From contig CAIMPI010000050.1 in NCBI GenBank assembly GCA_903843305.1, positions 1 through 64,000 on the forward strand: DNA of 64,000 nucleotides, given 5' to 3'. Position numbers and translations under genes: made by a program. Source of the stretch: an uncultured Chlorobiaceae bacterium (lineage in GTDB: Bacteria > Bacteroidota > Chlorobiia > Chlorobiales > Chlorobiaceae). Shown one piece after another: positions 1 to 64,000 of this stretch (position 1 is its first letter; the number at the start of each line of letters is the position of its first letter). The notes under the pieces are model-generated. The model saw only the letters and a list, made by a program, of their open reading frames with translations, did not search any database and was not told the origin of the DNA.

Positions 1-1
1 C

Positions 2-2601
2 GTTTCAATTCCATATTGGTGCAATTAGAATCCAGCATTCACAAGCCGACCAGATCGACATAACCATGTTTCAATTCCATATTGGTGCAATTAGAATTGC
101 ATCCCTGATTGAGACCATCATTATAAAATATTTGTTTCAATTCCATATTGGTGCAATTAGAATGAAGCTGCATCAACAGCGGCTTACAACGCCAGTCACG
201 TTTCAATTCCATATTGGTGCAATTAGAATATTTTATCCCCTGAGTTTGTGGGGGATTTCTCCCCCGTTTCAATTCCATATTGGTGCAATTAGAATTCTTA
301 AAAACGCATTGAACAACATAACTATTTCCGCGTTTCAATTCCATATTGGTGCAATTAGAATCAAATACAGTTCGCAGGGACGAAAGCAGAAGCAAAGGTT
401 TCAATTCCATATTGGTGCAATTAGAATCAGGCAGGACAGGCGCTATAATCCGCAAGACGAAGTTTCAATTCCATATTGGTGCAATTAGAATTCAGTAGCG
501 CCAGAGCAGCCGGTAAAGCCAACAACGTTTCAATTCCATATTGGTGCAATTAGAATTCGCAAGCAAAAAATCATCAATACCAAACATAATTAATGTTTCA
601 ATTCCATATTGGTGCAATTAGAATCAGGAAATGGCTATTATTAAGGAGAGGCGCAAAGAGTTTCAATTCCATATTGGTGCAATTAGAATCTGGTTTTTCC
701 ATTGGTGGTAAGTACGTCAAGAAAGTTTCAATTCCATATTGGTGCAATTAGAATGACGAAGAGAATTAATCGTAGGGGCAATAGCATTACTAGTTTCAAT
801 TCCATATTGGTGCAATTAGAATAAACGAAGATACGCTAAATGAGATTGCGCAAAAGAGGTTTCAATTCCATATTGGTGCAATTAGAATGCTTTGCAAGGA
901 AAAAGGTGTCAACCTTCGAGAATAGTTTCAATTCCATATTGGTGCAATTAGAATTTGATTCGTTGCGCTCCGGTACCTCCGCTCGTAATAGTTTCAATTC
1001 CATATTGGTGCAATTAGAATCAGGTAGCTAATCTATCTGTTAATGCTCTACCTTTCGTTTCAATTCCATATTGGTGCAATTAGAATAGCCGCTATGCCTT
1101 TGAGCACCTGCTGGTAAGCTAGTTTCAATTCCATATTGGTGCAATTAGAATCTCCAGCATTCCCAAGCCGACCAGATCGACATAAAGACGTTTCAATTCC
1201 ATATTGGTGCAATTAGAATAGTACGATCAAAACTGGAGCGAGGCAGAGAAACAGAGTTTCAATTCCATATTGGTGCAATTAGAATGACTTTTACAATAAC
1301 CCGGCAACCATCACCTGACAAGTTTCAATTCCATATTGGTGCAATTAGAATCAGGCTGCCAGTAAAGTTTCTGGCTGGCATTGACCGGTTTCAATTCCAT
1401 ATTGGTGCAATTAGAATCAAGGTCGAAGAACTCTGCCGCCACGTGTTGCAGTGTTTCAATTCCATATTGGTGCAATTAGAATACGTCTATAAAGAGGCGT
1501 TCACGGTTCCGGAAGGGCGTTTCAATTCCATATTGGTGCAATTAGAATGATGAGGTCGTTGATGGCCTCCATTCGGGCAACAGTGTTTCAATTCCATATT
1601 GGTGCAATTAGAATTACCCAACCACCAATTTGTCGTGTTCGTATTCCAGGTTTCAATTCCATATTGGTGCAATTAGAATGCCGGTGAACGCGTCTCGGAT
1701 ATCGCTATAAGCCTGTTTCAATTCCATATTGGTGCAATTAGAATTTAATCATGTCGCCCTCCTGTACTACAGGGTTCTGCGTTTCAATTCCATATTGGTG
1801 CAATTAGAATCTTCGCTGACGAGGTCATCGTCGGCTGTTAGCCATGTTTCAATTCCATATTGGTGCAATTAGAATCTTGATCATGTCGCCCTCTTGTACT
1901 ACGGGGTTCTGCGTTTCAATTCCATATTGGTGCAATTAGAATGTCAACGACTGAAAGATCAAGGCTTTCTCCTGTTATGTTTCAATTCCATATTGGTGCA
2001 ATTAGAATGGAACTTAACCGACAAATAAGGAGTAACCTGAACAAGTTTCAATTCCATATTGGTGCAATTAGAATTCAGCTATTCTGTACGCCCTCACGAT
2101 CTTGTCAAGGGTTTCAATTCCATATTGGTGCAATTAGAATTGGTGATGACCTTCACAAGCTCGAAGATCTACAGAGTTTCAATTCCATATTGGTGCAATT
2201 AGAATCTTGGACAGATGCTTCTATCGCGGTTCCTGCGGCTTTGTTTCAATTCCATATTGGTGCAATTAGAATTCGGCTTGTGTAAGGCGCTCGTCTCCAC
2301 CTGTCAGGTTTCAATTCCATATTGGTGCAATTAGAATTGGCATCTCCTGCAAAGTGCCATCAGGTTTCCCACTGTTTCAATTCCATATTGGTGCAATTAG
2401 AATTGCGATGAAAGCAGCACTCCCTGATTACATGAAGTTGTTTCAATTCCATATTGGTGCAATTAGAATGGAGTATGATGTTGTGAATGGCGGGCATACA
2501 TTCAGGTTTCAATTCCATATTGGTGCAATTAGAATAACGATATACGTCAAGCTGCCGGCTTATAACCAATTGTTTCAATTCCATATTGGTGCAATTAGAA
2601 T
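2..2601 (-). CRISPR. CRISPR array, 40 repeats, type I associated
   Basis: I count 40 copies of a 30-bp repeat (plus strand begins GTTTCAATTCC and ends CAATTAGAAT), starting at 2, 68, 134, 200 and so on to 2572, separated by 39 spacers of 34-38 nt. I saw no variation among the repeats. Base 1 is the end of a further spacer, so the array continues past the left edge. The crRNA strand is inferred to be minus: the reverse-complement repeat ends in ATTGAAAC, a common 8-nt handle; the cas operon is on that strand; and two near-duplicate spacer pairs (32-67/1152-1189 and 1745-1780/1876-1912) share their right ends and differ in length at the left, as expected if the PAM side is on the right. The newest spacers should then be those near 2535-2571. 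Confidence 0.98.
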
Positions 2602-2833
2602 CCGCCCTGATTTCGGCTGGAAAGTCGCGATTTTATTGAAAACTGAGTCCTAAAATCGCCTCGCTTTGTCGTCGGGTGGCAATAACGGATAAATGCCGGA
2701 GCCTTGACGACTTTCTTAATGTATTACATTTTGGTCTGTTAGAAAAATAGATGTACCGTTCTTCCCTGTTTTGCGGCTCCGAAGCTGACCGATAGTACTA
2801 CACTGACGACATCCGTCCCAGAAGGCATGAGTG
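2602..2833 (-). promoter_or_regulatory. Presumed CRISPR leader
   Basis: This gene-free 232 bp lies between the last repeat and the cas4 stop codon. With crRNA on the minus strand it would be the leader carrying the array promoter and the spacer-integration signals. It contains a perfect 9-bp inverted repeat (2627-2635 GCGATTTTA and 2651-2659 TAAAATCGC) and a degenerate repeat-like stretch at 2723-2744. No promoter could be assigned with certainty. The leader assignment is inference from orientation and position. Confidence 0.6.
2627..2659. repeat. Inverted repeat in the leader
   Basis: Perfect 9-bp arms GCGATTTTA (2627-2635) and TAAAATCGC (2651-2659) flank a 15-nt spacer, starting 26 bp from the last CRISPR repeat. 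It lacks the following T-run of a clear terminator. It may be a protein-binding site for leader recognition or transcription control; that role is inference. Confidence 0.6.
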
Positions 2834-3334
2834 CTAAGCCCAGCAAAATTCGTAATATGCGCATGTTTTGCAGAATTTCTTGTTAATCCGCTCTGGAGCT
2901 TTCTCTTGATTGACGAGAGCAGTCATGTCATCAAAGATTTCCCTGATTTTTTGCTCATCATCGGTGGTCAATACAACATCAAGCGTTTTTTTGAGTTTTG
3001 GATAATCAAGTCTGCCAGTGACATCCTCTACCCCAAAACTTTTCAGGTAATATAAGTAATATTTTAACTGCCAGAGATGAGCCTCTTCCATCTTGTCAGA
3101 TTTTTTCACCTCATGGACCACCTTGTGCTGCTTGTCGTAAAAATCGAGCACAGCGCCGTCGCTTAACTGAATCTCGTGGCGTTCATCGGGATAGGTGGTT
3201 TCACTGATGAACTTCCCCTCCTCTACCGTACTGAAATCACTTTCAAACTGCAACTGCCGTCCGAACAGCCATAGTTTCCGGTGGCAGATAAAGTAGTAGC
3301 TGATTTTTGTACCGTTTACCTTTGGATTAAGCAT
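2834..3334 (-). CDS. cas4: CRISPR-associated exonuclease Cas4
   Basis: Cas4 is a RecB-like nuclease with an iron-sulfur cluster that trims prespacers and helps select PAM and orientation during adaptation. The 166-aa product has the expected cysteines: one near the N-terminus (C17 in YFICHRKLW) and a C-terminal trio C155, C158, C164. Between them are the RecB-type motif VHEVKKSDK and the following QLKYYLYYL helix. It is the last gene of the operon, 6 bp after cas2 and next to the presumed leader. In most type I-B loci cas4 precedes cas1, so its place after cas2 is unusual. Confidence 0.93.
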   Translation of the reverse strand: MLNPKVNGTKISYYFICHRKLWLFGRQLQFESDFSTVEEGKFISETTYPDERHEIQLSDGAVLDFYDKQHKVVHEVKKSDKMEEAHLWQLKYYLYYLKSFGVEDVTGRLDYPKLKKTLDVVLTTDDEQKIREIFDDMTALVNQEKAPERINKKFCKTCAYYEFCWA

Positions 3335-3340
3335 GGCGTA

Positions 3341-3601
3341 TCAGATAAAATTAGAGGCGGGCCGCTTTTCCATGCCGAGAATCTCCTTCTTCATATACTT
3401 TCCATTCAACTCAAAAAAAATAACTGAATCCTTTTCATCATGGCAGAGGTGTGAGGCCTCATACTTCAGCTTTTGATATGATGCGGGAGTCATCTCGCCC
3501 TCAAAAACGGAATTCTGGATGTGGTGCATGTACTTGCGGAATATTTTCAGCATTTTTCCAACACGCTTTTCCTCCACATCGTACACGGCAATATAGTACA
3601 T
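3341..3601 (-). CDS. cas2: CRISPR-associated endoribonuclease Cas2
   Basis: Cas2 forms the adaptation integrase complex with Cas1. The 86-aa product is of normal length and starts MYYIAVYDVEEKRVGKM, the usual first beta strand with its conserved aspartate (D8), followed by IFRKYMHHIQNSVFEGE, typical of Cas2. It lies 27 bp after cas1 and 6 bp before cas4 in the same transcription unit. Confidence 0.95.
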   Translation of the reverse strand: MYYIAVYDVEEKRVGKMLKIFRKYMHHIQNSVFEGEMTPASYQKLKYEASHLCHDEKDSVIFFELNGKYMKKEILGMEKRPASNFI

Positions 3602-3628
3602 GGCTTTTCAGTGTTTGAGCGTTTAATG

Positions 3629-4783
3629 CTACCACCAGCTTCGGAACGCATGGTATGAATCTTCGCCGATGAGATGTTTGATGAGTTTATAGCATTCGAG
3701 ACGAATGAGGCGACGATATGAAACGTCCCTGCCAAGACCCCGATGCTTGATAGTTGTTCTCATTCGCTCTTCAAACTCCTTGACTACAATTTTCCTGCCA
3801 GCATCGTTCAGGTGGCAGAAGTTTAGAGCAGTAGTAAAATGTTTAGCCTGAATCTCACGAGTGTTGACCAGTTTGAAAATCATCCGGTCAATAAACATTG
3901 GCTTGAAAATTTCAGCCATATCAAGCGCCAGCGAAAACCTGCGTTCCGACGGTTCATGCAAAAAAGAGATTGTCGGGTTGAGCTGTGTCCGGTAAATTTC
4001 GGTGAGGCAGGCTGAATACATCAAGCTGTTACCGAAAGACACCAGCGCATTGACGGCATTATCCGGCGGACGTTTCACCCGTTCCGAAAAAGAAAAAGCC
4101 GGGTCAGCCGAGCGGAGCAGATGCTGCCACGATTGGTAATAGAGCTTGCGAATATTTCCTTCAATACCCATCAGACAAGGGATATCCCAAGCCGTGGCAA
4201 TAGTGGCCGAAAGCGACTCGATCTGCGCAATGGTATGGAACAGTATGTCAACACTCTCCTGCCCCAGCGCAGCCTGCCGCGAATCAGCGGTGTAGTATTT
4301 CAAATTTCGCGCAATATTTGCTGCAGCAGATTCAATAAACTCACGAGCAAGCTCCATCCGTTTTTTCAGTGAGCTGTAATGCTTCACCTGATGCACAACC
4401 AGATACCCCGACAACAAGTATTCGCGCGGGTAGTAGGAGCCTGAATAAAACCCGTAATAGTTGAACAGGTGCATAGGAATGCGGTTCTTGGTCAGAAAGT
4501 TCAGGAACTTCGTGTTGAAGTTCACCTCCCCGAACACAAAAAACGAATCAATGTTATTGATCGGGATCACTCGCCTTCCACCGGTATTCAGCTTGTCATC
4601 CTTTACAGGATTGAGCGAAAAGCTCTCAAGCTCATCCGACTCAAAATAGAGTAAAGGATCCGTTTCGATAGTCACCTCATCCTGCGTGACATGCGGCACA
4701 AAACAAATGGTGTTCTCCCGCCGCATGAGCACACCATTTGAGAAGATGTAAAACGGCTGTTTTGTAGGAATTGATTGGGACAT
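3629..4783 (-). CDS. cas1: CRISPR-associated integrase Cas1
   Basis: Cas1 integrates new spacers at the leader end of the array. The 384-aa product has the family features: a beta-rich N-terminal part with the IDSFFVFGEVNFNTKFLNFL segment, then the helical catalytic domain with the glutamate in GIEGNIRKLYYQSW (about residue 208), the histidine in FLHEPSERR (about 277) and the aspartates in LALDMAEIFKPMFIDR (about 287-300). It is some 40-50 residues longer than many Cas1 proteins because of an N-terminal extension. The start lies 3 bp after the cas3 stop, so the two are probably translationally coupled. Confidence 0.96.
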   Translation of the reverse strand: MSQSIPTKQPFYIFSNGVLMRRENTICFVPHVTQDEVTIETDPLLYFESDELESFSLNPVKDDKLNTGGRRVIPINNIDSFFVFGEVNFNTKFLNFLTKNRIPMHLFNYYGFYSGSYYPREYLLSGYLVVHQVKHYSSLKKRMELAREFIESAAANIARNLKYYTADSRQAALGQESVDILFHTIAQIESLSATIATAWDIPCLMGIEGNIRKLYYQSWQHLLRSADPAFSFSERVKRPPDNAVNALVSFGNSLMYSACLTEIYRTQLNPTISFLHEPSERRFSLALDMAEIFKPMFIDRMIFKLVNTREIQAKHFTTALNFCHLNDAGRKIVVKEFEERMRTTIKHRGLGRDVSYRRLIRLECYKLIKHLIGEDSYHAFRSWW

Positions 4784-4786
4784 TCA

Positions 4787-7006
4787 TTAACAATAAAGAT
4801 TATCAAAATTGTAATCAATGTTCAAGCCTTCTTCAAAGGAGTAAGCAGATTCGGATGCGACCAAAATATTTCTTTTCTCATCTCTAATGCCTATTTCGCT
4901 TGAACTTATGCTACCGTTTGAAATACCTCGCTGAGCCAAATAAATAGGAATTGCTATACCCCACTCATTTTTAAATGCTTGAAAATCCATATAGTTTTTA
5001 AAATAACCGTCAGGGTGTTTTGTAAATACCGTTACTTGAGCAGGAATATTGCGGCTTTTCCATTGCATGGTATCTTCTTCGTCTTCTTTCATTTCATCAG
5101 CCGGAAGAATTAACCAATTGGCAATAAATAACTCTTCCAAACATCTTGCATTGTTTTTTGCATCACTTGGGGATTCTTGCTGCTTGTCATACACTTGGTT
5201 CACGAGATTTACAAAATCGGCAGCCGAATAGTCTTTTAGCTCAAGTAAATCTTTTGTTTTCACGAATGCCGGATTGGCTTCCCAGCCGGTTTGCCGCAAA
5301 TATGAGCCGTATGGTGCTGGATATTCTTTTTCATTTCTCATGGGCAAAATTACATGAAGCGAACCAACTTGTTTTCCAAACCGCGATAACCGCCCCACCC
5401 GTTGAACCAGTCTATCTATCGGACACAATTCTGAAATCATAAAATCCGCACTGATATTCACGCTGATTTCTCCAATTTGAGTCAGAATTGCAATCCCATT
5501 CGCTTTATTTTCTTTCCAAGCAGATGCCCCGAGCATGTCCAGCAATAGCTCTTCTTTTTTCTTCTTATCGGCTTCAATAAACCGACTGTGATACAACACC
5601 GGCTCAACATCTTGCTTCTTAAATCGTTGATATAACTGCATTGCATTTGCAACCGTGTTTGCATAAATAATCGTCGGTTGTGTCTTGCTTGCTTCCAATA
5701 GTTCGTCAATTTCATCCAACTCCGAGTAAGATTGAATTGATTTCACAGCACAACGAGTGCGCGATAAATCCGAAACATCTGCCTGTATTTTCAAATTATT
5801 ATAACCTGCTTTTTCATATAGCTTTAGCGACGAATCGGGAAGCGAGGCACTCATGAGCATGACGGGAACTTCCAAAATTCTTGTTGCGACGAGTAATTTT
5901 TCAATATTGGCCTGAGTGAAAGCATCATAAAAATCGGCTTCGTCAATCACCAAACAGCTATGTGCAAGATTGAATACAATGCCGTGATGGTCTTCCCGCG
6001 AAAGCGTTAGGGAGGCTAAAAGGTGGTCTATTGTACAAACCGTTACGGGCGATTCAAGCAAACGTGCAAACTCGTGAATCATCCGCTCCTTATGTTCATT
6101 TTCTTTTGACAGCTTAGCGTTCTCACTATGGTGACTAAACCATGCGCTTGAGTGATATAGCCCCGTTTCCGAAACGCGCTCATTAACATTCAAAGCCAAT
6201 GCGTTTGACGTAAAACGGGTCGGCATTGCAATTACCAAACGGTCGGCGCGTTTCGCCTCAATTTGCTTTTTCGCCCAAAGCAGCGCGGCGTCTGTTTTGC
6301 CCGCACCAGTCGGGGCGCGAAGCAAAAGCAGCGGCTCATTTGAAAAATCTTCTGCCAATTGCTGAACCGGTCGTTTTTCCCATGCTTCGGGAAATTCATA
6401 TAGAAATGGCTGAAAATCCGGCACAAAACGCCCGGTCTCGTCAATATTTTCCTGAATGCTCGCCCGATGGTCAGCAAGCTGCACATAAGAGCGAACGCCT
6501 GAAAACTTATAATGCCATTGAAGCGCGTTTTCAAAAGCGTCTTTCGCAATAGGGTCAAACGCATTATTTGAAAGACGTTTGAATGAATCCCAAAAGTTTT
6601 GTGCGCCTTTCAGTTCTGCATCTAACCAACGCTTTTCATGCCCACTTGAAAGTTTCTTATGATGTGCAGCAATCGCAATTTTGACAGGTTCAGAAAGTGA
6701 TTTCTTTTGGAGCATAATCAACGAAGCAATTTCATGACGGATACCAACTTTCATTAAATTGCTTCCGTATTTCCCCCCCACCAAAAAGTTTTGATTGTCT
6801 TTTTTGCATGCCGCTTGCCATTTCGGATGAGCTTTTCCAACATCGTGAAACAGTGCGGCAGTTTTTACTTCTTTTTGAAAATCACTTCCTGCAAGCCGTT
6901 CATACTTTTCCGAAACGAAAGGATGAGCAGAAACGCAAACTTGAGCTTCCTGCTCAACGTCTTTTGAATGCGTTTCCAGTGTTACGCCGGTTGGTTTGGC
7001 TAACAT
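4787..7006 (-). CDS. cas3: CRISPR-associated nuclease-helicase Cas3 (HD domain fused)
   Basis: Cas3 is recruited to target DNA by Cascade and unwinds and degrades it. The 739-aa product carries both activities. An N-terminal HD nuclease is shown by H13, the H54-D55 pair in LFHDVGKAH, and later histidines in GIRHEIASL and IAAHHKK. The SF2 helicase has Walker A APTGAGKT (about 235-242), a DEAD box in CLVIDEADFYDAF, motif III MSASLP and motif VI QRVGRLSRFG. An undivided HD-helicase favours type I-B over I-A, where the two parts are usually separate. It starts 6 bp after cas7 and ends 3 bp before cas1. Confidence 0.96.
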   Translation of the reverse strand: MLAKPTGVTLETHSKDVEQEAQVCVSAHPFVSEKYERLAGSDFQKEVKTAALFHDVGKAHPKWQAACKKDNQNFLVGGKYGSNLMKVGIRHEIASLIMLQKKSLSEPVKIAIAAHHKKLSSGHEKRWLDAELKGAQNFWDSFKRLSNNAFDPIAKDAFENALQWHYKFSGVRSYVQLADHRASIQENIDETGRFVPDFQPFLYEFPEAWEKRPVQQLAEDFSNEPLLLLRAPTGAGKTDAALLWAKKQIEAKRADRLVIAMPTRFTSNALALNVNERVSETGLYHSSAWFSHHSENAKLSKENEHKERMIHEFARLLESPVTVCTIDHLLASLTLSREDHHGIVFNLAHSCLVIDEADFYDAFTQANIEKLLVATRILEVPVMLMSASLPDSSLKLYEKAGYNNLKIQADVSDLSRTRCAVKSIQSYSELDEIDELLEASKTQPTIIYANTVANAMQLYQRFKKQDVEPVLYHSRFIEADKKKKEELLLDMLGASAWKENKANGIAILTQIGEISVNISADFMISELCPIDRLVQRVGRLSRFGKQVGSLHVILPMRNEKEYPAPYGSYLRQTGWEANPAFVKTKDLLELKDYSAADFVNLVNQVYDKQQESPSDAKNNARCLEELFIANWLILPADEMKEDEEDTMQWKSRNIPAQVTVFTKHPDGYFKNYMDFQAFKNEWGIAIPIYLAQRGISNGSISSSEIGIRDEKRNILVASESAYSFEEGLNIDYNFDNLYC

Positions 7007-7012
7007 TAAGAA

Positions 7013-7960
7013 TTATTCAGTTTGGGATTTCGGAGAAAATGCGGCTTCAAAGGTCTTGATTTCGCTGTCACCACCACACGGATCATAAAGGGAATTTTTT
7101 TCGAGAAACTCGAAGGCATTCTTATATGCTGTTGCAACGCTTACGTCACCTTCCACATCGTTTCCTAAAAAATAAGTCGCCTTGCGCTCGTCTAATTCGG
7201 CAAGAATATTGCTTTTTTCTTTTTCATTTGCTTCAAAATAGCGTGATGCCTTCCGGCTAAGCTTGGAATCGAAAACAATTAAAATTACTTGTGGCTCACC
7301 GGTGGTTGCGTTTCGCGCTTGCTGAGCAAAATCGGTTAATGAGCAAGTGGACTCCAAGTAAAGTTTTGCCCTCCGCTTGCGTTCAGCCTCATTTACATGT
7401 TTTACATATTTCGTCTCAAGATGTACACCCTTATTCCCTGATTTTTCACCGTATTCAAACTTTTTTGAAATGCTGAGAGACGAAAGATCAAGGTGAAAAT
7501 TCATAAGCATCATATCGCACTGGCTGAATTCACGAGTTGCCAATGCTTGGTCTCTGTCGCCCTCGCTGTCCATTTTCAAGCGAATTAATAAATCGCGACC
7601 AATATCACTTTTTTCGAGAGCGACCGCTGGTGTCACACTCATCGGAGAAATTCTCCTGCCAGAATAGTTGCCTGCAGAAGGGTGCATAAAACCGCCCAAG
7701 TCCGCACGTAAATCAGTTTCAATAGTATTGCTAATCCCGTCACCGTTTGAAACATGGGTTTTTCCTCTGCCGCTATCCTCGATGTTCAATCGCTCCATCG
7801 CACTGAAAAAAGCATGTCGCTGCATTTGTCCTGAAATGTAAACACGTTCATCTGGGCGGCGCTTTATGGATGAAGCATTGCCCAAAAGCTTTTCTCCGCC
7901 GTTGGCAATGTGATTTGTCATTGGCGCAAGAAGTGTAACCAAAATGCCTTTGATAACCAT
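7013..7960 (-). CDS. cas7: Cascade backbone protein Cas7 (DevR/Cst2-like)
   Basis: Cas7 subunits line the crRNA in the Cascade effector complex. The 315-aa product has the DevR/Csa2/Cst2-type N-terminus: GILVTLLAPMTNHIANGGEK, then SSIKRRPDERVYISGQMQRHAFFSAM. Assignment rests on this N-terminus, the length and the position between the large subunit and cas3. It lies 35 bp after the cas8 candidate and 6 bp before cas3. DevR-family Cas7 proteins are usual in subtype I-B and some I-A systems. Confidence 0.88.
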   Translation of the reverse strand: MVIKGILVTLLAPMTNHIANGGEKLLGNASSIKRRPDERVYISGQMQRHAFFSAMERLNIEDSGRGKTHVSNGDGISNTIETDLRADLGGFMHPSAGNYSGRRISPMSVTPAVALEKSDIGRDLLIRLKMDSEGDRDQALATREFSQCDMMLMNFHLDLSSLSISKKFEYGEKSGNKGVHLETKYVKHVNEAERKRRAKLYLESTCSLTDFAQQARNATTGEPQVILIVFDSKLSRKASRYFEANEKEKSNILAELDERKATYFLGNDVEGDVSVATAYKNAFEFLEKNSLYDPCGGDSEIKTFEAAFSPKSQTE

Positions 7961-7995
7961 TATTATTTCCTCTTTTTTGAAGTTTAAAATAGATT

Positions 7996-9564
7996 TTAAT
8001 CTGTATCGGATTTGGAATCATCAAGCCCTAATTCCGATAATTGTGGCATTTCGTCCGGTTCGAGGTCTTCGCTTGTGCTACGCAAGCGAGAGTAAGCTAT
8101 AATCAAGTTTTTTGATTCCTCAAGCGTTAGTTTTCCACTGGCAACTGCATCAAAAAATAGAGTAGCTCCATTTGGTGCGTCACTTTGTGAAAGTCTTCCT
8201 GCACGAGTTACGACTTGGGCTAAGAGCGCATCATGAGATTTTGCGGCAAATACCGTGCTTTCCATTTCTGCCAAAAATTTAGCCTTTAACTTGCGAATCA
8301 TTTCCTTATCATTTGTTTTATCCCGATTCTCAGCCTCCTTACGCGCCGCCCAATAAGCGGTCTTGTTTAGCCACTGACCTAAAGCCCGTGCGGATTGCAC
8401 AATAGTTTCATCTTTTTGCATAGCATTGATAAAGTAGGTGTTAAATAATTTTTCAAGTTCTTGGGGGTATTCGGCACGAATTGAAAGGAAATCTTGAAAG
8501 CTTTTTTGTTCAAAAAGTTGAAAAAAGCGTGATACAAAAAGAAAAAAAAGTTGATATTTTGCGCTTGACAAATCTCGTTTTTCTTCTGAAAGAATTTTGG
8601 AATATTGAATAGCATCAATGATGTCGCTAAGGAAATCATTTTTTGCTAACTCAACAATCCAGTGACCGAAGGAAACTGATTTGGCATTGCCATATTCAAC
8701 AATGTAAATCGGACGCGATTTCAAACTGTCGAGAACGTGCTTGCCTTCGTCCCCACAATTGGCTTCTTTTGCCCAACGGCCAATAGCACCTAACAAACCG
8801 ACGCAGCCTAATGCGGACTGTCTCGGTGCGTAAGGAAAGTTCCCGCTGCAAATTTTCGGACGTTGAAAACTATAAACTATTTCGGCCTTATTTTTATTTG
8901 TATTTACTTTTCCAAATAAAAGTTCTTTTGTTCCTGACTTCAACATTTTTCGGAATAGGTGTATAAATCTCTTTAAATCTTTTAGCTCTAAATCAGGAAT
9001 AATACAGGCAGTGTCGGTTTCTCCGCTCATAAGCTTCGGCAACAAAGCTGGCTTGTCTGGGGTGAAGGTGGTGATAGCACAGCTTGCCACTTCAATCAAA
9101 GACGATTTGGAATTTGATTGGGATTGCTTGCCGTTGTTAATCTTACCGGAAAGCGGCATGAGCGACATTGTGGCTTCTTTACTTGACAAAAGTTTTCCAC
9201 CCTTTAACTCTGCTTGTGTGTCTGAAACCGCTTTCCAGGCATTTCCCGCACCTTTATTTGATGTGATAACGGTCGGTGCAAGAAAGTACTTCACCTCAGC
9301 CGAAACATCTTTCCCGACTTGAACGATAGATTTGCCTTGCGAGCCTATTCTTGCCGGATTTTTACAAAAAAAATCCTTATTCAAGTATCGAAATTCAACC
9401 GATTTATTTTCTATATTAAAAGGCAAAGGTTCAACTCTGAAATGATTTTGTCCGTTTTCCAATTCCGAAATAAGCATTTCAGGCGTTACTTCTTCAGGAG
9501 AATCGAGCTTATTATTCAGCATTGTAAGGGCAAGACCGTAACGCCCATAAAAATGATTAACCAT
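7996..9564 (-). CDS. Probable Cascade large subunit (Cas8-type), divergent
   Basis: By position and size this 522-aa protein is the large subunit that recognises the PAM and recruits Cas3. I do not recognise a specific Cas8 subfamily: no CxxC zinc finger of the Cst1 type is present and cysteines are sparse. The N-terminal two thirds is mixed. The last 150 residues, from about AQSARALGQWLNKT, look mostly helical and could match the small-subunit (Cas11) fold that several I-B, I-C and I-D systems make from an internal cas8 start. No convincing internal ribosome site was found. Its start overlaps the cas5 stop by 8 bp. Confidence 0.72.
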   Translation of the reverse strand: MVNHFYGRYGLALTMLNNKLDSPEEVTPEMLISELENGQNHFRVEPLPFNIENKSVEFRYLNKDFFCKNPARIGSQGKSIVQVGKDVSAEVKYFLAPTVITSNKGAGNAWKAVSDTQAELKGGKLLSSKEATMSLMPLSGKINNGKQSQSNSKSSLIEVASCAITTFTPDKPALLPKLMSGETDTACIIPDLELKDLKRFIHLFRKMLKSGTKELLFGKVNTNKNKAEIVYSFQRPKICSGNFPYAPRQSALGCVGLLGAIGRWAKEANCGDEGKHVLDSLKSRPIYIVEYGNAKSVSFGHWIVELAKNDFLSDIIDAIQYSKILSEEKRDLSSAKYQLFFLFVSRFFQLFEQKSFQDFLSIRAEYPQELEKLFNTYFINAMQKDETIVQSARALGQWLNKTAYWAARKEAENRDKTNDKEMIRKLKAKFLAEMESTVFAAKSHDALLAQVVTRAGRLSQSDAPNGATLFFDAVASGKLTLEESKNLIIAYSRLRSTSEDLEPDEMPQLSELGLDDSKSDTD

Positions 9565-10273
9565 TTGTTAAGCCCTCCCGAAAACAGACATCAACCCAAC
9601 CTTCACTTGTTCCCAAATAACCGATATTCATCTCCAAACAAGCATTATGAAGTAATTTCAATAGTTGACTGTTTATGTTAAGTTTGAATTGATAGGCGCC
9701 AGTAGCAATAATAAATTCCCGCTTTGGAACTGACCGATAGTAAAGCGGAAATAGCGTACGGTTATCCATGAAAAATTTTCCAAAATCGTTTTCAGTAAGT
9801 TCTTTTGATTTGATTTTTGCTTTAATAATGTTTCTTTCATTTTCAAGTCGCCAATCGTAATTAATTGCACCATCTGCATGGCGTTGATCGCCTCCTATGA
9901 GATGCTGTGTCCACAAGTCTTCATAATATTGCAATGTCGGAACGAATGTTGGCGATACAGGTTTAAAGTAATATCCAACTAGCGATTGAAAGCCAACTTC
10001 CGACTCTTCTTTTTCACGTTCTTGCTTAAACTTTTTCTTATGCACTTTTTTCATTTCTCTGAAAATTTTCATTCGATCCTCTTTAGAAAAATGCCAACCG
10101 AGTAAATTTTCAAAGAGACCAGAAAGCATAAATTTTGTAGGAATACTTTCTGTTTTGTAATAAGAACCGGGTAGATTATTGACCATTGAAAGTGGTGCAA
10201 GAGGCTGAATTGTCAGAATGACAATTGCATCAAACTTGGGTTCTTCAAAAAGCAATGAAATATCTATTTCCAT
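9557..10273 (-). CDS. cas5: Probable Cas5 Cascade subunit
   Basis: Cas5 holds the 5-prime handle of the crRNA. The 238-aa product has a RAMP-like N-terminus: strand VILTIQPLAPLSM, then a glycine-rich turn and TKFMLSGLFENLLGWHF, which matches the pattern of Cas5 proteins. The middle is lysine-rich (about residues 70-95). It lies between cas6 and the large-subunit gene and overlaps the latter by 8 bp. In most I-B loci cas5 follows cas7. A non-Cas5 RAMP is the alternative, but no other gene in the operon fits Cas5. Confidence 0.75.
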   Translation of the reverse strand: MEIDISLLFEEPKFDAIVILTIQPLAPLSMVNNLPGSYYKTESIPTKFMLSGLFENLLGWHFSKEDRMKIFREMKKVHKKKFKQEREKEESEVGFQSLVGYYFKPVSPTFVPTLQYYEDLWTQHLIGGDQRHADGAINYDWRLENERNIIKAKIKSKELTENDFGKFFMDNRTLFPLYYRSVPKREFIIATGAYQFKLNINSQLLKLLHNACLEMNIGYLGTSEGWVDVCFREGLTNG

Positions 10274-10297
10274 TTTTATAATAAATTTATTGTAATC

Positions 10298-11122
10298 TCA
10301 TTTCCCTCTACCATTTCCTTTTTCATCAACCCTCACCATCCCAAACCCCATCGAATTATTCACCCCAAATCCACATTCATAGCCGACCTTTATCAGCTCT
10401 GGATGGCCTGTCACGATAAACGGGCATTCGATGGCCTTGACTCTGCTCTCTCTTCCGTTGGCATCCTTGATGGTAATCAGCTTTTCCACACTCCTCCCCT
10501 TCTCCTGCATCCGCTTGAGATATCCTTCCCCAAACATTATCGAAAATGGGACGCTGCCTTCTGATGGTTCGCTGCCATAGATACCTCGATACTTGGCTTG
10601 CAGATTGTGCAGCAGCATGTCGGGGAGACGGTTGTCGTCGTAGCGGAGATACTCTTTTGTATTCATTCCCGACGAGGGATCGCGATAGAGTGATGCAGCA
10701 AGCGGGGAGAGCATCGAAAATGCCATCTGTTCCGACCACTCTGGATCGGGTAGTGACTCGATAAGCTGCTTCTCGAACAAGGCGTTTTCTATTCGCAACG
10801 CGCCATCACTAAAGAGACCGGTAATAAGATGCTGCAAAAATTCCTCTTTTGGGGAGGAGAGATAGAGCGTTACCGCACGGGAGCGCGACACAATTCTTCC
10901 CTGCTCTACGGTGCGCGCCGGAATCTGCAAATTGGAAAAGGTGAAATATTTGAACTTCTGCCGGGCGCCTTCAGAGGCATATCCATGCTCGTGCAACTGC
11001 GTAGCAAAAGAGCTTGATGAGTGTGCGAGCGTGGCATATATCGCCGAAGCGAGATGGTAGCCTGTATTGAGCGGAAGATATTCTACAGATTTCTGCTGCC
11101 GAAGTGTCAGTTTGAGTCTCAT
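10298..11122 (-). CDS. cas6: crRNA-processing endoribonuclease Cas6
   Basis: Cas6 cuts the array transcript within each repeat, leaving the 8-nt handle. The 274-aa product starts MRLKLTLRQQKSVEYLPLN, then YHLASAIYATL and FKYFTFSNLQIP, the usual first ferredoxin-like domain. It ends with the glycine-rich loop GFGVNNSMGFGMVRV typical of Cas6. I chose the ATG at 11122 rather than an upstream in-frame start at 11173 because MRLKL is the normal Cas6 start and GAGG lies at a suitable distance upstream. It is the first gene of the cas operon, so the operon promoter should lie in 11123-11389. Confidence 0.92.
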   Translation of the reverse strand: MRLKLTLRQQKSVEYLPLNTGYHLASAIYATLAHSSSSFATQLHEHGYASEGARQKFKYFTFSNLQIPARTVEQGRIVSRSRAVTLYLSSPKEEFLQHLITGLFSDGALRIENALFEKQLIESLPDPEWSEQMAFSMLSPLAASLYRDPSSGMNTKEYLRYDDNRLPDMLLHNLQAKYRGIYGSEPSEGSVPFSIMFGEGYLKRMQEKGRSVEKLITIKDANGRESRVKAIECPFIVTGHPELIKVGYECGFGVNNSMGFGMVRVDEKGNGRGK

Positions 11123-11389
11123 AAGGGGTGATCCTCTGAAAACTGTGACACAAATTGAGCATTGTTCCGGCAAAGATGAGCAACAGGTCGTATCGATGGT
11201 GAAGCCATAGAAATGATTTTAAGCGGAGCAATGAAGAGTCCATCAAACATATCAAACCTTATACTCATCTTACACAATATTTTCATCAATAAAAAAAGGT
11301 TATCGACGTAATCATCGATTTTATGGATTGATATAAGCCCAACGGCGGGAACAGCAAACATCTTGATAAAGGAGGAAAGCTAACGGCTC
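11123..11389 (-). promoter_or_regulatory. Region upstream of the cas operon
   Basis: These 267 bp precede cas6 and must contain the cas promoter if the operon is transcribed from here. An 80-codon open frame (11119-11361) ends in a TGA overlapping the cas6 ATG. It has no recognisable domain or ribosome site, so I do not call it a gene. No promoter could be assigned with confidence. Confidence 0.35.
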
Positions 11390-11615
11390 TTACCTCTTCA
11401 CAAACACCATGACCAGCCCGGAATTGCGGTCTCGGCTTAATGGTGTTTTATCGAAAGCGGCATACATGCCTGACAGAGAAAATCCGGCAGCCTCCGTGTT
11501 CAAGTGCCGAGTAAACATCCTGATGAAAAGCTGAAAAGCGGAGAGATGGAAGGTGGGCAATCACATTACCGATGGAATAGATCAAACGGAACGATTGGTC
11601 AGAATACAATGACAT
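11390..11615 (-). pseudogene. Remnant of a class I SAM-dependent methyltransferase
   Basis: Two short overlapping frames on the minus strand together resemble the second half of a small-molecule methyltransferase. Frame one (11615-11448) reads FRLIYSIGNVIAHLPSL, the post-motif I segment of the fold, then HQDVYSALEHGGCRIFSV, the motif III strand after a GG turn. After a frameshift a second frame ending at 11390 reads AGFSLSGMYAAFDKTPLS and finishes LVMVFVKR, typical of the C-terminal strands of this family. The SAM-binding GxGxG motif is missing, so the gene is truncated and frameshifted. The identification is by pattern only. Confidence 0.55.
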
Positions 11616-11621
11616 AGCTGT

Positions 11622-12383
11622 TCAGGGATAATCCTGGCGAGTGGGCCGCACAACAATGTCGCTGATATGCACATGAGGCGGCTGACTGACGATGTAATGA
11701 ATAGCGCTGGCCACATCTTCACCAATCAGCAGCGGCCCGAAGCGCTCCTGAAAGTTATTCACCAGCTCATCGCTGTACCCTGCCACCGACTGAAATCCGC
11801 TGAGAACAATACCCGGCTCAACCAGTGACACGCGAACCCCTTTTGTCCCCACTTCCCGACGCAACCCCTCTGCCAAAGCATGCACGGCAAATTTTGTGGC
11901 GCCATAGACCGCGCTGAACGGTGATATATGGCGGCCCACCACCGACCCGACAATCACAATATCTGCCGCAGAGCGAGGGAAAACATTCTGCTGCACCTCC
12001 ACCATCTTCCGGGCAGCCTTCTGTAACAGAGCAAGCACACCGGTTACATTGATTCTTAAAACATCCTCAAACTGTGACAAATCGGCATCTTTAACCGAGC
12101 CGCCAAGTCCCCTGCCAGCATTGGCTACAACAATATCCGCCTGCCTGCCAAAATGCTCTTCTGCCACAGCAAAAAGCCTCTCAAGCACAATTTCTTCTGA
12201 CGCATCACCTGCCACACCGGCAAATGCCTGCCCAATCTCCTGCTCAAGCGCCGCAAGTTTGGTACCATTGCGACCATTGCCAACCACACCAAATCCAGCA
12301 GCGGCAAACTTTTTGGCAGTTGCCTCACCGATACCGGAAGTGGCTCCGGTTACAATTGCTATACGTGCATATCTTTCAATCAT
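11622..12383 (-). CDS. Short-chain dehydrogenase/reductase (SDR)
   Basis: This 253-aa protein is a classical SDR that uses NAD(P)H to oxidise or reduce an unknown substrate. The cofactor motif TGATSGIGEATAKKF starts at about residue 13, the NAG motif is in VVANAGRGLGG, and the catalytic serine lies in VIVGSVVGRHIS with Y and K in VYGATKFAVHAL. The C-terminal PGIV segment is also normal. It resembles YdfG/serine-dehydrogenase-type SDRs, but the substrate cannot be told from sequence. It stands alone between two decayed loci. Confidence 0.93.
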   Translation of the reverse strand: MIERYARIAIVTGATSGIGEATAKKFAAAGFGVVGNGRNGTKLAALEQEIGQAFAGVAGDASEEIVLERLFAVAEEHFGRQADIVVANAGRGLGGSVKDADLSQFEDVLRINVTGVLALLQKAARKMVEVQQNVFPRSAADIVIVGSVVGRHISPFSAVYGATKFAVHALAEGLRREVGTKGVRVSLVEPGIVLSGFQSVAGYSDELVNNFQERFGPLLIGEDVASAIHYIVSQPPHVHISDIVVRPTRQDYP

Positions 12384-12468
12384 GGTACATTATTCTCTTT
12401 CAGTTTTTCTGAAAAAAAGCTGCAATGTTCGACTTCAGAAATAAGCCAACCAATTGGTAACAATAAAT

Positions 12469-12910
12469 TTACTCCGTCTTCGATCCCCCTTCTTTACCGT
12501 CCGCCTCACGTCGTTTGATTATCTCTTCAGCAGTGAGACGAACAACCTTTCCGTCGATCATGGTAATAATCTCCGTATTGGTACGAATAGCCAAGTCCTC
12601 AGCAGCTCTTTTGGCGACGAATCTCCCGGCAGGTTTGCATCTGCACCTGGGAACGCCAAGCTCCAGTTCGGCAGAAAACGAATCAGAGCACAACGGTGTC
12701 CAATTTTTCATTAACCAAGTCGCAAGCCTGAGAGAGGACGACCAAATTTCCAGGCTTGATATCGACAGGTTCCTCAACGGTGGCTTCATTTTCAAGAATT
12801 GCCTTGTACATCGAAGCGTTCGGAAACGGAATCGGGCACTGTACCAAAAGGTCTCCTTGCGTAAGATCACTTGAGTATGACATCTTTGAATACCACGCAA
12901 AGCCGCTCAT
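12469..12910 (-). pseudogene. Frameshifted hypothetical gene (SQACDL motif)
   Basis: The frame from 12910 reads MSGFAWYSKMSYSSDLTQGDLLVQ and continues through NLVVLSQACDLVNEK, ending at a TGA at 12683 directly after DTVVL. The next frame continues CSDSFSAELELG and ends at 12469 with TEIITMIDGKVVRLTAEEI, a segment that looks like a genuine C-terminus. Proteins with an SQxCDL segment usually run on past this point, so I read it as one gene broken by a frameshift, or two fused fragments. I do not recognise a function. It starts immediately after the stop of the ORF at 12911-13171. Confidence 0.5.
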
Positions 12911-13171
12911 TCAGATGAATCCGTTTTTATCCTCGACAGGCTCAAACCGAATGGGCTGTGAAAGTCGAATGTTCACCGACATTTTTCGGAGAATGGGAAA
13001 GTCGAGTTCAGATTGCACCGGTTGTTTTGGCTTATCGGGCGAGTCAGAATAGAGCGGACGCGTCAACTTTTTACAACCACAAGCGCCTTTCTTGCCAGTG
13101 TTCTTTGCCTTCGCAATTGATAAGATTTTCTCACGGGTTGGCTTTTGGATGGTTTGCATATTTAGTATCAA
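12911..13171 (-). CDS. Hypothetical protein, 86 aa
   Basis: I do not recognise this small basic protein. The N-terminal half is lysine-rich, with an ACGC pair in KKGACGCKKL; the second half reads SELDFPILRKMSVNIRLSQ. The start could be 13171 or the ATG at 13159. Its TGA is directly followed by the ATG of the broken SQACDL gene, so the two were probably one transcription unit. If that partner is dead this one may be decaying too. Confidence 0.45.
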   Translation of the reverse strand: MILNMQTIQKPTREKILSIAKAKNTGKKGACGCKKLTRPLYSDSPDKPKQPVQSELDFPILRKMSVNIRLSQPIRFEPVEDKNGFI

Positions 13172-13362
13172 AAAAATTTCACCGCAAGGATACGCTCTAC
13201 TGCTTCACCAAATTCCACAAAGGGCAAGGTAATCAATATTCATTTTGCTTATAAACTCATTTTTTACCAAAGCCAATGCCAATTCAAGGGTGAATGTTGA
13301 TAATCAGCGCCGTACTCTCAAGCATTCATCAGAGCTTAACCAAAACATCAAAACGCTCAAGC

Positions 13363-14529
13363 CTACAGAAACACAATCCCGTCCGGAAAATCACTCAACC
13401 TGAGGCCGCCCTCATCAGTAACAACAAAGGTATTTTCAATACCGATAACCCCTTTGCCGGGAATGACAAACTTGGGCTCGACCGCTATCACCTGGTTGGC
13501 TTGCAAAGGCGTAACAAACCCTTTGGCCAGTACCGGAAGCTGATCAAGTTCGAGGCCAACACCATGGCCGACAAATTTAGCCTGTTCACCCGGCATACCC
13601 ATAAACCAGGAATCAAGTCCGGCCTTTTCAGCCATTGCAGCCGCTGCAAGAAACAGCTCTTCACAAATCGCACCTGGTTTCATGGCCTGACGTACCATCT
13701 CCTGAATATCGATGGCGACATTGAATGCCCGCTGCAATTCAGGATCAAGCTTTCCGATCACAAACATACGGGTCATGTCGGCAATGTAACCATTGAAAAC
13801 CCCGGAGAAATCCAGAAGAATCGGCTGGTTCACCTGAATATCATCATAAGATGCACCATGCGGTGAAGCGCTTGATAACCCCTTGCCTGTCACCGGACCG
13901 TCAAAAAATCCGCCGTTTACCCCTCCAGAGGAAACTGCCAGACCAAAGAAAAGCTCCTGGTTAAAAGCCCGCATTCTTACATATCCCTCATGGCCTGCCT
14001 TGCGAAGGCGATATTCCATGTCGGCCGACACATCAAGTTCGCGCATACCCGCTTTCAGGAACTGCGGCACCTCGGCAAAAACCGATGCAAGCTTGCTGGC
14101 GCTATACCTCAGTTGCTCAAGTTCAAAAGGCGACTTGACTGACATGACTTCTCGAACGATCATTGATATATCCACAAAACTACGCCCCGGCAGCGCCCGG
14201 GTGTAATAGCTGTGCTGTTGAACCGGAACGGCGTCAAACGTCATTCCAATACAGACTTGATCCTCACTGAAGAACGATGAAAATTCCTTGCTTGAGGGAA
14301 AAGGACGAATGTCAACAATCGAACTCTCTTCCGTTGCGCGAGACAGGCTTTTGCGAACCAGCAGCACTGGCTGACCATCCGTCGGAATCCAGAGTATTGC
14401 GTTCTGGCGGGTACCTGCAAAATAGTAGACATCAATCGGCAGGATGAGAAGAGCGGCATGCACACGTTTGTTTCTGAGCATTCCCTGTAACCGGAATACC
14501 CGTTGCTCTAATTCAGTTTCTGTCAGCAT
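13363..14529 (-). CDS. M24-family metallopeptidase (Xaa-Pro aminopeptidase-like)
   Basis: This 388-aa protein should be a cytoplasmic dinuclear-metal peptidase removing residues before proline. The N-terminal creatinase-like domain occupies about residues 1-150. The C-terminal pita-bread domain has the metal ligands in order: aspartates in LDFSGVFNGYIADMTRMF, histidine in FVGHGVGLELDQLP, and glutamates in VEPKFVIPG and GIENTFVV. Length and order are normal for PepQ/YpdF-type enzymes. It stands alone, with 162 bp to the next gene downstream of its start. The exact substrate is uncertain. Confidence 0.92.
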   Translation of the reverse strand: MLTETELEQRVFRLQGMLRNKRVHAALLILPIDVYYFAGTRQNAILWIPTDGQPVLLVRKSLSRATEESSIVDIRPFPSSKEFSSFFSEDQVCIGMTFDAVPVQQHSYYTRALPGRSFVDISMIVREVMSVKSPFELEQLRYSASKLASVFAEVPQFLKAGMRELDVSADMEYRLRKAGHEGYVRMRAFNQELFFGLAVSSGGVNGGFFDGPVTGKGLSSASPHGASYDDIQVNQPILLDFSGVFNGYIADMTRMFVIGKLDPELQRAFNVAIDIQEMVRQAMKPGAICEELFLAAAAMAEKAGLDSWFMGMPGEQAKFVGHGVGLELDQLPVLAKGFVTPLQANQVIAVEPKFVIPGKGVIGIENTFVVTDEGGLRLSDFPDGIVFL

Positions 14530-14606
14530 GGTTTATTCAAGAATAAATTTGCCAAATGGGGTCAATTTGAGTTGCGAAGGCCCTCCAGGAAAAGTGTGCA
14601 ACCAAC

Positions 14607-14631
14607 TACCCCGCAGCAGAGCTGCGGGGTA
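14607..14631. repeat. Perfect palindrome, 11-bp stem
   Basis: The arms TACCCCGCAGC and GCTGCGGGGTA flank a 3-nt AGA loop, giving a very stable GC-rich hairpin. There is no T-run on either side, so it is not a standard terminator. It resembles REP-type palindromes associated with IS200/IS605-like transposases; no such transposase is in the window. It lies between the M24 peptidase and the propeller-like gene. Confidence 0.7.
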
Positions 14632-14691
14632 TGAGTTCATGTTTAGGAATTCCTCCTCGAAGCAGAGCTTGGGAATATATCCCATAAAGAT

Positions 14692-16716
14692 TTAAGGAGT
14701 CAGGGCAAAAGCGATGATGCAGGAGGCATCATATCCGCTCAGGCGTCCATAACCGTTGATAGCCTTGGCATAAACATAGACCGAGGCATAAAAAGCCGCA
14801 CTCGGGCATAGCTCCAGCAAGGCACCAACCTCCTTTTCAAAGGTGAATGGTGAAAGCGAAACCAGCCCGTCAACTACACACTCGGGTACACCGGGTACCG
14901 GCCCTTTGCCGCCCTTGCCAACTCTCCATGAGTAGCTTCCAAAGAGATTCGGATGAGAGGCAATATAATGGGTGGTAACTTTCTGGGTCTTGTTCAGGAA
15001 TTTCAGCATACCGCAATCGGTTGTCGCGGAAACGCCATTCACTGTAGGCATCTCGATACTCGCAGTGCAACGGTTATTATCAATGAGCACTTTTAATAAC
15101 TGTTGCTGCAATACGGTGCCAGCAGCATCGGAAAACTCAATAGTAAAGTTCCTGAGTCCGTTGGAGAGTAAGGAGCTGTCGAGAATCATTGCCAGGTCAC
15201 TGTTCATAAGCCATACGCCGGGTTGATGAATATCATAGTAGCCATGAACATTATTGATATCTTTTGGCTTGAACTGCACCGGAATTTCGTACTTGCCGTT
15301 TGCGGTGTTGAGCTGCAGATCCCACCAGACCTCAAGACGGGGGGCACTATCGACAAGGATCCGATAGTTTTTTACCCCACTCTGGGATGCAAGCTGATGA
15401 TTGACTTGCAGCGAGAGCACCCCTCCAAATGGTGAATCTTTGGCAAACTGGTAAGGATAAAGTGTTTGCTGAGTGGTATCAGCCATTCCTGCAGAGGTTA
15501 TCAAATTCCAGGGAACAAGTCCGATTCCTTTGAAGAGTCCTGTCGGCGGAACAACCCCCGCAAGAATATTGGCGAAGTCGATCTCCTTGTCACAAGAGAT
15601 AACAATCTTGGTGGCATCGATACAGACGACACTTGAGGGTCGAGCTCCGGTGCCGGTTACAACCTGCTGAACGCTGCCTGGATAAGGAAGAGTCTTGACC
15701 AGGGATATACGGTTTGCCGGATCCCGTTCGGCAACAAACAATGCTGTTTTCGTCTGATCCGCCCATGAAAGATAGAATGGATTGGTCAAACCGGAAGCAA
15801 TGACAAGATTGGCTTTTCCCTGTAATGAGTATCGTGTGATTTTTCCTCCGCCCGATTGTTCGCTGATATAAGCATAGGCAAGATCATCAGAGATAAGCAA
15901 TCCAATGGCATTGTTCAGTCCTTGCAGCACAGGAGTGACTTTAAAAGTTGTCAGGTCAATCTGCAGAAGTCGGCCGGGATTGGCAAACTCGACAACATAG
16001 GCCTGCTTGTGTTGTTCATCGATCTGAAGCTGCTGCGGAGCCTGCAAGCCAGACGCAATGAGCATTGCTGCAGCTCTGTTAGCATTAGCAAGATTCACCT
16101 TCAGGAGATTACCTGATCGTTCAGTTACATAAGCGGTTGTTTCATCGGCAAATACCGCAATATCTTCAGGATTGGTGTAACCGGTACCTATAGTCTGATA
16201 TGAACTGGCTATTTTATAGGTTACCCAGTTGATTTGCATATTGTAGCCGTATTGAACCACTTTGATCTTTGCAAGATTTCCGGCGTTGGTTCGGACAGCA
16301 AAAACAATCCCGGTTTTAAGCTGGTTGCTCGGGTCGTCATTGCCGGGAATTGGTACACTGCTGTACGACTGCGCTTGAAGAATGACGGGAGTAACGGAGG
16401 CAAAATCGACCATACCCAAGTTGACAATAGTTGCACCTCCAACTGGCCTCATCTGTCTATTGACTGCGGTGATCTGTTCCCACCAGATATCCCCGGGACC
16501 ATTCAGATTCCCGTCAAGTGCGCCTGTTTCGCAATCAAAAACCCATGTTCCTTTCAACAAGATGCTGCCCTGGGAGACAATTCCGGGCGATGGGGCAACC
16601 ATATTCAAAAGACTGATCGATCCAGTGGTATATTCGACAAACACCACTTGATTCTTGTTTTTCAAAAAACGGCTTCCGATGGCCGCGTTCACATTGCTGA
16701 GGATTTTTGTTACCAT
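14692..16716 (-). CDS. Hypothetical protein with beta-propeller-like repeats
   Basis: I do not recognise a named family for this 674-aa protein. From about residue 170 to 400 it shows blade-like repeats such as YTNPEDIAVFADETTAYVTE, LQAPQQLQIDEQHKQAYVVE and LTNPFYLSWADQTKTALFVAE, like NHL or SMP-30 propellers that bind ligands or peptides. The C-terminal 270 residues are of unknown fold, with several cysteines (for example DNNRCT, TTDCGML, VPECVVDG, LELCPSA) that could form disulfides. No signal peptide is visible. AGGAG lies 8 nt before the ATG. It is a stand-alone gene. Confidence 0.7.
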   Translation of the reverse strand: MVTKILSNVNAAIGSRFLKNKNQVVFVEYTTGSISLLNMVAPSPGIVSQGSILLKGTWVFDCETGALDGNLNGPGDIWWEQITAVNRQMRPVGGATIVNLGMVDFASVTPVILQAQSYSSVPIPGNDDPSNQLKTGIVFAVRTNAGNLAKIKVVQYGYNMQINWVTYKIASSYQTIGTGYTNPEDIAVFADETTAYVTERSGNLLKVNLANANRAAAMLIASGLQAPQQLQIDEQHKQAYVVEFANPGRLLQIDLTTFKVTPVLQGLNNAIGLLISDDLAYAYISEQSGGGKITRYSLQGKANLVIASGLTNPFYLSWADQTKTALFVAERDPANRISLVKTLPYPGSVQQVVTGTGARPSSVVCIDATKIVISCDKEIDFANILAGVVPPTGLFKGIGLVPWNLITSAGMADTTQQTLYPYQFAKDSPFGGVLSLQVNHQLASQSGVKNYRILVDSAPRLEVWWDLQLNTANGKYEIPVQFKPKDINNVHGYYDIHQPGVWLMNSDLAMILDSSLLSNGLRNFTIEFSDAAGTVLQQQLLKVLIDNNRCTASIEMPTVNGVSATTDCGMLKFLNKTQKVTTHYIASHPNLFGSYSWRVGKGGKGPVPGVPECVVDGLVSLSPFTFEKEVGALLELCPSAAFYASVYVYAKAINGYGRLSGYDASCIIAFALTP

Positions 16717-16796
16717 TGTTCTTCTCCTGTATTGAAGTTTACGTTCATTTATAGGGCTTGAGCATGCTGAACTTTTGGGTTTGTGCGGTGATCAGA

Positions 16797-16943
16797 TCAT
16801 TCTTTCACGGTAATTGTTCCCACCATATCTTCATGTCCATCACCACAGACAATATCGCAATGAAATGCAAAAATCCCTATTCCATGCGGAAATACACGTA
16901 TTCTGGTATCTTTTCCCGGTAATAGATCTTCTCGTATATTCAA
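16797..16943 (-). pseudogene. C-terminal remnant of a CuA-type cupredoxin
   Basis: A 48-codon open stretch on the minus strand (TTG at 16943, TGA ending at 16797) reads EDLLPGKDTRIRVFPHG, then FAFHCDIVCGDGHEDM, then VGTITVKE. C-x3-C-x3-H-x2-M is the CuA copper-binding motif of cytochrome oxidase subunit II and nitrous oxide reductase. A stop lies just upstream in this frame; the sequence in the next frame (QYWVIIEYTR) could be the preceding strand after a frameshift. No complete gene remains. I see the motif directly; the origin of the gene is unknown. Confidence 0.6.
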
Positions 16944-17094
16944 TAATTACCCAGTATTGCAGAGAATTAGTTCCCCAAATACTGTTTAAGGATTATATTC
17001 TTTGTCAATATTCCTGAGATTCGTAGAACGTACAGCCTTGTTGAAATGATTTTGCTTTAAACCATCGTTCTCATGTTGATTGGACCTAAAAAGC

Positions 17095-18486
17095 ATGAAG
17101 TATAGACTCGAAAAAGATACTCTTGGGGAAGTCAGAGTTCCTGCTGATCGTTATTGGGGAGCCCAGACCCAGCGCTCAATAGAGAATTTCAAGATTGGAG
17201 CTTCACATTCGATACCGCAAGGCGTTATCGAGGCATTTGGTTATCTGAAAAAAGCGGCCGCTACAATTAATTTTGAACTTGGAGTCTTGAGTCATGACAA
17301 GATGAAAATGATTGCGGCTGTTTGTGACGAGATCATTGACGGGGAGCTGGATGAGCATTTTCCTTTAGTGATATGGCAGACAGGATCAGGCACCCAGACC
17401 AATATGAATATCAACGAGGTCATTGCCAATCGAGCGCATGTTCTTTCAGGAATGCATTTAGGGGAAGGAGATCGGCTGCTTCACCCCAATGATGACGTAA
17501 ACAGATCGCAATCTTCAAATGATGCGTTTTCCTCGGCCATGAATATAGCCGCATACATGATGCTGGTACGGAAGAATATTCCCGGTATAAAGCATCTCCG
17601 GAATGAGTTTGCTGCGCGTTCTGTTGCATTCCAGGATGTTCTAAAACTTGGGCGTACCCACCTTATGGATGCAACACCACTTACACTTGGTCAGGAATTT
17701 TCAGGGTATGTATCACAACTTGATCATGCACTTGACGCACTCGACCGCACATTGCCGCATCTTTGTGAACTTGCATTAGGTGGAACAGCGGTCGGAACCG
17801 GACTCAACGCCCCGGAAGGTTTTGCAGGAAAGGTTGCAGCATCCATTGCTTCAATAACCGGACAACCGTTTGTAAGTGCGGAAAACAAGTTTGAATCTCT
17901 TGCTACGCATGATGCTATCGTGGAATCGCATGGTGCTCTGAAACTGTTGGCAGTAAGTCTGATGAAAATAGCCAATGATATTCGTTTGCTCGCTTCTGGT
18001 CCTCGCTGTGGAATCGGAGAGATTTTGTTACCCATAAATGAACCGGGTTCCTCGATTATGCCGGGCAAGGTCAATCCTACACAGGCGGAAGCGCTTTCAA
18101 TGGTTTGCGCGCAGGTGTTTGGAAATGATGTGTCAATATCGGTTTCAGGTATGCAAGGTCATCTTGAACTGAATGTTTTTGGTCCTGTGATGATAGCCAA
18201 TTTTCTTCAGTCCGCTGAATTACTAGGAGATGCGTGCTTGTCGTTTGCTGATAAATGTGTCCGGGGTATTAAGCCGAATAAAGAACGAATTAAGATGCAT
18301 CTGGATCGTTCGCTGATGATGGCAACAGCACTAAGCCCGCATATCGGCTATGATAAAGTTGCGGAAATTGTGCAGCATGCCCAGGCGACTGGCATAACGT
18401 TGCGCGAAGCCGCAATTGCGATGGGACTTGTATCTGCCGAGGAATTTGATTCTTGGGTAAATCCTGTGAAAATAATATTGCTGTAA
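17095..18486 (+). CDS. fumC: Fumarate hydratase class II
   Basis: FumC interconverts fumarate and malate and serves the reductive TCA cycle here. The product from the ATG at 17095 has 463 aa and begins [28 protein letters not shown] in pieces that match class II fumarases. The superfamily signature is [11 protein letters not shown]; other active-site segments are [27 protein letters not shown] and [18 protein letters not shown] preferred ATG 17095 to an in-frame TTG at 17080 on length. It lies 65 bp before korA on the same strand, suggesting co-expression. Confidence 0.96.
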
Positions 18487-18551
18487 ATCATCGCCGGTTC
18501 CTGAATTTATTCCACAGCTTGGTATCAAGATCAATTCAAGGAATATCCTTT

Positions 18552-20252
18552 ATGTATCACGATATATCAATGGTGTTCTGCGGAGCGGCAGGACAAGGAA
18601 TTCAAACCATCACGGATGCTCTCCTTAACGTATTGAAAAAGTATGGCTGCAACATTTTCTCTTGTACAGAGTACATGTCTCGTATTCGTGGAGGAAGCAA
18701 TACAGCAGAAATCCGGATCACGGAAAACAAAAGAGATACTTATGTACGACGCATCGATATGCTTTTTGCCCTCTCCCATAACGTTGTTGAACATTTGAAA
18801 GACAGGATAAGCAGCTCGACGCTGATATTTGCGGAAAAAGAAAGGTTTGGTGATCCATGGGGCGATAACTGTATTGATACTCCCCTTACTAAGTCTGCGC
18901 TGGAGGCTGGCAGCGCCGCTTTTTCAAATATCGTTGCCGCAGGGGTTGTCCTTGGTCTGTTTGGCATTCCTCTCGAACTGTTTACGGCTTATCTTCGAGT
19001 AAAGTTTGCCGCAAAAGGTGAAGAGATTGTCGCAAAAAACTGCATTGCAGCAAAACTCGGGTACAGTTTCGGCCGAGATACTGCGACAACTGCAAATATA
19101 TCTCTTCAGATATCTATTCCGGCAGACAGACCAGAACGACTGCTCATGGATGGGACCACAGCGCTTGGTATCGGAGCTGTCGCCGCCGGGTGTAATTTCA
19201 TCAGCTCCTACCCGATGTCGCCTGGAACAGGCCTCCTCACCTTTTTGGCCACGAGAACAAAAGAATTTGGCATTGTGGTTGATCAGGCTGAAGATGAAAT
19301 TGCAGCAATCAATGCTGGTCTCGGAGCATCCTATGCCGGGGCAAGGGCAATAGTTACAACCTCAGGAGGCGGTTTTGACCTTATGCAGGAAGGAGTAAGT
19401 CTTGCAGGTATGATTGAAACGCCAATTGTTATCCATATAGGCCAGCGACCTGGACCTGCCACTGGAATGCCGACACGTACCGAGCAGGGCGACCTCAATC
19501 TGGCACTGCATGCAGGCCATGGCGACTTTGCGAGAGCAATCTTTTCCCCGGGCACACTTGCAGAAATTATTGATACTACGCAGCAAGCATTCAATCTTGC
19601 ACAACAGTATCAGATTCCTGTTTTTATCCTTGCTGATCAGTATTTGCTTGATACGGTATCTACCATTGAAACCGCATCAGTAAAACGTCTGACGGTGAAA
19701 AATTTTCTTATAAAAACAACTGAAAACTACCAGCGGTATGCTTTCACGGATGATGGCTTAAGCCCAAGAGGAGTTCCCGGGTATGGTGATGGGCTTGTAC
19801 GTGTAGATTCCGATGAGCATGATGAAAATGGTCTCATTACAGAAAGCTTCGAAATTCGGCGTCTTATGGTTGAAAAACGTCTAAAACGAATGCACTCCCT
19901 CCGGGAAACAGCACGCGCGCCAACCCTTATCGGCACTGTTGATCAGGCAGAGATGCTCGTCATTTCCTGGGGTTCGAATCGAGGGGTTCTTGAAGAAGCG
20001 CTTGATATAATCGGAAACAGAGCATTCGCCGGCATCCATTTTTCTCAGGTGTTTCCCCTAAGCCCTGTCATCAAATCTTTATTTGAAAACAAAAAACTTT
20101 TGGTCTTGGAAAACAACGCAACCGGCCAGTTTGCCGATCTCCTTGCGCTTGAAACTGGCAGAAGCATATCGCGCAAAATCCTGAAAGCAACCGGGGAGCC
20201 CTTTACTGTGGAGGAGGTTGTTGATGCGTTAAATCAGTCATATCATGGATAA
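18552..20252 (+). CDS. korA: 2-oxoglutarate:ferredoxin oxidoreductase, fused gamma-alpha subunit
   Basis: With KorB this enzyme carboxylates succinyl-CoA to 2-oxoglutarate using reduced ferredoxin, a key reductive TCA step. The 566-aa product has the gamma domain first (MVFCGAAGQGIQTI, residues about 6-185) and then the alpha domain, from about residue 196, with GAVAAGCNFISSYPMSPGTG and VTTSGGGFDLMQEG. The start at 18552 gives a normal N-terminus and has AAGGA upstream; the longer frame from 18453 overlaps fumC and is unlikely. Its stop overlaps the korB start by 8 bp. A related 2-oxoacid oxidoreductase cannot be excluded, but this architecture and the fumC neighbour fit Kor. Confidence 0.9.
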   Translation: MYHDISMVFCGAAGQGIQTITDALLNVLKKYGCNIFSCTEYMSRIRGGSNTAEIRITENKRDTYVRRIDMLFALSHNVVEHLKDRISSSTLIFAEKERFGDPWGDNCIDTPLTKSALEAGSAAFSNIVAAGVVLGLFGIPLELFTAYLRVKFAAKGEEIVAKNCIAAKLGYSFGRDTATTANISLQISIPADRPERLLMDGTTALGIGAVAAGCNFISSYPMSPGTGLLTFLATRTKEFGIVVDQAEDEIAAINAGLGASYAGARAIVTTSGGGFDLMQEGVSLAGMIETPIVIHIGQRPGPATGMPTRTEQGDLNLALHAGHGDFARAIFSPGTLAEIIDTTQQAFNLAQQYQIPVFILADQYLLDTVSTIETASVKRLTVKNFLIKTTENYQRYAFTDDGLSPRGVPGYGDGLVRVDSDEHDENGLITESFEIRRLMVEKRLKRMHSLRETARAPTLIGTVDQAEMLVISWGSNRGVLEEALDIIGNRAFAGIHFSQVFPLSPVIKSLFENKKLLVLENNATGQFADLLALETGRSISRKILKATGEPFTVEEVVDALNQSYHG

Positions 20253-21108
20253 AACAGTGACCCCTTTTGATATGCCCGCGGGCATGGACATCGCCTGGTG
20301 TCCCGGGTGCGGAAACCACATGCTTCTTAAAGCGGTGAAGTCTGCATTGCATGAGCTGGGAATTGATCGTAAAAACCTCGTGATGGTTTCTGGAATCGGG
20401 CAGGCGGCAAAAGCAGCACAATATATAAAAGCCAACATGTTCAACGGGTTGCATGGTCGTGCGCTACCAGTAGCACTCGGTATCAAACTTGCAAATAAAA
20501 ATCTGGATGTTATCGTCGAATCGGGTGACGGGGATATGTATGGTGAAGGGGGAAATCACTTTCTCCACGCAATTCGCAGAAACATTAATATCACCGTGAT
20601 TGTTCACGACAACATGGTGTACGCTCTCACCAAAGGTCAGGCCTCTCCAACATCTCCGTGCGGGATAAAAACACCGGTACAGGTAAACGGTGTTAAGCTT
20701 GAGCCCTTTAATCCTCTGGCTGTGGCATTAGCCCTCAATGCTCCTTTCGTAGCAAGAGCCTATGCCGGTGATGTGGAGCGAACAAAAGAAATTATCAAGC
20801 AGGCAATCGCATTCAAAGGATTTTCATTGGTCGATGTCTTTCAGCCCTGTGTCGTATTCAATAAGGTGAATACTTACCAATGGTTCAGGGAGCATACTGT
20901 TTCCCTGCCTGAAAATCACGACGTCACAGACCGTACAGGGGCATTCGGGCTTGCAATCCAGCCAGGCAAACTCTTGCTTGGCGTTTTTTACCGCGATGAA
21001 AAGCGTGAGCTCTATGAGGAGCAGATGGGTATTGGAACAATTCCACTCTATGAGCGCAATCAACTTGATGATGAGGCCTTCCACAAATTGGTGAACAACT
21101 ATCTGTAA
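20245..21108 (+). CDS. korB: 2-oxoglutarate:ferredoxin oxidoreductase, beta subunit
   Basis: KorB binds thiamine diphosphate and an iron-sulfur cluster. The 287-aa product has WCPGCGNHMLLKAV near the N-terminus (cluster cysteines), the TPP motif GDGDMYGEGGNHFLHAIRRN and the NMVYALTKGQASPTS segment. Length is normal for two-subunit KorAB systems. It overlaps korA by 8 bp, so the subunits are probably translationally coupled. Confidence 0.93.
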   Translation: MDKTVTPFDMPAGMDIAWCPGCGNHMLLKAVKSALHELGIDRKNLVMVSGIGQAAKAAQYIKANMFNGLHGRALPVALGIKLANKNLDVIVESGDGDMYGEGGNHFLHAIRRNINITVIVHDNMVYALTKGQASPTSPCGIKTPVQVNGVKLEPFNPLAVALALNAPFVARAYAGDVERTKEIIKQAIAFKGFSLVDVFQPCVVFNKVNTYQWFREHTVSLPENHDVTDRTGAFGLAIQPGKLLLGVFYRDEKRELYEEQMGIGTIPLYERNQLDDEAFHKLVNNYL

Positions 21109-21247
21109 CGGATATAAAATTTCGACAACCTCCACTTCATCATCTGTAAATAACCAATGGCGCTTTAGTGAAGAAATCGAATTCGAAACTGGTTACCAAC
21201 ATTGCCGTGAACCGACAGAAACCATTGCGCCTGTCTTGGTGAAATAA

Positions 21248-22234
21248 TCATTGTAAATCGCTCTCTCTGTGCGATTGTGCAACCAATACAGCTAAAGCAC
21301 AGGAAAGAAGTCGTGTGCGGAGAGTGTCGGCGCGGCTGGTAAGAATAATTGGCACACTTCCGCCAATAACGATACCTCCCGCATCCGCATGGTTGAAAAA
21401 GGTCAACTGTTTTGCAAGAATGTTCCCTGCCTCAATATCCGGAGCCAGTAGAATATCCGGGTCCCCCGCTACGGCTGATATGATTCCTTTTTCAATTGCA
21501 GCCTCTTTACTGATCGCATTGTCCAAAGCAAGAGGCCCGTCGATAATACAACCGGTAATTTGACCGCGTTCAGCCATTTTGCATAAAGCTGCTGCATCGA
21601 GCGTCGCCTGCATTTTTTGATGGATAATTTCAACAGCAGCAAGCACAGCTATCTTGGGTAAACGATTTTCGTTGCTCAAAACGTGCCAGACATCAATTGC
21701 GTTACGGCAGATATCTGCCTTGATTCCAAGATCAGGCGCAATATTAACAACGGCATCAGTAATGATGAGCCATTTATGATAACCCGCCGTATCCATCACA
21801 TAGCAATGCGACAAACGTCGCCCGAAGTGCAATCCAGAGTTTTGCGCCACAAGGGGATGAAGAACTTCATCAGTATGCAGCGCGCCCTTCATAATCGCTT
21901 GAACAGAGCTTGCTGCCGCCAATTCTGCAGCCTTCTCGGCTGCGGCGTGACTATAGTTCACATCAATAATCTTCCAAGGCGTAATATCGATCCCGGCAGT
22001 TGCTGCAGCATCCATAATACGGGCAACAGGTCCGATCAGAACTGGTATAATCAGATTTTCCATTGCAGCGATGGCAACGGATTTGAGCACAAACTCATCT
22101 ACAGGCTGAACAACGGCGGTAACAAGAGGAGGTAAAGATGTGCACCTATTCATCACCGCATGATATCGATCATGGGTATGAACCTGTATTTCAGGAGGTT
22201 CATCGTTAGCAAAAGCGTGGGTACTGTCCGTCAT
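21248..22234 (-). CDS. Phosphate acetyl/butyryltransferase family protein
   Basis: This family exchanges CoA for phosphate on short acyl-CoAs. The product from ATG 22234 is 328 aa. It has the family segments IPVLIGPVARIMDAA, VQAIMKGALHTDEVLHP, GRRLSHCYVMDT, DGPLALDNAIS and DILLAPDIEAGNILAKQL, the last being diagnostic of Ptb/Pta. I chose ATG 22234 over an in-frame TTG at 22255. No acyl kinase gene is adjacent, so acetyl or butyryl specificity and the physiological role are open. It is convergent with korB. Confidence 0.85.
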   Translation of the reverse strand: MTDSTHAFANDEPPEIQVHTHDRYHAVMNRCTSLPPLVTAVVQPVDEFVLKSVAIAAMENLIIPVLIGPVARIMDAAATAGIDITPWKIIDVNYSHAAAEKAAELAAASSVQAIMKGALHTDEVLHPLVAQNSGLHFGRRLSHCYVMDTAGYHKWLIITDAVVNIAPDLGIKADICRNAIDVWHVLSNENRLPKIAVLAAVEIIHQKMQATLDAAALCKMAERGQITGCIIDGPLALDNAISKEAAIEKGIISAVAGDPDILLAPDIEAGNILAKQLTFFNHADAGGIVIGGSVPIILTSRADTLRTRLLSCALAVLVAQSHRESDLQ

Positions 22235-22255
22235 AGGTTCACTATCAAATAGCAA

Positions 22256-22620
22256 TCAAACGATAACATCTATTGTTTTCAAGCCCCGGAGGGGCGGCAT
22301 ATTGGTAGCAAAGAACAAAGGGCCTCGATCCCGCTTATTTTTGTAGTAACGAAGGCTTGAGTGGCATGTCAAAAGAAGTTTCTCAGGAACCGCACCGCGC
22401 CCATACCGCTCGTTTATGCCATCCATAACCTGCATCAGCAAAGAGCGAAAGAGTCCTCCGGCGAAAGTTCACTTACAATAACCCCTGCTTTCTTGTAAGC
22501 ATAGCCGCCCCGAAAAAGCACATCCCGCACCGAAAGCCGCTTCACCGTAAATTCACCATCAATAAAGCATACCGCAATATCCCCATCCTTCGGCTCGCAC
22601 GCCGTAGAATAAAAAACCAC
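22256..22620 (-). pseudogene. Decayed umuDC remnant (internal deletion and frameshift)
   Basis: The frame from 22620 reads CEPKDGDIAVCFIDGEFTVK, the last part of UmuD (LexA/S24 fold), and then switches within a few codons to FRGGYAYKKAGVIVSELSP, which resembles the C-terminal part of UmuC (error-prone polymerase V). It ends at 22435. The next frame continues LMQVMDGINERYGRGAV, the usual UmuC tail. So the end of umuD is joined to the end of umuC by a deletion of nearly all of umuC, followed by a frameshift. It cannot encode a working polymerase. The last 100 bp include a REP-like repeat. Confidence 0.7.
22277..22309 (-). repeat. REP-like dispersed repeat, copy A
   Basis: Read on the minus strand it begins GCTACCAATAT, contains a GCCCC-TCC-GGGGC hairpin and ends GGCTTGAAA. 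It closely matches copies at 28517-28549 and 50131-50161. It lies between the umuDC remnant and the phosphotransacylase gene. Confidence 0.7.
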
Positions 22621-22658
22621 GGTAGCTCAAGGGCTTTTGCTATGTACAGAATTTCAAG

Positions 22659-22829
22659 TCAACGTCCACCATGATCTCTGCCATGGTCATCGTTCTGACT
22701 ATTTTCTTGATGGCGATGATCCTTATCATGCCTATCTCGATCCCGATGGCCAACTTCATCCCAATTAGCGCAACCGGAAACAAACAAAATCATAACAAAT
22801 ACAATAATCTTTTTCATATCCATATCCAT
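22659..22829 (-). CDS. Small His/Asp-rich lipoprotein
   Basis: From ATG 22829 the product is 56 aa: a short basic start (MDMDMKKI), a hydrophobic segment IIVFVMILFVSGC with a lipobox-like SGC, then a mature part rich in H, D and R (HRDRDRHDKDHRHQ, then DDHGRDHGGR). This predicts a lipid-anchored protein that could bind divalent metals; the metal role is inference from composition. ATG 22817 is an equally good start. No family is recognised. Confidence 0.6.
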   Translation of the reverse strand: MDMDMKKIIVFVMILFVSGCANWDEVGHRDRDRHDKDHRHQENSQNDDHGRDHGGR

Positions 22830-22948
22830 TGATCGTTGGGGCAACACTTGCACTACTGTAAGTTTAGCAAAAATGGAAGTTATGGACAAAAGAATTGGGT
22901 GAAAAAATATTGGAGGTAGTTAACTTGACACAAATAAGGGTGGTAATA

Positions 22949-23455
22949 TCAACCAAATTGGATCTGTGCATGACGAAGCATGTCAAAGGTATTGAGCCAT
23001 TGCACGCCGAAGGCTTCGCAGATAATCGGTATAGGAATCTTTTTCTTTGTAGCTGGGTTTGGGCTCTCAAGCGTTACAATAACGCATCGGTGAACGAGAG
23101 CATAGGCAACAAGCCAAGGGTCGGCATGATCGAAACGTGCAAAATCCTCTTTAACGGCTGAAGAATACCGATTCTCTCCTTGAGACCATCGGATAATCTC
23201 GGTATACTTCTGCAAAACATCAGATGAGTCGGTTTCAAAAAAATAATTCAGGAAAGATTTATTGATCCAAACAACCAGTTCATCAGTGCCACGATTGATT
23301 TCATCAAGCACACGATCAATACTTCGTAGTTCACCGTTTCCTGCATGCTGGCTTAAGGAAGTCCAGAAACATGGGGCAATATCGAAAGCATAGTAATGTC
23401 TGGCAGCCGTCATCAGAACGTTTGAATCGAGAAGAAAGACCTGACTTGAACTCAT
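22949..23455 (-). CDS. DUF4411-type PIN-domain protein
   Basis: PIN domains are small metal-dependent ribonucleases, often toxins. From ATG 23455 the product has 168 aa, starting MSSSQVFLLDSNVLMTAA, with the first acidic residue in LLDSN and further ones in DFARFDHADPWLVAYAL. Spacing and the ending VIVTLESP fit the DUF4411 family. The start ATG overlaps the stop of the ImmA/IrrE gene (ATGA); a longer frame from 23524 would overlap more and is less likely. The pairing with an ImmA/IrrE protein suggests a two-gene toxin-antitoxin-like module. Confidence 0.8.
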   Translation of the reverse strand: MSSSQVFLLDSNVLMTAARHYYAFDIAPCFWTSLSQHAGNGELRSIDRVLDEINRGTDELVVWINKSFLNYFFETDSSDVLQKYTEIIRWSQGENRYSSAVKEDFARFDHADPWLVAYALVHRCVIVTLESPNPATKKKIPIPIICEAFGVQWLNTFDMLRHAQIQFG

Positions 23456-24606
23456 ACGCTTCTCCCGAATATCTTTTTTGCATATTCCTGAAAAGTATTC
23501 TTTTTCAGGTTTGTCAATCGCCAAGCCTCGCTGTACAAGGTCGTTCCAGCCTGGACCGAGCGGGTCAGCAAATCACCAAAACGGTGACCGATACGAATAT
23601 TCTGGCTGGCATAGAAATTGCCTCCACCCTCATCATCAGCAGCTTTATGAGATAATCTGAGTTCATTTGCCTGCCAATCATGATAAAATCTGAAAAATTC
23701 ATCACGGTTGATCAGCTCCAGATCCAAAAGACGACGTGCAGCAACAATTTCACTAACCTTGAATCTTTTCGCTAGCAACTGATAAGGATTATCCTTTCGG
23801 GACAGTTGAGGCCATATTCCTCTCAGAATGTTCGATGGAACAAGAAACTCAGCGGCAATATGATTACAGGCAAGTTCGATCTCATTATTTGCCGGTTGCA
23901 AATCCTGTAAATCAAAAGCCGCACTTGCTCCAAGCCAAATATGTGCAAGTTCATGGGCAAGAGTAAACATCCGAGCTGCCTTTCCATCCGCTCCATTGAG
24001 AAATACAAGAGGCGCATAATCATCTACAAGCACAAACCCTCTAAATTCTGCAGGGTCAAGCTTACGGGATGTATTATTCTCAACAATCCCATTGGACATG
24101 ACTAATATCCCTGCATTTTCAACCTGCTGTATCATTGTTTTTAAAGCCTCTGTCCAAGACGCTTGTCTTTGTGCCCAGTCTTCTTCGATCCCAATGGCGC
24201 ATCTGATTTGCTGCGCTATTATTACGGGATCTCCATCGGGTGTTTCAGAACCCACAAAAAGCAGCCTGCCATGCCCCTCGGAAATGAGATATTCTCTCAT
24301 CCAGGCCTGTCTGCGCTGCATCAACTGAATTGTATCAATAAGTTCTGGGCTGAACTGGCGCTCAGGCTCATCGGTTCGTGTACGATAATTTGCAATTGGG
24401 AAGTACTCATCCGGCGGGGCATCGAGCAAAAGATAACCAAACGGAACAGCAGCAGCTTTTGCAAATTCCTGCAGTTGAAGAAAAGTTGGCTGAACAGTTC
24501 CACTAAGCCACTCGCCTATCTTTGTGAATTTTTGTTTCAACTTGTCCTGTCTACAAGACCGTTGCAACGCCCACTCGATTACTTCTGGTGTAATAGCTAT
24601 TCGCAT
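23452..24606 (-). CDS. ImmA/IrrE-family metallopeptidase with N-terminal HTH-like region
   Basis: ImmA/IrrE proteins cleave repressors or antitoxins. From ATG 24606 the product has 384 aa. The zinc site is HELAH in MFTLAHELAHIWLG with the distal glutamate in EIELACNHIAAEFLVP. The N-terminal 60 residues (ITPEVIEWAL to FAKAAAVPFGYL) look like a divergent XRE-type helix-turn-helix, common in this family. AGGA precedes the chosen start. The gene overlaps the downstream PIN gene by 4 bp, so the pair is translationally coupled. Which of the two is regulator and which effector is not shown by sequence. Confidence 0.85.
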   Translation of the reverse strand: MRIAITPEVIEWALQRSCRQDKLKQKFTKIGEWLSGTVQPTFLQLQEFAKAAAVPFGYLLLDAPPDEYFPIANYRTRTDEPERQFSPELIDTIQLMQRRQAWMREYLISEGHGRLLFVGSETPDGDPVIIAQQIRCAIGIEEDWAQRQASWTEALKTMIQQVENAGILVMSNGIVENNTSRKLDPAEFRGFVLVDDYAPLVFLNGADGKAARMFTLAHELAHIWLGASAAFDLQDLQPANNEIELACNHIAAEFLVPSNILRGIWPQLSRKDNPYQLLAKRFKVSEIVAARRLLDLELINRDEFFRFYHDWQANELRLSHKAADDEGGGNFYASQNIRIGHRFGDLLTRSVQAGTTLYSEAWRLTNLKKNTFQEYAKKIFGRSV

Positions 24607-24946
24607 CACCACATCCTGACTGAAATTTCGACGAAAAAACAGGAAAAAAGTTTAAACTACCGAAAAATTCCTGAATAGATTTCAACTTTGAATTTACAAA
24701 AATAGTAACTACTACCATATTCCTCCACCTCGAAAATGTTCTTAACACTCACCCACCATAGGCCTCAGAATATTCTTTGAAGTTATTATGGCTCCGCACC
24801 CTCCATAGTACCGGAAGCGGCTCCGCCTGAAGCATGGCAGCCAGCATCTTCGCTTCGCTTTCTGCCGACTGCCGCTACTCGCTACAGTATGGGCGGCTCA
24901 GTGCAATCGAATGCCAGCAGGCAAGCATGTATTGAGCCAAAGGCTC
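24607..24946. other. Intergenic region, no gene recognised
   Basis: This 340 bp lies upstream of the ImmA/IrrE gene and downstream of the molybdenum-carrier-like gene. The part next to immA is AT-rich and probably holds its promoter. The middle (about 24780-24900) is GC-richer with repeated GCTTCG/CGGCTCCG-type motifs but no reading frame I can support. Confidence 0.4.
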
Positions 24947-25426
24947 CTAAATGGGTTGGGACAAGACTTTTTCAAGTAAGGTTCGGGAGAGTAAATATAA
25001 CCCTGGAGATTCGCTTTCTCGCGGACCAGCAATGTTTAGTACATTACTATCGCTCAGTCCGACGAGCCAATCGCGGACCAAATTTGCCGCGTCAGGTTGG
25101 TCTACTTGCACGATCAGAAATGGTCGCCCCAATTCCTCAGCCGTCTCGCGAGTCAAATCAGTTCCCGGCGAAGTATCAGTATCGGAGTTCGTGACAAGCA
25201 CAAGAGTCGCGTCGCTATCACGCACATTTAAACGAGTGCGTTCTGCGGGAATACTGGTTTCGGTTTCTATCATATCAGGATACTTACCTAATACGCCTGG
25301 CGGGTTTGGGAAGTCTTCCGCCCAACCACCTTTGGGTACCCAACCACCATAGCGGAGTCCAAGCATAATTGCAACATCCAATGCTGCGCGGTCAGCACCG
25401 GTTTGCGCACCCGAGATAATTTTCAT
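24947..25426 (-). CDS. Putative molybdenum carrier-like protein (PF12694 type)
   Basis: From ATG 25426 the product has 159 aa and starts MKIISGAQTGADRAALD, the signature of the pMoCo/YpsA-related Rossmann-like family thought to bind nucleotides or molybdenum cofactor. GYGGWVPKGGWAEDFP-like text follows (YGGWVPKGGWAEDF), then DSDATLVLV and GRPFLIVQVD strands. The longer frame from 25495 adds residues without homology. No molybdenum gene is nearby, so the function in this genome is unknown. Confidence 0.8.
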   Translation of the reverse strand: MKIISGAQTGADRAALDVAIMLGLRYGGWVPKGGWAEDFPNPPGVLGKYPDMIETETSIPAERTRLNVRDSDATLVLVTNSDTDTSPGTDLTRETAEELGRPFLIVQVDQPDAANLVRDWLVGLSDSNVLNIAGPRESESPGLYLLSRTLLEKVLSQPI

Positions 25427-25554
25427 AATCCTGTAAATATTCCGAGTACGGGCCGCTGGCGCCCCCAATGAATACAGTTTTTCTACAAACATCAAAGCAT
25501 TTTCCAGTTTACCGAAACGGTTTGAGGCAAAGCCCCTGGCATTCTGGTTACTCT

Positions 25555-26964
25555 TTATCCAGGCGCATGCCTTTCATGGGCTTGGGCCTTGGCGACCACC
25601 TTTTGATGCGGTTCGACCATTTGTTTTTTTATCATCTTGTCGAACTTTTTCCGGATTGGGGGCAGGTTAACAAACGGGGCAACGAAAGTATTCAACAGGG
25701 CGGTGTTGAGTTCTGACGGGGGAAAAGTCTTGTAAACGTCCATGCGGCGGAAAGCGCGGTGATCGGCGGCGAAGACGATACGCAGGCGACCGTAAATATC
25801 ATCGCGGAAGAGGTTAAGGCCTCCCACTCCGAGGAAGGTCTGAGGGCGGAGGTAGCCAGCTTGGGCGTAGGCCAGCGCGCGGGCCAGCAACTGGTCGAGC
25901 AGGCGGTCGAGGTCGGCGGAATTGCCGCTTTCATCGCTGACAACGCCAACAATATTGGCCCTTTGAAACCCAAAGAAACCGCTGAAAATCTCCATCAGGT
26001 TGGGGACTTGGCTGAATGGGCCAGAGATGACAAAGGCCACCTGCTTGCCGACCAGGACCGGGGTGTGAGTATTGAAAAAGATGCGGTCAAAAAACATCTT
26101 CCAGCGTGAGGACAGGTAGCGGTCCACCATTCGCCCGGCATAGATGAGAACATCCGCAGTCATAACGGTCGCTTTGTAAAATTCGATGTACCCATCTTTG
26201 CCCGTGTAGGCGCAGCGGTAGTTTCCGCCACATTCCAGGCAGCCCAGGCAACTGGCTTTGATATCAATGTCATGAATATTGACCACGGTCACTTCGCCTG
26301 CTAAAGCGCTACTGCAGCGCGCCACCATTTTCGCCAAATTGCTGTCGGGCTGCTGCTCATCATGCAGGATGACCACCTTCTTCCCTGCGGTGGCAACTGG
26401 GTTGGGCTGAAGCTCAGGCTGGTAAGAAAACTCGCGATAGGTCAAGGGCAAATATTGGCGCTGGGTGGGCGCCTGATTCTGGATGGCCTCGAGAAACTGT
26501 TGGCCGAACCGGGCAAGCTGCTGGCGGCCTTCTTCCTTGAGCAGGTCATACATATCAGGCGAGAAGGAGTCGACAAAGCGCATTTCCAGGTCGTCGCAGA
26601 TGGAATGGATGTAATTGTGAGCCGTGTGGTCAAAGAAGTGGATGGAGGTAGAGAGCGAGGCGGCGTATTTGCCAGCGAAGGCGGCCTGCGCGCCACGTTC
26701 GAAGATCAGTTCAATGAAACGTTTGTAGTGCGCGTGAACGATGAGGATATACAGGGGAAAGCCCCACAGGACTGCGTCTGAGGCGCGCACCTGGTCAATG
26801 ACGTGGTTGAAAGCGGCCTGGTCGGTTTCGAGCCGCTTGATTCTTTGAGCGATATGGATAATGTTAAACTCATGCTGGGGATAGATCTTGGCCAGATAGG
26901 CCACCGACTGTATGGTGACGCTCAATTCTCCCTTTGGACTACCATTGAGAACGGTGATTTTCAT
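25555..26964 (-). CDS. Tandem flavodoxin-like FMN reductase/iron-sulfur flavoprotein
   Basis: This 469-aa protein carries two flavodoxin-fold NADPH-dependent reductase domains. The first starts MKITVLNGSPKG, the usual FMN phosphate loop, with DAVLWGFPLYI (to about 190). The second runs from about residue 195 (KKVVILHDEQQPDSN) and includes KASCLGCLECGGNYRC, a C-x2-C-x2-C-x5-C cluster motif like that of iron-sulfur flavoproteins, then DVLIYAGRMVDRYLSSRWK. AAGGAG lies just upstream of the start. Its base composition is visibly GC-richer than its neighbours, suggesting acquisition by transfer. The substrate is unknown. Confidence 0.82.
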   Translation of the reverse strand: MKITVLNGSPKGELSVTIQSVAYLAKIYPQHEFNIIHIAQRIKRLETDQAAFNHVIDQVRASDAVLWGFPLYILIVHAHYKRFIELIFERGAQAAFAGKYAASLSTSIHFFDHTAHNYIHSICDDLEMRFVDSFSPDMYDLLKEEGRQQLARFGQQFLEAIQNQAPTQRQYLPLTYREFSYQPELQPNPVATAGKKVVILHDEQQPDSNLAKMVARCSSALAGEVTVVNIHDIDIKASCLGCLECGGNYRCAYTGKDGYIEFYKATVMTADVLIYAGRMVDRYLSSRWKMFFDRIFFNTHTPVLVGKQVAFVISGPFSQVPNLMEIFSGFFGFQRANIVGVVSDESGNSADLDRLLDQLLARALAYAQAGYLRPQTFLGVGGLNLFRDDIYGRLRIVFAADHRAFRRMDVYKTFPPSELNTALLNTFVAPFVNLPPIRKKFDKMIKKQMVEPHQKVVAKAQAHERHAPG

Positions 26965-27771
26965 TGTGATTTCTCCTTATTAATCCTATCTGCTACTTGC
27001 AAAGTGGGAATTCGACAGGTTGCTGGTGATGACAATAGTATAACCCTGAACCGGTCTGTGGCTCTCGTTGCCTTTCTCTGTCATGTCTCATATCTCCTTT
27101 TCATTGAAGATATGACTTCTCACACTGTCCACGAAAATATAGCAAGTTCACTGTACGTATGAGCCTGCATACAGGCTTCTTTGTTTGATTGAAATTGCAA
27201 TTCCACGATAAAACGACGCTTTCGAAATAGGCAACAAACCTGCGATTCCTTTCGTGTTTTTTAATCTTTTCCATGTACGGTATCTCCCATTATTGTCTCA
27301 TAATATATATTGCTTTCGCATATAGTATAGTAAAAAACCGAAAGAGCAAAATAGCCTAAGAACCGATAGCCCTCCTTGAAAATGATATATCTTTCGCTTT
27401 ATTATTCTTAATTTTTCTTTATTTGTTTTTTCCCCAAAAATGTCTCTCGCACTTGTCTATATTTGTCTACATCTTTCTATTCTTTTCATTTTTTATTTTA
27501 TTTTTTTATTTTTTTATTTACAAGGCAAGTGCAATTATTATTTGGAATAAAAATTCCAAAAACTATAATTACCTCTATAAAAATATTTTACAGGAAAAAC
27601 TCTTGTAATAATGCCACGCAAACTATTAGCGCTATTGGCATTTATAGCAAACTTTAATAAAAATATTTTTCGACCTTGAGGAACATCTCTGATCGGTGGA
27701 GTCTGTCAACATTTAATCAATAATTATACGTTTCATCCTCTTTGAACATCTCCGAGCGGTGGGATAAAAAA

Positions 27772-27798
27772 AAGCCCATGCGGAAAACACATGAGCTT
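27772..27798 (-). terminator. Rho-independent terminator-like hairpin
   Basis: On the minus strand AAGCTCATG and CATGGGCTT form a 9-bp stem (one G-T pair) with a 9-nt loop, followed by a run of T residues. No gene directly upstream explains it, unless a small RNA or peptide lies in 27800-27940. Confidence 0.6.
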
Positions 27799-27947
27799 AC
27801 ATGACAGAATTTTGTGCGTTGTTCTTTATCAGGCAATAATCGTTTTAACTCCCTGAAAAGTGCCCCCTATACCATCAGATACAATAAAACAGTATGGATT
27901 TAAAAGTATATCTCTGTGGACTGCGTGAGATACGGAATAAACAAAAA

Positions 27948-27968
27948 AGCCCTTGCTGTACAAGGGCT
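27948..27968 (-). terminator. Rho-independent terminator of ssrA
   Basis: AGCCCTTG and CAAGGGCT form a perfect 8-bp stem with a 5-nt loop. Read on the minus strand it is followed by TTTTTTG. It lies about 40 nt after the tmRNA 3-prime end. Confidence 0.8.
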
Positions 27969-28006
27969 GAGAGTCTTTATAGTATGTTAAAAAACTCTTC
28001 TTTTTG

Positions 28007-28406
28007 TGGAGATGGCGGGAGTCGAACCCGCGTCCAGAACATTGCTCAATAAAGCTACCACACTCATCTCAGGTGTTCAGTGTTTCATGAACCAGTGCTA
28101 CACCTGCAAAGTTTGGTTCACTATCCCTCTTTAAATCACCCGCCTGCCTTTTCGGGCAAAAACAGTTGGGGCTTACTTGCGCGAACCGAAGCTCAAGCGC
28201 TGGTTATGCCATCCGGTGGCTTCAGAGTAAGCGCCTCCCCCATCGGACGATGGCTGGTTAATTAACTTGTGCTAATCAGGCAGCCATTGCATACGAATAA
28301 TCGTCTGCATATAATGTTGCATAGACTTCTTTTACGAGTCCATCCATGCTGAAACTCGGAGTGCAACTCCATCTTGCATCTACCCTGTCGAAAGCCTGTC
28401 ATCCCC
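28007..28406 (-). ncRNA. ssrA: tmRNA
   Basis: tmRNA rescues stalled ribosomes and tags the nascent protein for degradation. The 5-prime end GGGGATG (at 28406) pairs with CATCTCC near the 3-prime end to give a 7-bp acceptor stem. The T arm GCGGGTTCGACTCCCGC is at 28012-28030. The tag reading frame encodes ADDYSYAMAA followed by a stop, the tag I recall for Chlorobium. The CCA end is not encoded: the discriminator A is followed by CAA. Length is 400 nt. This is the best taxonomic marker in the window. Confidence 0.95.
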
Positions 28407-28516
28407 AGAGTACCAAAGAACAAGTAGTAATAACTATATAAACTTTTTAAGGCAATAATCAACAACAATCCCGCCAGATCCGGGGATCTCTGTTGAATTA
28501 TTACGCTATTTCAACA

Positions 28517-28549
28517 GCTATCAATATATCACCCATGCGGGGCTTGAAA
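28517..28549 (+). repeat. REP-like dispersed repeat, copy B
   Basis: It reads GCTATCAATATATCACCC, then ATGCGGGGCTTGAAA, closely matching copies A (22277-22309) and C (50131-50161). It lies between ssrA and yqgE. Confidence 0.7.
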
Positions 28550-28600
28550 CTGATCACAACAGGCCCTGAGTTCAGCCCAAAGCAGTTCAGCGCCCACAGC

Positions 28601-29164
28601 TCAGTTCAATCCCGGGAGTTCAGGTGAGTTCGCAACAAGCTGATACTCACCACCTTTTGAGCGCACCGAGCGGCTCCACATCCTTTCATAAGCATCACCA
28701 AAGACGATATTTCTCGATGCCTCAGCCGTGTACCAGGCGCCCTCTTCAAACTCTGCTTCAAGCTGTCCGGCGCTCCAGCCAGCATAACCAAGGAAAAAGC
28801 GAATTTCGGAGGGAAGCATAACTCCGGTATTAAGCAGATAACTCAATTCCTCCTTGTCTCCTCCCCAGAATACTCCGGTCAGAATCTCATGAGAATCTTC
28901 GATGAGATCACCTCTGGAATGCAGAAAATGCACCGTATCAGCCTGAACGGGCCCGCCCTTATGCAGAAGTTCTTCTACTTCATCGAAACCGGCTATGGCT
29001 TCACAAACCTTAAATTCCATTGGACGATTCAAAATAAAACCCAAAGACCCCCGCTCATTATGCTCACACATAATCAAGACCGTCCTCTTGAAATTTGACT
29101 CCAGCATATTGGCTGAAGCAAGCAGAAGTTTTCCGGCTTTCAGCTTATCAAATTCGTTTACCAT
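28601..29164 (-). CDS. yqgE: YqgE/AlgH family protein (UPF0301)
   Basis: A conserved bacterial protein of unknown biochemical role. From ATG 29164 the product has 187 aa: MVNEFDKLKAGKLLLASANM, then GSLGFILNRPMEFKV, LHKGGPVQADTVHFLHS and FFLGYAGWSAGQLEAEFEEG, all family hallmarks. The longer frame from 29251 overlaps bcp and lacks homology. It follows bcp by 10 bp on the same strand. Confidence 0.92.
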   Translation of the reverse strand: MVNEFDKLKAGKLLLASANMLESNFKRTVLIMCEHNERGSLGFILNRPMEFKVCEAIAGFDEVEELLHKGGPVQADTVHFLHSRGDLIEDSHEILTGVFWGGDKEELSYLLNTGVMLPSEIRFFLGYAGWSAGQLEAEFEEGAWYTAEASRNIVFGDAYERMWSRSVRSKGGEYQLVANSPELPGLN

Positions 29165-29174
29165 TTTCTTCTTC

Positions 29175-29651
29175 TTATGTTTTTTGCTGCAAATAGTCAA
29201 GCAATTCCTGAGCATGTTGGGCAGGATCGACTTTAGGCCACACCTTTTCAATCACACCCTGCTCATCAATAAGATAGGTTACCCGACTGGTACCCATATA
29301 CTCACGCCCCATAAATTTTTTTAACCCCCATACACCATAAGCTTCCACAATCTTTTTGTCTGGATCGGAAACAAGCCTGAAGGGAAGATTATACTTCTCG
29401 GCAAACTTTTTATGTTTGCTTTCATCATCAATGCTTATACCAAGCACATCGACCCCTGCAGTGTTAAATTTAGGGAAATTATCACGAAAAGCACAAGCTT
29501 CCTTAGTGCATCCCGGCGTGTCATCTTTCGGATAAAAATAAAGCACAACCTTGCGTCCACGGTATTCTTCAAGGGTCACAAGCTTTCCATCCTGGTCACT
29601 TGCCGATATTAGAGGAGCTGGAACACCCTCTTTCAGAATTGCTGTTGGCAT
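29175..29651 (-). CDS. bcp: Thiol peroxidase, Bcp/PrxQ type
   Basis: Bcp reduces peroxides using a peroxidatic cysteine. The 158-aa product has FYPKDDTPGCTKEACAFRD with C48 as peroxidatic residue and a second cysteine five residues on (C53), as in two-cysteine PrxQ enzymes. Further on are GISIDDESKHKKFAEKY and RVTYLIDEQGVIEKVW. It is probably co-transcribed with yqgE. Confidence 0.95.
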   Translation of the reverse strand: MPTAILKEGVPAPLISASDQDGKLVTLEEYRGRKVVLYFYPKDDTPGCTKEACAFRDNFPKFNTAGVDVLGISIDDESKHKKFAEKYNLPFRLVSDPDKKIVEAYGVWGLKKFMGREYMGTSRVTYLIDEQGVIEKVWPKVDPAQHAQELLDYLQQKT

Positions 29652-29754
29652 GAATAAAACTTATTCTGTTTATAAATACGTTCTTTACCTATGTTCTTGT
29701 TGAATTATTCTTTTTTAAATCCATTGCAACAATAAAAAGTTTCTTGAAACACCC

Positions 29755-30264
29755 ATGAAATCTTTTTCATTTTGTCCTCTTTGCAGTAATAAACTGGAGC
29801 AGGCCATGATTGATGGACGCGATCGAATGTTCTGCCCCTCATGTTCCTGGGTGCACTATATCAACCCGCTTCCGGTGGCTGTCGCTTATACCCTCAATAA
29901 AAAAAACGAACTTCTTGTGATCCGGAGAGCTCATGAACCGGCGTTCAATGAATGGGCTTTGCCTGGCGGGTTTCTGGAGGCTGGTGAAGAACCATACGAG
30001 GGGTGTCTGCGCGAACTGATGGAAGAGACATCGCTTAACGGCAAAATTGATCGTCTTATAGGTATCTATCACAGGGAAGTCGAAATGTATGGTTCGCTGC
30101 TTGTTCTGGCCTACAGGGTGATCGTGGATAATGATTCCATAACGATCAACCATGAACTGTTCGATGCAGGTTTTTATCCGAACCATCTCATTCCTGAAGT
30201 CAGGATTCCTCTGCATCTGCAGATCATCAGAGATGCCACTCTGCAAAATTCTGTTCAGGATTAA
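29755..30264 (+). CDS. Nudix hydrolase with N-terminal zinc ribbon
   Basis: Nudix enzymes hydrolyse nucleoside diphosphates linked to another group. The 169-aa product has a zinc ribbon (CPLC at 7-10, CPSC about 28-31) and a Nudix box GGFLEAGEEPYEGCLRELME ending EET, with the usual G, E, RE and EE residues; the final G is replaced. The zinc ribbon makes it similar to NudC-like or ADP-ribose pyrophosphatase-like enzymes; the substrate is unknown. Confidence 0.92.
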   Translation: MKSFSFCPLCSNKLEQAMIDGRDRMFCPSCSWVHYINPLPVAVAYTLNKKNELLVIRRAHEPAFNEWALPGGFLEAGEEPYEGCLRELMEETSLNGKIDRLIGIYHREVEMYGSLLVLAYRVIVDNDSITINHELFDAGFYPNHLIPEVRIPLHLQIIRDATLQNSVQD

Positions 30265-30372
30265 GCATCTTGCTTGCTTTCATTTTTACGGAGATAGACA
30301 GAATTTCACGTATATTCTTGAGTAATTGTAATTTTAGCTTTCCAGTAAAAAGTTAAAAAGGAATTTCTACCC

Positions 30373-30840
30373 ATGACATTTTTAAAATATTTAGTAGGTG
30401 GAGCGATCGCTCTTGCGGCCATCCAGCTTATTCCTTATGGCAAAAACCATAACAACCCACCAGTCACTGGTGAACCGAAATGGGATTCTCCACGAACCAT
30501 TGAACTGTTTGACCGAGCCTGCAAGGACTGTCATTCTAACAAAACCGTCTGGCCCTGGTACAGTTCTGTGGCTCCCATATCGTGGTTGACTCAGATCGAT
30601 GTTTCATTGGGACGAGACGGGTTCAATGTTTCTGAGTGGGGTCGACCAGAGGAAAATGAAGGCGAAAAAGCTGCCGGTGAGGTAAGGAAAGGCAAAATGC
30701 CTCCATTTATCTACCTTCCCGCCCATAAGGAAGCCAAACTGAATGCTGCGGAGAAACAGGAGCTGGTTAATGGACTCGTCGCAACTTTCGGAGATAAAAA
30801 AAGCACTGGCAAGAATAAAAAGGATAAAGACAACGATTAG
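30373..30840 (+). CDS. Haem-binding domain protein (c-type, CKDCH)
   Basis: The 155-aa product has an N-terminal hydrophobic helix ([21 protein letters not shown]) that would act as a membrane anchor or signal, followed by a periplasmic domain with one c-type haem site CKDCH (about residue 55) and the [13 protein letters not shown] segment typical of the haem-binding domain PF14376. A methionine in [11 protein letters not shown] is a candidate distal ligand. The C-terminus is lysine-rich. It probably works in periplasmic electron transfer or stress response; that is inference. Confidence 0.85.
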
Positions 30841-30919
30841 AAAACAGCATAGCTGCCCGTCAATTGGCTAAGCTGCCTGATTATTTGACCGCCTGGCATA
30901 AGTTTGAGCAATTATTCTC

Positions 30920-31948
30920 ATGAACCCTTCGAGTTTTCCCAAACGAGCCATTTTTGCGCGGCAGAATTATCCTCTCCATCTGGCACTGTTTCTCCTTACA
31001 GTGCTTACTACACTCTGGGCGGGAACATTCTGGGGCGGGCATCCGGCAACGTTCGCCTCTTTTCCGCTCTTCATCAACTCTCTTGCCTCTGGCGCTTCAT
31101 ACTCGGCTTCGCTGCTCCTCTTTTTGAGCGTTCATGAGTTTGGCCATTTTTTTGCATCGATGAACCATCGCGTGCGGGCAACACTTCCCTATTATCTTCC
31201 TGTACCGCCGCTGCCATTCTTTCTCAGCCTTGGTACAATGGGAGCGGTCATAAAGGTCAAGGAAAGGATTCCCGGAACAAACGCTCTCTTTGATATTGGT
31301 ATCTGGGGACCCATGAGTGGATTTGCCGTATGTGTCGGACTTCTGGTCTATGGTTTTTTGAATCTTCCGCCTGCTGACTTTATTTACACTATCCACCCTG
31401 AATACCTTACACAGGGGGCTTTGCAGACACCTGTACCACAAGGAGAGCTCATACTTGGCAAGAACCTCCTCTGGATAGGACTTGAATATGTTATTGCGCC
31501 GAAAAACCTTCCACCAATGACCGAGATGTATCACTATCCGTTCCTTTTTACCGGTTGGCTGGGTTCACTGGTTACCGCGCTGAATCTGCTTCCTATTGGC
31601 CAACTTGATGGCGGTCATATTACCTATGCCATGTTTGGCCAAAAAGGACATGCGAAAGCTGCCAGGGCATTTCTGCTCTTTATCAGCCTGCTTGGCTTTC
31701 CCTCTTTGCTGAAGCTGCTGCTTTCGCTGCTCAAACCTGACGCTGTTTTACTTATACCGCCTGTAATGCTGCAGTGGTCGTGGTCTGGCTGGATTCTGTG
31801 GGCATTCATTCTTTCTCGGCTTATCGGGCTGAAGCATCCCCCGACAGGAGATGATTACTCCCTGGATGCTTCAAGAAAAGTCTGGGGATGGGCTGCTATT
31901 GCGGTGTTTTTTGTGACATTCATACCAGTACCGTTCGGAATAACATAA
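30920..31948 (+). CDS. M50-family (site-2 protease-like) membrane metallopeptidase
   Basis: An intramembrane zinc protease. The 342-aa product is hydrophobic with about six membrane segments. The zinc motif HEFGH lies in SVHEFGHFFASM (about residue 72) and the second motif NLLPIGQLDGGHI (about 227) carries the third ligand aspartate. It resembles the plant EGY1-like/bacterial S2P group. Its TAA overlaps the folP ATG by 1 bp. The substrate is unknown. Confidence 0.9.
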   Translation: MNPSSFPKRAIFARQNYPLHLALFLLTVLTTLWAGTFWGGHPATFASFPLFINSLASGASYSASLLLFLSVHEFGHFFASMNHRVRATLPYYLPVPPLPFFLSLGTMGAVIKVKERIPGTNALFDIGIWGPMSGFAVCVGLLVYGFLNLPPADFIYTIHPEYLTQGALQTPVPQGELILGKNLLWIGLEYVIAPKNLPPMTEMYHYPFLFTGWLGSLVTALNLLPIGQLDGGHITYAMFGQKGHAKAARAFLLFISLLGFPSLLKLLLSLLKPDAVLLIPPVMLQWSWSGWILWAFILSRLIGLKHPPTGDDYSLDASRKVWGWAAIAVFFVTFIPVPFGIT

Positions 31949-32838
31949 TGAGAGACCCTCGCTTTATAATCAACTGCACCGACAGAAAACTTGATCTCTG
32001 TGAAGGACCGAAAATCATGGGTATCCTGAATACAACCCCTGATTCGTTCTATGATGGAGGATTATTACTTGGAAATACCAGTGATGTCGATTTTGACCGG
32101 GCTGTAACTTATGCGCTTGAGATGATCGGTCACGGCGCTTCGATTATAGATATCGGGGGTGAATCTTCACGACCCGGAGCCGAAAAAATTTCCTCAGCCG
32201 AAGAAATTGCACGCACAGCACCGCTTATTGCTCTTTTACGCAGTAAAAGCGATGTTGTGATTTCAATTGACACCTACAAGGCGGATGTTGCCGAACACGC
32301 CTTACGGGCAGGAGCAAATATAGTCAATGATATTTCCGGGTTTACCTTTGACAGCAACCTTCCTGCCATCTGCAGCAAGTACAATGCTGCGGTGATCTTG
32401 ATGCATACACCGATAAAACCGGAATTAATGCAGTGGAGTACCGGAACTGACTCTGGCGATGAAGATATCTTGTCGAGGGTCAGTGGTTTTCTGGCCAATG
32501 CCATTGCACGGGCTGAAAAATATTCTATTGAAAACATTATTATTGATCCGGGGTTTGGATTTGGAAAAAGTGTTTCGGAGAATTTCCGGCTTTTAGCCCT
32601 TCTCGGATCTTTGCATAGTCTGGGCAGACCGATTCTGGCAGGTGTATCGAGAAAATCATTTCTTGGTCACGTTATTACGCCGCCCGGAGATACAATCGCA
32701 CCTCCTGTTGAAAGGCTTGCTGCCACCATAGCTGCTGAAACTATAGCTTTGATGCATGGAGCAAGTATTCTCAGGGTACACGATGTCGAAGCGGCTGTGC
32801 AGTGCATGCGTGTTGTGGCTGCTTTGAATGAGGAGTAA
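31948..32838 (+). CDS. folP: Dihydropteroate synthase
   Basis: FolP joins p-aminobenzoate to the pterin pyrophosphate in folate synthesis. From ATG 31948 the product has 296 aa. Motifs: MGILNTTPDSFYDGG, IDIGGESSRPGAE, VISIDTYKADVA, ANIVNDISGF, VILMHTP, IIDPGFGFGKS, GVSRKSFLG and LRVHDVEA at the end. I rejected the longer frame from 31888 because it lies inside the M50 gene. Confidence 0.97.
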   Translation: MRDPRFIINCTDRKLDLCEGPKIMGILNTTPDSFYDGGLLLGNTSDVDFDRAVTYALEMIGHGASIIDIGGESSRPGAEKISSAEEIARTAPLIALLRSKSDVVISIDTYKADVAEHALRAGANIVNDISGFTFDSNLPAICSKYNAAVILMHTPIKPELMQWSTGTDSGDEDILSRVSGFLANAIARAEKYSIENIIIDPGFGFGKSVSENFRLLALLGSLHSLGRPILAGVSRKSFLGHVITPPGDTIAPPVERLAATIAAETIALMHGASILRVHDVEAAVQCMRVVAALNEE

Positions 32839-32921
32839 AAGGTTTGTCGGGAGAAGCTTGTTTTTTTGTTAACTTTTCTTTCTAAGCCTGAATCGAGACC
32901 GCCAAAACCAGCCGCGTTCTG

Positions 32922-35900
32922 ATGTATCTTTCGAAAATTGAACTTTTTGGCTTCAAAAGCTTTGCGAACAAGGTCAGAATAAAATTTGACAAGGGACTGA
33001 CGGCGATCGTTGGCCCGAACGGATGCGGCAAGACTAATGTCGTCGATGCAATGCGTTGGGTGCTCGGTGAACAGAAATCTTCCCTGCTGCGGTCGGCAAA
33101 GATGGAAAACATCATTTTTAATGGGTCTAAAAACCTGAAGCCTCTCAGTTTTACCGAAGTTTCTCTGACGATCGAGAATACCCGAAATGTCCTGCCGATC
33201 GAATATACTGAAGTTACTATTACCCGCCGTCTTTACCGGAATGGGGAGAGCGAGTTCCTTTTAAACCAGGTACCCTGCCGGTTGAAGGACATTCTTGATC
33301 TGTTCGCTGATACCGGGATGGGCAGTGATGCTTATTCAGTCATTGAACTAAAAATGATTGAGGAGATTATCAGCAATAAAAGTGAGGAACGGCTGAAACT
33401 TTTTGAGGAAGCCGCTGGAATAACCCGTTATAAACAGCGCAGAAAACAAACCTTTAAGTTGCTTGAAAGTACTTCACGGGATCTTTCCCGGGTTGACGAT
33501 GTGCTGGCAGAGGTGGAAAAAAAGGTAAAAGTCCTGAGGCTCCAGGTAAGGAAAGCTGAAAAACTGAGGGAGCTGAAAAAGAAGATTCGTGAGATTGATC
33601 TTGCTCTCTCGTGGCTTGCGATGGAGGAGTTCCATGAGAAGCTTGAACCGATGCAGCGCAGTATCCAGAATGAGGAATTGCTTTACCATGAATGTACGGC
33701 AAAAATCGCTTCCATGGACAGCATTGCCCAGGAAACAGAGGTGCTGCTGCTCAGGCAGGAAACATCCCTTTCTGAAACACAGAAAAAGCTGAATGAGAGC
33801 AATCAGCGGGTGCATGCTCTTGAAAAACAACTCTTGCAGCACGAAGAGCATCAAAAGAATCTTGCGGCAGACATCGCACGAATCAGGGCTATCACCAGCA
33901 AAAAAGAGCAGAAAATCCATGAACAGGAGCTGCTCGAACGCGATCTTATACAACGCAAGGCTCCTTGTGAAACAAGCTGTAACAAACTATATACGGCATT
34001 TCAGAGCCTTGCTGCTGAACACGACCAGCTCAATACCACACTTGGAAAACAGAGGAGTGACCTTGCCCGGGAGCGCAGGCTCATCATGGATGAACAGCAT
34101 GCCGCTAACCAGCTCGCTTTGACAAAACGAAGCCTTGAATCGAAAAAGGAGCATCTGCGAACGGCTCTTGAACGACTTGAAATCAAAAAAGTAGTTATTC
34201 AGGAAAAACTGCATGCCTCCCAAACTGCTGAACATGAGCTTTCTGAAGAAATCAACCGAAAAAAAGCATTTATCGACGAAGCCAGAAAAAGGGAGGCTCT
34301 CTTACTGAAACTTCAGGAAAAGATAAACCAGCAGATTGAGGAACAGAAAGAGTCTCTCCTTGTGCTGCGGTCAGGTCGGGATAATGTAAAGAACCGGATT
34401 CTTCTGGCCAATTCCGTGCTCGACAACTTTGAGGGGATGCCCGAAGGAATCGCTTTTCTTGAAAAACAAAATAACGGAATTCTGGGTCTGGGATGCCTGT
34501 CGGATTTTCTGTCGCTTGAAAGTTCATACAAAAAGGCAGTAAATGCAGCACTTGGCAGCAGTATGAACTATTATGTCTGCCAGTCACTCCATGAGGCAAA
34601 AGAGGGCATCGCCAATCTAAGACGATCCAATAAAGGAAAAATCCATTTTCTGGTGCTTGATCTTGTCTCTGATGCTGTGGAAAATTCCTGCCCGGAAATC
34701 AGTGGTGCAGAGAAAACCCTTTCAGTAATTGAATATCCTCAGGAACTTCATGATGCGCTTCTGCTGATACTCGGAAAAAGCTATATCGTACAAGATCTTA
34801 AGGTCGCCGAAACACTTGCGCTGCAGTATCATGACAGTTCTTTTGTGACTCTTGAAGGAGAAACATTCAGTGGTATGGGACTACTGTTTGGCGGAAATTC
34901 CAAAAGCAGCGAAGGGCTACGGTTAGGAAAAAAAGCTGAACGTGACCGCTTGCAAAAGGAGTTGGCCTCACTGGAAAAAAACATCAGGATGGAGGATGAG
35001 AGTATTTTGCAACTCCGCAGTGAACTGGCCTCACTGAAAACAGTAGAACAACGCAGAGAAATTGAACTGCTTGATGCGGAAGTGGGAGCCCTGGAAAAGA
35101 GAGCGGCAAGAATGGATGCTGAAAAGAACGGAATGAGAATGGAAATTGAGCATGCCGGAGAGGAGATTGCGGTATTGCTCATCCAGAAAGATAACTGCGA
35201 AGCTGAACTCGAGCAGCTTCTGCCAGCAATCAGCAGCAGTGCATCGAAAACCTCTCTTTTCGGGCAAAAAATCCAGGAGTTGCAGGAAAACCTTACCGCC
35301 CTTGAAACCCGCCACCATCAGTTGGGCATCGAAGTGCAGTCTCGTCAAAGTCTCTATAAGGACGCCCTTCTTGATCTTGAAAAGCTCAAAATCAGCCTTG
35401 CAGCCTCTACTGAAAACAAAGTTTCGCTCCATGAAGAGATCAAAAGACTTAACACCGAAGGCAGCATCGCTGAAAAAAAGCGAGAGCTGGGCCAAAAAAG
35501 TTCTGCTTATATGAAAAAAGAGCTTGACGACCTGCTCATTATTGCTGCAATGGAACAAAAGACGGTCAATAAACTCGAATCGGAATACCGTGAGCGGCAG
35601 GCTCAGCATCATGAAACTATGACTTCGCTCAGGGAACTCCGTCGAAAACATGACATCAGCCAGCAGCTTCTCTCGGCCCTCACCAATCAGCGGATACAAC
35701 TTGAGCAAGCGCTTGATCGTCTTTTTACAGAGACCCAGGTAAAGCACAACTATAACCTCGCCTCTATGGCGGAACCGGTTCTTGAACCTTCATTCGACAG
35801 GAAGGCCGCACAGCAATTGCTTGAAGTACTTACAAAACAGCGTGAACAGTTTGGTGCTGTCAATGAGCTTGCTCTGGAGGAGTTTGAAGGAGAAAAAGAG

Positions 35901-36458
35901 CGTTTCGATTTTCTTGCGGAACAAAAAGAGGATCTGCTCAAGGCTGAACAACAGTTACTCTCGACCATTGAGCAGATCAACAAAACCGCTCTGGAGAAAT
36001 TCGATACGACTTTTTGTGAAGTCCGAAAAAACTTCATCGGAATTTTCAGGGAGCTCTTTGATCAGGAAGATGAGGTAGATCTAAGGATTCATCCCAGCGA
36101 GGATCCGCTTGAAGCCCATATTGAAATCGTTGCCAAACCAAAAGGCAAAAAGCCGCTCTCAATTGAGCAGTTGAGCGGTGGAGAAAAGGCACTGACAGCT
36201 CTGTCACTCCTCTTTGCCATCTATCTTGTAAAACCCAGTCCCTTCTGCATCCTCGATGAAGTGGATGCTCCGCTGGATGACGCCAATGTAACCCGATTCA
36301 TTAAACTCCTGAAAAAATTTGAGAATAACACTCAATTCATTATTGTTACGCACAACAAAAAAACCATGGCGTCCTGCCAGGCACTGTACGGTGTCACCAT
36401 GGAAGAAGAGGGAGTATCAAAACTGATTCCCGTACGGATAGAAAAAATAAGGCTTTGA
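32922..36458 (+). CDS. smc: Chromosome segregation protein SMC
   Basis: SMC dimers organise and segregate the chromosome. The 1178-aa product is a typical length. Walker A is GPNGCGKTNVVDAM (about 32), two long coiled coils cover about 170-500 and 670-1010, and the hinge is around 510-660 (LGCLSDFLSLES, FSGMGLLFGGNSKSS). The C-terminal head has the signature LSGGEKALTALSLLFA (about 1083) and Walker B PFCILDEVDAPLDDANV (about 1106). The partners ScpA and ScpB are not in the window. Confidence 0.97.
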   Translation: MYLSKIELFGFKSFANKVRIKFDKGLTAIVGPNGCGKTNVVDAMRWVLGEQKSSLLRSAKMENIIFNGSKNLKPLSFTEVSLTIENTRNVLPIEYTEVTITRRLYRNGESEFLLNQVPCRLKDILDLFADTGMGSDAYSVIELKMIEEIISNKSEERLKLFEEAAGITRYKQRRKQTFKLLESTSRDLSRVDDVLAEVEKKVKVLRLQVRKAEKLRELKKKIREIDLALSWLAMEEFHEKLEPMQRSIQNEELLYHECTAKIASMDSIAQETEVLLLRQETSLSETQKKLNESNQRVHALEKQLLQHEEHQKNLAADIARIRAITSKKEQKIHEQELLERDLIQRKAPCETSCNKLYTAFQSLAAEHDQLNTTLGKQRSDLARERRLIMDEQHAANQLALTKRSLESKKEHLRTALERLEIKKVVIQEKLHASQTAEHELSEEINRKKAFIDEARKREALLLKLQEKINQQIEEQKESLLVLRSGRDNVKNRILLANSVLDNFEGMPEGIAFLEKQNNGILGLGCLSDFLSLESSYKKAVNAALGSSMNYYVCQSLHEAKEGIANLRRSNKGKIHFLVLDLVSDAVENSCPEISGAEKTLSVIEYPQELHDALLLILGKSYIVQDLKVAETLALQYHDSSFVTLEGETFSGMGLLFGGNSKSSEGLRLGKKAERDRLQKELASLEKNIRMEDESILQLRSELASLKTVEQRREIELLDAEVGALEKRAARMDAEKNGMRMEIEHAGEEIAVLLIQKDNCEAELEQLLPAISSSASKTSLFGQKIQELQENLTALETRHHQLGIEVQSRQSLYKDALLDLEKLKISLAASTENKVSLHEEIKRLNTEGSIAEKKRELGQKSSAYMKKELDDLLIIAAMEQKTVNKLESEYRERQAQHHETMTSLRELRRKHDISQQLLSALTNQRIQLEQALDRLFTETQVKHNYNLASMAEPVLEPSFDRKAAQQLLEVLTKQREQFGAVNELALEEFEGEKERFDFLAEQKEDLLKAEQQLLSTIEQINKTALEKFDTTFCEVRKNFIGIFRELFDQEDEVDLRIHPSEDPLEAHIEIVAKPKGKKPLSIEQLSGGEKALTALSLLFAIYLVKPSPFCILDEVDAPLDDANVTRFIKLLKKFENNTQFIIVTHNKKTMASCQALYGVTMEEEGVSKLIPVRIEKIRL

Positions 36459-36476
36459 GAAGTCTCATAAGACAAT

Positions 36477-37178
36477 ATGCTGAAAAAACTGGTGTTATTT
36501 GACATAGACGGAACATTGCTTTCGATGAATGCCGTCAACCGCACTATCCTTGCTGATGCCCTGAAAGAGGTTTATGGTACTGAAGGGAGTACGGGCACCC
36601 ACAATTTTTCCGGAAAGATGGACAGAAGCATTATCTATGAGGTTCTGCTGAATGCAGGGCTCAATAATAGTGAAATTGCCGAAAAATTTGATCAGGCCAA
36701 AGAGACCTATATTGAAATGTTCCGCACGCACGCCAAACCCTCTGATGTTCTTTTGATGGAGGGCATTCGGGAACTTCTTGATGTACTTTCAGGATGTTCC
36801 GAACTGATGCTTGGTCTTTTAACCGGAAATTTTGAAGGATCGGGAAGGCATAAGTTACGTCTTCCGGAAATTAACCATTATTTCCCGTTCGGTGCTTTTG
36901 CTGATGACGGAGCTCATCGTAACGAACTGCCTCCAATCGCCGTTGAAAAAGCATACCAGCTTACCGGCATAACATTTTCTGAACACAATATCATAATTAT
37001 AGGCGATACAGAACACGATATTGCGTGTGCCAGGGTTCTGAACGCAAAGTCTATTGCCGTGGCGACCGGCACCTATTCAACAGAGGAGCTGAGAAAACAC
37101 AATCCAGATGTTTTGTATGAAAACCTGAGTCGGACTGATGTTGTTTTCCGTGAAATCCTCCAATCCTCAATCAATTAA
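36477..37178 (+). CDS. HAD-superfamily hydrolase (phosphoglycolate phosphatase-like)
   Basis: The 233-aa product starts [16 protein letters not shown], the HAD nucleophile motif (D9, D11). Motif II is LLTGNF (about 118), and motif III/IV is [14 protein letters not shown] (about 178). The insertion between motifs I and II fits a helical cap of the Gph type. It lies between smc and nusB and overlaps neither once nusB starts at 37189. Confidence 0.88.
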
Positions 37179-37188
37179 TTGCTCTTTT

Positions 37189-37704
37189 ATGAAGACGTAC
37201 CGACGGCAAATCCGTGAAAAAATTTTACAGGCCCTCTATACCATTGAAATCCGGGATACCGATATAGACTCTGCTGCTGGCTGGCTTTTGACCGAAGAGA
37301 TTCTGGCTGATAACAACGCCATGAAGTTTTTCAATATGCTCCTTAACAACATCAAGGAGCACAAGGATGAAATAGACCGTTATATCGTCAAGCATACCTT
37401 CAACTGGGACATGAGCCGGATTGCTATCATTGATAAAAACATTATCCGTATGGCTTTGACGGAAATTCTCTACTGCGAGGATATTCCTCCCAAGGTTTCG
37501 ATCAATGAGGCTATTGAAATCGCGAAAAAGTTTAACAGCACCGACAAAAGCAGCAAATTTGTCAATGGCATTCTGGACGCCATTTTCAATGATCTTAAAG
37601 CTGAGGGAAAGGTTCATAAAAACGGAAGAGGACTTATAGACCAGTCAGTGGTCAAGCTTCAGAAAGCTGAGAGCGAAAGTGAAAACACCGGCATTGATAC
37701 CTGA
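37189..37704 (+). CDS. nusB: Transcription antitermination factor NusB
   Basis: NusB binds boxA RNA with NusE during rRNA transcription. From ATG 37189 the product has 171 aa and the family pattern: [24 protein letters not shown]-like middle, [35 protein letters not shown] and [13 protein letters not shown] in segments. The upstream frame from 37138 overlaps the HAD gene. nth follows 6 bp downstream. Confidence 0.93.
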
Positions 37705-37710
37705 AAGTAC

Positions 37711-38352
37711 ATGAGAGGAACCCCTGTAGAAAAAATCGTTTTTCTTAATGAGGCGCTTGGAGCAAAATACCCCAATCCGAAAAGCGAACTGCATTACCAT
37801 AGCCCGTTTCAGTTGCTTGTGGCGACCATTCTTGCTGCTCAGGCAACTGACAAACAGGTTAATATTATTACCAATGAACTTTTCGGGCGAGCACCGGATG
37901 CAGAAAGCATGAGCCGGATGGAACTTGACGAGATTAAAAGCCTTGTACGCTCCATTAATTATTACAACAACAAGGCTAAAAACATTCTCGAGGTCAGCCG
38001 GATACTCATTGAACGTTACCAGGGAGATGTGCCTGAAACAAGAGAAGAGCTTGAAAGCCTCCCCGGGGTTGGCAGAAAAACAGCAAATGTAGTGCTTGGC
38101 AACGCATTCGGACAACCTGTCATGCCGGTGGACACCCATGTCCATCGGGTTTCAAACAGAATAGGGCTGGTAAAAACGAGTAAACCCGAAGAGACAGAAA
38201 AAGAGCTGATGAAGATTATTCCGGAAGCTTGGGTTATCACCTTTCATCACTATCTGCTGCTGCACGGACGTTACACCTGCAAGGCAAAAAAGCCGGAATG
38301 CGCAGCTTGTACGATCAGCAGCGTCTGTGATTATCCGGCAAAAAATACATAG
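37711..38352 (+). CDS. nth: Endonuclease III
   Basis: Nth removes oxidised pyrimidines and nicks the AP site. The 213-aa product has the helix-hairpin-helix LPGVGRKTANVVLG with the catalytic lysine (about 122), the catalytic aspartate in PVDTHVHRVSNR (about 140), and a [4Fe-4S] cluster motif near the end, C-x6-C-x2-C-x5-C, in CKAKKPECAACTISSVC. Length is normal. Confidence 0.96.
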   Translation: MRGTPVEKIVFLNEALGAKYPNPKSELHYHSPFQLLVATILAAQATDKQVNIITNELFGRAPDAESMSRMELDEIKSLVRSINYYNNKAKNILEVSRILIERYQGDVPETREELESLPGVGRKTANVVLGNAFGQPVMPVDTHVHRVSNRIGLVKTSKPEETEKELMKIIPEAWVITFHHYLLLHGRYTCKAKKPECAACTISSVCDYPAKNT

Positions 38353-38532
38353 GCTTTTTTGTCCGCTCAATTTCATAAATTCTTCGCAATAACTGTTGAT
38401 AATGTATTATACTTCAGGCTAATTAACCGTTGTTAAGCATAATACCGACCAGAAAGTGGTTAAATCAACGAGTAAACCCTGTCCGGAATATTTCACTTAT
38501 ACAATCCTTTTGCACGATAAGCACGTCATAAC

Positions 38533-41364
38533 ATGATGCAGCAATACAGCAACAGTTCCTATCTTTTCGGGGGAAACGCTCCCTATATCGAAGATCTTTA
38601 TGAAGCCTATCTCGACAATCCAGGCTCTGTTTCTGAAAAATGGCGGGCTTACTTTGATGCCATGCAGAATATGCCTGGTGCAAACAGTACTGATGCTCGC
38701 GATATCGCACACTCACCCGTCCAGGCATCGTTTGCTGAAAGAGCACGTCTTGGACCAATCTGCCGTGTTATAGCAAATCCCGATGCCGAACTGGGACGTA
38801 AACGGGTTTCGGTACAGAAACTGATAGCCGCCTACCGCAACATCGGTTCACGCTGGGCAGATCTTGATCCCCTGAAACGTCAGGAAAGGCCTGCACTTCC
38901 CGATCTCGAGCCCGCCTTTTACGGGTTTACAGAAACCGACATGGATATTGAGTTTAACACAAGCAATACCTATTTCGGCAAAGAAAGCATGCCGCTGCGC
39001 GAAGTATTGCAGAATTTGCGCGAGACCTACTGCGGGACCATTGGCATAGAGTTCATGTACATCACTGACCAGACGGAAAAACGGTGGTGGCAGGCAAAGT
39101 TCGAGACGATACGTTCAAAACCTGATTTCAGCCCGGAGAAGAAAAAACACATTCTTGAACGGTTAACTGCTGCTGAAGGATTTGAGCGTTATCTGCATAC
39201 CCGTTTTATCGGCCAGAAACGCTTCTCCCTTGAAGGCGGGGAAAGCTTTATTGCCTCCATGGATGAACTGATCCATCGAGCCGGGAAAGCTGGGGTACAG
39301 GAGATTGTAATCGGTATGGCCCACAGGGGACGATTGAATGTGCTTGTCAATATCATGGGAAAAAATCCGCTGGACCTTTTTGCGGAATTCGAGGGCAAAC
39401 ATGCAGCCGATCTTCCATCAGGCGACGTAAAATATCATCAGGGATTTACCAGTGACATTGCCACTCCCGGGGGACCAATCAATCTCTCTCTTGCCTTCAA
39501 CCCCTCACACCTTGAAATTGTCAATCCAGTTGTTGAGGGAGCTGTAAAAGCCCGGCAGGTACGCCGGAGCGACAGGGACGGTTCACAGGTGCTGCCAATC
39601 CTGGTTCACGGTGATGCAGCCTTTGCGGGACAAGGAGTTATCATGGAAACTTTGAACCTTGCACTGACAAGGGGATACGGCACTGGTGGCACTGTCCATA
39701 TTGTCATCAACAACCAGATCGGATTCACAACCTCCGACCCTCGCGACAGCCGCTCAACAACCTACTGTACCGATGTGGTCAAGATGATTGAGGCTCCGGT
39801 ACTGCACGTCAATGGTGACGATCCTGAATCGGTCGTTCTGGCAACACAGATGGCACTTGATTACCGGCAGGCATTCAAGCGCGATGTGGTTATTGATATT
39901 ATCTGTTTCCGCAAGCTTGGCCATAACGAACAGGATACACCGGCCATGACCCAGCCGCTGATGTACAAGAAAATAGACAAGCACCCCGGCACCCGGAAAC
40001 TTTTTGCAGAAAGACTTGAATCGCAGGGAATCATCAATGGGGATTATGCCACAAAGCTCAGCCAGCAGTTCCGCAAGGATCTTGATGAAGGAAAGTACAG
40101 CGCAAATCCGGTACTGGTCAATAAAACCATCTTTACAGCGGAACCGACTGCAGGGCGCGATGAAATCTGCGAAACCGGCGTTCCGCTTGCCGAGCTAAAA
40201 AGACTCTCGGAGATGATTACCAAAATCCCTGAAGGGTTCAAGCTTCACCCATTGGTTGAAAGGGTCGTCAATGACCGTGCCCGGATGGGTCGCGGTGAAC
40301 AGCTTCTTGACTGGGGTATGGGTGAACATCTTGCATTTGCTTCACTTGTTGCAGGTGGTTACCCCATACGTATTACCGGCCAGGACAGCGGCAGAGCAAC
40401 ATTTTCGCACCGTCATTCCGTACTGCACGACCAGAACCGTGAAAAATGGGATTCGGGGATCTACATACCGCTTCAGAATGTTGCAAGCAACCAGGCGGAC
40501 TTTACCGTTATCGATTCCGTTCTTTCCGAAGAGGCTGTTCTTGGTTTTGAATATGGCTACTCCATTTCTGCACCTGACACACTGGTGATCTGGGAAGCCC
40601 AGTTCGGTGACTTTGCCAACGGAGCACAGGTATTGATTGATCAGTTCATCACCTCCGGAGAAGTAAAGTGGGGGCTTGCATCCGGCCTTACCCTCATGCT
40701 GCCTCATGGCTATGAAGGACAGGGCCCGGAACACTCATCAGCACGACCGGAACGCTTCCTGCAGCTTTGCGCCGAAAACAACATTCAGGTTTGTCAACCG
40801 ACGAACCCTGCCCAGATTTTCCACCTGCTTCGGCGGCAGATGACTACCATGATCCGCAAACCACTGGTGATTCTCACGCCTAAATCACTGCTCCGCAACA
40901 AGGAGGCGGTCTCGGCGCTTGCTGAGCTCTCCACTGGAAATTTTCAGACTATTATCAGCGATACCGAAGCAAATCCCGGAAAAGTAAGGAGACTTATCGC
41001 CTGTTCTGGCAAGGTTTATTATGATCTTGTCAACCGCAGACGTGAAAACACCTCCGAAGATATCGCCATTATCCGTATCGAACAACTCTATCCTTTTCCC
41101 ATTGATGAATTTGGCGCTGTGCTTGCGCTCTATCCTCAACTGAAGGATATTGTCTGGTGTCAGGATGAACCTAAAAATCAGGGCTACTGGCGTTTTCTCC
41201 AGCACTATATCATGAAAGCAATGACACCTGGCCAGCAGTTCGGCTATGCAGGACGTCTCGCATCAGCCTCTACCGCATGTGGCTATACCGCTACACATGT
41301 CCTCCAGCAAAAAGCATTGCTTGATCAGGCATTCGGTGAGTTCAGCGTTTTTTTCAACAAATAA
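38533..41364 (+). CDS. sucA: 2-oxoglutarate dehydrogenase E1 component
   Basis: E1 decarboxylates 2-oxoglutarate using thiamine diphosphate. The 943-aa product has the SucA N-terminus (SSYLFGGNAPYIEDLYEAYL), GMAHRGRLNVLVNIMGKNP, HGDAAFAGQGVIMETLNLA, VINNQIGFTTSDPRD and the C-terminal QDSGRATFSHRHSVLHDQ and LPHGYEGQGPEHSSARPERF segments. sucB follows 9 bp downstream and lpd next, so the complete complex forms an operon. In Chlorobi the KorAB route is the expected one, which makes a full complex noteworthy. Confidence 0.97.
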   Translation: MMQQYSNSSYLFGGNAPYIEDLYEAYLDNPGSVSEKWRAYFDAMQNMPGANSTDARDIAHSPVQASFAERARLGPICRVIANPDAELGRKRVSVQKLIAAYRNIGSRWADLDPLKRQERPALPDLEPAFYGFTETDMDIEFNTSNTYFGKESMPLREVLQNLRETYCGTIGIEFMYITDQTEKRWWQAKFETIRSKPDFSPEKKKHILERLTAAEGFERYLHTRFIGQKRFSLEGGESFIASMDELIHRAGKAGVQEIVIGMAHRGRLNVLVNIMGKNPLDLFAEFEGKHAADLPSGDVKYHQGFTSDIATPGGPINLSLAFNPSHLEIVNPVVEGAVKARQVRRSDRDGSQVLPILVHGDAAFAGQGVIMETLNLALTRGYGTGGTVHIVINNQIGFTTSDPRDSRSTTYCTDVVKMIEAPVLHVNGDDPESVVLATQMALDYRQAFKRDVVIDIICFRKLGHNEQDTPAMTQPLMYKKIDKHPGTRKLFAERLESQGIINGDYATKLSQQFRKDLDEGKYSANPVLVNKTIFTAEPTAGRDEICETGVPLAELKRLSEMITKIPEGFKLHPLVERVVNDRARMGRGEQLLDWGMGEHLAFASLVAGGYPIRITGQDSGRATFSHRHSVLHDQNREKWDSGIYIPLQNVASNQADFTVIDSVLSEEAVLGFEYGYSISAPDTLVIWEAQFGDFANGAQVLIDQFITSGEVKWGLASGLTLMLPHGYEGQGPEHSSARPERFLQLCAENNIQVCQPTNPAQIFHLLRRQMTTMIRKPLVILTPKSLLRNKEAVSALAELSTGNFQTIISDTEANPGKVRRLIACSGKVYYDLVNRRRENTSEDIAIIRIEQLYPFPIDEFGAVLALYPQLKDIVWCQDEPKNQGYWRFLQHYIMKAMTPGQQFGYAGRLASASTACGYTATHVLQQKALLDQAFGEFSVFFNK

Positions 41365-41373
41365 TATCCACGA

Positions 41374-42603
41374 ATGGCAATTATTGATGTCACCATATCC
41401 CAGTTGTCGGAATCCGTTGCCGAAGCAACACTGCTGAACTGGAAAAAATCTCCGGGAGATGCTGTTGCTGAAGACGAAATTCTCTTTGAAATCGAAACTG
41501 ACAAAGTTGTATTTGATGTCCCTTCACCCTCCGCAGGCATTCTTTTTGAAATTCTTGTCGGTGATGGTGGCACAGTAGTTCCCAATCAGGTTCTGGCACG
41601 CATCGACAGTGAAGGCAAGCCAGCAGCAGCATCTTCTCCTGAGCTGAAAAAGGATGAAAAACCGCAGCAAGCGGCAACACCGAAATCGGAAGGAGGGATT
41701 GTCATGCCCGCTGCAGCAAAACTGATGGCTGAAACCGGATTGAACCTGTCACAGGTCGAGGGAACCGGCAGAGATGGAAGAGTTACCAAAGGTGATGTCA
41801 TGCAAGCCATTGCTGCTGGAGCAGAACCGGCAGTCGTTCCCCCTCCTCCCGCCCCAAAACTCAAACAGGTAGAGACAAACCTTGAACCTTCTCTGCTTAC
41901 CGACCGGCCGGAACAGCGTGTACCGATGACCCGTTTAAGGGCACGAATCGCTGAAAGGCTTCTTCAATCGCAGGCCACCAATGCCATTCTGACGACCTTC
42001 AATGAGGTCGACATGCATGCAGTCATTGAGCTGCGCAACCGTTACAAGGTTACCTTTGAAAAAGAGCACGGCGTCAAACTCGGCTTCATGTCTTTCTTTG
42101 TGAAGGCAACAGTACACGCCCTGCGCAAATATCCCGTACTGAATGCTTCTGTTGAGGGCAAGGATATCATATATCATGGTTATTTTGATATTGGCATTGC
42201 TGTCAGCTCGCCAAGGGGTCTTGTTGTCCCTATACTGCGCAATATCGACCAGATGACTATTGCCGACATTGAACGCAAAATTGCTGACTATTCCACGAAG
42301 GCAAAACTTGGTACTCTCTCTCTTGAAGAACTGACTGGCGGCACCTTCTCAATTTCCAACGGAGGCGTTTTCGGCTCGATGCTTTCAACACCGATCATCA
42401 ACCCGCCACAGTCCGCCATTCTTGGCATCCACGCCACCAAGGAGAGACCAATAGTAGAAAATGGGCAGATTGTCATACGACCAATGAACTATCTGGCCAT
42501 GTCTTATGACCATCGAATCATCGACGGCAAAGAAGCGGTACTTGGTCTTGTTGCAATCAAGGATGCACTGGAAGATCCGGCGCGTCTTTTACTTGATCTT
42601 TAA
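41374..42603 (+). CDS. sucB: 2-oxoglutarate dehydrogenase E2 (dihydrolipoyl succinyltransferase)
   Basis: E2 transfers the succinyl group to CoA. The 409-aa product has one lipoyl domain ([15 protein letters not shown], lipoylated K about 44), a proline/alanine-rich linker, a peripheral subunit-binding domain ([20 protein letters not shown]) and the catalytic domain with [14 protein letters not shown], where the histidine and aspartate are catalytic. It lies between sucA and lpd with 15 bp to lpd. Confidence 0.96.
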
Positions 42604-42618
42604 AAGAGAAACCCTACC

Positions 42619-44055
42619 ATGAACAAACAATTTGACGTTCTTGTTATCGGCGCAGGCCCTGGCGGATATATCGCTGCAATCCGTGCCGCACAGCTTGGTT
42701 TTTCAGTTGCCTGCTGCGAGTTCAGCGCCTACGATGATCCTGCAGGAGAGCCCCGTCTTGGCGGCACCTGTCTCAATGCCGGGTGTATTCCCCTGAAGGC
42801 GCTTGTTGCCTCTTCGGAAGCCTTTGAAAAAGCAGTGCATCACCTTCCTGATCATGGCATAAAAGTTACAGAGATAAGCATTGATGTTACCAGGATGCAG
42901 AAGCGCAAGGAGGCTATTGTCACGAAAATGACTGCTGGTGTCCGGTTCCTCTTCCGCAAAAACAAGATCACCCTTCTCAAAGGGCGCGGCTCTTTTGCTG
43001 GAAAAAATGATGCGGGTTACAGAATTATCATCAGTGGAAAAGAGGGTGATGAAGAGATACTTGCGCAGAAGGTGATTATAGCCTCCGGTTCAAAAGCCCG
43101 ACATATCCCTAATGTCCAGGTCGATAATGTAACGATTTGCGATAATGAAGGTGCTTTGAAATTCACTGAAGCCCCGAAAAAACTGGGCGTCATTGGTGCT
43201 GGCGTCATTGGTCTTGAAGTGGGTTCAGTCTGGCGCAGACTTGGCGCAGAGGTTACCGTTCTTGAAGTTATGCCATCGTTTCTTGGCGCTGCCGATGAGA
43301 GCATTTCAAGAGAAGCTTCCAAGCTCTTTTTAAAACAGGGACTGCACATAAAGCTCGGAGTCAGGATCGGTCAGGCCAAGCTGACAAAAGATGGCGTCAG
43401 TATTGCTTATACCGACGATCAAGGCTCAGAACATACACTCGAATGCGACAAACTTATTGTCTCTGTTGGCCGTACTCCGAACACAGAAAAACTCAACCTT
43501 GAGGCTATCGGCCTCCAGCCCGATGAACGAGGCTTTATTCCCGTCAACGACCATTGCGCGACAGCCGCTCCCGGTGTTTATGCCATCGGAGACGTGGTGC
43601 GCGGTCCAATGCTTGCTCACAAGGCGGAAGATGAGGGGGTTATGGTGGCCGAACTGCTGGCTGGACAGAAGCCGCACCTCGACTACAACAGCATGCCCTG
43701 GGTTATTTACACTACACCGGAAATTGCCTGGGTTGGAAAAACTGAACAACAACTTCGCTCTGAAGGACGCGACTATAAAGCAGGTCAGTTTCCCTTTGCT
43801 GCGAACGGACGGGCATTGGGACTCGGCGATTCCGAAGGATTTATCAAAATGCTTGCCGATGCGAAAACCGATGAAATTCTTGGCGTGCACATTATCGGAG
43901 CCAGCGCTTCCGACCTGATAGCAGAAGCCGCTCTTGCCATGGAGTTCCATGCATCATCCGAAGATGTCGCGCGCACCTGCCATCCTCATCCAAGCCTTTC
44001 GGAAGTAATGCGCGAAGCCGCCCTCGCTATTGAAAAACGGGCACTGAACATGTAA
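42619..44055 (+). CDS. lpd: Dihydrolipoamide dehydrogenase (E3)
   Basis: E3 reoxidises the lipoyl group with NAD+ via FAD. The 478-aa product has the FAD site VIGAGPGGYIAAIRAAQLG, the redox disulfide GGTCLNAGCIPLKALV, the NAD site GVIGAGVIGLEVGSVW, YAIGDVVRGPMLAHKAEDEG and the C-terminal catalytic HPHPSLSEVM. The convergent hypE ends only 3 bp beyond the stop and no terminator lies between. Confidence 0.97.
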   Translation: MNKQFDVLVIGAGPGGYIAAIRAAQLGFSVACCEFSAYDDPAGEPRLGGTCLNAGCIPLKALVASSEAFEKAVHHLPDHGIKVTEISIDVTRMQKRKEAIVTKMTAGVRFLFRKNKITLLKGRGSFAGKNDAGYRIIISGKEGDEEILAQKVIIASGSKARHIPNVQVDNVTICDNEGALKFTEAPKKLGVIGAGVIGLEVGSVWRRLGAEVTVLEVMPSFLGAADESISREASKLFLKQGLHIKLGVRIGQAKLTKDGVSIAYTDDQGSEHTLECDKLIVSVGRTPNTEKLNLEAIGLQPDERGFIPVNDHCATAAPGVYAIGDVVRGPMLAHKAEDEGVMVAELLAGQKPHLDYNSMPWVIYTTPEIAWVGKTEQQLRSEGRDYKAGQFPFAANGRALGLGDSEGFIKMLADAKTDEILGVHIIGASASDLIAEAALAMEFHASSEDVARTCHPHPSLSEVMREAALAIEKRALNM

Positions 44056-44058
44056 GGT

Positions 44059-45105
44059 TCAGCAGATCCTTGGCAACTGTTCACCAAGCGGAAGATCAAT
44101 AATCCGTCGGCTGCCATAGACTGTACGCATGACTACCATACCGGGATGATCGTCAACCACTGATCCGATAATGACGGCATCCCGGCCAAGGTCGAAGGTA
44201 CGCATCACATCGAGAACAGTCTGGACTTTATCTGCCGCGACAGCCATAACAAGTTTGCCTTCGTTAGCCACATGCAAAGGGTCAATACCAAGCAGTTCGC
44301 AGGCACCTCGGACATCCGGTTTGACGAGAATAGTTGTTTCATTGATTTCAATACCAACAGAAGATGAGACCGCCAGCTCGTTCAGGGTTGCGGCAACCCC
44401 TCCCCTGGTAGGATCACGCATAGCATGAATTGCTAAAGGCACCTCATCAAGAATAGAGCCAATCATACCGTTAAGCGCAGCACAGTCGCTTGTTATCCGC
44501 GACTGGAATGAGAGCCCCTCACGAGAAGTCATGATGGCCATTCCGTGATCGCCGACTGTCCCTGAAAGAATAATGCTGTCGCCCACCTTCAGGTTTCGAC
44601 AGGAGAGGTTAACACCCTCCCTGATAATTCCGATACCGGAGGTATTGATAAAAATCCGGTCGCACTGCCCTTTTCCGACCACTTTAGTATCGCCGGTCAC
44701 AATCATCACTCCTGCCCGACAGGCTGCTTCGGCCATGCTCTTGACAATGGTTTCGAGCTCCGCCAGAAGAAACCCCTCTTCAAGCACAAATCCCGCACTG
44801 AGGTAAAGCGGCTTTGCTCCGCCAACCGCCAGATCATTCACGGTACCATTGACAGCAAGCTCTCCTATGTTGCCACCGGGGAAAAAGACTGGACTTACAA
44901 CATAAGTATCGGTAGTAAAAGCGGTTCTTCCAGACGGAAGGTCAAGTTTTGCCTGATCATCAAGCAGATCAAGAAACGGGTTATGGATGTGTGGCATAAA
45001 CACCCGCTGCATGAGCGACTGCGATAACCGTCCTCCGGCGCCATGGGCCATCTGGACGGTTTCGTGCTGAAGTATAGGGGTAAAACAGACGGGAGCTATA
45101 GTCAT
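44059..45105 (-). CDS. hypE: Hydrogenase maturation protein HypE
   Basis: HypE dehydrates the carbamoyl group from HypF to a cyano ligand of the NiFe centre. From ATG 45105 the product has 348 aa: [40 protein letters not shown]-site residues in VTGDTKVV and [17 protein letters not shown], and a C-terminus ending GEQLPRIC whose terminal cysteine carries the cyano group. The ATG overlaps the hypD stop (ATGA). Confidence 0.96.
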
Positions 45106-46199
45106 GATACATCGAAATTTCGGTGATAGTTGTAGTATGCTGCACAGGCCCCTTCGGAGGAAACCATCGTAGCACCGAGCGGGTGCTCTGGAGTGCACTC
45201 CCTGGAAAAAGCCGGACAGGCGTCAGGCTTCAGTATCCCCTGGAGCACACTGCCGCTCATGCAGAGGAGGGACTCGGCAGCACGGATGTGAGTGAGATCG
45301 AACTTTTTTTCAGCATCGAAATGGGCATACTCAGCGCGGAGACCAAGACCGCTTAAAGGAATAAGTCCAATCCCCCGCCACTGTCGGTCGGTCACCTCGA
45401 ATACCTTCGAGATAGTCTGCTTTGCGGCGAGATTCCCTTCACGGCTGACCACCCTGCCGTAGCAGTTCACCACTTCAGCTCTGCCCTCTTCGAGCAACTC
45501 GACTGTCCTGAGAATCCCGGCAAGCAGATCGACCGGCTCGAACCCCGTAGGAACAACCGGCACATTGAACTCATGGGCAACAGGCTCATACTCCTCATAG
45601 CCCATGACAGCACAGACATGGCCCGCTGCCAAAAAGCCCTGGACCCGGTTTCCGGGAGAAAGGAGAATGGCACGCATGGCTGGCGGCACCATCACCTGAC
45701 TTACGAGAACACTGAAGTTCTTGATCCCTTCACGGGCAGCCTGCCAAACCGCCATGGCATTGGCTGGAGCCGTAGTTTCAAAACCAACAGCGAAAAAGAC
45801 CACCTCTTTAGTCGGGTTGTCTCGGGCTATCTGCAGGGCATCAAGAGGTGAAAAGAGGATGCGCACATCCCCTCCTTCACTTCTTACCATAAAGAGATCT
45901 TTTGAATTGCCAGGCACCCGAAGCATGTCACCAAAACTGGTAAAAATCACCTCTTTGCGAGAGGCGATTGCAAGAGCACGCTCAATAGACTCAAGCGGTG
46001 TCACACAGACCGGGCAACCCGGACCGTGCACCAATTCAATGCTTTCCGGCAACAACTGGTCAATACCGTTTCGTATAATGGAGTGTGTCTGGCCGCCACA
46101 TATCTCCATAATAGTCCAATGACGTGTCGTTGTTCTCCTGATCTCATCAAGGAACTTTCGAGCAAGTTGGGGATCACGGTATTCGTCGATGAATTTCAT
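45102..46199 (-). CDS. hypD: Hydrogenase maturation protein HypD
   Basis: HypD assembles the Fe(CN)2CO unit with HypC. From ATG 46199 the product has 365 aa: [64 protein letters not shown] and the C-terminal [19 protein letters not shown] cysteines. It follows hypC by 16 bp and overlaps hypE by 4 bp. The longer frame from 46271 overlaps hypC and is rejected. Confidence 0.96.
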
Positions 46200-46215
46200 T
46201 GGTGTCAGTATCGTA

Positions 46216-46488
46216 TCACAAGGATTCTGGTGATGGAAGCTCTTGATCGGGCTGAAAAGCTCCACTGTCAATAAGCTCCTGCCAGAGCTTCAGACTCTCT
46301 GCAGCCTCCTCTTCGTCGATTATTTTCAGGGCAAACCCCGCATGAACAATGGTATACTGGCCAACCTGAATATCGGGAACATATTCAAGGCATGCCTTTG
46401 TTTTCGAACCATTCACGTCAATGATACCCATTTTAAGGCCATTTTCGTTGGAGAGTTGGAGAAGTTTTCCGGGGATGGCGAGACACAT
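46216..46488 (-). CDS. hypC: Hydrogenase maturation chaperone HypC
   Basis: HypC binds HypD and the hydrogenase large subunit. The 90-aa product starts [12 protein letters not shown] with the essential N-terminal cysteine (C2), followed by [15 protein letters not shown] and [16 protein letters not shown], all standard. The charged tail after residue 63 is longer than in some family members. Confidence 0.95.
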
Positions 46489-46542
46489 GTTTTTTTATTG
46501 AATGAAAAAGGATTAAAGGGGGTACTTGAACAGCATGAACGT

Positions 46543-48915
46543 TCAAGGAAAATAGTTTTTTTTAAGGTAATTGCGGCCTATGATGGCTTGACCGAGAGAA
46601 AGACCACCATCATTCGAAGGCACAAGAGCATGGGTCAATACTTTGTAGCCAGTATGATGCAGGTCGTGCAAAAGGGTTTCAAAGAGAAGTTCGTTCTGGA
46701 ATACTCCCCCACTGAGAACAACAGTTTTTATTCCGGTTTCCTTGGATGCTTTTCCTATAATCTCATAAAAACAGCTTACAAGGGTTCTGTGAAATCTTTG
46801 GCTGATTTCACTGAGTCCCATGCCTTTTTGCAGTGCAGCGGAAATGTCCTGAATAAGTGGTGACACCATGATAATCCAGCGGCCGTTTTCCTTATGCCGA
46901 AACTCCTTCTTGCCCATGGGTTCCCCTGGCTCTATCGTGGCCTCTCCTGCATAGTGCAGAGCGTAGCGAAACTCTTTATTGCCGATAGCTCCCCCCGCAG
47001 CATGCATCAACGCAATGGCGGCCTCTCCCTCATAAGTAATCTCAGCCCGCAGATTGCAGAGTGCAGCAACAGCATCGAACAACCGACCGCAACTTGATGT
47101 TTCAACAATATTAACGCGTTTTTCGAGCAACTCAAGTACGGATTCAATATTTCTCTCTCTCATAAACAGCAGATCGGGTATATCGGTACAACTTCTGTAA
47201 AGGTACCCAAGCGCAGCACGCCATGGTTGGATAACTGCAGCCTCTCCGCCCGGCAACGGCATCTGCTCAAAAGAGGCAAAGCGTTTCACTCTTGCAGCAT
47301 CGCCGATCAGGATCTCTCCGCCCCATATCTGACCATCGGTTCCATAACCTGTACCATCAAGAAGAAGCCCGATTGCTGGCCCCTCCTCCCTGTTTTCGGC
47401 AAGACAGGCAACAAGATGGGCATGATGATGCTGCACACCAAGCACTGGAATTTGCTGATTCTGTGCCCATTGTGTCGTCATGTAGCCTGGATGCAGGTCG
47501 TGCACCACCAGCTCTGGTGTTGCCTGAAAAAGGTGCTGTAAATGCGCAACAACAAACTGGAAATGGCGATATGCCTCAAAGTTTTTCATGTCGCCAATAT
47601 GCTGGCTCATCAGTGCATGAGAGCCTTTCAACAAGGTAACTGTGTTTTTAAGCTCACCTCCTGTAGCAAGTACGGTGCCCCCTTCTTCATGAAGATAGAG
47701 TGGCGCGGGCACATATCCCCGGCTCCGCCTGATCTGCCGAAGCTTGCCCGAAAGGTAGATCGTGACTGAATCATCGCATTTCAGATAGATCGGACGATTA
47801 TGAACGAGAAAAGCATCAGCGATACCTTTAAGGCGCGAGAGAGCTTCATCATTCTCATTGACAATCGGCTCCTCGCTGAAATTCGCACTTGTCATCACCA
47901 GAACATCGAGACCCTCATCAAAGAGCAGGGTATGCAATGGTGTATAGGGAAGCATGACGCCAAGGCGATCATTATCGGGTGCAACAGATGGCGCCAGCGT
48001 ACTACTCTTGCTCTTTTTCAGGAGCACTATGGGCGCTTCGGCAGAGGTCAGTGCATCAAATTCACCTTCATTGACGTCACAGTGCCTTCGAACCTGGGAC
48101 ATATCGCGCATCATCACAGCAAAGGGTTTTGTTTCACGCCCCTTCCGCTCTCTCAGCCGCCGTACCGCCCTTTCATTGCTGGCATCAACAGCAAGATGAA
48201 AACCACCAAGTCCTTTCAAGGCAACAATCAAGCCCTTTTTAAGCAACTCCACACTCTCTGCAACCTCGTCACCTGCAAGCGGGATACCAGAAGCATCGAG
48301 CAAAACAAGAGCCGGGCCGCAAACAGAACAGGCGTTAGGCTGCGCATGAAAACGGCGGTCAAGAGGATCGTTGTACTCACGCTCACACTCCGGACACATC
48401 TTGAACTCGTGCATTGAGGTTGAAGGACGGTCATAGGGCAGCCGCCCGACAATGGTATAACGAGGACCGCAATTGGTGCAGTTGATAAAGGGATAATGGA
48501 AACGCCGATTTGCCGGATCCAGAAGTTCACGGCGGCAATCGCAGCAGAGTGCAATATCTGGTGGAATAAGCGTCTCAACTTCAGTACCAGTAATCGAATC
48601 ACCAATGACAAAACCCACCTCAGCGACACAAGCAATGACACTCTCCTCAATTGCGTCGATATGCGCAAACGGAGGACGATCGTTCTGTAAGGCACCATAA
48701 AATCTCTCAAGAAGCAGGGAAGACCCCTGTACCTCAATCAAAACTCCAGATGAAGTATTGCGGATAAAGCCCTTAAGGGCATGCCTGACAGCGATACGAT
48801 AGACAAATGGCCTGAATCCAACTCCCTGCACAATCCCGTTTACAAGCAAGCGCCTCCGCTCTTCACCTTGAACACTCAATGTTGCGTCAGCCTCTTTTCG
48901 AGCCACTCCTGCCAT
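46543..48915 (-). CDS. hypF: Carbamoyltransferase HypF
   Basis: HypF makes the carbamoyl group for the cyano ligands from carbamoyl phosphate. The 790-aa product has an acylphosphatase domain (VNGIVQGVGFRPFVYRIAV), paired CxxC zinc fingers (CCDC and NCTNCGPRY, then CPEC and ACSVCGPA), a YrdC-like domain (GLGGFHLAVDAS, TSANFSEEPI) and a Kae1-like domain (HHAHLVACLAEN, LLLDGTGYGTDGQIWGG, LSGGVFQNELL). The start overlaps hypB by 40 bp. hypC follows 54 bp downstream. Confidence 0.96.
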   Translation of the reverse strand: MAGVARKEADATLSVQGEERRRLLVNGIVQGVGFRPFVYRIAVRHALKGFIRNTSSGVLIEVQGSSLLLERFYGALQNDRPPFAHIDAIEESVIACVAEVGFVIGDSITGTEVETLIPPDIALCCDCRRELLDPANRRFHYPFINCTNCGPRYTIVGRLPYDRPSTSMHEFKMCPECEREYNDPLDRRFHAQPNACSVCGPALVLLDASGIPLAGDEVAESVELLKKGLIVALKGLGGFHLAVDASNERAVRRLRERKGRETKPFAVMMRDMSQVRRHCDVNEGEFDALTSAEAPIVLLKKSKSSTLAPSVAPDNDRLGVMLPYTPLHTLLFDEGLDVLVMTSANFSEEPIVNENDEALSRLKGIADAFLVHNRPIYLKCDDSVTIYLSGKLRQIRRSRGYVPAPLYLHEEGGTVLATGGELKNTVTLLKGSHALMSQHIGDMKNFEAYRHFQFVVAHLQHLFQATPELVVHDLHPGYMTTQWAQNQQIPVLGVQHHHAHLVACLAENREEGPAIGLLLDGTGYGTDGQIWGGEILIGDAARVKRFASFEQMPLPGGEAAVIQPWRAALGYLYRSCTDIPDLLFMRERNIESVLELLEKRVNIVETSSCGRLFDAVAALCNLRAEITYEGEAAIALMHAAGGAIGNKEFRYALHYAGEATIEPGEPMGKKEFRHKENGRWIIMVSPLIQDISAALQKGMGLSEISQRFHRTLVSCFYEIIGKASKETGIKTVVLSGGVFQNELLFETLLHDLHHTGYKVLTHALVPSNDGGLSLGQAIIGRNYLKKNYFP

Positions 48916-49727
48916 GATGCAAGCCCCTCTCCAGTTTTAGCCGACAGGTTAAACCATTCAAGATGATGATTGACCCGCATGGCGTTCTCCCTGCATTTTG
49001 CTACATCAAAATCCACATAAGGCAGCAGGTCGATCTTGTTGAGGATGCAGAGATCAGCCTCATGAAACATGTTCGGGTATTTCAACGGCTTGTCGTCGCC
49101 CTCCGTTACACTGATAATCACCACCTTCAGGGCTTCGCCAAGGTCAAAGAGCGCCGGGCAGACAAGGTTTCCTACATTCTCGATACAGAGCAGCGAGTCA
49201 TCCTGCAAGTCGAGCTCCTTGACCGCCCGATTGACCATCAGTGCATCGAGATGACATCCCGAACCAGTGTTAACCTGGATCACCGGCACCCGAAGGGCAT
49301 GGATACGGTCTGCATCATTGGTGGTCTGCTGGTCACCCTCAATAACAGCAACCGGAAAGCGTTTTTGCAAAAGTGGAATTGTTTTTTCAAGCAGGGTGGT
49401 TTTTCCCGAACCAGGAGAGCTGAGAAAATTCAGGACAAAAATGTTCCTTGCCTCAAAGTATCCCCTGTTCCTTTCTGCAAGAAGATTGTTTTTCTGCAGG
49501 ACATCCTGTTCAAGCAAAACCTTCCGACTTGTACCTTCATGGTGGTGATTCCCGTGAGCATGATCGTGTTGCCCCTCGTGAAGATGAGGTTTGGCATGAT
49601 GTTCATCACTGGCATGAGTATGGGTATGCTCATGAGCGCCGTCGCTGACATGAACATGATAATCGTTCTCGCCGGGTTTGCGGAGCACTGCCCCGCCATC
49701 AGACGAACAACCGCAGGTGTCACACAT
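48876..49727 (-). CDS. hypB: Hydrogenase nickel-incorporation GTPase HypB
   Basis: HypB is a GTPase that delivers nickel. The 283-aa product starts MCDTCGCSSDGG, the high-affinity CxxCGC nickel site, followed by a histidine-rich stretch (about 23-66, for example HEHTHTHASDEHH and HDHAHGNHHHEG) that can store nickel. The G domain has the P-loop SSPGSGKTTLLEK, VIEGDQQTTNDADR, NVGNLVCPALFDLGE and NKIDLLPY. Confidence 0.96.
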   Translation of the reverse strand: MCDTCGCSSDGGAVLRKPGENDYHVHVSDGAHEHTHTHASDEHHAKPHLHEGQHDHAHGNHHHEGTSRKVLLEQDVLQKNNLLAERNRGYFEARNIFVLNFLSSPGSGKTTLLEKTIPLLQKRFPVAVIEGDQQTTNDADRIHALRVPVIQVNTGSGCHLDALMVNRAVKELDLQDDSLLCIENVGNLVCPALFDLGEALKVVIISVTEGDDKPLKYPNMFHEADLCILNKIDLLPYVDFDVAKCRENAMRVNHHLEWFNLSAKTGEGLASWQEWLEKRLTQH

Positions 49728-49731
49728 TCTT

Positions 49732-50085
49732 TTACTCTCCCTCTTCTTCTATGGTTATTGATTGAATCAGAAACTCTTCACCGGAAACAATAGTTACACG
49801 AAGCGAACGACAGTCGGGACACTCTGCATAATAAAACGTTACCGGAAACCTCATGCCACACTCCCCGCACTCACCAACCCCTTCGGGTTCCTCAATAGCA
49901 AGTAGTGCCTCTTGAGCAAGCGTCCCCTTCGCAGCCGCTGAAAAACAAAATTTCAAAGACTCTGGATGAATTCCTGCAAGTTTTCCGACAAGCAAATCAA
50001 CTTCTGAAACCCTCCCTGCTCCCTCTGCCCGTGCTTTTGCATCAACAGCTTCAACGATTGACATCGCAATACTCATCTCATGCAT
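49732..50085 (-). CDS. hypA: Hydrogenase nickel-insertion protein HypA
   Basis: HypA brings nickel to the hydrogenase with HypB. The 117-aa product starts MHEMSIAMSIVEAVD with the conserved H2 nickel ligand and has the zinc site CGECGMRF plus ECPDC (C-x2-C pairs). It is the first gene of hypA-hypB-hypF-hypC-hypD-hypE, 4 bp before hypB, so the operon promoter should be in 50086-50447. Confidence 0.95.
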   Translation of the reverse strand: MHEMSIAMSIVEAVDAKARAEGAGRVSEVDLLVGKLAGIHPESLKFCFSAAAKGTLAQEALLAIEEPEGVGECGECGMRFPVTFYYAECPDCRSLRVTIVSGEEFLIQSITIEEEGE

Positions 50086-50130
50086 AACGGTCTTTTAGAG
50101 AATATTTGCTTTCCATGGGCTGCGCCCTTA

Positions 50131-50161
50131 GCTACCAATATATCGCCCTGACGGGGCTTTT
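50131..50161 (+). repeat. REP-like dispersed repeat, copy C
   Basis: It reads GCTACCAATATATCGCCC, then TGACGGGGCTTTT, matching copies A and B over the first 28 bases. It lies upstream of hypA and is directly followed by the second unit of a tandem repeat. Confidence 0.7.
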
Positions 50162-50239
50162 CTGTTTGATTTGCCACTATACATAACCTCAACAGGGCTT
50201 TTCTATTCGATTTGCTTCCACTTATACATAATCTCCGCA
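50154..50239 (+). repeat. Imperfect tandem repeat, two units of about 41-45 bp
   Basis: GGGCTTTTCTGTTTGATTTG (50154 on) and GGGCTTTTCTATTCGATTTG (50195 on) start two units that share CTTATACATAA-like and ACATAACCTC/ACATAATCTCC ends. Period is 41 bp. The unit begins inside the REP copy C. Confidence 0.65.
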
Positions 50240-50447
50240 GGCCTGGTTGTTTGGTGTTATTGATGGAGGAAGTCAACGATAGTCTTCTATACCGTCATGA
50301 CATGACTATACTCGATCCGCTATCCACATCCTGCCTAATGCGCTCATACACTCTCATTGCAGCTTATATAAGGTAGTTCATGATCATCAATTTTTATTGT
50401 ACATTTGAAAAAAAATCTTCCTGAAACGAAGCAAATAACAGCAAAAG

Positions 50448-51389
50448 TTGAAGCACCTTACAGGATTATGCAATGTACCGGCCAATGACATTACAATGCT
50501 TCTCAACATGGCCGCCTTGTTTAAGAAAGAGTTGATTACCGGCACCCCGTCTTTTGAACAATCTCTTCGCAACAAGCGCATTGCACTGGTTTTTTTTGAA
50601 AATTCAACCCGTACCCGCTTTTCTTTTGAAATAGCAGCCCGTCATCTTGGTGCAGGAACACTTAACTTCAGCGCCTCGTCAAGCAGTGTCAGCAAGGGAG
50701 AAACCTTAAGCGACACCATCAAAAATCTTGAAGCAATGCAGGTGGATGCCTTTGTGCTGCGCCACCCCTCTTCGGGAGCTGCAGATATCATTACAGGTAT
50801 AACCTCCAAAAGTGTCATCAACGCAGGCGACGGGTCGCATGAACACCCGACACAGGCACTTCTCGACATGTTTACGCTACGCGAATATTTTGGTAACATC
50901 GAAGGGCTCAAGGTCATCATTATCGGCGATGTCCTCCACAGTCGCGTTGCCCGTTCCAACATCTATGGCCTTCTGAGCGCCAAGGCTGAAGTGGGAATCT
51001 GTTGTCCGGTCACCCTCATGCCACCCGATGCAGACAGGCTGGGAGTAACCCTTTTTACTGACCTTGACCGGGCCATTGCCTGGGCTGATTCGGCTATCGT
51101 CCTTCGCCTGCAACTTGAACGCGCAACCGGTGGCTACCTGCCCTCCCTTGAAGAGTATTCAGTCTATTACGGACTTACTGATGAACGGCTGGAACGAATG
51201 CAGAAACATCTTCTGGTTCTTCATCCAGGGCCGATAAACCGGGAAATTGAGATTTCAAACCATGTCGCCGACCGCATACAGCCACCTGGCTATTCAAAAA
51301 GCGTGTTGCTGGAACAAGTGACCAATGGAGTTGCTGTCCGCATGGCGGTTCTGAAAACGTTGCTTAACCGGGAAAACAGTTTTTCATAA
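50448..51389 (+). CDS. pyrB: Aspartate carbamoyltransferase catalytic subunit
   Basis: PyrB makes carbamoyl aspartate in pyrimidine synthesis. The 313-aa product has the carbamoyl-phosphate motif FFENSTRTRFSFEIAARHLG, SSSVSKGETLSDTIKNL, VLRHPSSGAA, GDGSHEHPTQALLDMFT and VLHPGPINREIEI. The start is a TTG at 50448: the next ATG (M17) would remove conserved residues such as HLTGLCN. No pyrI follows. Confidence 0.96.
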   Translation: MKHLTGLCNVPANDITMLLNMAALFKKELITGTPSFEQSLRNKRIALVFFENSTRTRFSFEIAARHLGAGTLNFSASSSSVSKGETLSDTIKNLEAMQVDAFVLRHPSSGAADIITGITSKSVINAGDGSHEHPTQALLDMFTLREYFGNIEGLKVIIIGDVLHSRVARSNIYGLLSAKAEVGICCPVTLMPPDADRLGVTLFTDLDRAIAWADSAIVLRLQLERATGGYLPSLEEYSVYYGLTDERLERMQKHLLVLHPGPINREIEISNHVADRIQPPGYSKSVLLEQVTNGVAVRMAVLKTLLNRENSFS

Positions 51390-51407
51390 ACATAACCTTT
51401 CAGCACA

Positions 51408-52286
51408 ATGAAGCACCCCTATCGTCTCTGCAGGATAATGTTCATGCTCACCCTGGCACTTTTGATCTCCATTAAAAACGCCTCTGCAGAAACACCACTG
51501 AACCCGGTCACCAAAAATATTTTTCAACCTCTTCTGGCTGATCCACTGGAACCAAGAGTTGCTGTCATGCCATGGCTGGGCAAGAGATCCCTGCAACTTG
51601 ATATCGGTTTATCGGCTGATCTCTACCAGAACGACAGCAAGAAATTTGCTGCTGGCGTTGATTTTGCGACATATTCTCTCCTGCGGAGAAGCGAGAATTT
51701 CAAGTTTCCGGTTGATGCCGTTGATTATCTGTTCGGTATTAACGCAAGCTGGAAAAAGATGCTCAACAACGATGTACTGCCTTTTGATGAATTCAGCGCA
51801 CGAGCAAGGATCAGTCACATTTCAGCCCATTTTGAAGATGGACACTACAACGCCGATGCTGATCAGTGGCTCCAGCAACCGGAATGGCTCGGGACGATTC
51901 CCTTTACTTACAGTCGGGAATTTGTGAACCTTGTTCTTGCGCTCAGCTCACCGGGTCGTCGGATCTATACCGGTTACCAGTATCTCTACCATACGCTCCC
52001 TGATGGTATCAATCCACACTCATTTCAGGCTGGCGCTGAACTCGCTACTCCCTGCAACACCTATCTCGCTGCTGATTTCAAACTGCTTCCAATATGGCAG
52101 CCTTCGCTGAACGAAACAAAAGGACACCGGGGCACATGGAACCTGCAGGCAGGAGTTCGTCTCAACAACCTTGGTCTGGAAAAAGTCAGATTAGCCTGCA
52201 ACTACTATTCCGGTCTAAGTCGCCAGGGCATGTACTTCTACCATCCTGAAAACTATACCACTGCTGGCATCATTATTGATTTTTGA
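51408..52286 (+). CDS. Outer membrane protein, DUF1207-like
   Basis: The 292-aa product has a signal peptide (MKHPYRLCRIMFMLTLALLI, cleavage after NASA) and no other membrane helix. Segments such as LFGINASWKKM, RARISHISAHFEDGHYN, FVNLVLALSSPGRRIYTGYQY and the terminal aromatic residue F suggest a beta-barrel. This pattern fits DUF1207, seen in Bacteroidetes/Chlorobi. It follows pyrB by 18 bp. The function is unknown. Confidence 0.75.
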   Translation: MKHPYRLCRIMFMLTLALLISIKNASAETPLNPVTKNIFQPLLADPLEPRVAVMPWLGKRSLQLDIGLSADLYQNDSKKFAAGVDFATYSLLRRSENFKFPVDAVDYLFGINASWKKMLNNDVLPFDEFSARARISHISAHFEDGHYNADADQWLQQPEWLGTIPFTYSREFVNLVLALSSPGRRIYTGYQYLYHTLPDGINPHSFQAGAELATPCNTYLAADFKLLPIWQPSLNETKGHRGTWNLQAGVRLNNLGLEKVRLACNYYSGLSRQGMYFYHPENYTTAGIIIDF

Positions 52287-52310
52287 AACACTGTTGGCAA
52301 CATCCAGTCG

Positions 52311-52817
52311 CTATCGGCATGATTCAAAAAACTCAGGGATGGCATCCTGAAACGTTTCGGGTGGTCGAGCGAGAATATAGTCAGCAAGAAACGGTGGATA
52401 AAGGTTATAACGGTCAAGATCTGCAAGCGGAATCCAGCTTACCCTGATAATCATCTGCTGATCATCGGGATATTCAGGATCTTTCCCCGTTATCATCTCT
52501 CCACCAATAACTGTGCAAAAAAATCCGAGTGATACCGAATGATGAAGAGAGCCCTGATCAAGCACACCGGGATAGGGGTAAAGCAGCTCTTTAATAAAAA
52601 GCAGAGTACCGACATTACATTCGAGACCGGTCTCTTCCATCATTTCACGCTTCACGGCCTCGTCAAGAGTTTCACCCCGTTCGACAGCGCCTCCCGGAAG
52701 GATCCAGTAACTTTCGGGGAGCTGCGGATCGTGAGGCGCAAAGCTTTTGTGTTCAATAAGCAGTACCTGACCATTCCTTATACATAAAGCACTGACCCTG
52801 AGTCTAACCTGTGACAT
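52311..52817 (-). CDS. Nudix hydrolase
   Basis: The 168-aa product has a Nudix box: GGAVERGETLDEAVKREMME then ETGL, a full G-x5-E-x7-RE-x2-EE-x-G motif. Strands RVSALCIRNGQVLLIEHK precede it. It has no zinc ribbon, unlike the Nudix gene at 29755, so the two are not recent duplicates. The substrate is unknown. Confidence 0.92.
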   Translation of the reverse strand: MSQVRLRVSALCIRNGQVLLIEHKSFAPHDPQLPESYWILPGGAVERGETLDEAVKREMMEETGLECNVGTLLFIKELLYPYPGVLDQGSLHHSVSLGFFCTVIGGEMITGKDPEYPDDQQMIIRVSWIPLADLDRYNLYPPFLADYILARPPETFQDAIPEFFESCR

Positions 52818-53050
52818 GACAACATTTCTATAGGATTAAAAAAAAGAAAACGCAAAAAATTACATCACTGAAGCCGTTAAGCAAATCAGTAGCAAATGGA
52901 AAAGGTTTCATTTGTTGAATTTGTGTTAATTTTCTTATATTGCGGGCTAAGAAGGTAAGGCATATTTCCCCTTATGCTAAGCTGTTATACTGGCTATTTT
53001 TTCTTGTATATTAAATAACAAACGCATAACAACTAACGGAGAAAGCTCAA

Positions 53051-54196
53051 ATGAAAAAAATGTTATCACTTGCTGCAATGTTTGCAGTATTGTCATACGC
53101 ATCACCTGCTTCGGCTGAACTTAAAATCGGGGGAGACGCATCTACTCGTGTGAGAGGCCAGTTCAATTTCAATCCTGAAGTAAAAAATGATGATGACCTG
53201 AAATTCCAGTATAAGGTACGTCTGAAAACTTCAGCAGACCTTGGTGATGGTTACTTTTTCAAGGCACTGATTGCAAATGAGGAAACGAGTAATGGAGGGA
53301 CTCCCGGCTGGAGCACAGTAGACGGTAATAACAGTGAGAAATTTCAGCTTGAGGTCTCGAATTTCTCCTTTGGACGTAACCTGGATAAGAGCCACTACAG
53401 TGTAGGCCGTCTTCCTTTAAACAGTTTTAACAACCCGATTTTTGACCTTTCCCTGTATCCGATTCCAACATTAGCATCAGGAAAAATAACTAATTCCAGC
53501 ATTTTTGCTGTTGACGTCCCGGTATTTCAGTGGAACTTTGACCGTGTTTACGGCATAAACTACGGTACCAAAATCGGTGGCGGCGAACTGAACGGAACCT
53601 TTGTTGTACTTGACAACAATTCAAAGTTGGCAAATACTGCGGCAACAGGTGATGGCCTTTTAAACGACGGCTACTTGCTACACCTTACCTACAAAACCAA
53701 CATTGGTAATGTCACTGTTGAGCCACAGGCACTCATTACTTTAACTGATGCTCAGGGCGCAACCTATCATAAAGTTTCACCAAACACCTTCGGTGCAAAT
53801 GCAACTATTCCAGCAGGCAAATCAAAAATTGGCCTCAGCGGTTTCTACACTGTTTGCAAAGACAGCAAAGGTACCCTGACCGATAATACTACTAGTGCGA
53901 ACGTTGACTACAACGGCTACCTTTTGAGATTAAAAGGCGAGTCAGGTCCGGTCATGGCATGGGTTGACTACAACCACACCACTGACAAAACACCTACTAC
54001 TAATGATGTCAAATACAACAACGTCTTTGTCTGGGCACAGTACAACATCAAGGTACATGAATCAGCCACAGGCACCTTCAGTCTGACACCAACTGTGCGT
54101 TATCGTGCTAGCAGCCACACTGGTTTAGCTGACACTTATGGTGCAGAAAAAACCGGCCAGCTTCGCACAGAACTCTATGCGACTGTAACCTTCTAA
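53051..54196 (+). CDS. Outer membrane porin-like protein
   Basis: The 381-aa product starts with a signal peptide (MKKMLSLAAMFAVLSYASPA, cleavage after ASA) and then shows alternating beta-strand text (TRVRGQFNF, YKVRLKTSADLGDGYFFK, FQLEVSNFSFGRN) ending ELYATVTF with a C-terminal phenylalanine, as in trimeric-type porins. ACGGAGAAAG lies just upstream of the ATG. A strong bidirectional terminator follows. The 233-bp upstream gap should contain the promoter. Confidence 0.85.
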   Translation: MKKMLSLAAMFAVLSYASPASAELKIGGDASTRVRGQFNFNPEVKNDDDLKFQYKVRLKTSADLGDGYFFKALIANEETSNGGTPGWSTVDGNNSEKFQLEVSNFSFGRNLDKSHYSVGRLPLNSFNNPIFDLSLYPIPTLASGKITNSSIFAVDVPVFQWNFDRVYGINYGTKIGGGELNGTFVVLDNNSKLANTAATGDGLLNDGYLLHLTYKTNIGNVTVEPQALITLTDAQGATYHKVSPNTFGANATIPAGKSKIGLSGFYTVCKDSKGTLTDNTTSANVDYNGYLLRLKGESGPVMAWVDYNHTTDKTPTTNDVKYNNVFVWAQYNIKVHESATGTFSLTPTVRYRASSHTGLADTYGAEKTGQLRTELYATVTF

Positions 54197-54210
54197 AGCT
54201 CACTCTTACT

Positions 54211-54246
54211 ATCAAAAAAGCCGTAGTTGTCTACGGCTTTTTTGAT
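54211..54246 (+). terminator. Strong Rho-independent terminator after the porin
   Basis: ATCAAAAAAGCCGTAG (54211-54226) and CTACGGCTTTTTTGAT (54231-54246) form a perfect 16-bp inverted repeat with a 4-nt TTGT loop. A-run and T-run on both sides make it able to work in both directions. It lies 14 bp after the porin stop. Confidence 0.9.
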
Positions 54247-54605
54247 ATATTCTTTTTTAGTCCTGTTCAATTTGTTAACGGGTAGTATTTCCTTAAAATA
54301 ACGATTGTTAATTCAGGAAATTTAGCGATATTGTGCAAAGCCGTGAGTAACGACACGAACAGGCTTTTTTACCTTTTTGTTTATATTTTTTCGACATAGA
54401 GAAACCGCCCTGATTAACATTCGGTTTTTATTGTCCATTTGGTACTGAACACGTTTGCGCTGTTTAGAAGAAAAAATACGGCTCTTTCGTCCTGCATGCC
54501 ATTTTGCCCAACTGTATGAGCGCAATTTACAGTCCAGCAGCTTAACTGTTCTTTTAGATCATTGGTAATTTTAAAATTCAATAATTTAAACACAACAGCG
54601 GTACT
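54247..54605. other. Intergenic region upstream of uspA
   Basis: Between the porin terminator and uspA is about 360 bp. A minus-strand frame (54322-54525, 67 codons, very basic, ending HGFAQYR) is open, but no ribosome site or family supports it. The region next to 54605 should hold the uspA promoter. Confidence 0.4.
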
Positions 54606-55043
54606 ATGATTACCATTAAAAAAATCATCTGCCCGGTTGATTTCTCTGGCTTGTCGCGCAAGGCGCTGCAATACGCTAACGAGTTTGCAAGACTTTCCGG
54701 TGGAAAAGTCTTTCTGGTTGGCGTTATTGAGAATGACCCCACAATTACCTATTCACACGGCCTTGAAAAAGAACGTGCTGAATCCGACCAAAAACTTCTT
54801 GCCTTGATTGAAGAGGAGAAGATGGCCGGTATTGTTGCCGATTATGTCATCTATGAAGGATTTGCCGAAGAGTGCATTCTCGACTATGCCAAACGGCAGG
54901 AGGCTGATATCATTATCATGGGCTCACACGGTCGGCGCGGCCTTAAACGAATGATTCTCGGCAGCGTTGCTGAACATGTTATACGTCGCGCCCCATGCCC
55001 GGTACTTGTCGTCAAGGAGAACGAGCACGAGTTTATTGATTAA
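54606..55043 (+). CDS. Universal stress protein UspA family
   Basis: The 145-aa product starts IKKIICPVDFSGLSRKALQYA and has the ATP-binding motif GSHGRRGLKRMILGSVAEHV (G-x2-G-x9-G-S), so it probably binds ATP. It ends RRAPCPVLVVKE, typical of UspA. It lies 74 bp before the transporter gene at 55118 on the same strand. Confidence 0.94.
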   Translation: MITIKKIICPVDFSGLSRKALQYANEFARLSGGKVFLVGVIENDPTITYSHGLEKERAESDQKLLALIEEEKMAGIVADYVIYEGFAEECILDYAKRQEADIIIMGSHGRRGLKRMILGSVAEHVIRRAPCPVLVVKENEHEFID

Positions 55044-55117
55044 GTAAACGCAGAGAGCCAGGGGCTGGCATGCACAAAGTTCACAACATTTTTTTTTAAC
55101 AATCAAAGCAAACTTTT

Positions 55118-56695
55118 ATGGCACAAAATGTCACAAACGTTTCCCAAACCGAAGAGGTATCGAGCACCAGGCGGGTTATCGCTGCTTCTTCGGTGGGGAC
55201 GCTCATCGAATGGTATGATTTTTATATTTTCGGTACCCTTGCAAAAATCATTTCCGAACAGTTCTTTCCAAAAGACAACCCCACAGCAGCACTGCTTGCC
55301 ACACTGGCAACCTTTGCCGCCGGCTTTGTTATCAGGCCATTCGGCGCACTCTTCTTTGGCCGTCTGGGCGATCTTATCGGAAGAAAGTACACATTCCTTG
55401 TCACTCTGGTGATCATGGGCGGTTCCACCTTTGCCATCGGCCTTGTTCCTGGCTATAAAACTATCGGATTCTTCGCACCGGCCATAGTCTTTGCCCTCCG
55501 GCTGCTGCAGGGTCTTGCTCTTGGAGGTGAGTACGGCGGAGCGGCAACCTATGTCGCCGAACATTCTCCGGCCGGGCAGCGGGGCTTCTGGACCAGCTTT
55601 ATCCAGACAACAGCAACTTTAGGTCTCTTTCTTGCGCTCGGTGTTATTCTCCTTGTCCGTCAGACACTTGGTGTTGAAACCTTCTCTGACTGGGGATGGC
55701 GCATACCCTTCATCCTTTCATCGCTTCTTGTCGGAGTTTCGGTTTTTATCCGGATGAGAATGTCGGAATCACCGATGTTTGTGAAAATGAAAAAAGAGGG
55801 AAAAACCTCCGCAAACCCTCTGGCCGAAAGCTTCAAGAAAAAGGATAACCTGAAAATGGTGCTGATCGCCCTTCTTGGCGCTACCGCCGGTCAGGGTGTT
55901 GTCTGGTATACAGGTCAGTTCTATGCACTCTCCTTCCTGCAGAATGCCTGTAACGTTGAGTTTGTGCAGAGTAACATGATTATTTCTATTGCGTTGCTTA
56001 TCGGTACACCCTTCTTTATTGTCTTTGGTGCGCTTTCCGACAAAATCGGACGCAAGTACATCATGATGGCTGGTATGCTTATCGCTGTTCTTTCCTACAA
56101 GCCTATTTACCAGATGATGTACGATTCCGCCAACCTGAAAAACAAAATTGAGGTTGTAGAGAAGACAACTGTTGAAACCAAAGAGGCCGTAAAAGGAACT
56201 GACACGGTTACCACAACGGTGACGAAGAAGACCTTCGCCGATGGCACAACCTTCAAAGAGACGAAAAAATTGACCGTCCCGCTTGATGAAGCAAAAAAAG
56301 CTGAGCTTGCGGCTAAGGACAAACTGAAACCTGAAACCAAAAAGGAAGTAACCCTGCCTCAGGATCTTTACTACAAGATGATTGGGTATGTCTTGATTCA
56401 GGTCATTTTTGTTACTATGGTCTACGGTCCGATTGCTGCGTTTCTGGTTGAGATTTTCCCGACCCGTATCCGCTACACCTCGATGTCTTTGCCATACCAT
56501 ATCGGCAACGGTGTATTCGGCGGCCTGGTTCCGCTTATCTCAACTCGTCTTGTTGAAGCAACCCGTCCGGCACCTGGTCTTCCACCTGCAGATCCACTTG
56601 CCGGTCTTATGTACCCGATACTGATTGCCAGTGTAAGCTTTGTTATCGGCATGCTGTACATCTCCAACAAAACCAACAACATGGACGTTGAGTAA
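55118..56695 (+). CDS. MFS transporter, metabolite:H+ symporter (MHS) family
   Basis: MHS carriers take up organic acids or osmolytes with protons. The 525-aa product has SVGTLIEWYDFYIFGTLA, the family N-terminus, then AGFVIRPFGALFFGRLGDLIGRK (shown as GRLGDLIGRK) and RLLQGLALGGEYGGAATYV. About 85 residues (335-418) form a polar, Thr/Lys/Glu-rich insertion (for example VEKTTVETKEAV, TTVTKKTFADGTTFK) between membrane segments, which usual MHS proteins lack. The substrate is unknown; KgtP/ProP-like acids are likely candidates only. Confidence 0.9.
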   Translation: MAQNVTNVSQTEEVSSTRRVIAASSVGTLIEWYDFYIFGTLAKIISEQFFPKDNPTAALLATLATFAAGFVIRPFGALFFGRLGDLIGRKYTFLVTLVIMGGSTFAIGLVPGYKTIGFFAPAIVFALRLLQGLALGGEYGGAATYVAEHSPAGQRGFWTSFIQTTATLGLFLALGVILLVRQTLGVETFSDWGWRIPFILSSLLVGVSVFIRMRMSESPMFVKMKKEGKTSANPLAESFKKKDNLKMVLIALLGATAGQGVVWYTGQFYALSFLQNACNVEFVQSNMIISIALLIGTPFFIVFGALSDKIGRKYIMMAGMLIAVLSYKPIYQMMYDSANLKNKIEVVEKTTVETKEAVKGTDTVTTTVTKKTFADGTTFKETKKLTVPLDEAKKAELAAKDKLKPETKKEVTLPQDLYYKMIGYVLIQVIFVTMVYGPIAAFLVEIFPTRIRYTSMSLPYHIGNGVFGGLVPLISTRLVEATRPAPGLPPADPLAGLMYPILIASVSFVIGMLYISNKTNNMDVE

Positions 56696-56721
56696 CCAAG
56701 AACCTTTTAATTTCATCCATT

Positions 56722-56946
56722 ATGTCAGCAATTAAAAAGCTTTTCGGGATTCTGTGGTCACTCATGGGGATAGGAATCATCCCGCTTGTGATCATGCAAG
56801 CCATGAAAGAAATAGCCGCAAAGCCCAGTGAAGAAAACTGGATTTTCTGGTCAATCGTGATCGTTGTCCTTATGCCTATCATCTCGTTCAGTCTGATTAC
56901 GTTCGGAGTGTTCGCGCTCAAGGGCGAGTACGATGTTCTTGAGTAA
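56722..56946 (+). CDS. Small membrane protein, two transmembrane segments
   Basis: The 74-aa product has two hydrophobic segments, LFGILWSLMGIGIIPLVIM and WIFWSIVIVVLMPIISFSLI, separated by a short polar loop (KEIAAKPSEEN). It follows the MHS transporter by 26 bp and precedes a terminator, so it is probably co-transcribed and may be an accessory of the transporter; that role is inference. It resembles DUF6814-type small proteins. Confidence 0.8.
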   Translation: MSAIKKLFGILWSLMGIGIIPLVIMQAMKEIAAKPSEENWIFWSIVIVVLMPIISFSLITFGVFALKGEYDVLE

Positions 56947-56978
56947 GCATCAAGAGAGGACGAACTGTTCTTTTTTTC

Positions 56979-57013
56979 AAGGAAAAGCCGCATCTTTAGT
57001 GCGGCTTTTCCTT
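56979..57013 (+). terminator. Rho-independent terminator
   Basis: AAGGAAAAGCCGCA (56979-56992) and TGCGGCTTTTCCTT (57000-57013) form a perfect 14-bp stem with a 7-nt loop, followed by a T-rich stretch. It closes the transporter and small-membrane-protein unit before uvrC. Confidence 0.88.
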
Positions 57014-57047
57014 TTTCTGGAAAAACAGCAACCAACCATGATAATTG

Positions 57048-58931
57048 ATGGATACTGAGGATAAGCTCCGAGAACGAAGCGACATAAAAAAGGCTCTTGA
57101 TGAAAAACTCGCCACACTGCCTACTTCCCCGGGCATCTACCAGTTCAAAAATACCAATGGACGGGTTATTTATGTAGGAAAAGCAAAAAATCTCAGAAAC
57201 AGGGTTCGTTCCTATTTCAGAAATTCACAGCAGCTCTTCGGTAAAACTCTGGTGCTTGTGAGTCACATTGAAGATTTCGAGGTGATTATCACCTCGTCGG
57301 AAGTAGAGGCGCTCATTCTCGAAAACAATCTGATCAAGGATTTGAAACCGCGGTATAATGTGAACCTAAAGGACGACAAGAGCTATCCCTATCTTGTCAT
57401 TACCAATGAACCCTTCCCACGGATCCTCTTTTGCCGACAGAGAAAAAAAGATGGCTCCACATGGTTTGGCCCCTATACTGAAGCTCGTCAGCTTCGCTCA
57501 ATCCTTGATCTCATAGGATCAATTTTTCCGGTTCGGAGCTGTAAATACCGCTTGAACGAGGAAAACATTGTCTCCCGAAAATACAAGGTCTGCCTCGACT
57601 ACCACATCCATAAATGCAAGGGCCCGTGCGAAGGACTCCAGACGGAAGAGGAGTATCTCACCATGATCGAAGAGATTACCCGACTGCTGAAAGGAAAAAC
57701 CTCGAGTATGATCCGTTCCCTTACCGAAACCATGCAGCTCTTTGCGCGCGAACTGAAGTTTGAGCAGGCATCCGAGATAAAAACGCAGATTGAAAGTCTG
57801 AAACGGTATGCTGAACGTCAGAAGGTTGTGGCTGGCGACGAACTGGATCGGGATGTTTTTGCTGTTGCCGCCGGGGAAGACGATGGCTGCGGCGTCATCT
57901 TCAAAATACGGGAGGGAAAGCTTCTCGGTTCACAGCACATCTTCATGAACAATACCGATGGTGAAACTGAAGCCACATTGCAGACAAAAGTACTCGAAAA
58001 ATATTATCTCGAAACTCTTGAGCTTGTCCCTGATGAAATTCTGCTCCAGGAGCCGATTGATACAGATGAAGAGGAAACCTTGAGAGCTTTCATCTCGGAA
58101 AAACAGCAGGAAGAAAACCAGGAGAAAAAAAATATACGTTTTATAGTCCCACAGATTGGAGAAAAAGCTCACTTGGTTGAGATGTGCCGCCAGAACGCAC
58201 GGCATCATCTGGAAGAGTACCTCATCCAGAAACAAAAAAGGGGCGAAGCTGCCCGGGAGCACTTCGGCCTTACCGCCCTCAGGGATCTGCTCCATCTGCC
58301 GAACCTGCCACAGCGCATTGAATGTTTTGACAACTCCCACCTTCAAGGCACTGATTATGTGAGTTCCATGGTCTGTTTTGAGAAAGGAAAACCCAAAAAA
58401 TCGGATTACCGCAAGTTTAAAATAAGAACGTTTGAAGGATCGGACGACTATGCCGCCATGGAGGAGGTAATCCAGCGACGTTACAGCGGCTCGCTTTCGA
58501 CAGAGCTTCCTTGGCCTGACCTCATTGTGGTCGATGGCGGAAAGGGACAGGTGAACACCGCTTTTCACACGCTGAACGCTCTCGAACTTTCTATCCCGGT
58601 TATTGGTCTGGCAAAACGCATTGAGGAGATCTTTACCCCGCACTCACATGATCCGTTTAATCTGCCGAAAACATCCCCGGCGCTAAAACTCCTCCAGCAA
58701 CTGCGCGATGAGGCTCACCGTTTTGCAGTTACCTATCACCGCAAACTGAGGTCAGAAAGAACTCTGCAGACAGAACTCACCACCATTGCAGGTATTGGAG
58801 AAAAAACAGCATTCAAACTGCTTGCACGATTCGGCTCCGTTGACGGTGTAGCACAAGCCTCCATTGAAGAGTTGAGGGCAACTGCTGGAACAAAAGTGGC
58901 CGAAACTATCTACCGTTTTTACCGGCCATGA
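57048..58931 (+). CDS. uvrC: Excinuclease ABC subunit C
   Basis: UvrC makes both incisions in nucleotide excision repair. The product from ATG 57048 has 627 aa; an in-frame TTG lies one codon upstream. It has the GIY-YIG nuclease (PGIYQFKNTNGRVIYVGKAK, from about residue 30), a UVR motif (about 205-240), the RNase H-like second nuclease (CFDNSHLQGTDYVSSMV, LIVVDGGKGQVNTA) and a C-terminal helix-hairpin-helix (IAGIGEKTAFKLLARFGSV). Confidence 0.97.
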   Translation: MDTEDKLRERSDIKKALDEKLATLPTSPGIYQFKNTNGRVIYVGKAKNLRNRVRSYFRNSQQLFGKTLVLVSHIEDFEVIITSSEVEALILENNLIKDLKPRYNVNLKDDKSYPYLVITNEPFPRILFCRQRKKDGSTWFGPYTEARQLRSILDLIGSIFPVRSCKYRLNEENIVSRKYKVCLDYHIHKCKGPCEGLQTEEEYLTMIEEITRLLKGKTSSMIRSLTETMQLFARELKFEQASEIKTQIESLKRYAERQKVVAGDELDRDVFAVAAGEDDGCGVIFKIREGKLLGSQHIFMNNTDGETEATLQTKVLEKYYLETLELVPDEILLQEPIDTDEEETLRAFISEKQQEENQEKKNIRFIVPQIGEKAHLVEMCRQNARHHLEEYLIQKQKRGEAAREHFGLTALRDLLHLPNLPQRIECFDNSHLQGTDYVSSMVCFEKGKPKKSDYRKFKIRTFEGSDDYAAMEEVIQRRYSGSLSTELPWPDLIVVDGGKGQVNTAFHTLNALELSIPVIGLAKRIEEIFTPHSHDPFNLPKTSPALKLLQQLRDEAHRFAVTYHRKLRSERTLQTELTTIAGIGEKTAFKLLARFGSVDGVAQASIEELRATAGTKVAETIYRFYRP

Positions 58932-59036
58932 TTATTCCCTCCCCCTCCCCTTCCAGAATGTTTTTCTTAATAAAATTCTGTTATATTTATCAATTATGTT
59001 ACGATCGATGATAAAGAAACTCTTTACGATGCCCTT

Positions 59037-60434
59037 ATGAATCTGCCTGATTTTTTCGACGATAATCGTCATAACCAAACGGGATCATCAGGGAAAGAAA
59101 AACCCGATCTTGATGGTCTGGACACGTTGTTTGATTCGGAAGAGCTTCTTGACCGAATTACCCAATATAACGAAGATGGATTCCTGCTTGAAGCACTGGC
59201 CGTTGCCCGTCGTCTTGAAGAGATTGCTCCCTATAACACGGAAACCTGGTTTTTCCTGGGCAACTGCCTGACCCTGAACGGCTATTTCTCCGAAGCACTT
59301 GATGCGTTTCAGAAAGCTGTTGTTTTCAGCCCATCGGACAGTGAAATGCGCCTAAACCTTGCGCTTGGCTATTTCAACACAGGCAATTTCAGTGAGGCAC
59401 TTGAAGAACTCGACAAAAGCATGCTCGACCCCTCCATTGAAAAGGAGTACCATTACTACCGGGGAATCGTCCTGCAACGGCTTGAACTGTTCGAGGAGGC
59501 CGAATCGAACTTTGAACGCTCTCTTGAGATTGATACAGAGTTTGCTGATGCCTGGTATGAGCTTGCCTATTGCAAGGACATTCTTGGCAAACTTGAGGAA
59601 AGTACCTTATGCTACCGGAAAGCTGTCGATCAGGATCCTTATAATATTAACGCATGGTATAACAATGGCCTTGTCCTGAGCAAAATGAAGCACTATGACG
59701 AGGCGCTTGATTGTTACGACATGGCAATCGCCATTTCAGATGATTTCAGTTCAGCATGGTACAACCGGGCAAATGTTCTGGCCATAACCGGATGTATTGA
59801 AGAAGCTGCCGAAAGCTATCTGAAAACCCTTGAGTATGAACCTGATGATATCAATGCCCTCTATAATCTTGGAATAGCTTATGAGGAACTGGAGGAATAT
59901 GGTGAGGCCATACCTTGCTACCTCCGCTGTATCGTTATCAGCCCTGAATTTGCCGATGCATGGTTTGCACTTGCCTGTTGCCATGAAGCTCTTGAAGAGT
60001 ACGAAGAGGCTTACAACGCAACACTTGAGGCACTTAAAACGACATCTGACAACATAGAGTTTCTGCTTTTGAAAGCGGAGATTGAGTATAACCTCAACTA
60101 TCTTGAAAAGTCCATTGCAACCTACCAGGAAATTATTAAAATTGAGCCGGATAATCCGCAAATCTGGGTGGATTTTGCCATAGTACTCAGGGAAGATGGC
60201 CTCGTCAACGAATCCATCAATGCCTTGCAGCGCTCACTGAAGCTTCAGCCGCTCTCTGCCGATGCCCACTTTGAAATTGCTGCCGCCTATTTTGCTATGG
60301 GTGACAAGCTAAGTACCCTGAAAGCACTGAGCAAGGCATTCAAGATTGATCCTGACAAGAAGGAGTTGTTTCAGAGCACTTTCCCGGAACTCTATCAGCA
60401 GGATTCCGTCAGACGGATGCTCGGTATTTCATGA
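59037..60434 (+). CDS. Tetratricopeptide repeat protein
   Basis: The 465-aa product is made almost wholly of TPR units of 34 residues from about residue 55 to 440, for example [40 protein letters not shown] and [23 protein letters not shown] arrays mediate protein-protein contacts. No signal peptide is seen, so it is probably cytoplasmic. Its stop overlaps the aroE start by 4 bp (ATGA), so the two are co-translated, but no partner can be named. Confidence 0.92.
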
Positions 60435-61303
60435 CAAAAGCAACAAAAATTTTTGCTCTTCTTGGGCGGGCAGTTGATTATTCATACTCCCCGCTCATTC
60501 ATAATAGTGCTTTTCGGGAGCTTGGACTTCCCTGCCATTACACCGTATTCAACATTACCGAGCCCGATCTGGTGCAAGACGCCCTTCGCGGCGCAAGAGC
60601 ACTCGGTATTGCAGGGTTCAATGTCACTATTCCCTATAAGAAAACTGTTGTTCCTTTTCTGGATGAACTTTCTGAGGGAGCGGCTTCCATACAGGCAGTC
60701 AACACCATCGTAAACGAGAATGGGAAACTTATCGGCCACAACACCGATATTGACGGTTTTGCGACCCCTCTTCTACCATACAGGGAAAGCATAAGGGGAA
60801 AAAGTGTCTCTATTTTCGGCGGCGGTGGAGCTGCGCTGGCGGCAATCGAAGCATTCATCCGTTTTATTTCTCCGGCAGAGATTCTGCTCTTTGTTCGAGA
60901 TCCTGAAAAAGCCCGCACTCTCTTCGATGAGATCGGTTATGACAGCAAGGTGCCAATCACCATAATTCAGCAGGATACACCGGAAAAAATCATGAAGTGT
61001 CGGGTTATCGTCAACGCCACACCAGTCGGCACCAGAGGAGGTAAGGTTGAGAACTCAATTTTTCCTCTTGACCAGGATTTTATCAACCCTGACCAGATTG
61101 TTTACGACATGGTCTACAACCCTCTCAATACCCCGCTATTGAAGGCAGCCCAGCATGCGGGCGCTACAACTATATCCGGGATTGAAATGCTGATCGGCCA
61201 GGCTGAACGTTCATTTACCCTGTGGACCAATATGAAAATGCCGATCGCTGCTGTAAGAGCGACACTTCTTCAAGAAATTCAAGAACAACAATCCCACATC
61301 TGA
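60431..61303 (+). CDS. aroE: Shikimate dehydrogenase
   Basis: AroE reduces 3-dehydroshikimate with NADPH in aromatic amino acid synthesis. The 290-aa product has the shikimate site [21 protein letters not shown], the catalytic lysine in [38 protein letters not shown] and a nucleotide-binding GGGGAALAA loop; VNATPVGT and [13 protein letters not shown] follow. It overlaps the TPR gene by 4 bp and is 7 bp before lspA. Confidence 0.96.
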
Positions 61304-61310
61304 CTGATTC

Positions 61311-61820
61311 ATGAAATGGTTTTTCTCCCTTGTTCTTCTGGTCATTACCGCTGATCAGTTGACAAAAAAAATGGCTGTCGCTTTCCTCAGGGATGCTGCT
61401 CAAAGTATCGTCATTATTCCCGGTCTCTTTTCGTTCACATACGCAGAAAACAAGGGAGTTGCCTTTGGTCTGGAATTTGCGCCGCCAGCAGTGCTCCTCC
61501 TTCTGACAACTCTTATTACGGCAGTCGTGCTGATATATGTCCTAAAATCAAACAACCGGACAGCCCTTTTTCTTATCCCGTTTGCCCTCATTACAGGCGG
61601 AGGCATCGGCAATATGATTGACCGAATCACTCTTGGCCGGGTTGTTGACTTCATCTATTTTGATCTTTACAACGGCCACGTTTTCGGTACCTACCTCTCC
61701 CTGTGGCCTATTTTCAATATTGCAGACTCAGCCATCTCCATTGGGGCCTGCATGCTGATTATCTTTCATAACAAAGTCTTTCCTGAAGGAAGCCCAGCCA
61801 TAAAAAGCCATGTTCGTTGA
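61311..61820 (+). CDS. lspA: Lipoprotein signal peptidase (signal peptidase II)
   Basis: LspA cleaves the signal peptide from prolipoproteins. The 169-aa product is an integral membrane protein with four segments and conserved [12 protein letters not shown]-like ([12 protein letters not shown]), the first catalytic aspartate in [18 protein letters not shown] and the second in [11 protein letters not shown]. Its end overlaps tatD by 11 bp. Confidence 0.95.
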
Positions 61821-62583
61821 TACCCACTGCCACCTCTCTTTCCCTGAGTTTGACAAGGATCGTAAAGAGGTTATAGCACGTCTGACCGAAGCGAAGGTAA
61901 GCGTGCTCATTGATCCCGGCATTAACGTTGAAACAAGCAGAAAATCAATTGAGCTGGCCAGCAACGTCGATTTTATCTACGCCAACGTCGGTCTGCATCC
62001 TCACGAAGCCGACACTCTTGTCAACAAAAATGTTTACGAAGAACTTGCGGTTCTTGCACGCTCACCGAAAGTTATCGCCATAGGAGAGATCGGTCTTGAT
62101 TACCACTATCCTGAGAATAACCGCTCTGCACAGCATGACGCATTCCGCGAGATGCTGAGGCTTGCGAAATCGCTTGACATGCCCGTCGTCATCCATTGCC
62201 GTGATGCCTGGGAAGATATGCTGCATATTCTTTCTGAAGAAAGTCATTCGGCTATGCGCGGCGTGATGCACTGCTTTTCGGGTGATACCATTATTGCAGA
62301 TGCGTGTATCAGGAAAGGGTTCAAGCTCTCAATTCCCGGCACAGTAACCTACAAACGCTCCCTTTTGCCGGAAGTTATACGAACCGTTTCAATTGATGAT
62401 CTGCTCACTGAAACGGATGCGCCTTACCTCGCGCCTGTGCCCTGGAGAGGAAAACGGAACGAACCAGCCTGGGTACGTATTGTCACGGAGAGCATCGCGC
62501 ATATCAGGGAAATTCCCCTGGAAGAGGCTGCGGAAGCTATTTCAACGAATACCATTGAATTGTTTAGATTACCGACTTCTTAA
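61810..62583 (+). CDS. tatD: TatD-family metal-dependent DNase
   Basis: TatD nucleases are TIM-barrel metalloenzymes acting on DNA 3-prime ends. The 257-aa product has [17 protein letters not shown] (first two histidines), [30 protein letters not shown] and [20 protein letters not shown], all metal-site motifs in the right order. It overlaps lspA by 11 bp on the same strand. Confidence 0.94.
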
Positions 62584-62692
62584 ACATCGACCTTCGGCTG
62601 GCTGCTGCTCTGCAATTATTTTGAAATTCATGCAAACTTGCTTAGGTTGAAGACCAAAACGGCAACAGAGACAATAACCCGAAAAAGACCTT

Positions 62693-63358
62693 ATGGAACA
62701 AAGCATAAAACCATCGACAGAGGAAAATTTTCTTTACATAGCCATTAAATACAAGGGCGCAATTATCAGCATCCTTGTTGTGCTTCTCTCTCTCGGAGCA
62801 GGAACATTTTTCTGGATACAACACCAGAAAAAAACTGAACAGGAGGCCTCACTTCAACTTTCCAGGATTGCCCCTCGTCTTGACCAGGGAGAGTTTCTAA
62901 TTGCCATTAACGGTGAAGACAAAATTCCTGGACTGAAAAAAATTGCTGAGAAATACGCTGGCCAATACACCGGCACACCAAGCGGAAATATGGCCAATTT
63001 GCTGCTTGCCAATGCCTACTACTCCCTGGGAGAGTTTGACACTGCACTGAAGGTTTTCAAAACTGTATCGATAGCAAACAACGACCTTGCCGCAGCAGCT
63101 CTTGCCGGAACGGGTGACTGCTATTTCAATAAAAACCAGTTTGGAGCTGCCGCAGAAAGCTATCAGGAGGCAGCAAAAAAAGCTGAAAGCACAGTCCTCA
63201 AGGCGGAGTACCTTGCACATGCCGCCAACAGTTACCAGCAGTCAAACCAACTCAAAAAAGCCGCTGAACTCTATACAAAAATCATTGCTGACTATCCTGG
63301 CTCAACAGGGGCTTCTGTTGCGCAAGGGTCGCTCTTGCAGATTTCCGGAAACCTTTAA
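62693..63358 (+). CDS. Membrane-anchored TPR-type protein (YfgM-like)
   Basis: The 221-aa product has one membrane helix (GAIISILVVLLSLGAGTFFW, about 24-43) with the N-terminus inside, and then a periplasmic domain with TPR-like helices, including AAAALAGTGDCYFNKNQFGA and YLAHAANSYQQSNQLKKAAE. The pattern fits YfgM-like proteins that assist secreted-protein folding. It precedes the cyclophilin gene by 33 bp, consistent with a shared chaperone role; that link is inference. Confidence 0.8.
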   Translation: MEQSIKPSTEENFLYIAIKYKGAIISILVVLLSLGAGTFFWIQHQKKTEQEASLQLSRIAPRLDQGEFLIAINGEDKIPGLKKIAEKYAGQYTGTPSGNMANLLLANAYYSLGEFDTALKVFKTVSIANNDLAAAALAGTGDCYFNKNQFGAAAESYQEAAKKAESTVLKAEYLAHAANSYQQSNQLKKAAELYTKIIADYPGSTGASVAQGSLLQISGNL

Positions 63359-63391
63359 TAACAACAACCGTTACTTAACTACTTTTTTCAC

Positions 63392-63883
63392 ATGGCCGAA
63401 CAGTTTATTATCAAGACAAGCCTTGGCGACATTACCATCAGCCTCTACGACGACACTCCGCTGCACCGCGATAACTTCATCAAGCTCACCGGCGAAAACT
63501 ACTATGATGGCATCCGCTTTCACAGGGTTATAGACGGGTTTATGATCCAGACCGGAGACCCATTGTCTCGCCATGAGGACAAACGCTCAATGCATGGCAC
63601 CGGAGGACCATCAACACGTATCCCTGCAGAAATCAAACATCCAAACAAAAAAGGAACGCTTGCCGCAGCAAGGGACAATAATCCTCAGAGAGCCTCGTCG
63701 GGCAGCCAGTTCTATATCAATCATGCCGATAATGCCTTTCTTGACGGACAGTATACCGTCTTTGGCGTCGTGGAGTCAGGCATGGATGTGGTCGAAAAAA
63801 TCGCATCCGTCAAGACCGACCCCAACGACAATCCGCTTGTTCCAGTCGTTATCGAGACTATCGTGCCACCCGCAAAGTCTTGA
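63392..63883 (+). CDS. Peptidyl-prolyl cis-trans isomerase, cyclophilin type
   Basis: The 163-aa product has no signal peptide, so it is probably a cytoplasmic cyclophilin that speeds prolyl isomerisation. Core motifs: YYDGIRFHRVIDGFMIQTGD, with the catalytic arginine in FHRV, then ASSGSQFYINHADNAFLDGQ and YTVFGVVESGMDVVEKI. Confidence 0.94.
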   Translation: MAEQFIIKTSLGDITISLYDDTPLHRDNFIKLTGENYYDGIRFHRVIDGFMIQTGDPLSRHEDKRSMHGTGGPSTRIPAEIKHPNKKGTLAAARDNNPQRASSGSQFYINHADNAFLDGQYTVFGVVESGMDVVEKIASVKTDPNDNPLVPVVIETIVPPAKS

Positions 63884-63892
63884 CAACTCACC

Positions 63893-64000
63893 ATGGAGAG
63901 CATTGCATCCAATATAGAGGCAATACAGGAACAGATAAACAGTGTGTGCATTGAGGCAGGAAGAGATCCCGCCAGTGTTCGCCTGATTGCTGTATCAAAA
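63893..64000 (+). CDS. YggS/PLPBP-like pyridoxal phosphate-binding protein (partial)
   Basis: The window ends after 36 codons. The N-terminus reads ASNIEAIQEQINSVCIEAGR and then VRLIAVSK, which matches YggS-family proteins; the final lysine would be the PLP-binding residue. It follows the cyclophilin gene by 9 bp. The rest of the gene lies beyond the right edge. Confidence 0.8.
   Translation, partial: MESIASNIEAIQEQINSVCIEAGRDPASVRLIAVSK

What the first reader, a model, noticed from the sequence alone, without database searches (positions are those of the whole stretch)
1745..1912. Two near-identical spacers that differ only at silent codon positions
Spacers 1745-1780 and 1876-1912 match over 36 nt except for three differences. 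Read on the minus strand as QNPVVQEGDMIK, all three fall in third codon positions and leave the peptide unchanged (cct/ccc, cag/caa, att/atc). The simplest reading is that the array captured the same site twice from two related viruses or plasmids whose coding sequence differs silently. The shared right end also supports the PAM side and the minus-strand crRNA. Seen: the two sequences and the silent pattern. Inferred: the origin. The complementary frame is silent too, so the coding strand is not certain.
Basis: partly seen in the sequence, partly recalled or inferred. Interest (0 to 1): 0.6.

Follow-up and report, generated by a model that had tools for sequence, protein, structure and literature searches.

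The report
CRISPR recaptured one phage site twice
A green sulfur bacterium's CRISPR array holds two near-copies of one short stretch of a phage's DNA-packaging gene, differing only at silent positions because the site was captured twice from diverged relatives of one phage lineage, and related arrays from other samples show the same habit repeatedly.

Summary
Spacers 1745-1780 and 1876-1912 differ at three bases, all silent on the minus strand, and share the PAM-side end exactly. Alone the silence is weak (p about 0.15), but follow-up settles it. QNPVVQEGDMIK lies in the large terminase (TerL) of a phage family in IMG/VR; all 5 and 6 differences from that phage are silent, and a CCA PAM abuts the shared end. 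Seven other spacers of this array and its sister array hit the same phage, all in packaging/head genes. Across 14 spacer-phage hits 82 of 105 mismatches are at third codon positions, and CC precedes 14 of 15 best protospacers. A second re-captured site (portal gene) sits at 32-67 and 1152-1189. Two long related Chlorobiaceae arrays hold 11 more same-register pairs; the pooled excess of silent changes has p < 1/2000. Exact PAM-site reuse exceeds PAM density (p about 3e-4), suggesting acquisition hotspots. The leader is at the right end, so 1876-1912 is younger. Changes spare the PAM and first nine positions, arguing against escape mutation. The system is type I-B, PGING variant. Neither exact source phage was found. 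Ordinary CRISPR memory, unusually clearly recorded; site reuse is the open part.

The parts
2..2601 (-). CRISPR array, 40 identical repeats, 39 spacers (numbered 0-38 from the left); crRNA sense is the minus strand; runs off the contig edge at the left
1745..1780 (-). Spacer 26, terminase large-subunit site, older capture
1876..1912 (-). Spacer 28, same terminase site, younger capture, three silent differences from spacer 26
1943..1978 (-). Spacer 29, second site in the same terminase gene (ITGESLDLSVVD), 365 nt upstream of the first
1811..1845 (-). Spacer 27, probable head-morphogenesis site (WLTADDDLVSE); PAM not CC in the relatives found
32..67 (-). Spacer 0, portal-gene site, older member of the second re-captured pair
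1152..1189 (-). Spacer 17, same portal-gene site, younger member of the second pair
1087..1121 (-). Spacer 16, portal gene of the same phage
2206..2242 (-). Spacer 33, probable site in a related phage (KAAGTAIEASVQ, 11 of 12 residues)
2273..2307 (-). Spacer 34, DUF5681 gene just before the large terminase (10 of 11 residues; 11 nt mismatches)
2404..2439 (-). Spacer 36, head maturation protease gene of the same phage
2470..2505 (-). Spacer 37, structural-region gene of a related contig (EYDVVNGGHTF, 10 of 11 residues), CCT PAM
2602..2833 (-). Leader: conserved sequence between cas4 and the first repeat
2834..3334 (-). cas4
3341..3601 (-). cas2
3629..4783 (-). cas1 (type I-B, TIGR03641)
4787..7006 (-). 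cas3 (HD and helicase)
7013..7960 (-). cas7 / csp1
7996..9564 (-). cas8 / csp2 (full-length match, below the curated cut-off)
9557..10273 (-). cas5p
10298..11173 (-). cas6

Best explanation
The two spacers are independent captures of one and the same protospacer from two silently diverged members of one temperate tailed-phage lineage of green sulfur bacteria. The site lies in the terminase large-subunit gene, on its coding strand, next to a CCN PAM. The type I-B (PGING-variant) Cas1-Cas2-Cas4 machinery took the fragment with the same PAM-fixed end each time, while the far end varied by one nucleotide. Each was inserted at the leader (right) end, so 1745-1780 is the older. Shown: coding frame, gene, PAM, register, and that the array repeatedly samples this lineage. 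Inferred: order of capture (from leader position), drift between encounters as the source of the differences, and a capture hotspot at the site, possibly helped by the older spacer, which still matches the PAM side of the newer target.
For: Peptide found only in phage TerL contigs; all 5 and 6 differences from the phage are silent, CCA at the shared end. Seven more spacers of this array or its sister array map to the same phage contig; reversed-spacer controls give none at 9 or fewer mismatches. CC at -3/-2 in 14 of 15, or 17 of 20, best protospacers. 13 same-register pairs in three arrays; silent excess not reached in 2000 shuffles. Conserved leader at the cas side. Far-end lengths differ (36/37 and 36/38 nt), as expected of separate captures.
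Against: No contig matches either spacer exactly; the nearest has 5 and 6 mismatches. Three silent changes alone are not significant. The best hit of spacer 16 lacks a CC PAM.
Confidence: 0.92

Rival explanations
1. One spacer was copied inside the array by recombination and then mutated in place.
For: Duplicated spacers are known in CRISPR arrays (general knowledge).
Against: All 40 repeats are identical while the spacer differs at 3 of 36 positions. Changes are silent in a phage gene, which in-array mutation has no reason to respect; pairs in related arrays with 7-8 changes are nearly all silent. Lengths of the two copies differ.
Confidence: 0.02
2. The phage escaped spacer 26 by mutation and the host then captured the escaped version as spacer 28.
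For: Same site, later capture.
Against: The PAM side and first nine positions are unchanged; changes sit at 10, 19 and 34. Over all 13 pairs changes are not enriched in positions 1-8 (17 of 62). A 10-nt seed as described for Haloferax type I-B (from memory) would just include position 10, so this is not excluded.
Confidence: 0.08
3. Same-site reuse is chance: a heavily sampled phage lineage with many captures will repeat some sites, with no hotspot or guidance by the older spacer. (This competes with the hotspot part only, not with double capture.)
For: The lineage is heavily sampled, and detection favours conserved genes, so coincidences are found preferentially.
Against: Of overlapping captures, 14 of 25 share the exact site against about 22% expected from PAM density (p about 2e-4 to 3e-4; collapsed for clusters about 1e-4). 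Pairs are not all independent.
Confidence: 0.3

Closest known systems
Hot-spring Synechococcus CRISPR versus virome (Heidelberg et al. 2009, PMC2612747)
   Same: A spacer-targeted phage gene varies in the virus population mainly by silent or conservative changes
   Different: There one spacer is compared with virome reads; here two silent variants of one site are both stored in one array, and the pattern recurs in related arrays
Trout Bog Lake green sulfur bacterial viruses (Berg et al. 2021, PMC8163819)
   Same: Temperate phages of uncultured green sulfur bacteria linked to hosts by CRISPR spacers, with repeated sampling over years
   Different: The main text does not mention PAM, duplicate spacers or same-site re-capture; whether the contigs used here are from that lake was not verified
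Clostridioides difficile type I-B adaptation (PMC8406132)
   Same: CCN PAM for new spacers; spacers map non-uniformly to the source
   Different: Experimental capture from plasmids; a different type I-B branch from the PGING variant
Interference-driven and primed acquisition in Pectobacterium type I-F (PMC5059440, abstract)
   Same: An existing matching spacer can promote further captures from the same invader
   Different: Different subtype; in the present case only a plausible contributor, not tested

Membership tests
Type I-B CRISPR-Cas, PGING variant | Cas7/Csp1 and Cas5p over the curated NCBIfam cut-offs | tested here: met
   Csp1 451.5 bits against 340.65; Cas5p 161.1 against 100
Type I-B CRISPR-Cas, PGING variant | Cas8/Csp2 over the curated cut-off | tested here: inconclusive
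   Full-length match, E 3e-119, but 398.8 bits against a cut-off of 461.75; PADLOC Cas8b model also matches
Type I-B CRISPR-Cas, PGING variant | Cas3, Cas6, Cas1b, Cas2 and Cas4 in the operon | tested here: met
Type I-B CRISPR-Cas, PGING variant | Interference and acquisition activity | not testable with these tools
   Needs expression; intact genes and a long array suggest activity
Repeated capture of one protospacer from related phages | Both spacers fall at the same site of one gene, in one register, next to a PAM | tested here: met
Repeated capture of one protospacer from related phages | Differences follow the codon frame of that gene | tested here: met
   3 of 3 between spacers, 5 of 5 and 6 of 6 against the phage
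Repeated capture of one protospacer from related phages | Two viruses found that match the two spacers exactly | tested here: not met
   Nearest viral contigs have 5 and 6 mismatches; metagenomes could not be scanned
Terminase large subunit (target gene) | Matches to ATPase and nuclease domain families | tested here: met
   Terminase_6N and Terminase_6C over cut-off; phrog_38 E 9e-81

The most novel reading that the evidence does not exclude
In this type I-B variant, capture returns to exactly the same PAM sites on successive, silently diverged phages, so single arrays hold ordered allele series of individual phage loci; the reuse reflects a site preference of Cas1-Cas2-Cas4 or guidance by the older spacer, not chance.
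Probability: 0.35. Interest if true: 0.6.

Novelty: new member of a known kind. Interest (0 to 1): 0.42.

Why it matters
It names a target gene (phage terminase) and a phage family for an uncultured green sulfur bacterium, and gives the PAM of its CRISPR system from sequence alone. Arrays that store several silent variants of one phage site, in order of capture, could be used to read phage divergence over time and to test whether natural spacer capture has fixed hotspots.

Tried and rejected
Own genome and 60 relatives searched for the peptide pattern with 3 mismatches: only the array itself. Named phage records, distant mode: only chance 17-20 nt hits. Genome contigs, exact peptide pattern: none. 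Patterns for the second pair's peptide, first in a wrong frame, then in the right one: none, because the related phage reads QNAQADQIDIN. TerL in the own genome and in the genomes behind L111, L112, L113 and L115: none. Array distance against divergence of the pairs: rho 0.40, p 0.17, not significant. Enrichment of changes in positions 1-8: none. Runs of neighbouring spacers against this phage: p 0.03 with spacer 27 counted, 0.26 without, so not relied on. Internal duplication followed by mutation: rejected because repeats are perfect and changes are silent in a phage gene.

Full report
Observation. The window begins inside a CRISPR array at the edge of contig C50 of a 2.59-Mb genome. It has 40 identical 30-nt repeats (2-2601) and 39 spacers, numbered here 0-38 from the left. 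Spacer 26 (1745-1780, 36 nt) and spacer 28 (1876-1912, 37 nt) differ by three transitions when aligned at their right ends. All three fall in third codon positions of a minus-strand frame reading QNPVVQEGDMI(K). In a shuffle that keeps substitution types, full silence of the three changes has p about 0.15 and same-phase placement about 0.095, so this pair alone is only suggestive.

Target. A degenerate pattern for the peptide hit six IMG/VR contigs, all in one open frame of about 490-500 residues where complete. It matches Pfam Terminase_6N and Terminase_6C and PHROG terminase large subunit. All six carry one nucleotide variant, which differs from spacer 26 at 5 and from spacer 28 at 6 positions, all silent. 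This fixes the coding strand as the window's minus strand. The triplet abutting the shared end is CCA.

Same phage, many spacers. Scanning all spacers against these viral loci with up to 9 mismatches gave hits for spacers 0, 16, 17, 26, 28, 29, 36 and one spacer of a small sister array on contig C24, while reversed spacers gave none (larger sets). In the 29-kb contig G063 (IMGVR_UViG_3300020723_000019) the hits lie in TerL (26, 28, 29), in the DUF5681 gene just before it (34, mainly at protein level), portal (16, 0, 17), head maturation protease (36) and the following ORF (C24 spacer). The contig also carries an integrase, so the phage looks temperate. For 14 spacer hits from the window, C24, L113 and L115 arrays, 82 of 105 mismatches in the actual gene frames are at third codon positions and 8-12 of 11-12 residues agree. 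Spacers 33, 37 and probably 27 also fit at protein level.

PAM and order. CC at -3/-2 precedes 14 of 15 best protospacers, and 17 of 20 in a larger phage set; the -1 base varies. CCN is an established type I-B PAM in C. difficile (PMC8406132), and NGG on the other strand is reported for P. gingivalis (PMC6609313; CCN for Porphyromonas I-C in PMC8482600). The cas genes are Csp1, Csp2, Cas5p, Cas6, Cas3, Cas1b, Cas2 and Cas4, the PGING variant of type I-B; Csp2 is below its curated cut-off. The sequence between cas4 and the first repeat is conserved in related loci, so the leader lies at the right and spacer 28 is younger than spacer 26, given leader-end insertion (established knowledge).

Generality. 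Cas1 relatives led to Chlorobiaceae MAGs with long arrays: L113 (132 repeats) and L115 (136, 195 when extended with L118). The window, L113 and L115 arrays together hold 13 near-duplicate pairs in the same register. Of the five pairs with 7-8 changes, three have no amino-acid change in the best frame, one has one and one has two. Pooled, 9 non-silent codons were seen against 29.7 expected, not reached in 2000 shuffles. One further site is shared between L113 and L115 with one mismatch. Silent same-site re-capture is thus a habit of these arrays.

Hotspot test. If CCN sites were used evenly, about 22% of overlapping captures would share the exact site; 14 of 25 do (p about 2e-4 to 3e-4; same strand only, 14 of 20, p about 1e-3; collapsed for clusters about 1e-4). 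Caveats: the pairs are not fully independent, PAM density was taken from two phages, and conserved genes are over-represented. Changes do not concentrate in positions 1-8 (17 of 62), and in this pair sit at 10, 19 and 34, so escape mutation is not favoured. A 10-nt seed as described for Haloferax type I-B (from memory) would just include position 10. Since spacer 26 still matches the PAM side of the spacer-28 target, help from the older spacer (primed or interference-driven capture, as in PMC5059440) is plausible but untested.

Precedent. Silent variation of CRISPR-targeted phage genes was reported for hot-spring Synechococcus (PMC2612747). I found no paper in the held library on near-identical same-site spacers in one array, but that library is partial and the searches were few.

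Verdict. It is ordinary CRISPR memory seen at unusually good resolution; the excess reuse of exact sites is the part worth further work.

Noticed in passing
window 32-67 and 1152-1189: A second same-register near-duplicate pair; maps to the portal gene of the same phage lineage, with the internal change silent in the portal frame and differences at the PAM-side end.
   Followed up: yes
L113 spacers 84/116 and 27/53, L115 spacers 53/54: Near-duplicate pairs with 7-8 differences that are all silent in one frame; their target phages were not identified.
   Followed up: partly
L113 spacer 60 and L115 spacer 162: Two MAGs from different samples carry the same primase-gene site with one mismatch.
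   Followed up: partly
L009 5893-6252 (contig C24 of the same genome): A second array of six repeats of the same family, with a degenerate repeat at the trailer end; one of its spacers hits the same phage.
   Followed up: partly
L099/L100 (contig G063): Window spacers hit only the packaging/head region of this phage contig, while L113 and L115 spacers hit mostly its replication genes; perhaps phage mosaicism. Not tested.
   Followed up: no
L097, L109-L110 (G035 contig C24, same genus): A prophage-like region with a terminase gene 58% identical and two in-frame stops; window spacer 13 (889-924) matches it with 9 mismatches and a CCA PAM.
   Followed up: no
window 28006-28406, minus strand: tmRNA gene with tag ADDYSYAMAA.
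   Followed up: no
L112, right end: In this relative the sequence after cas4 turns into a short tandem repeat (CCGGAGNAAAGTGTACCA-like) instead of leader and array at the contig end.
   Followed up: no
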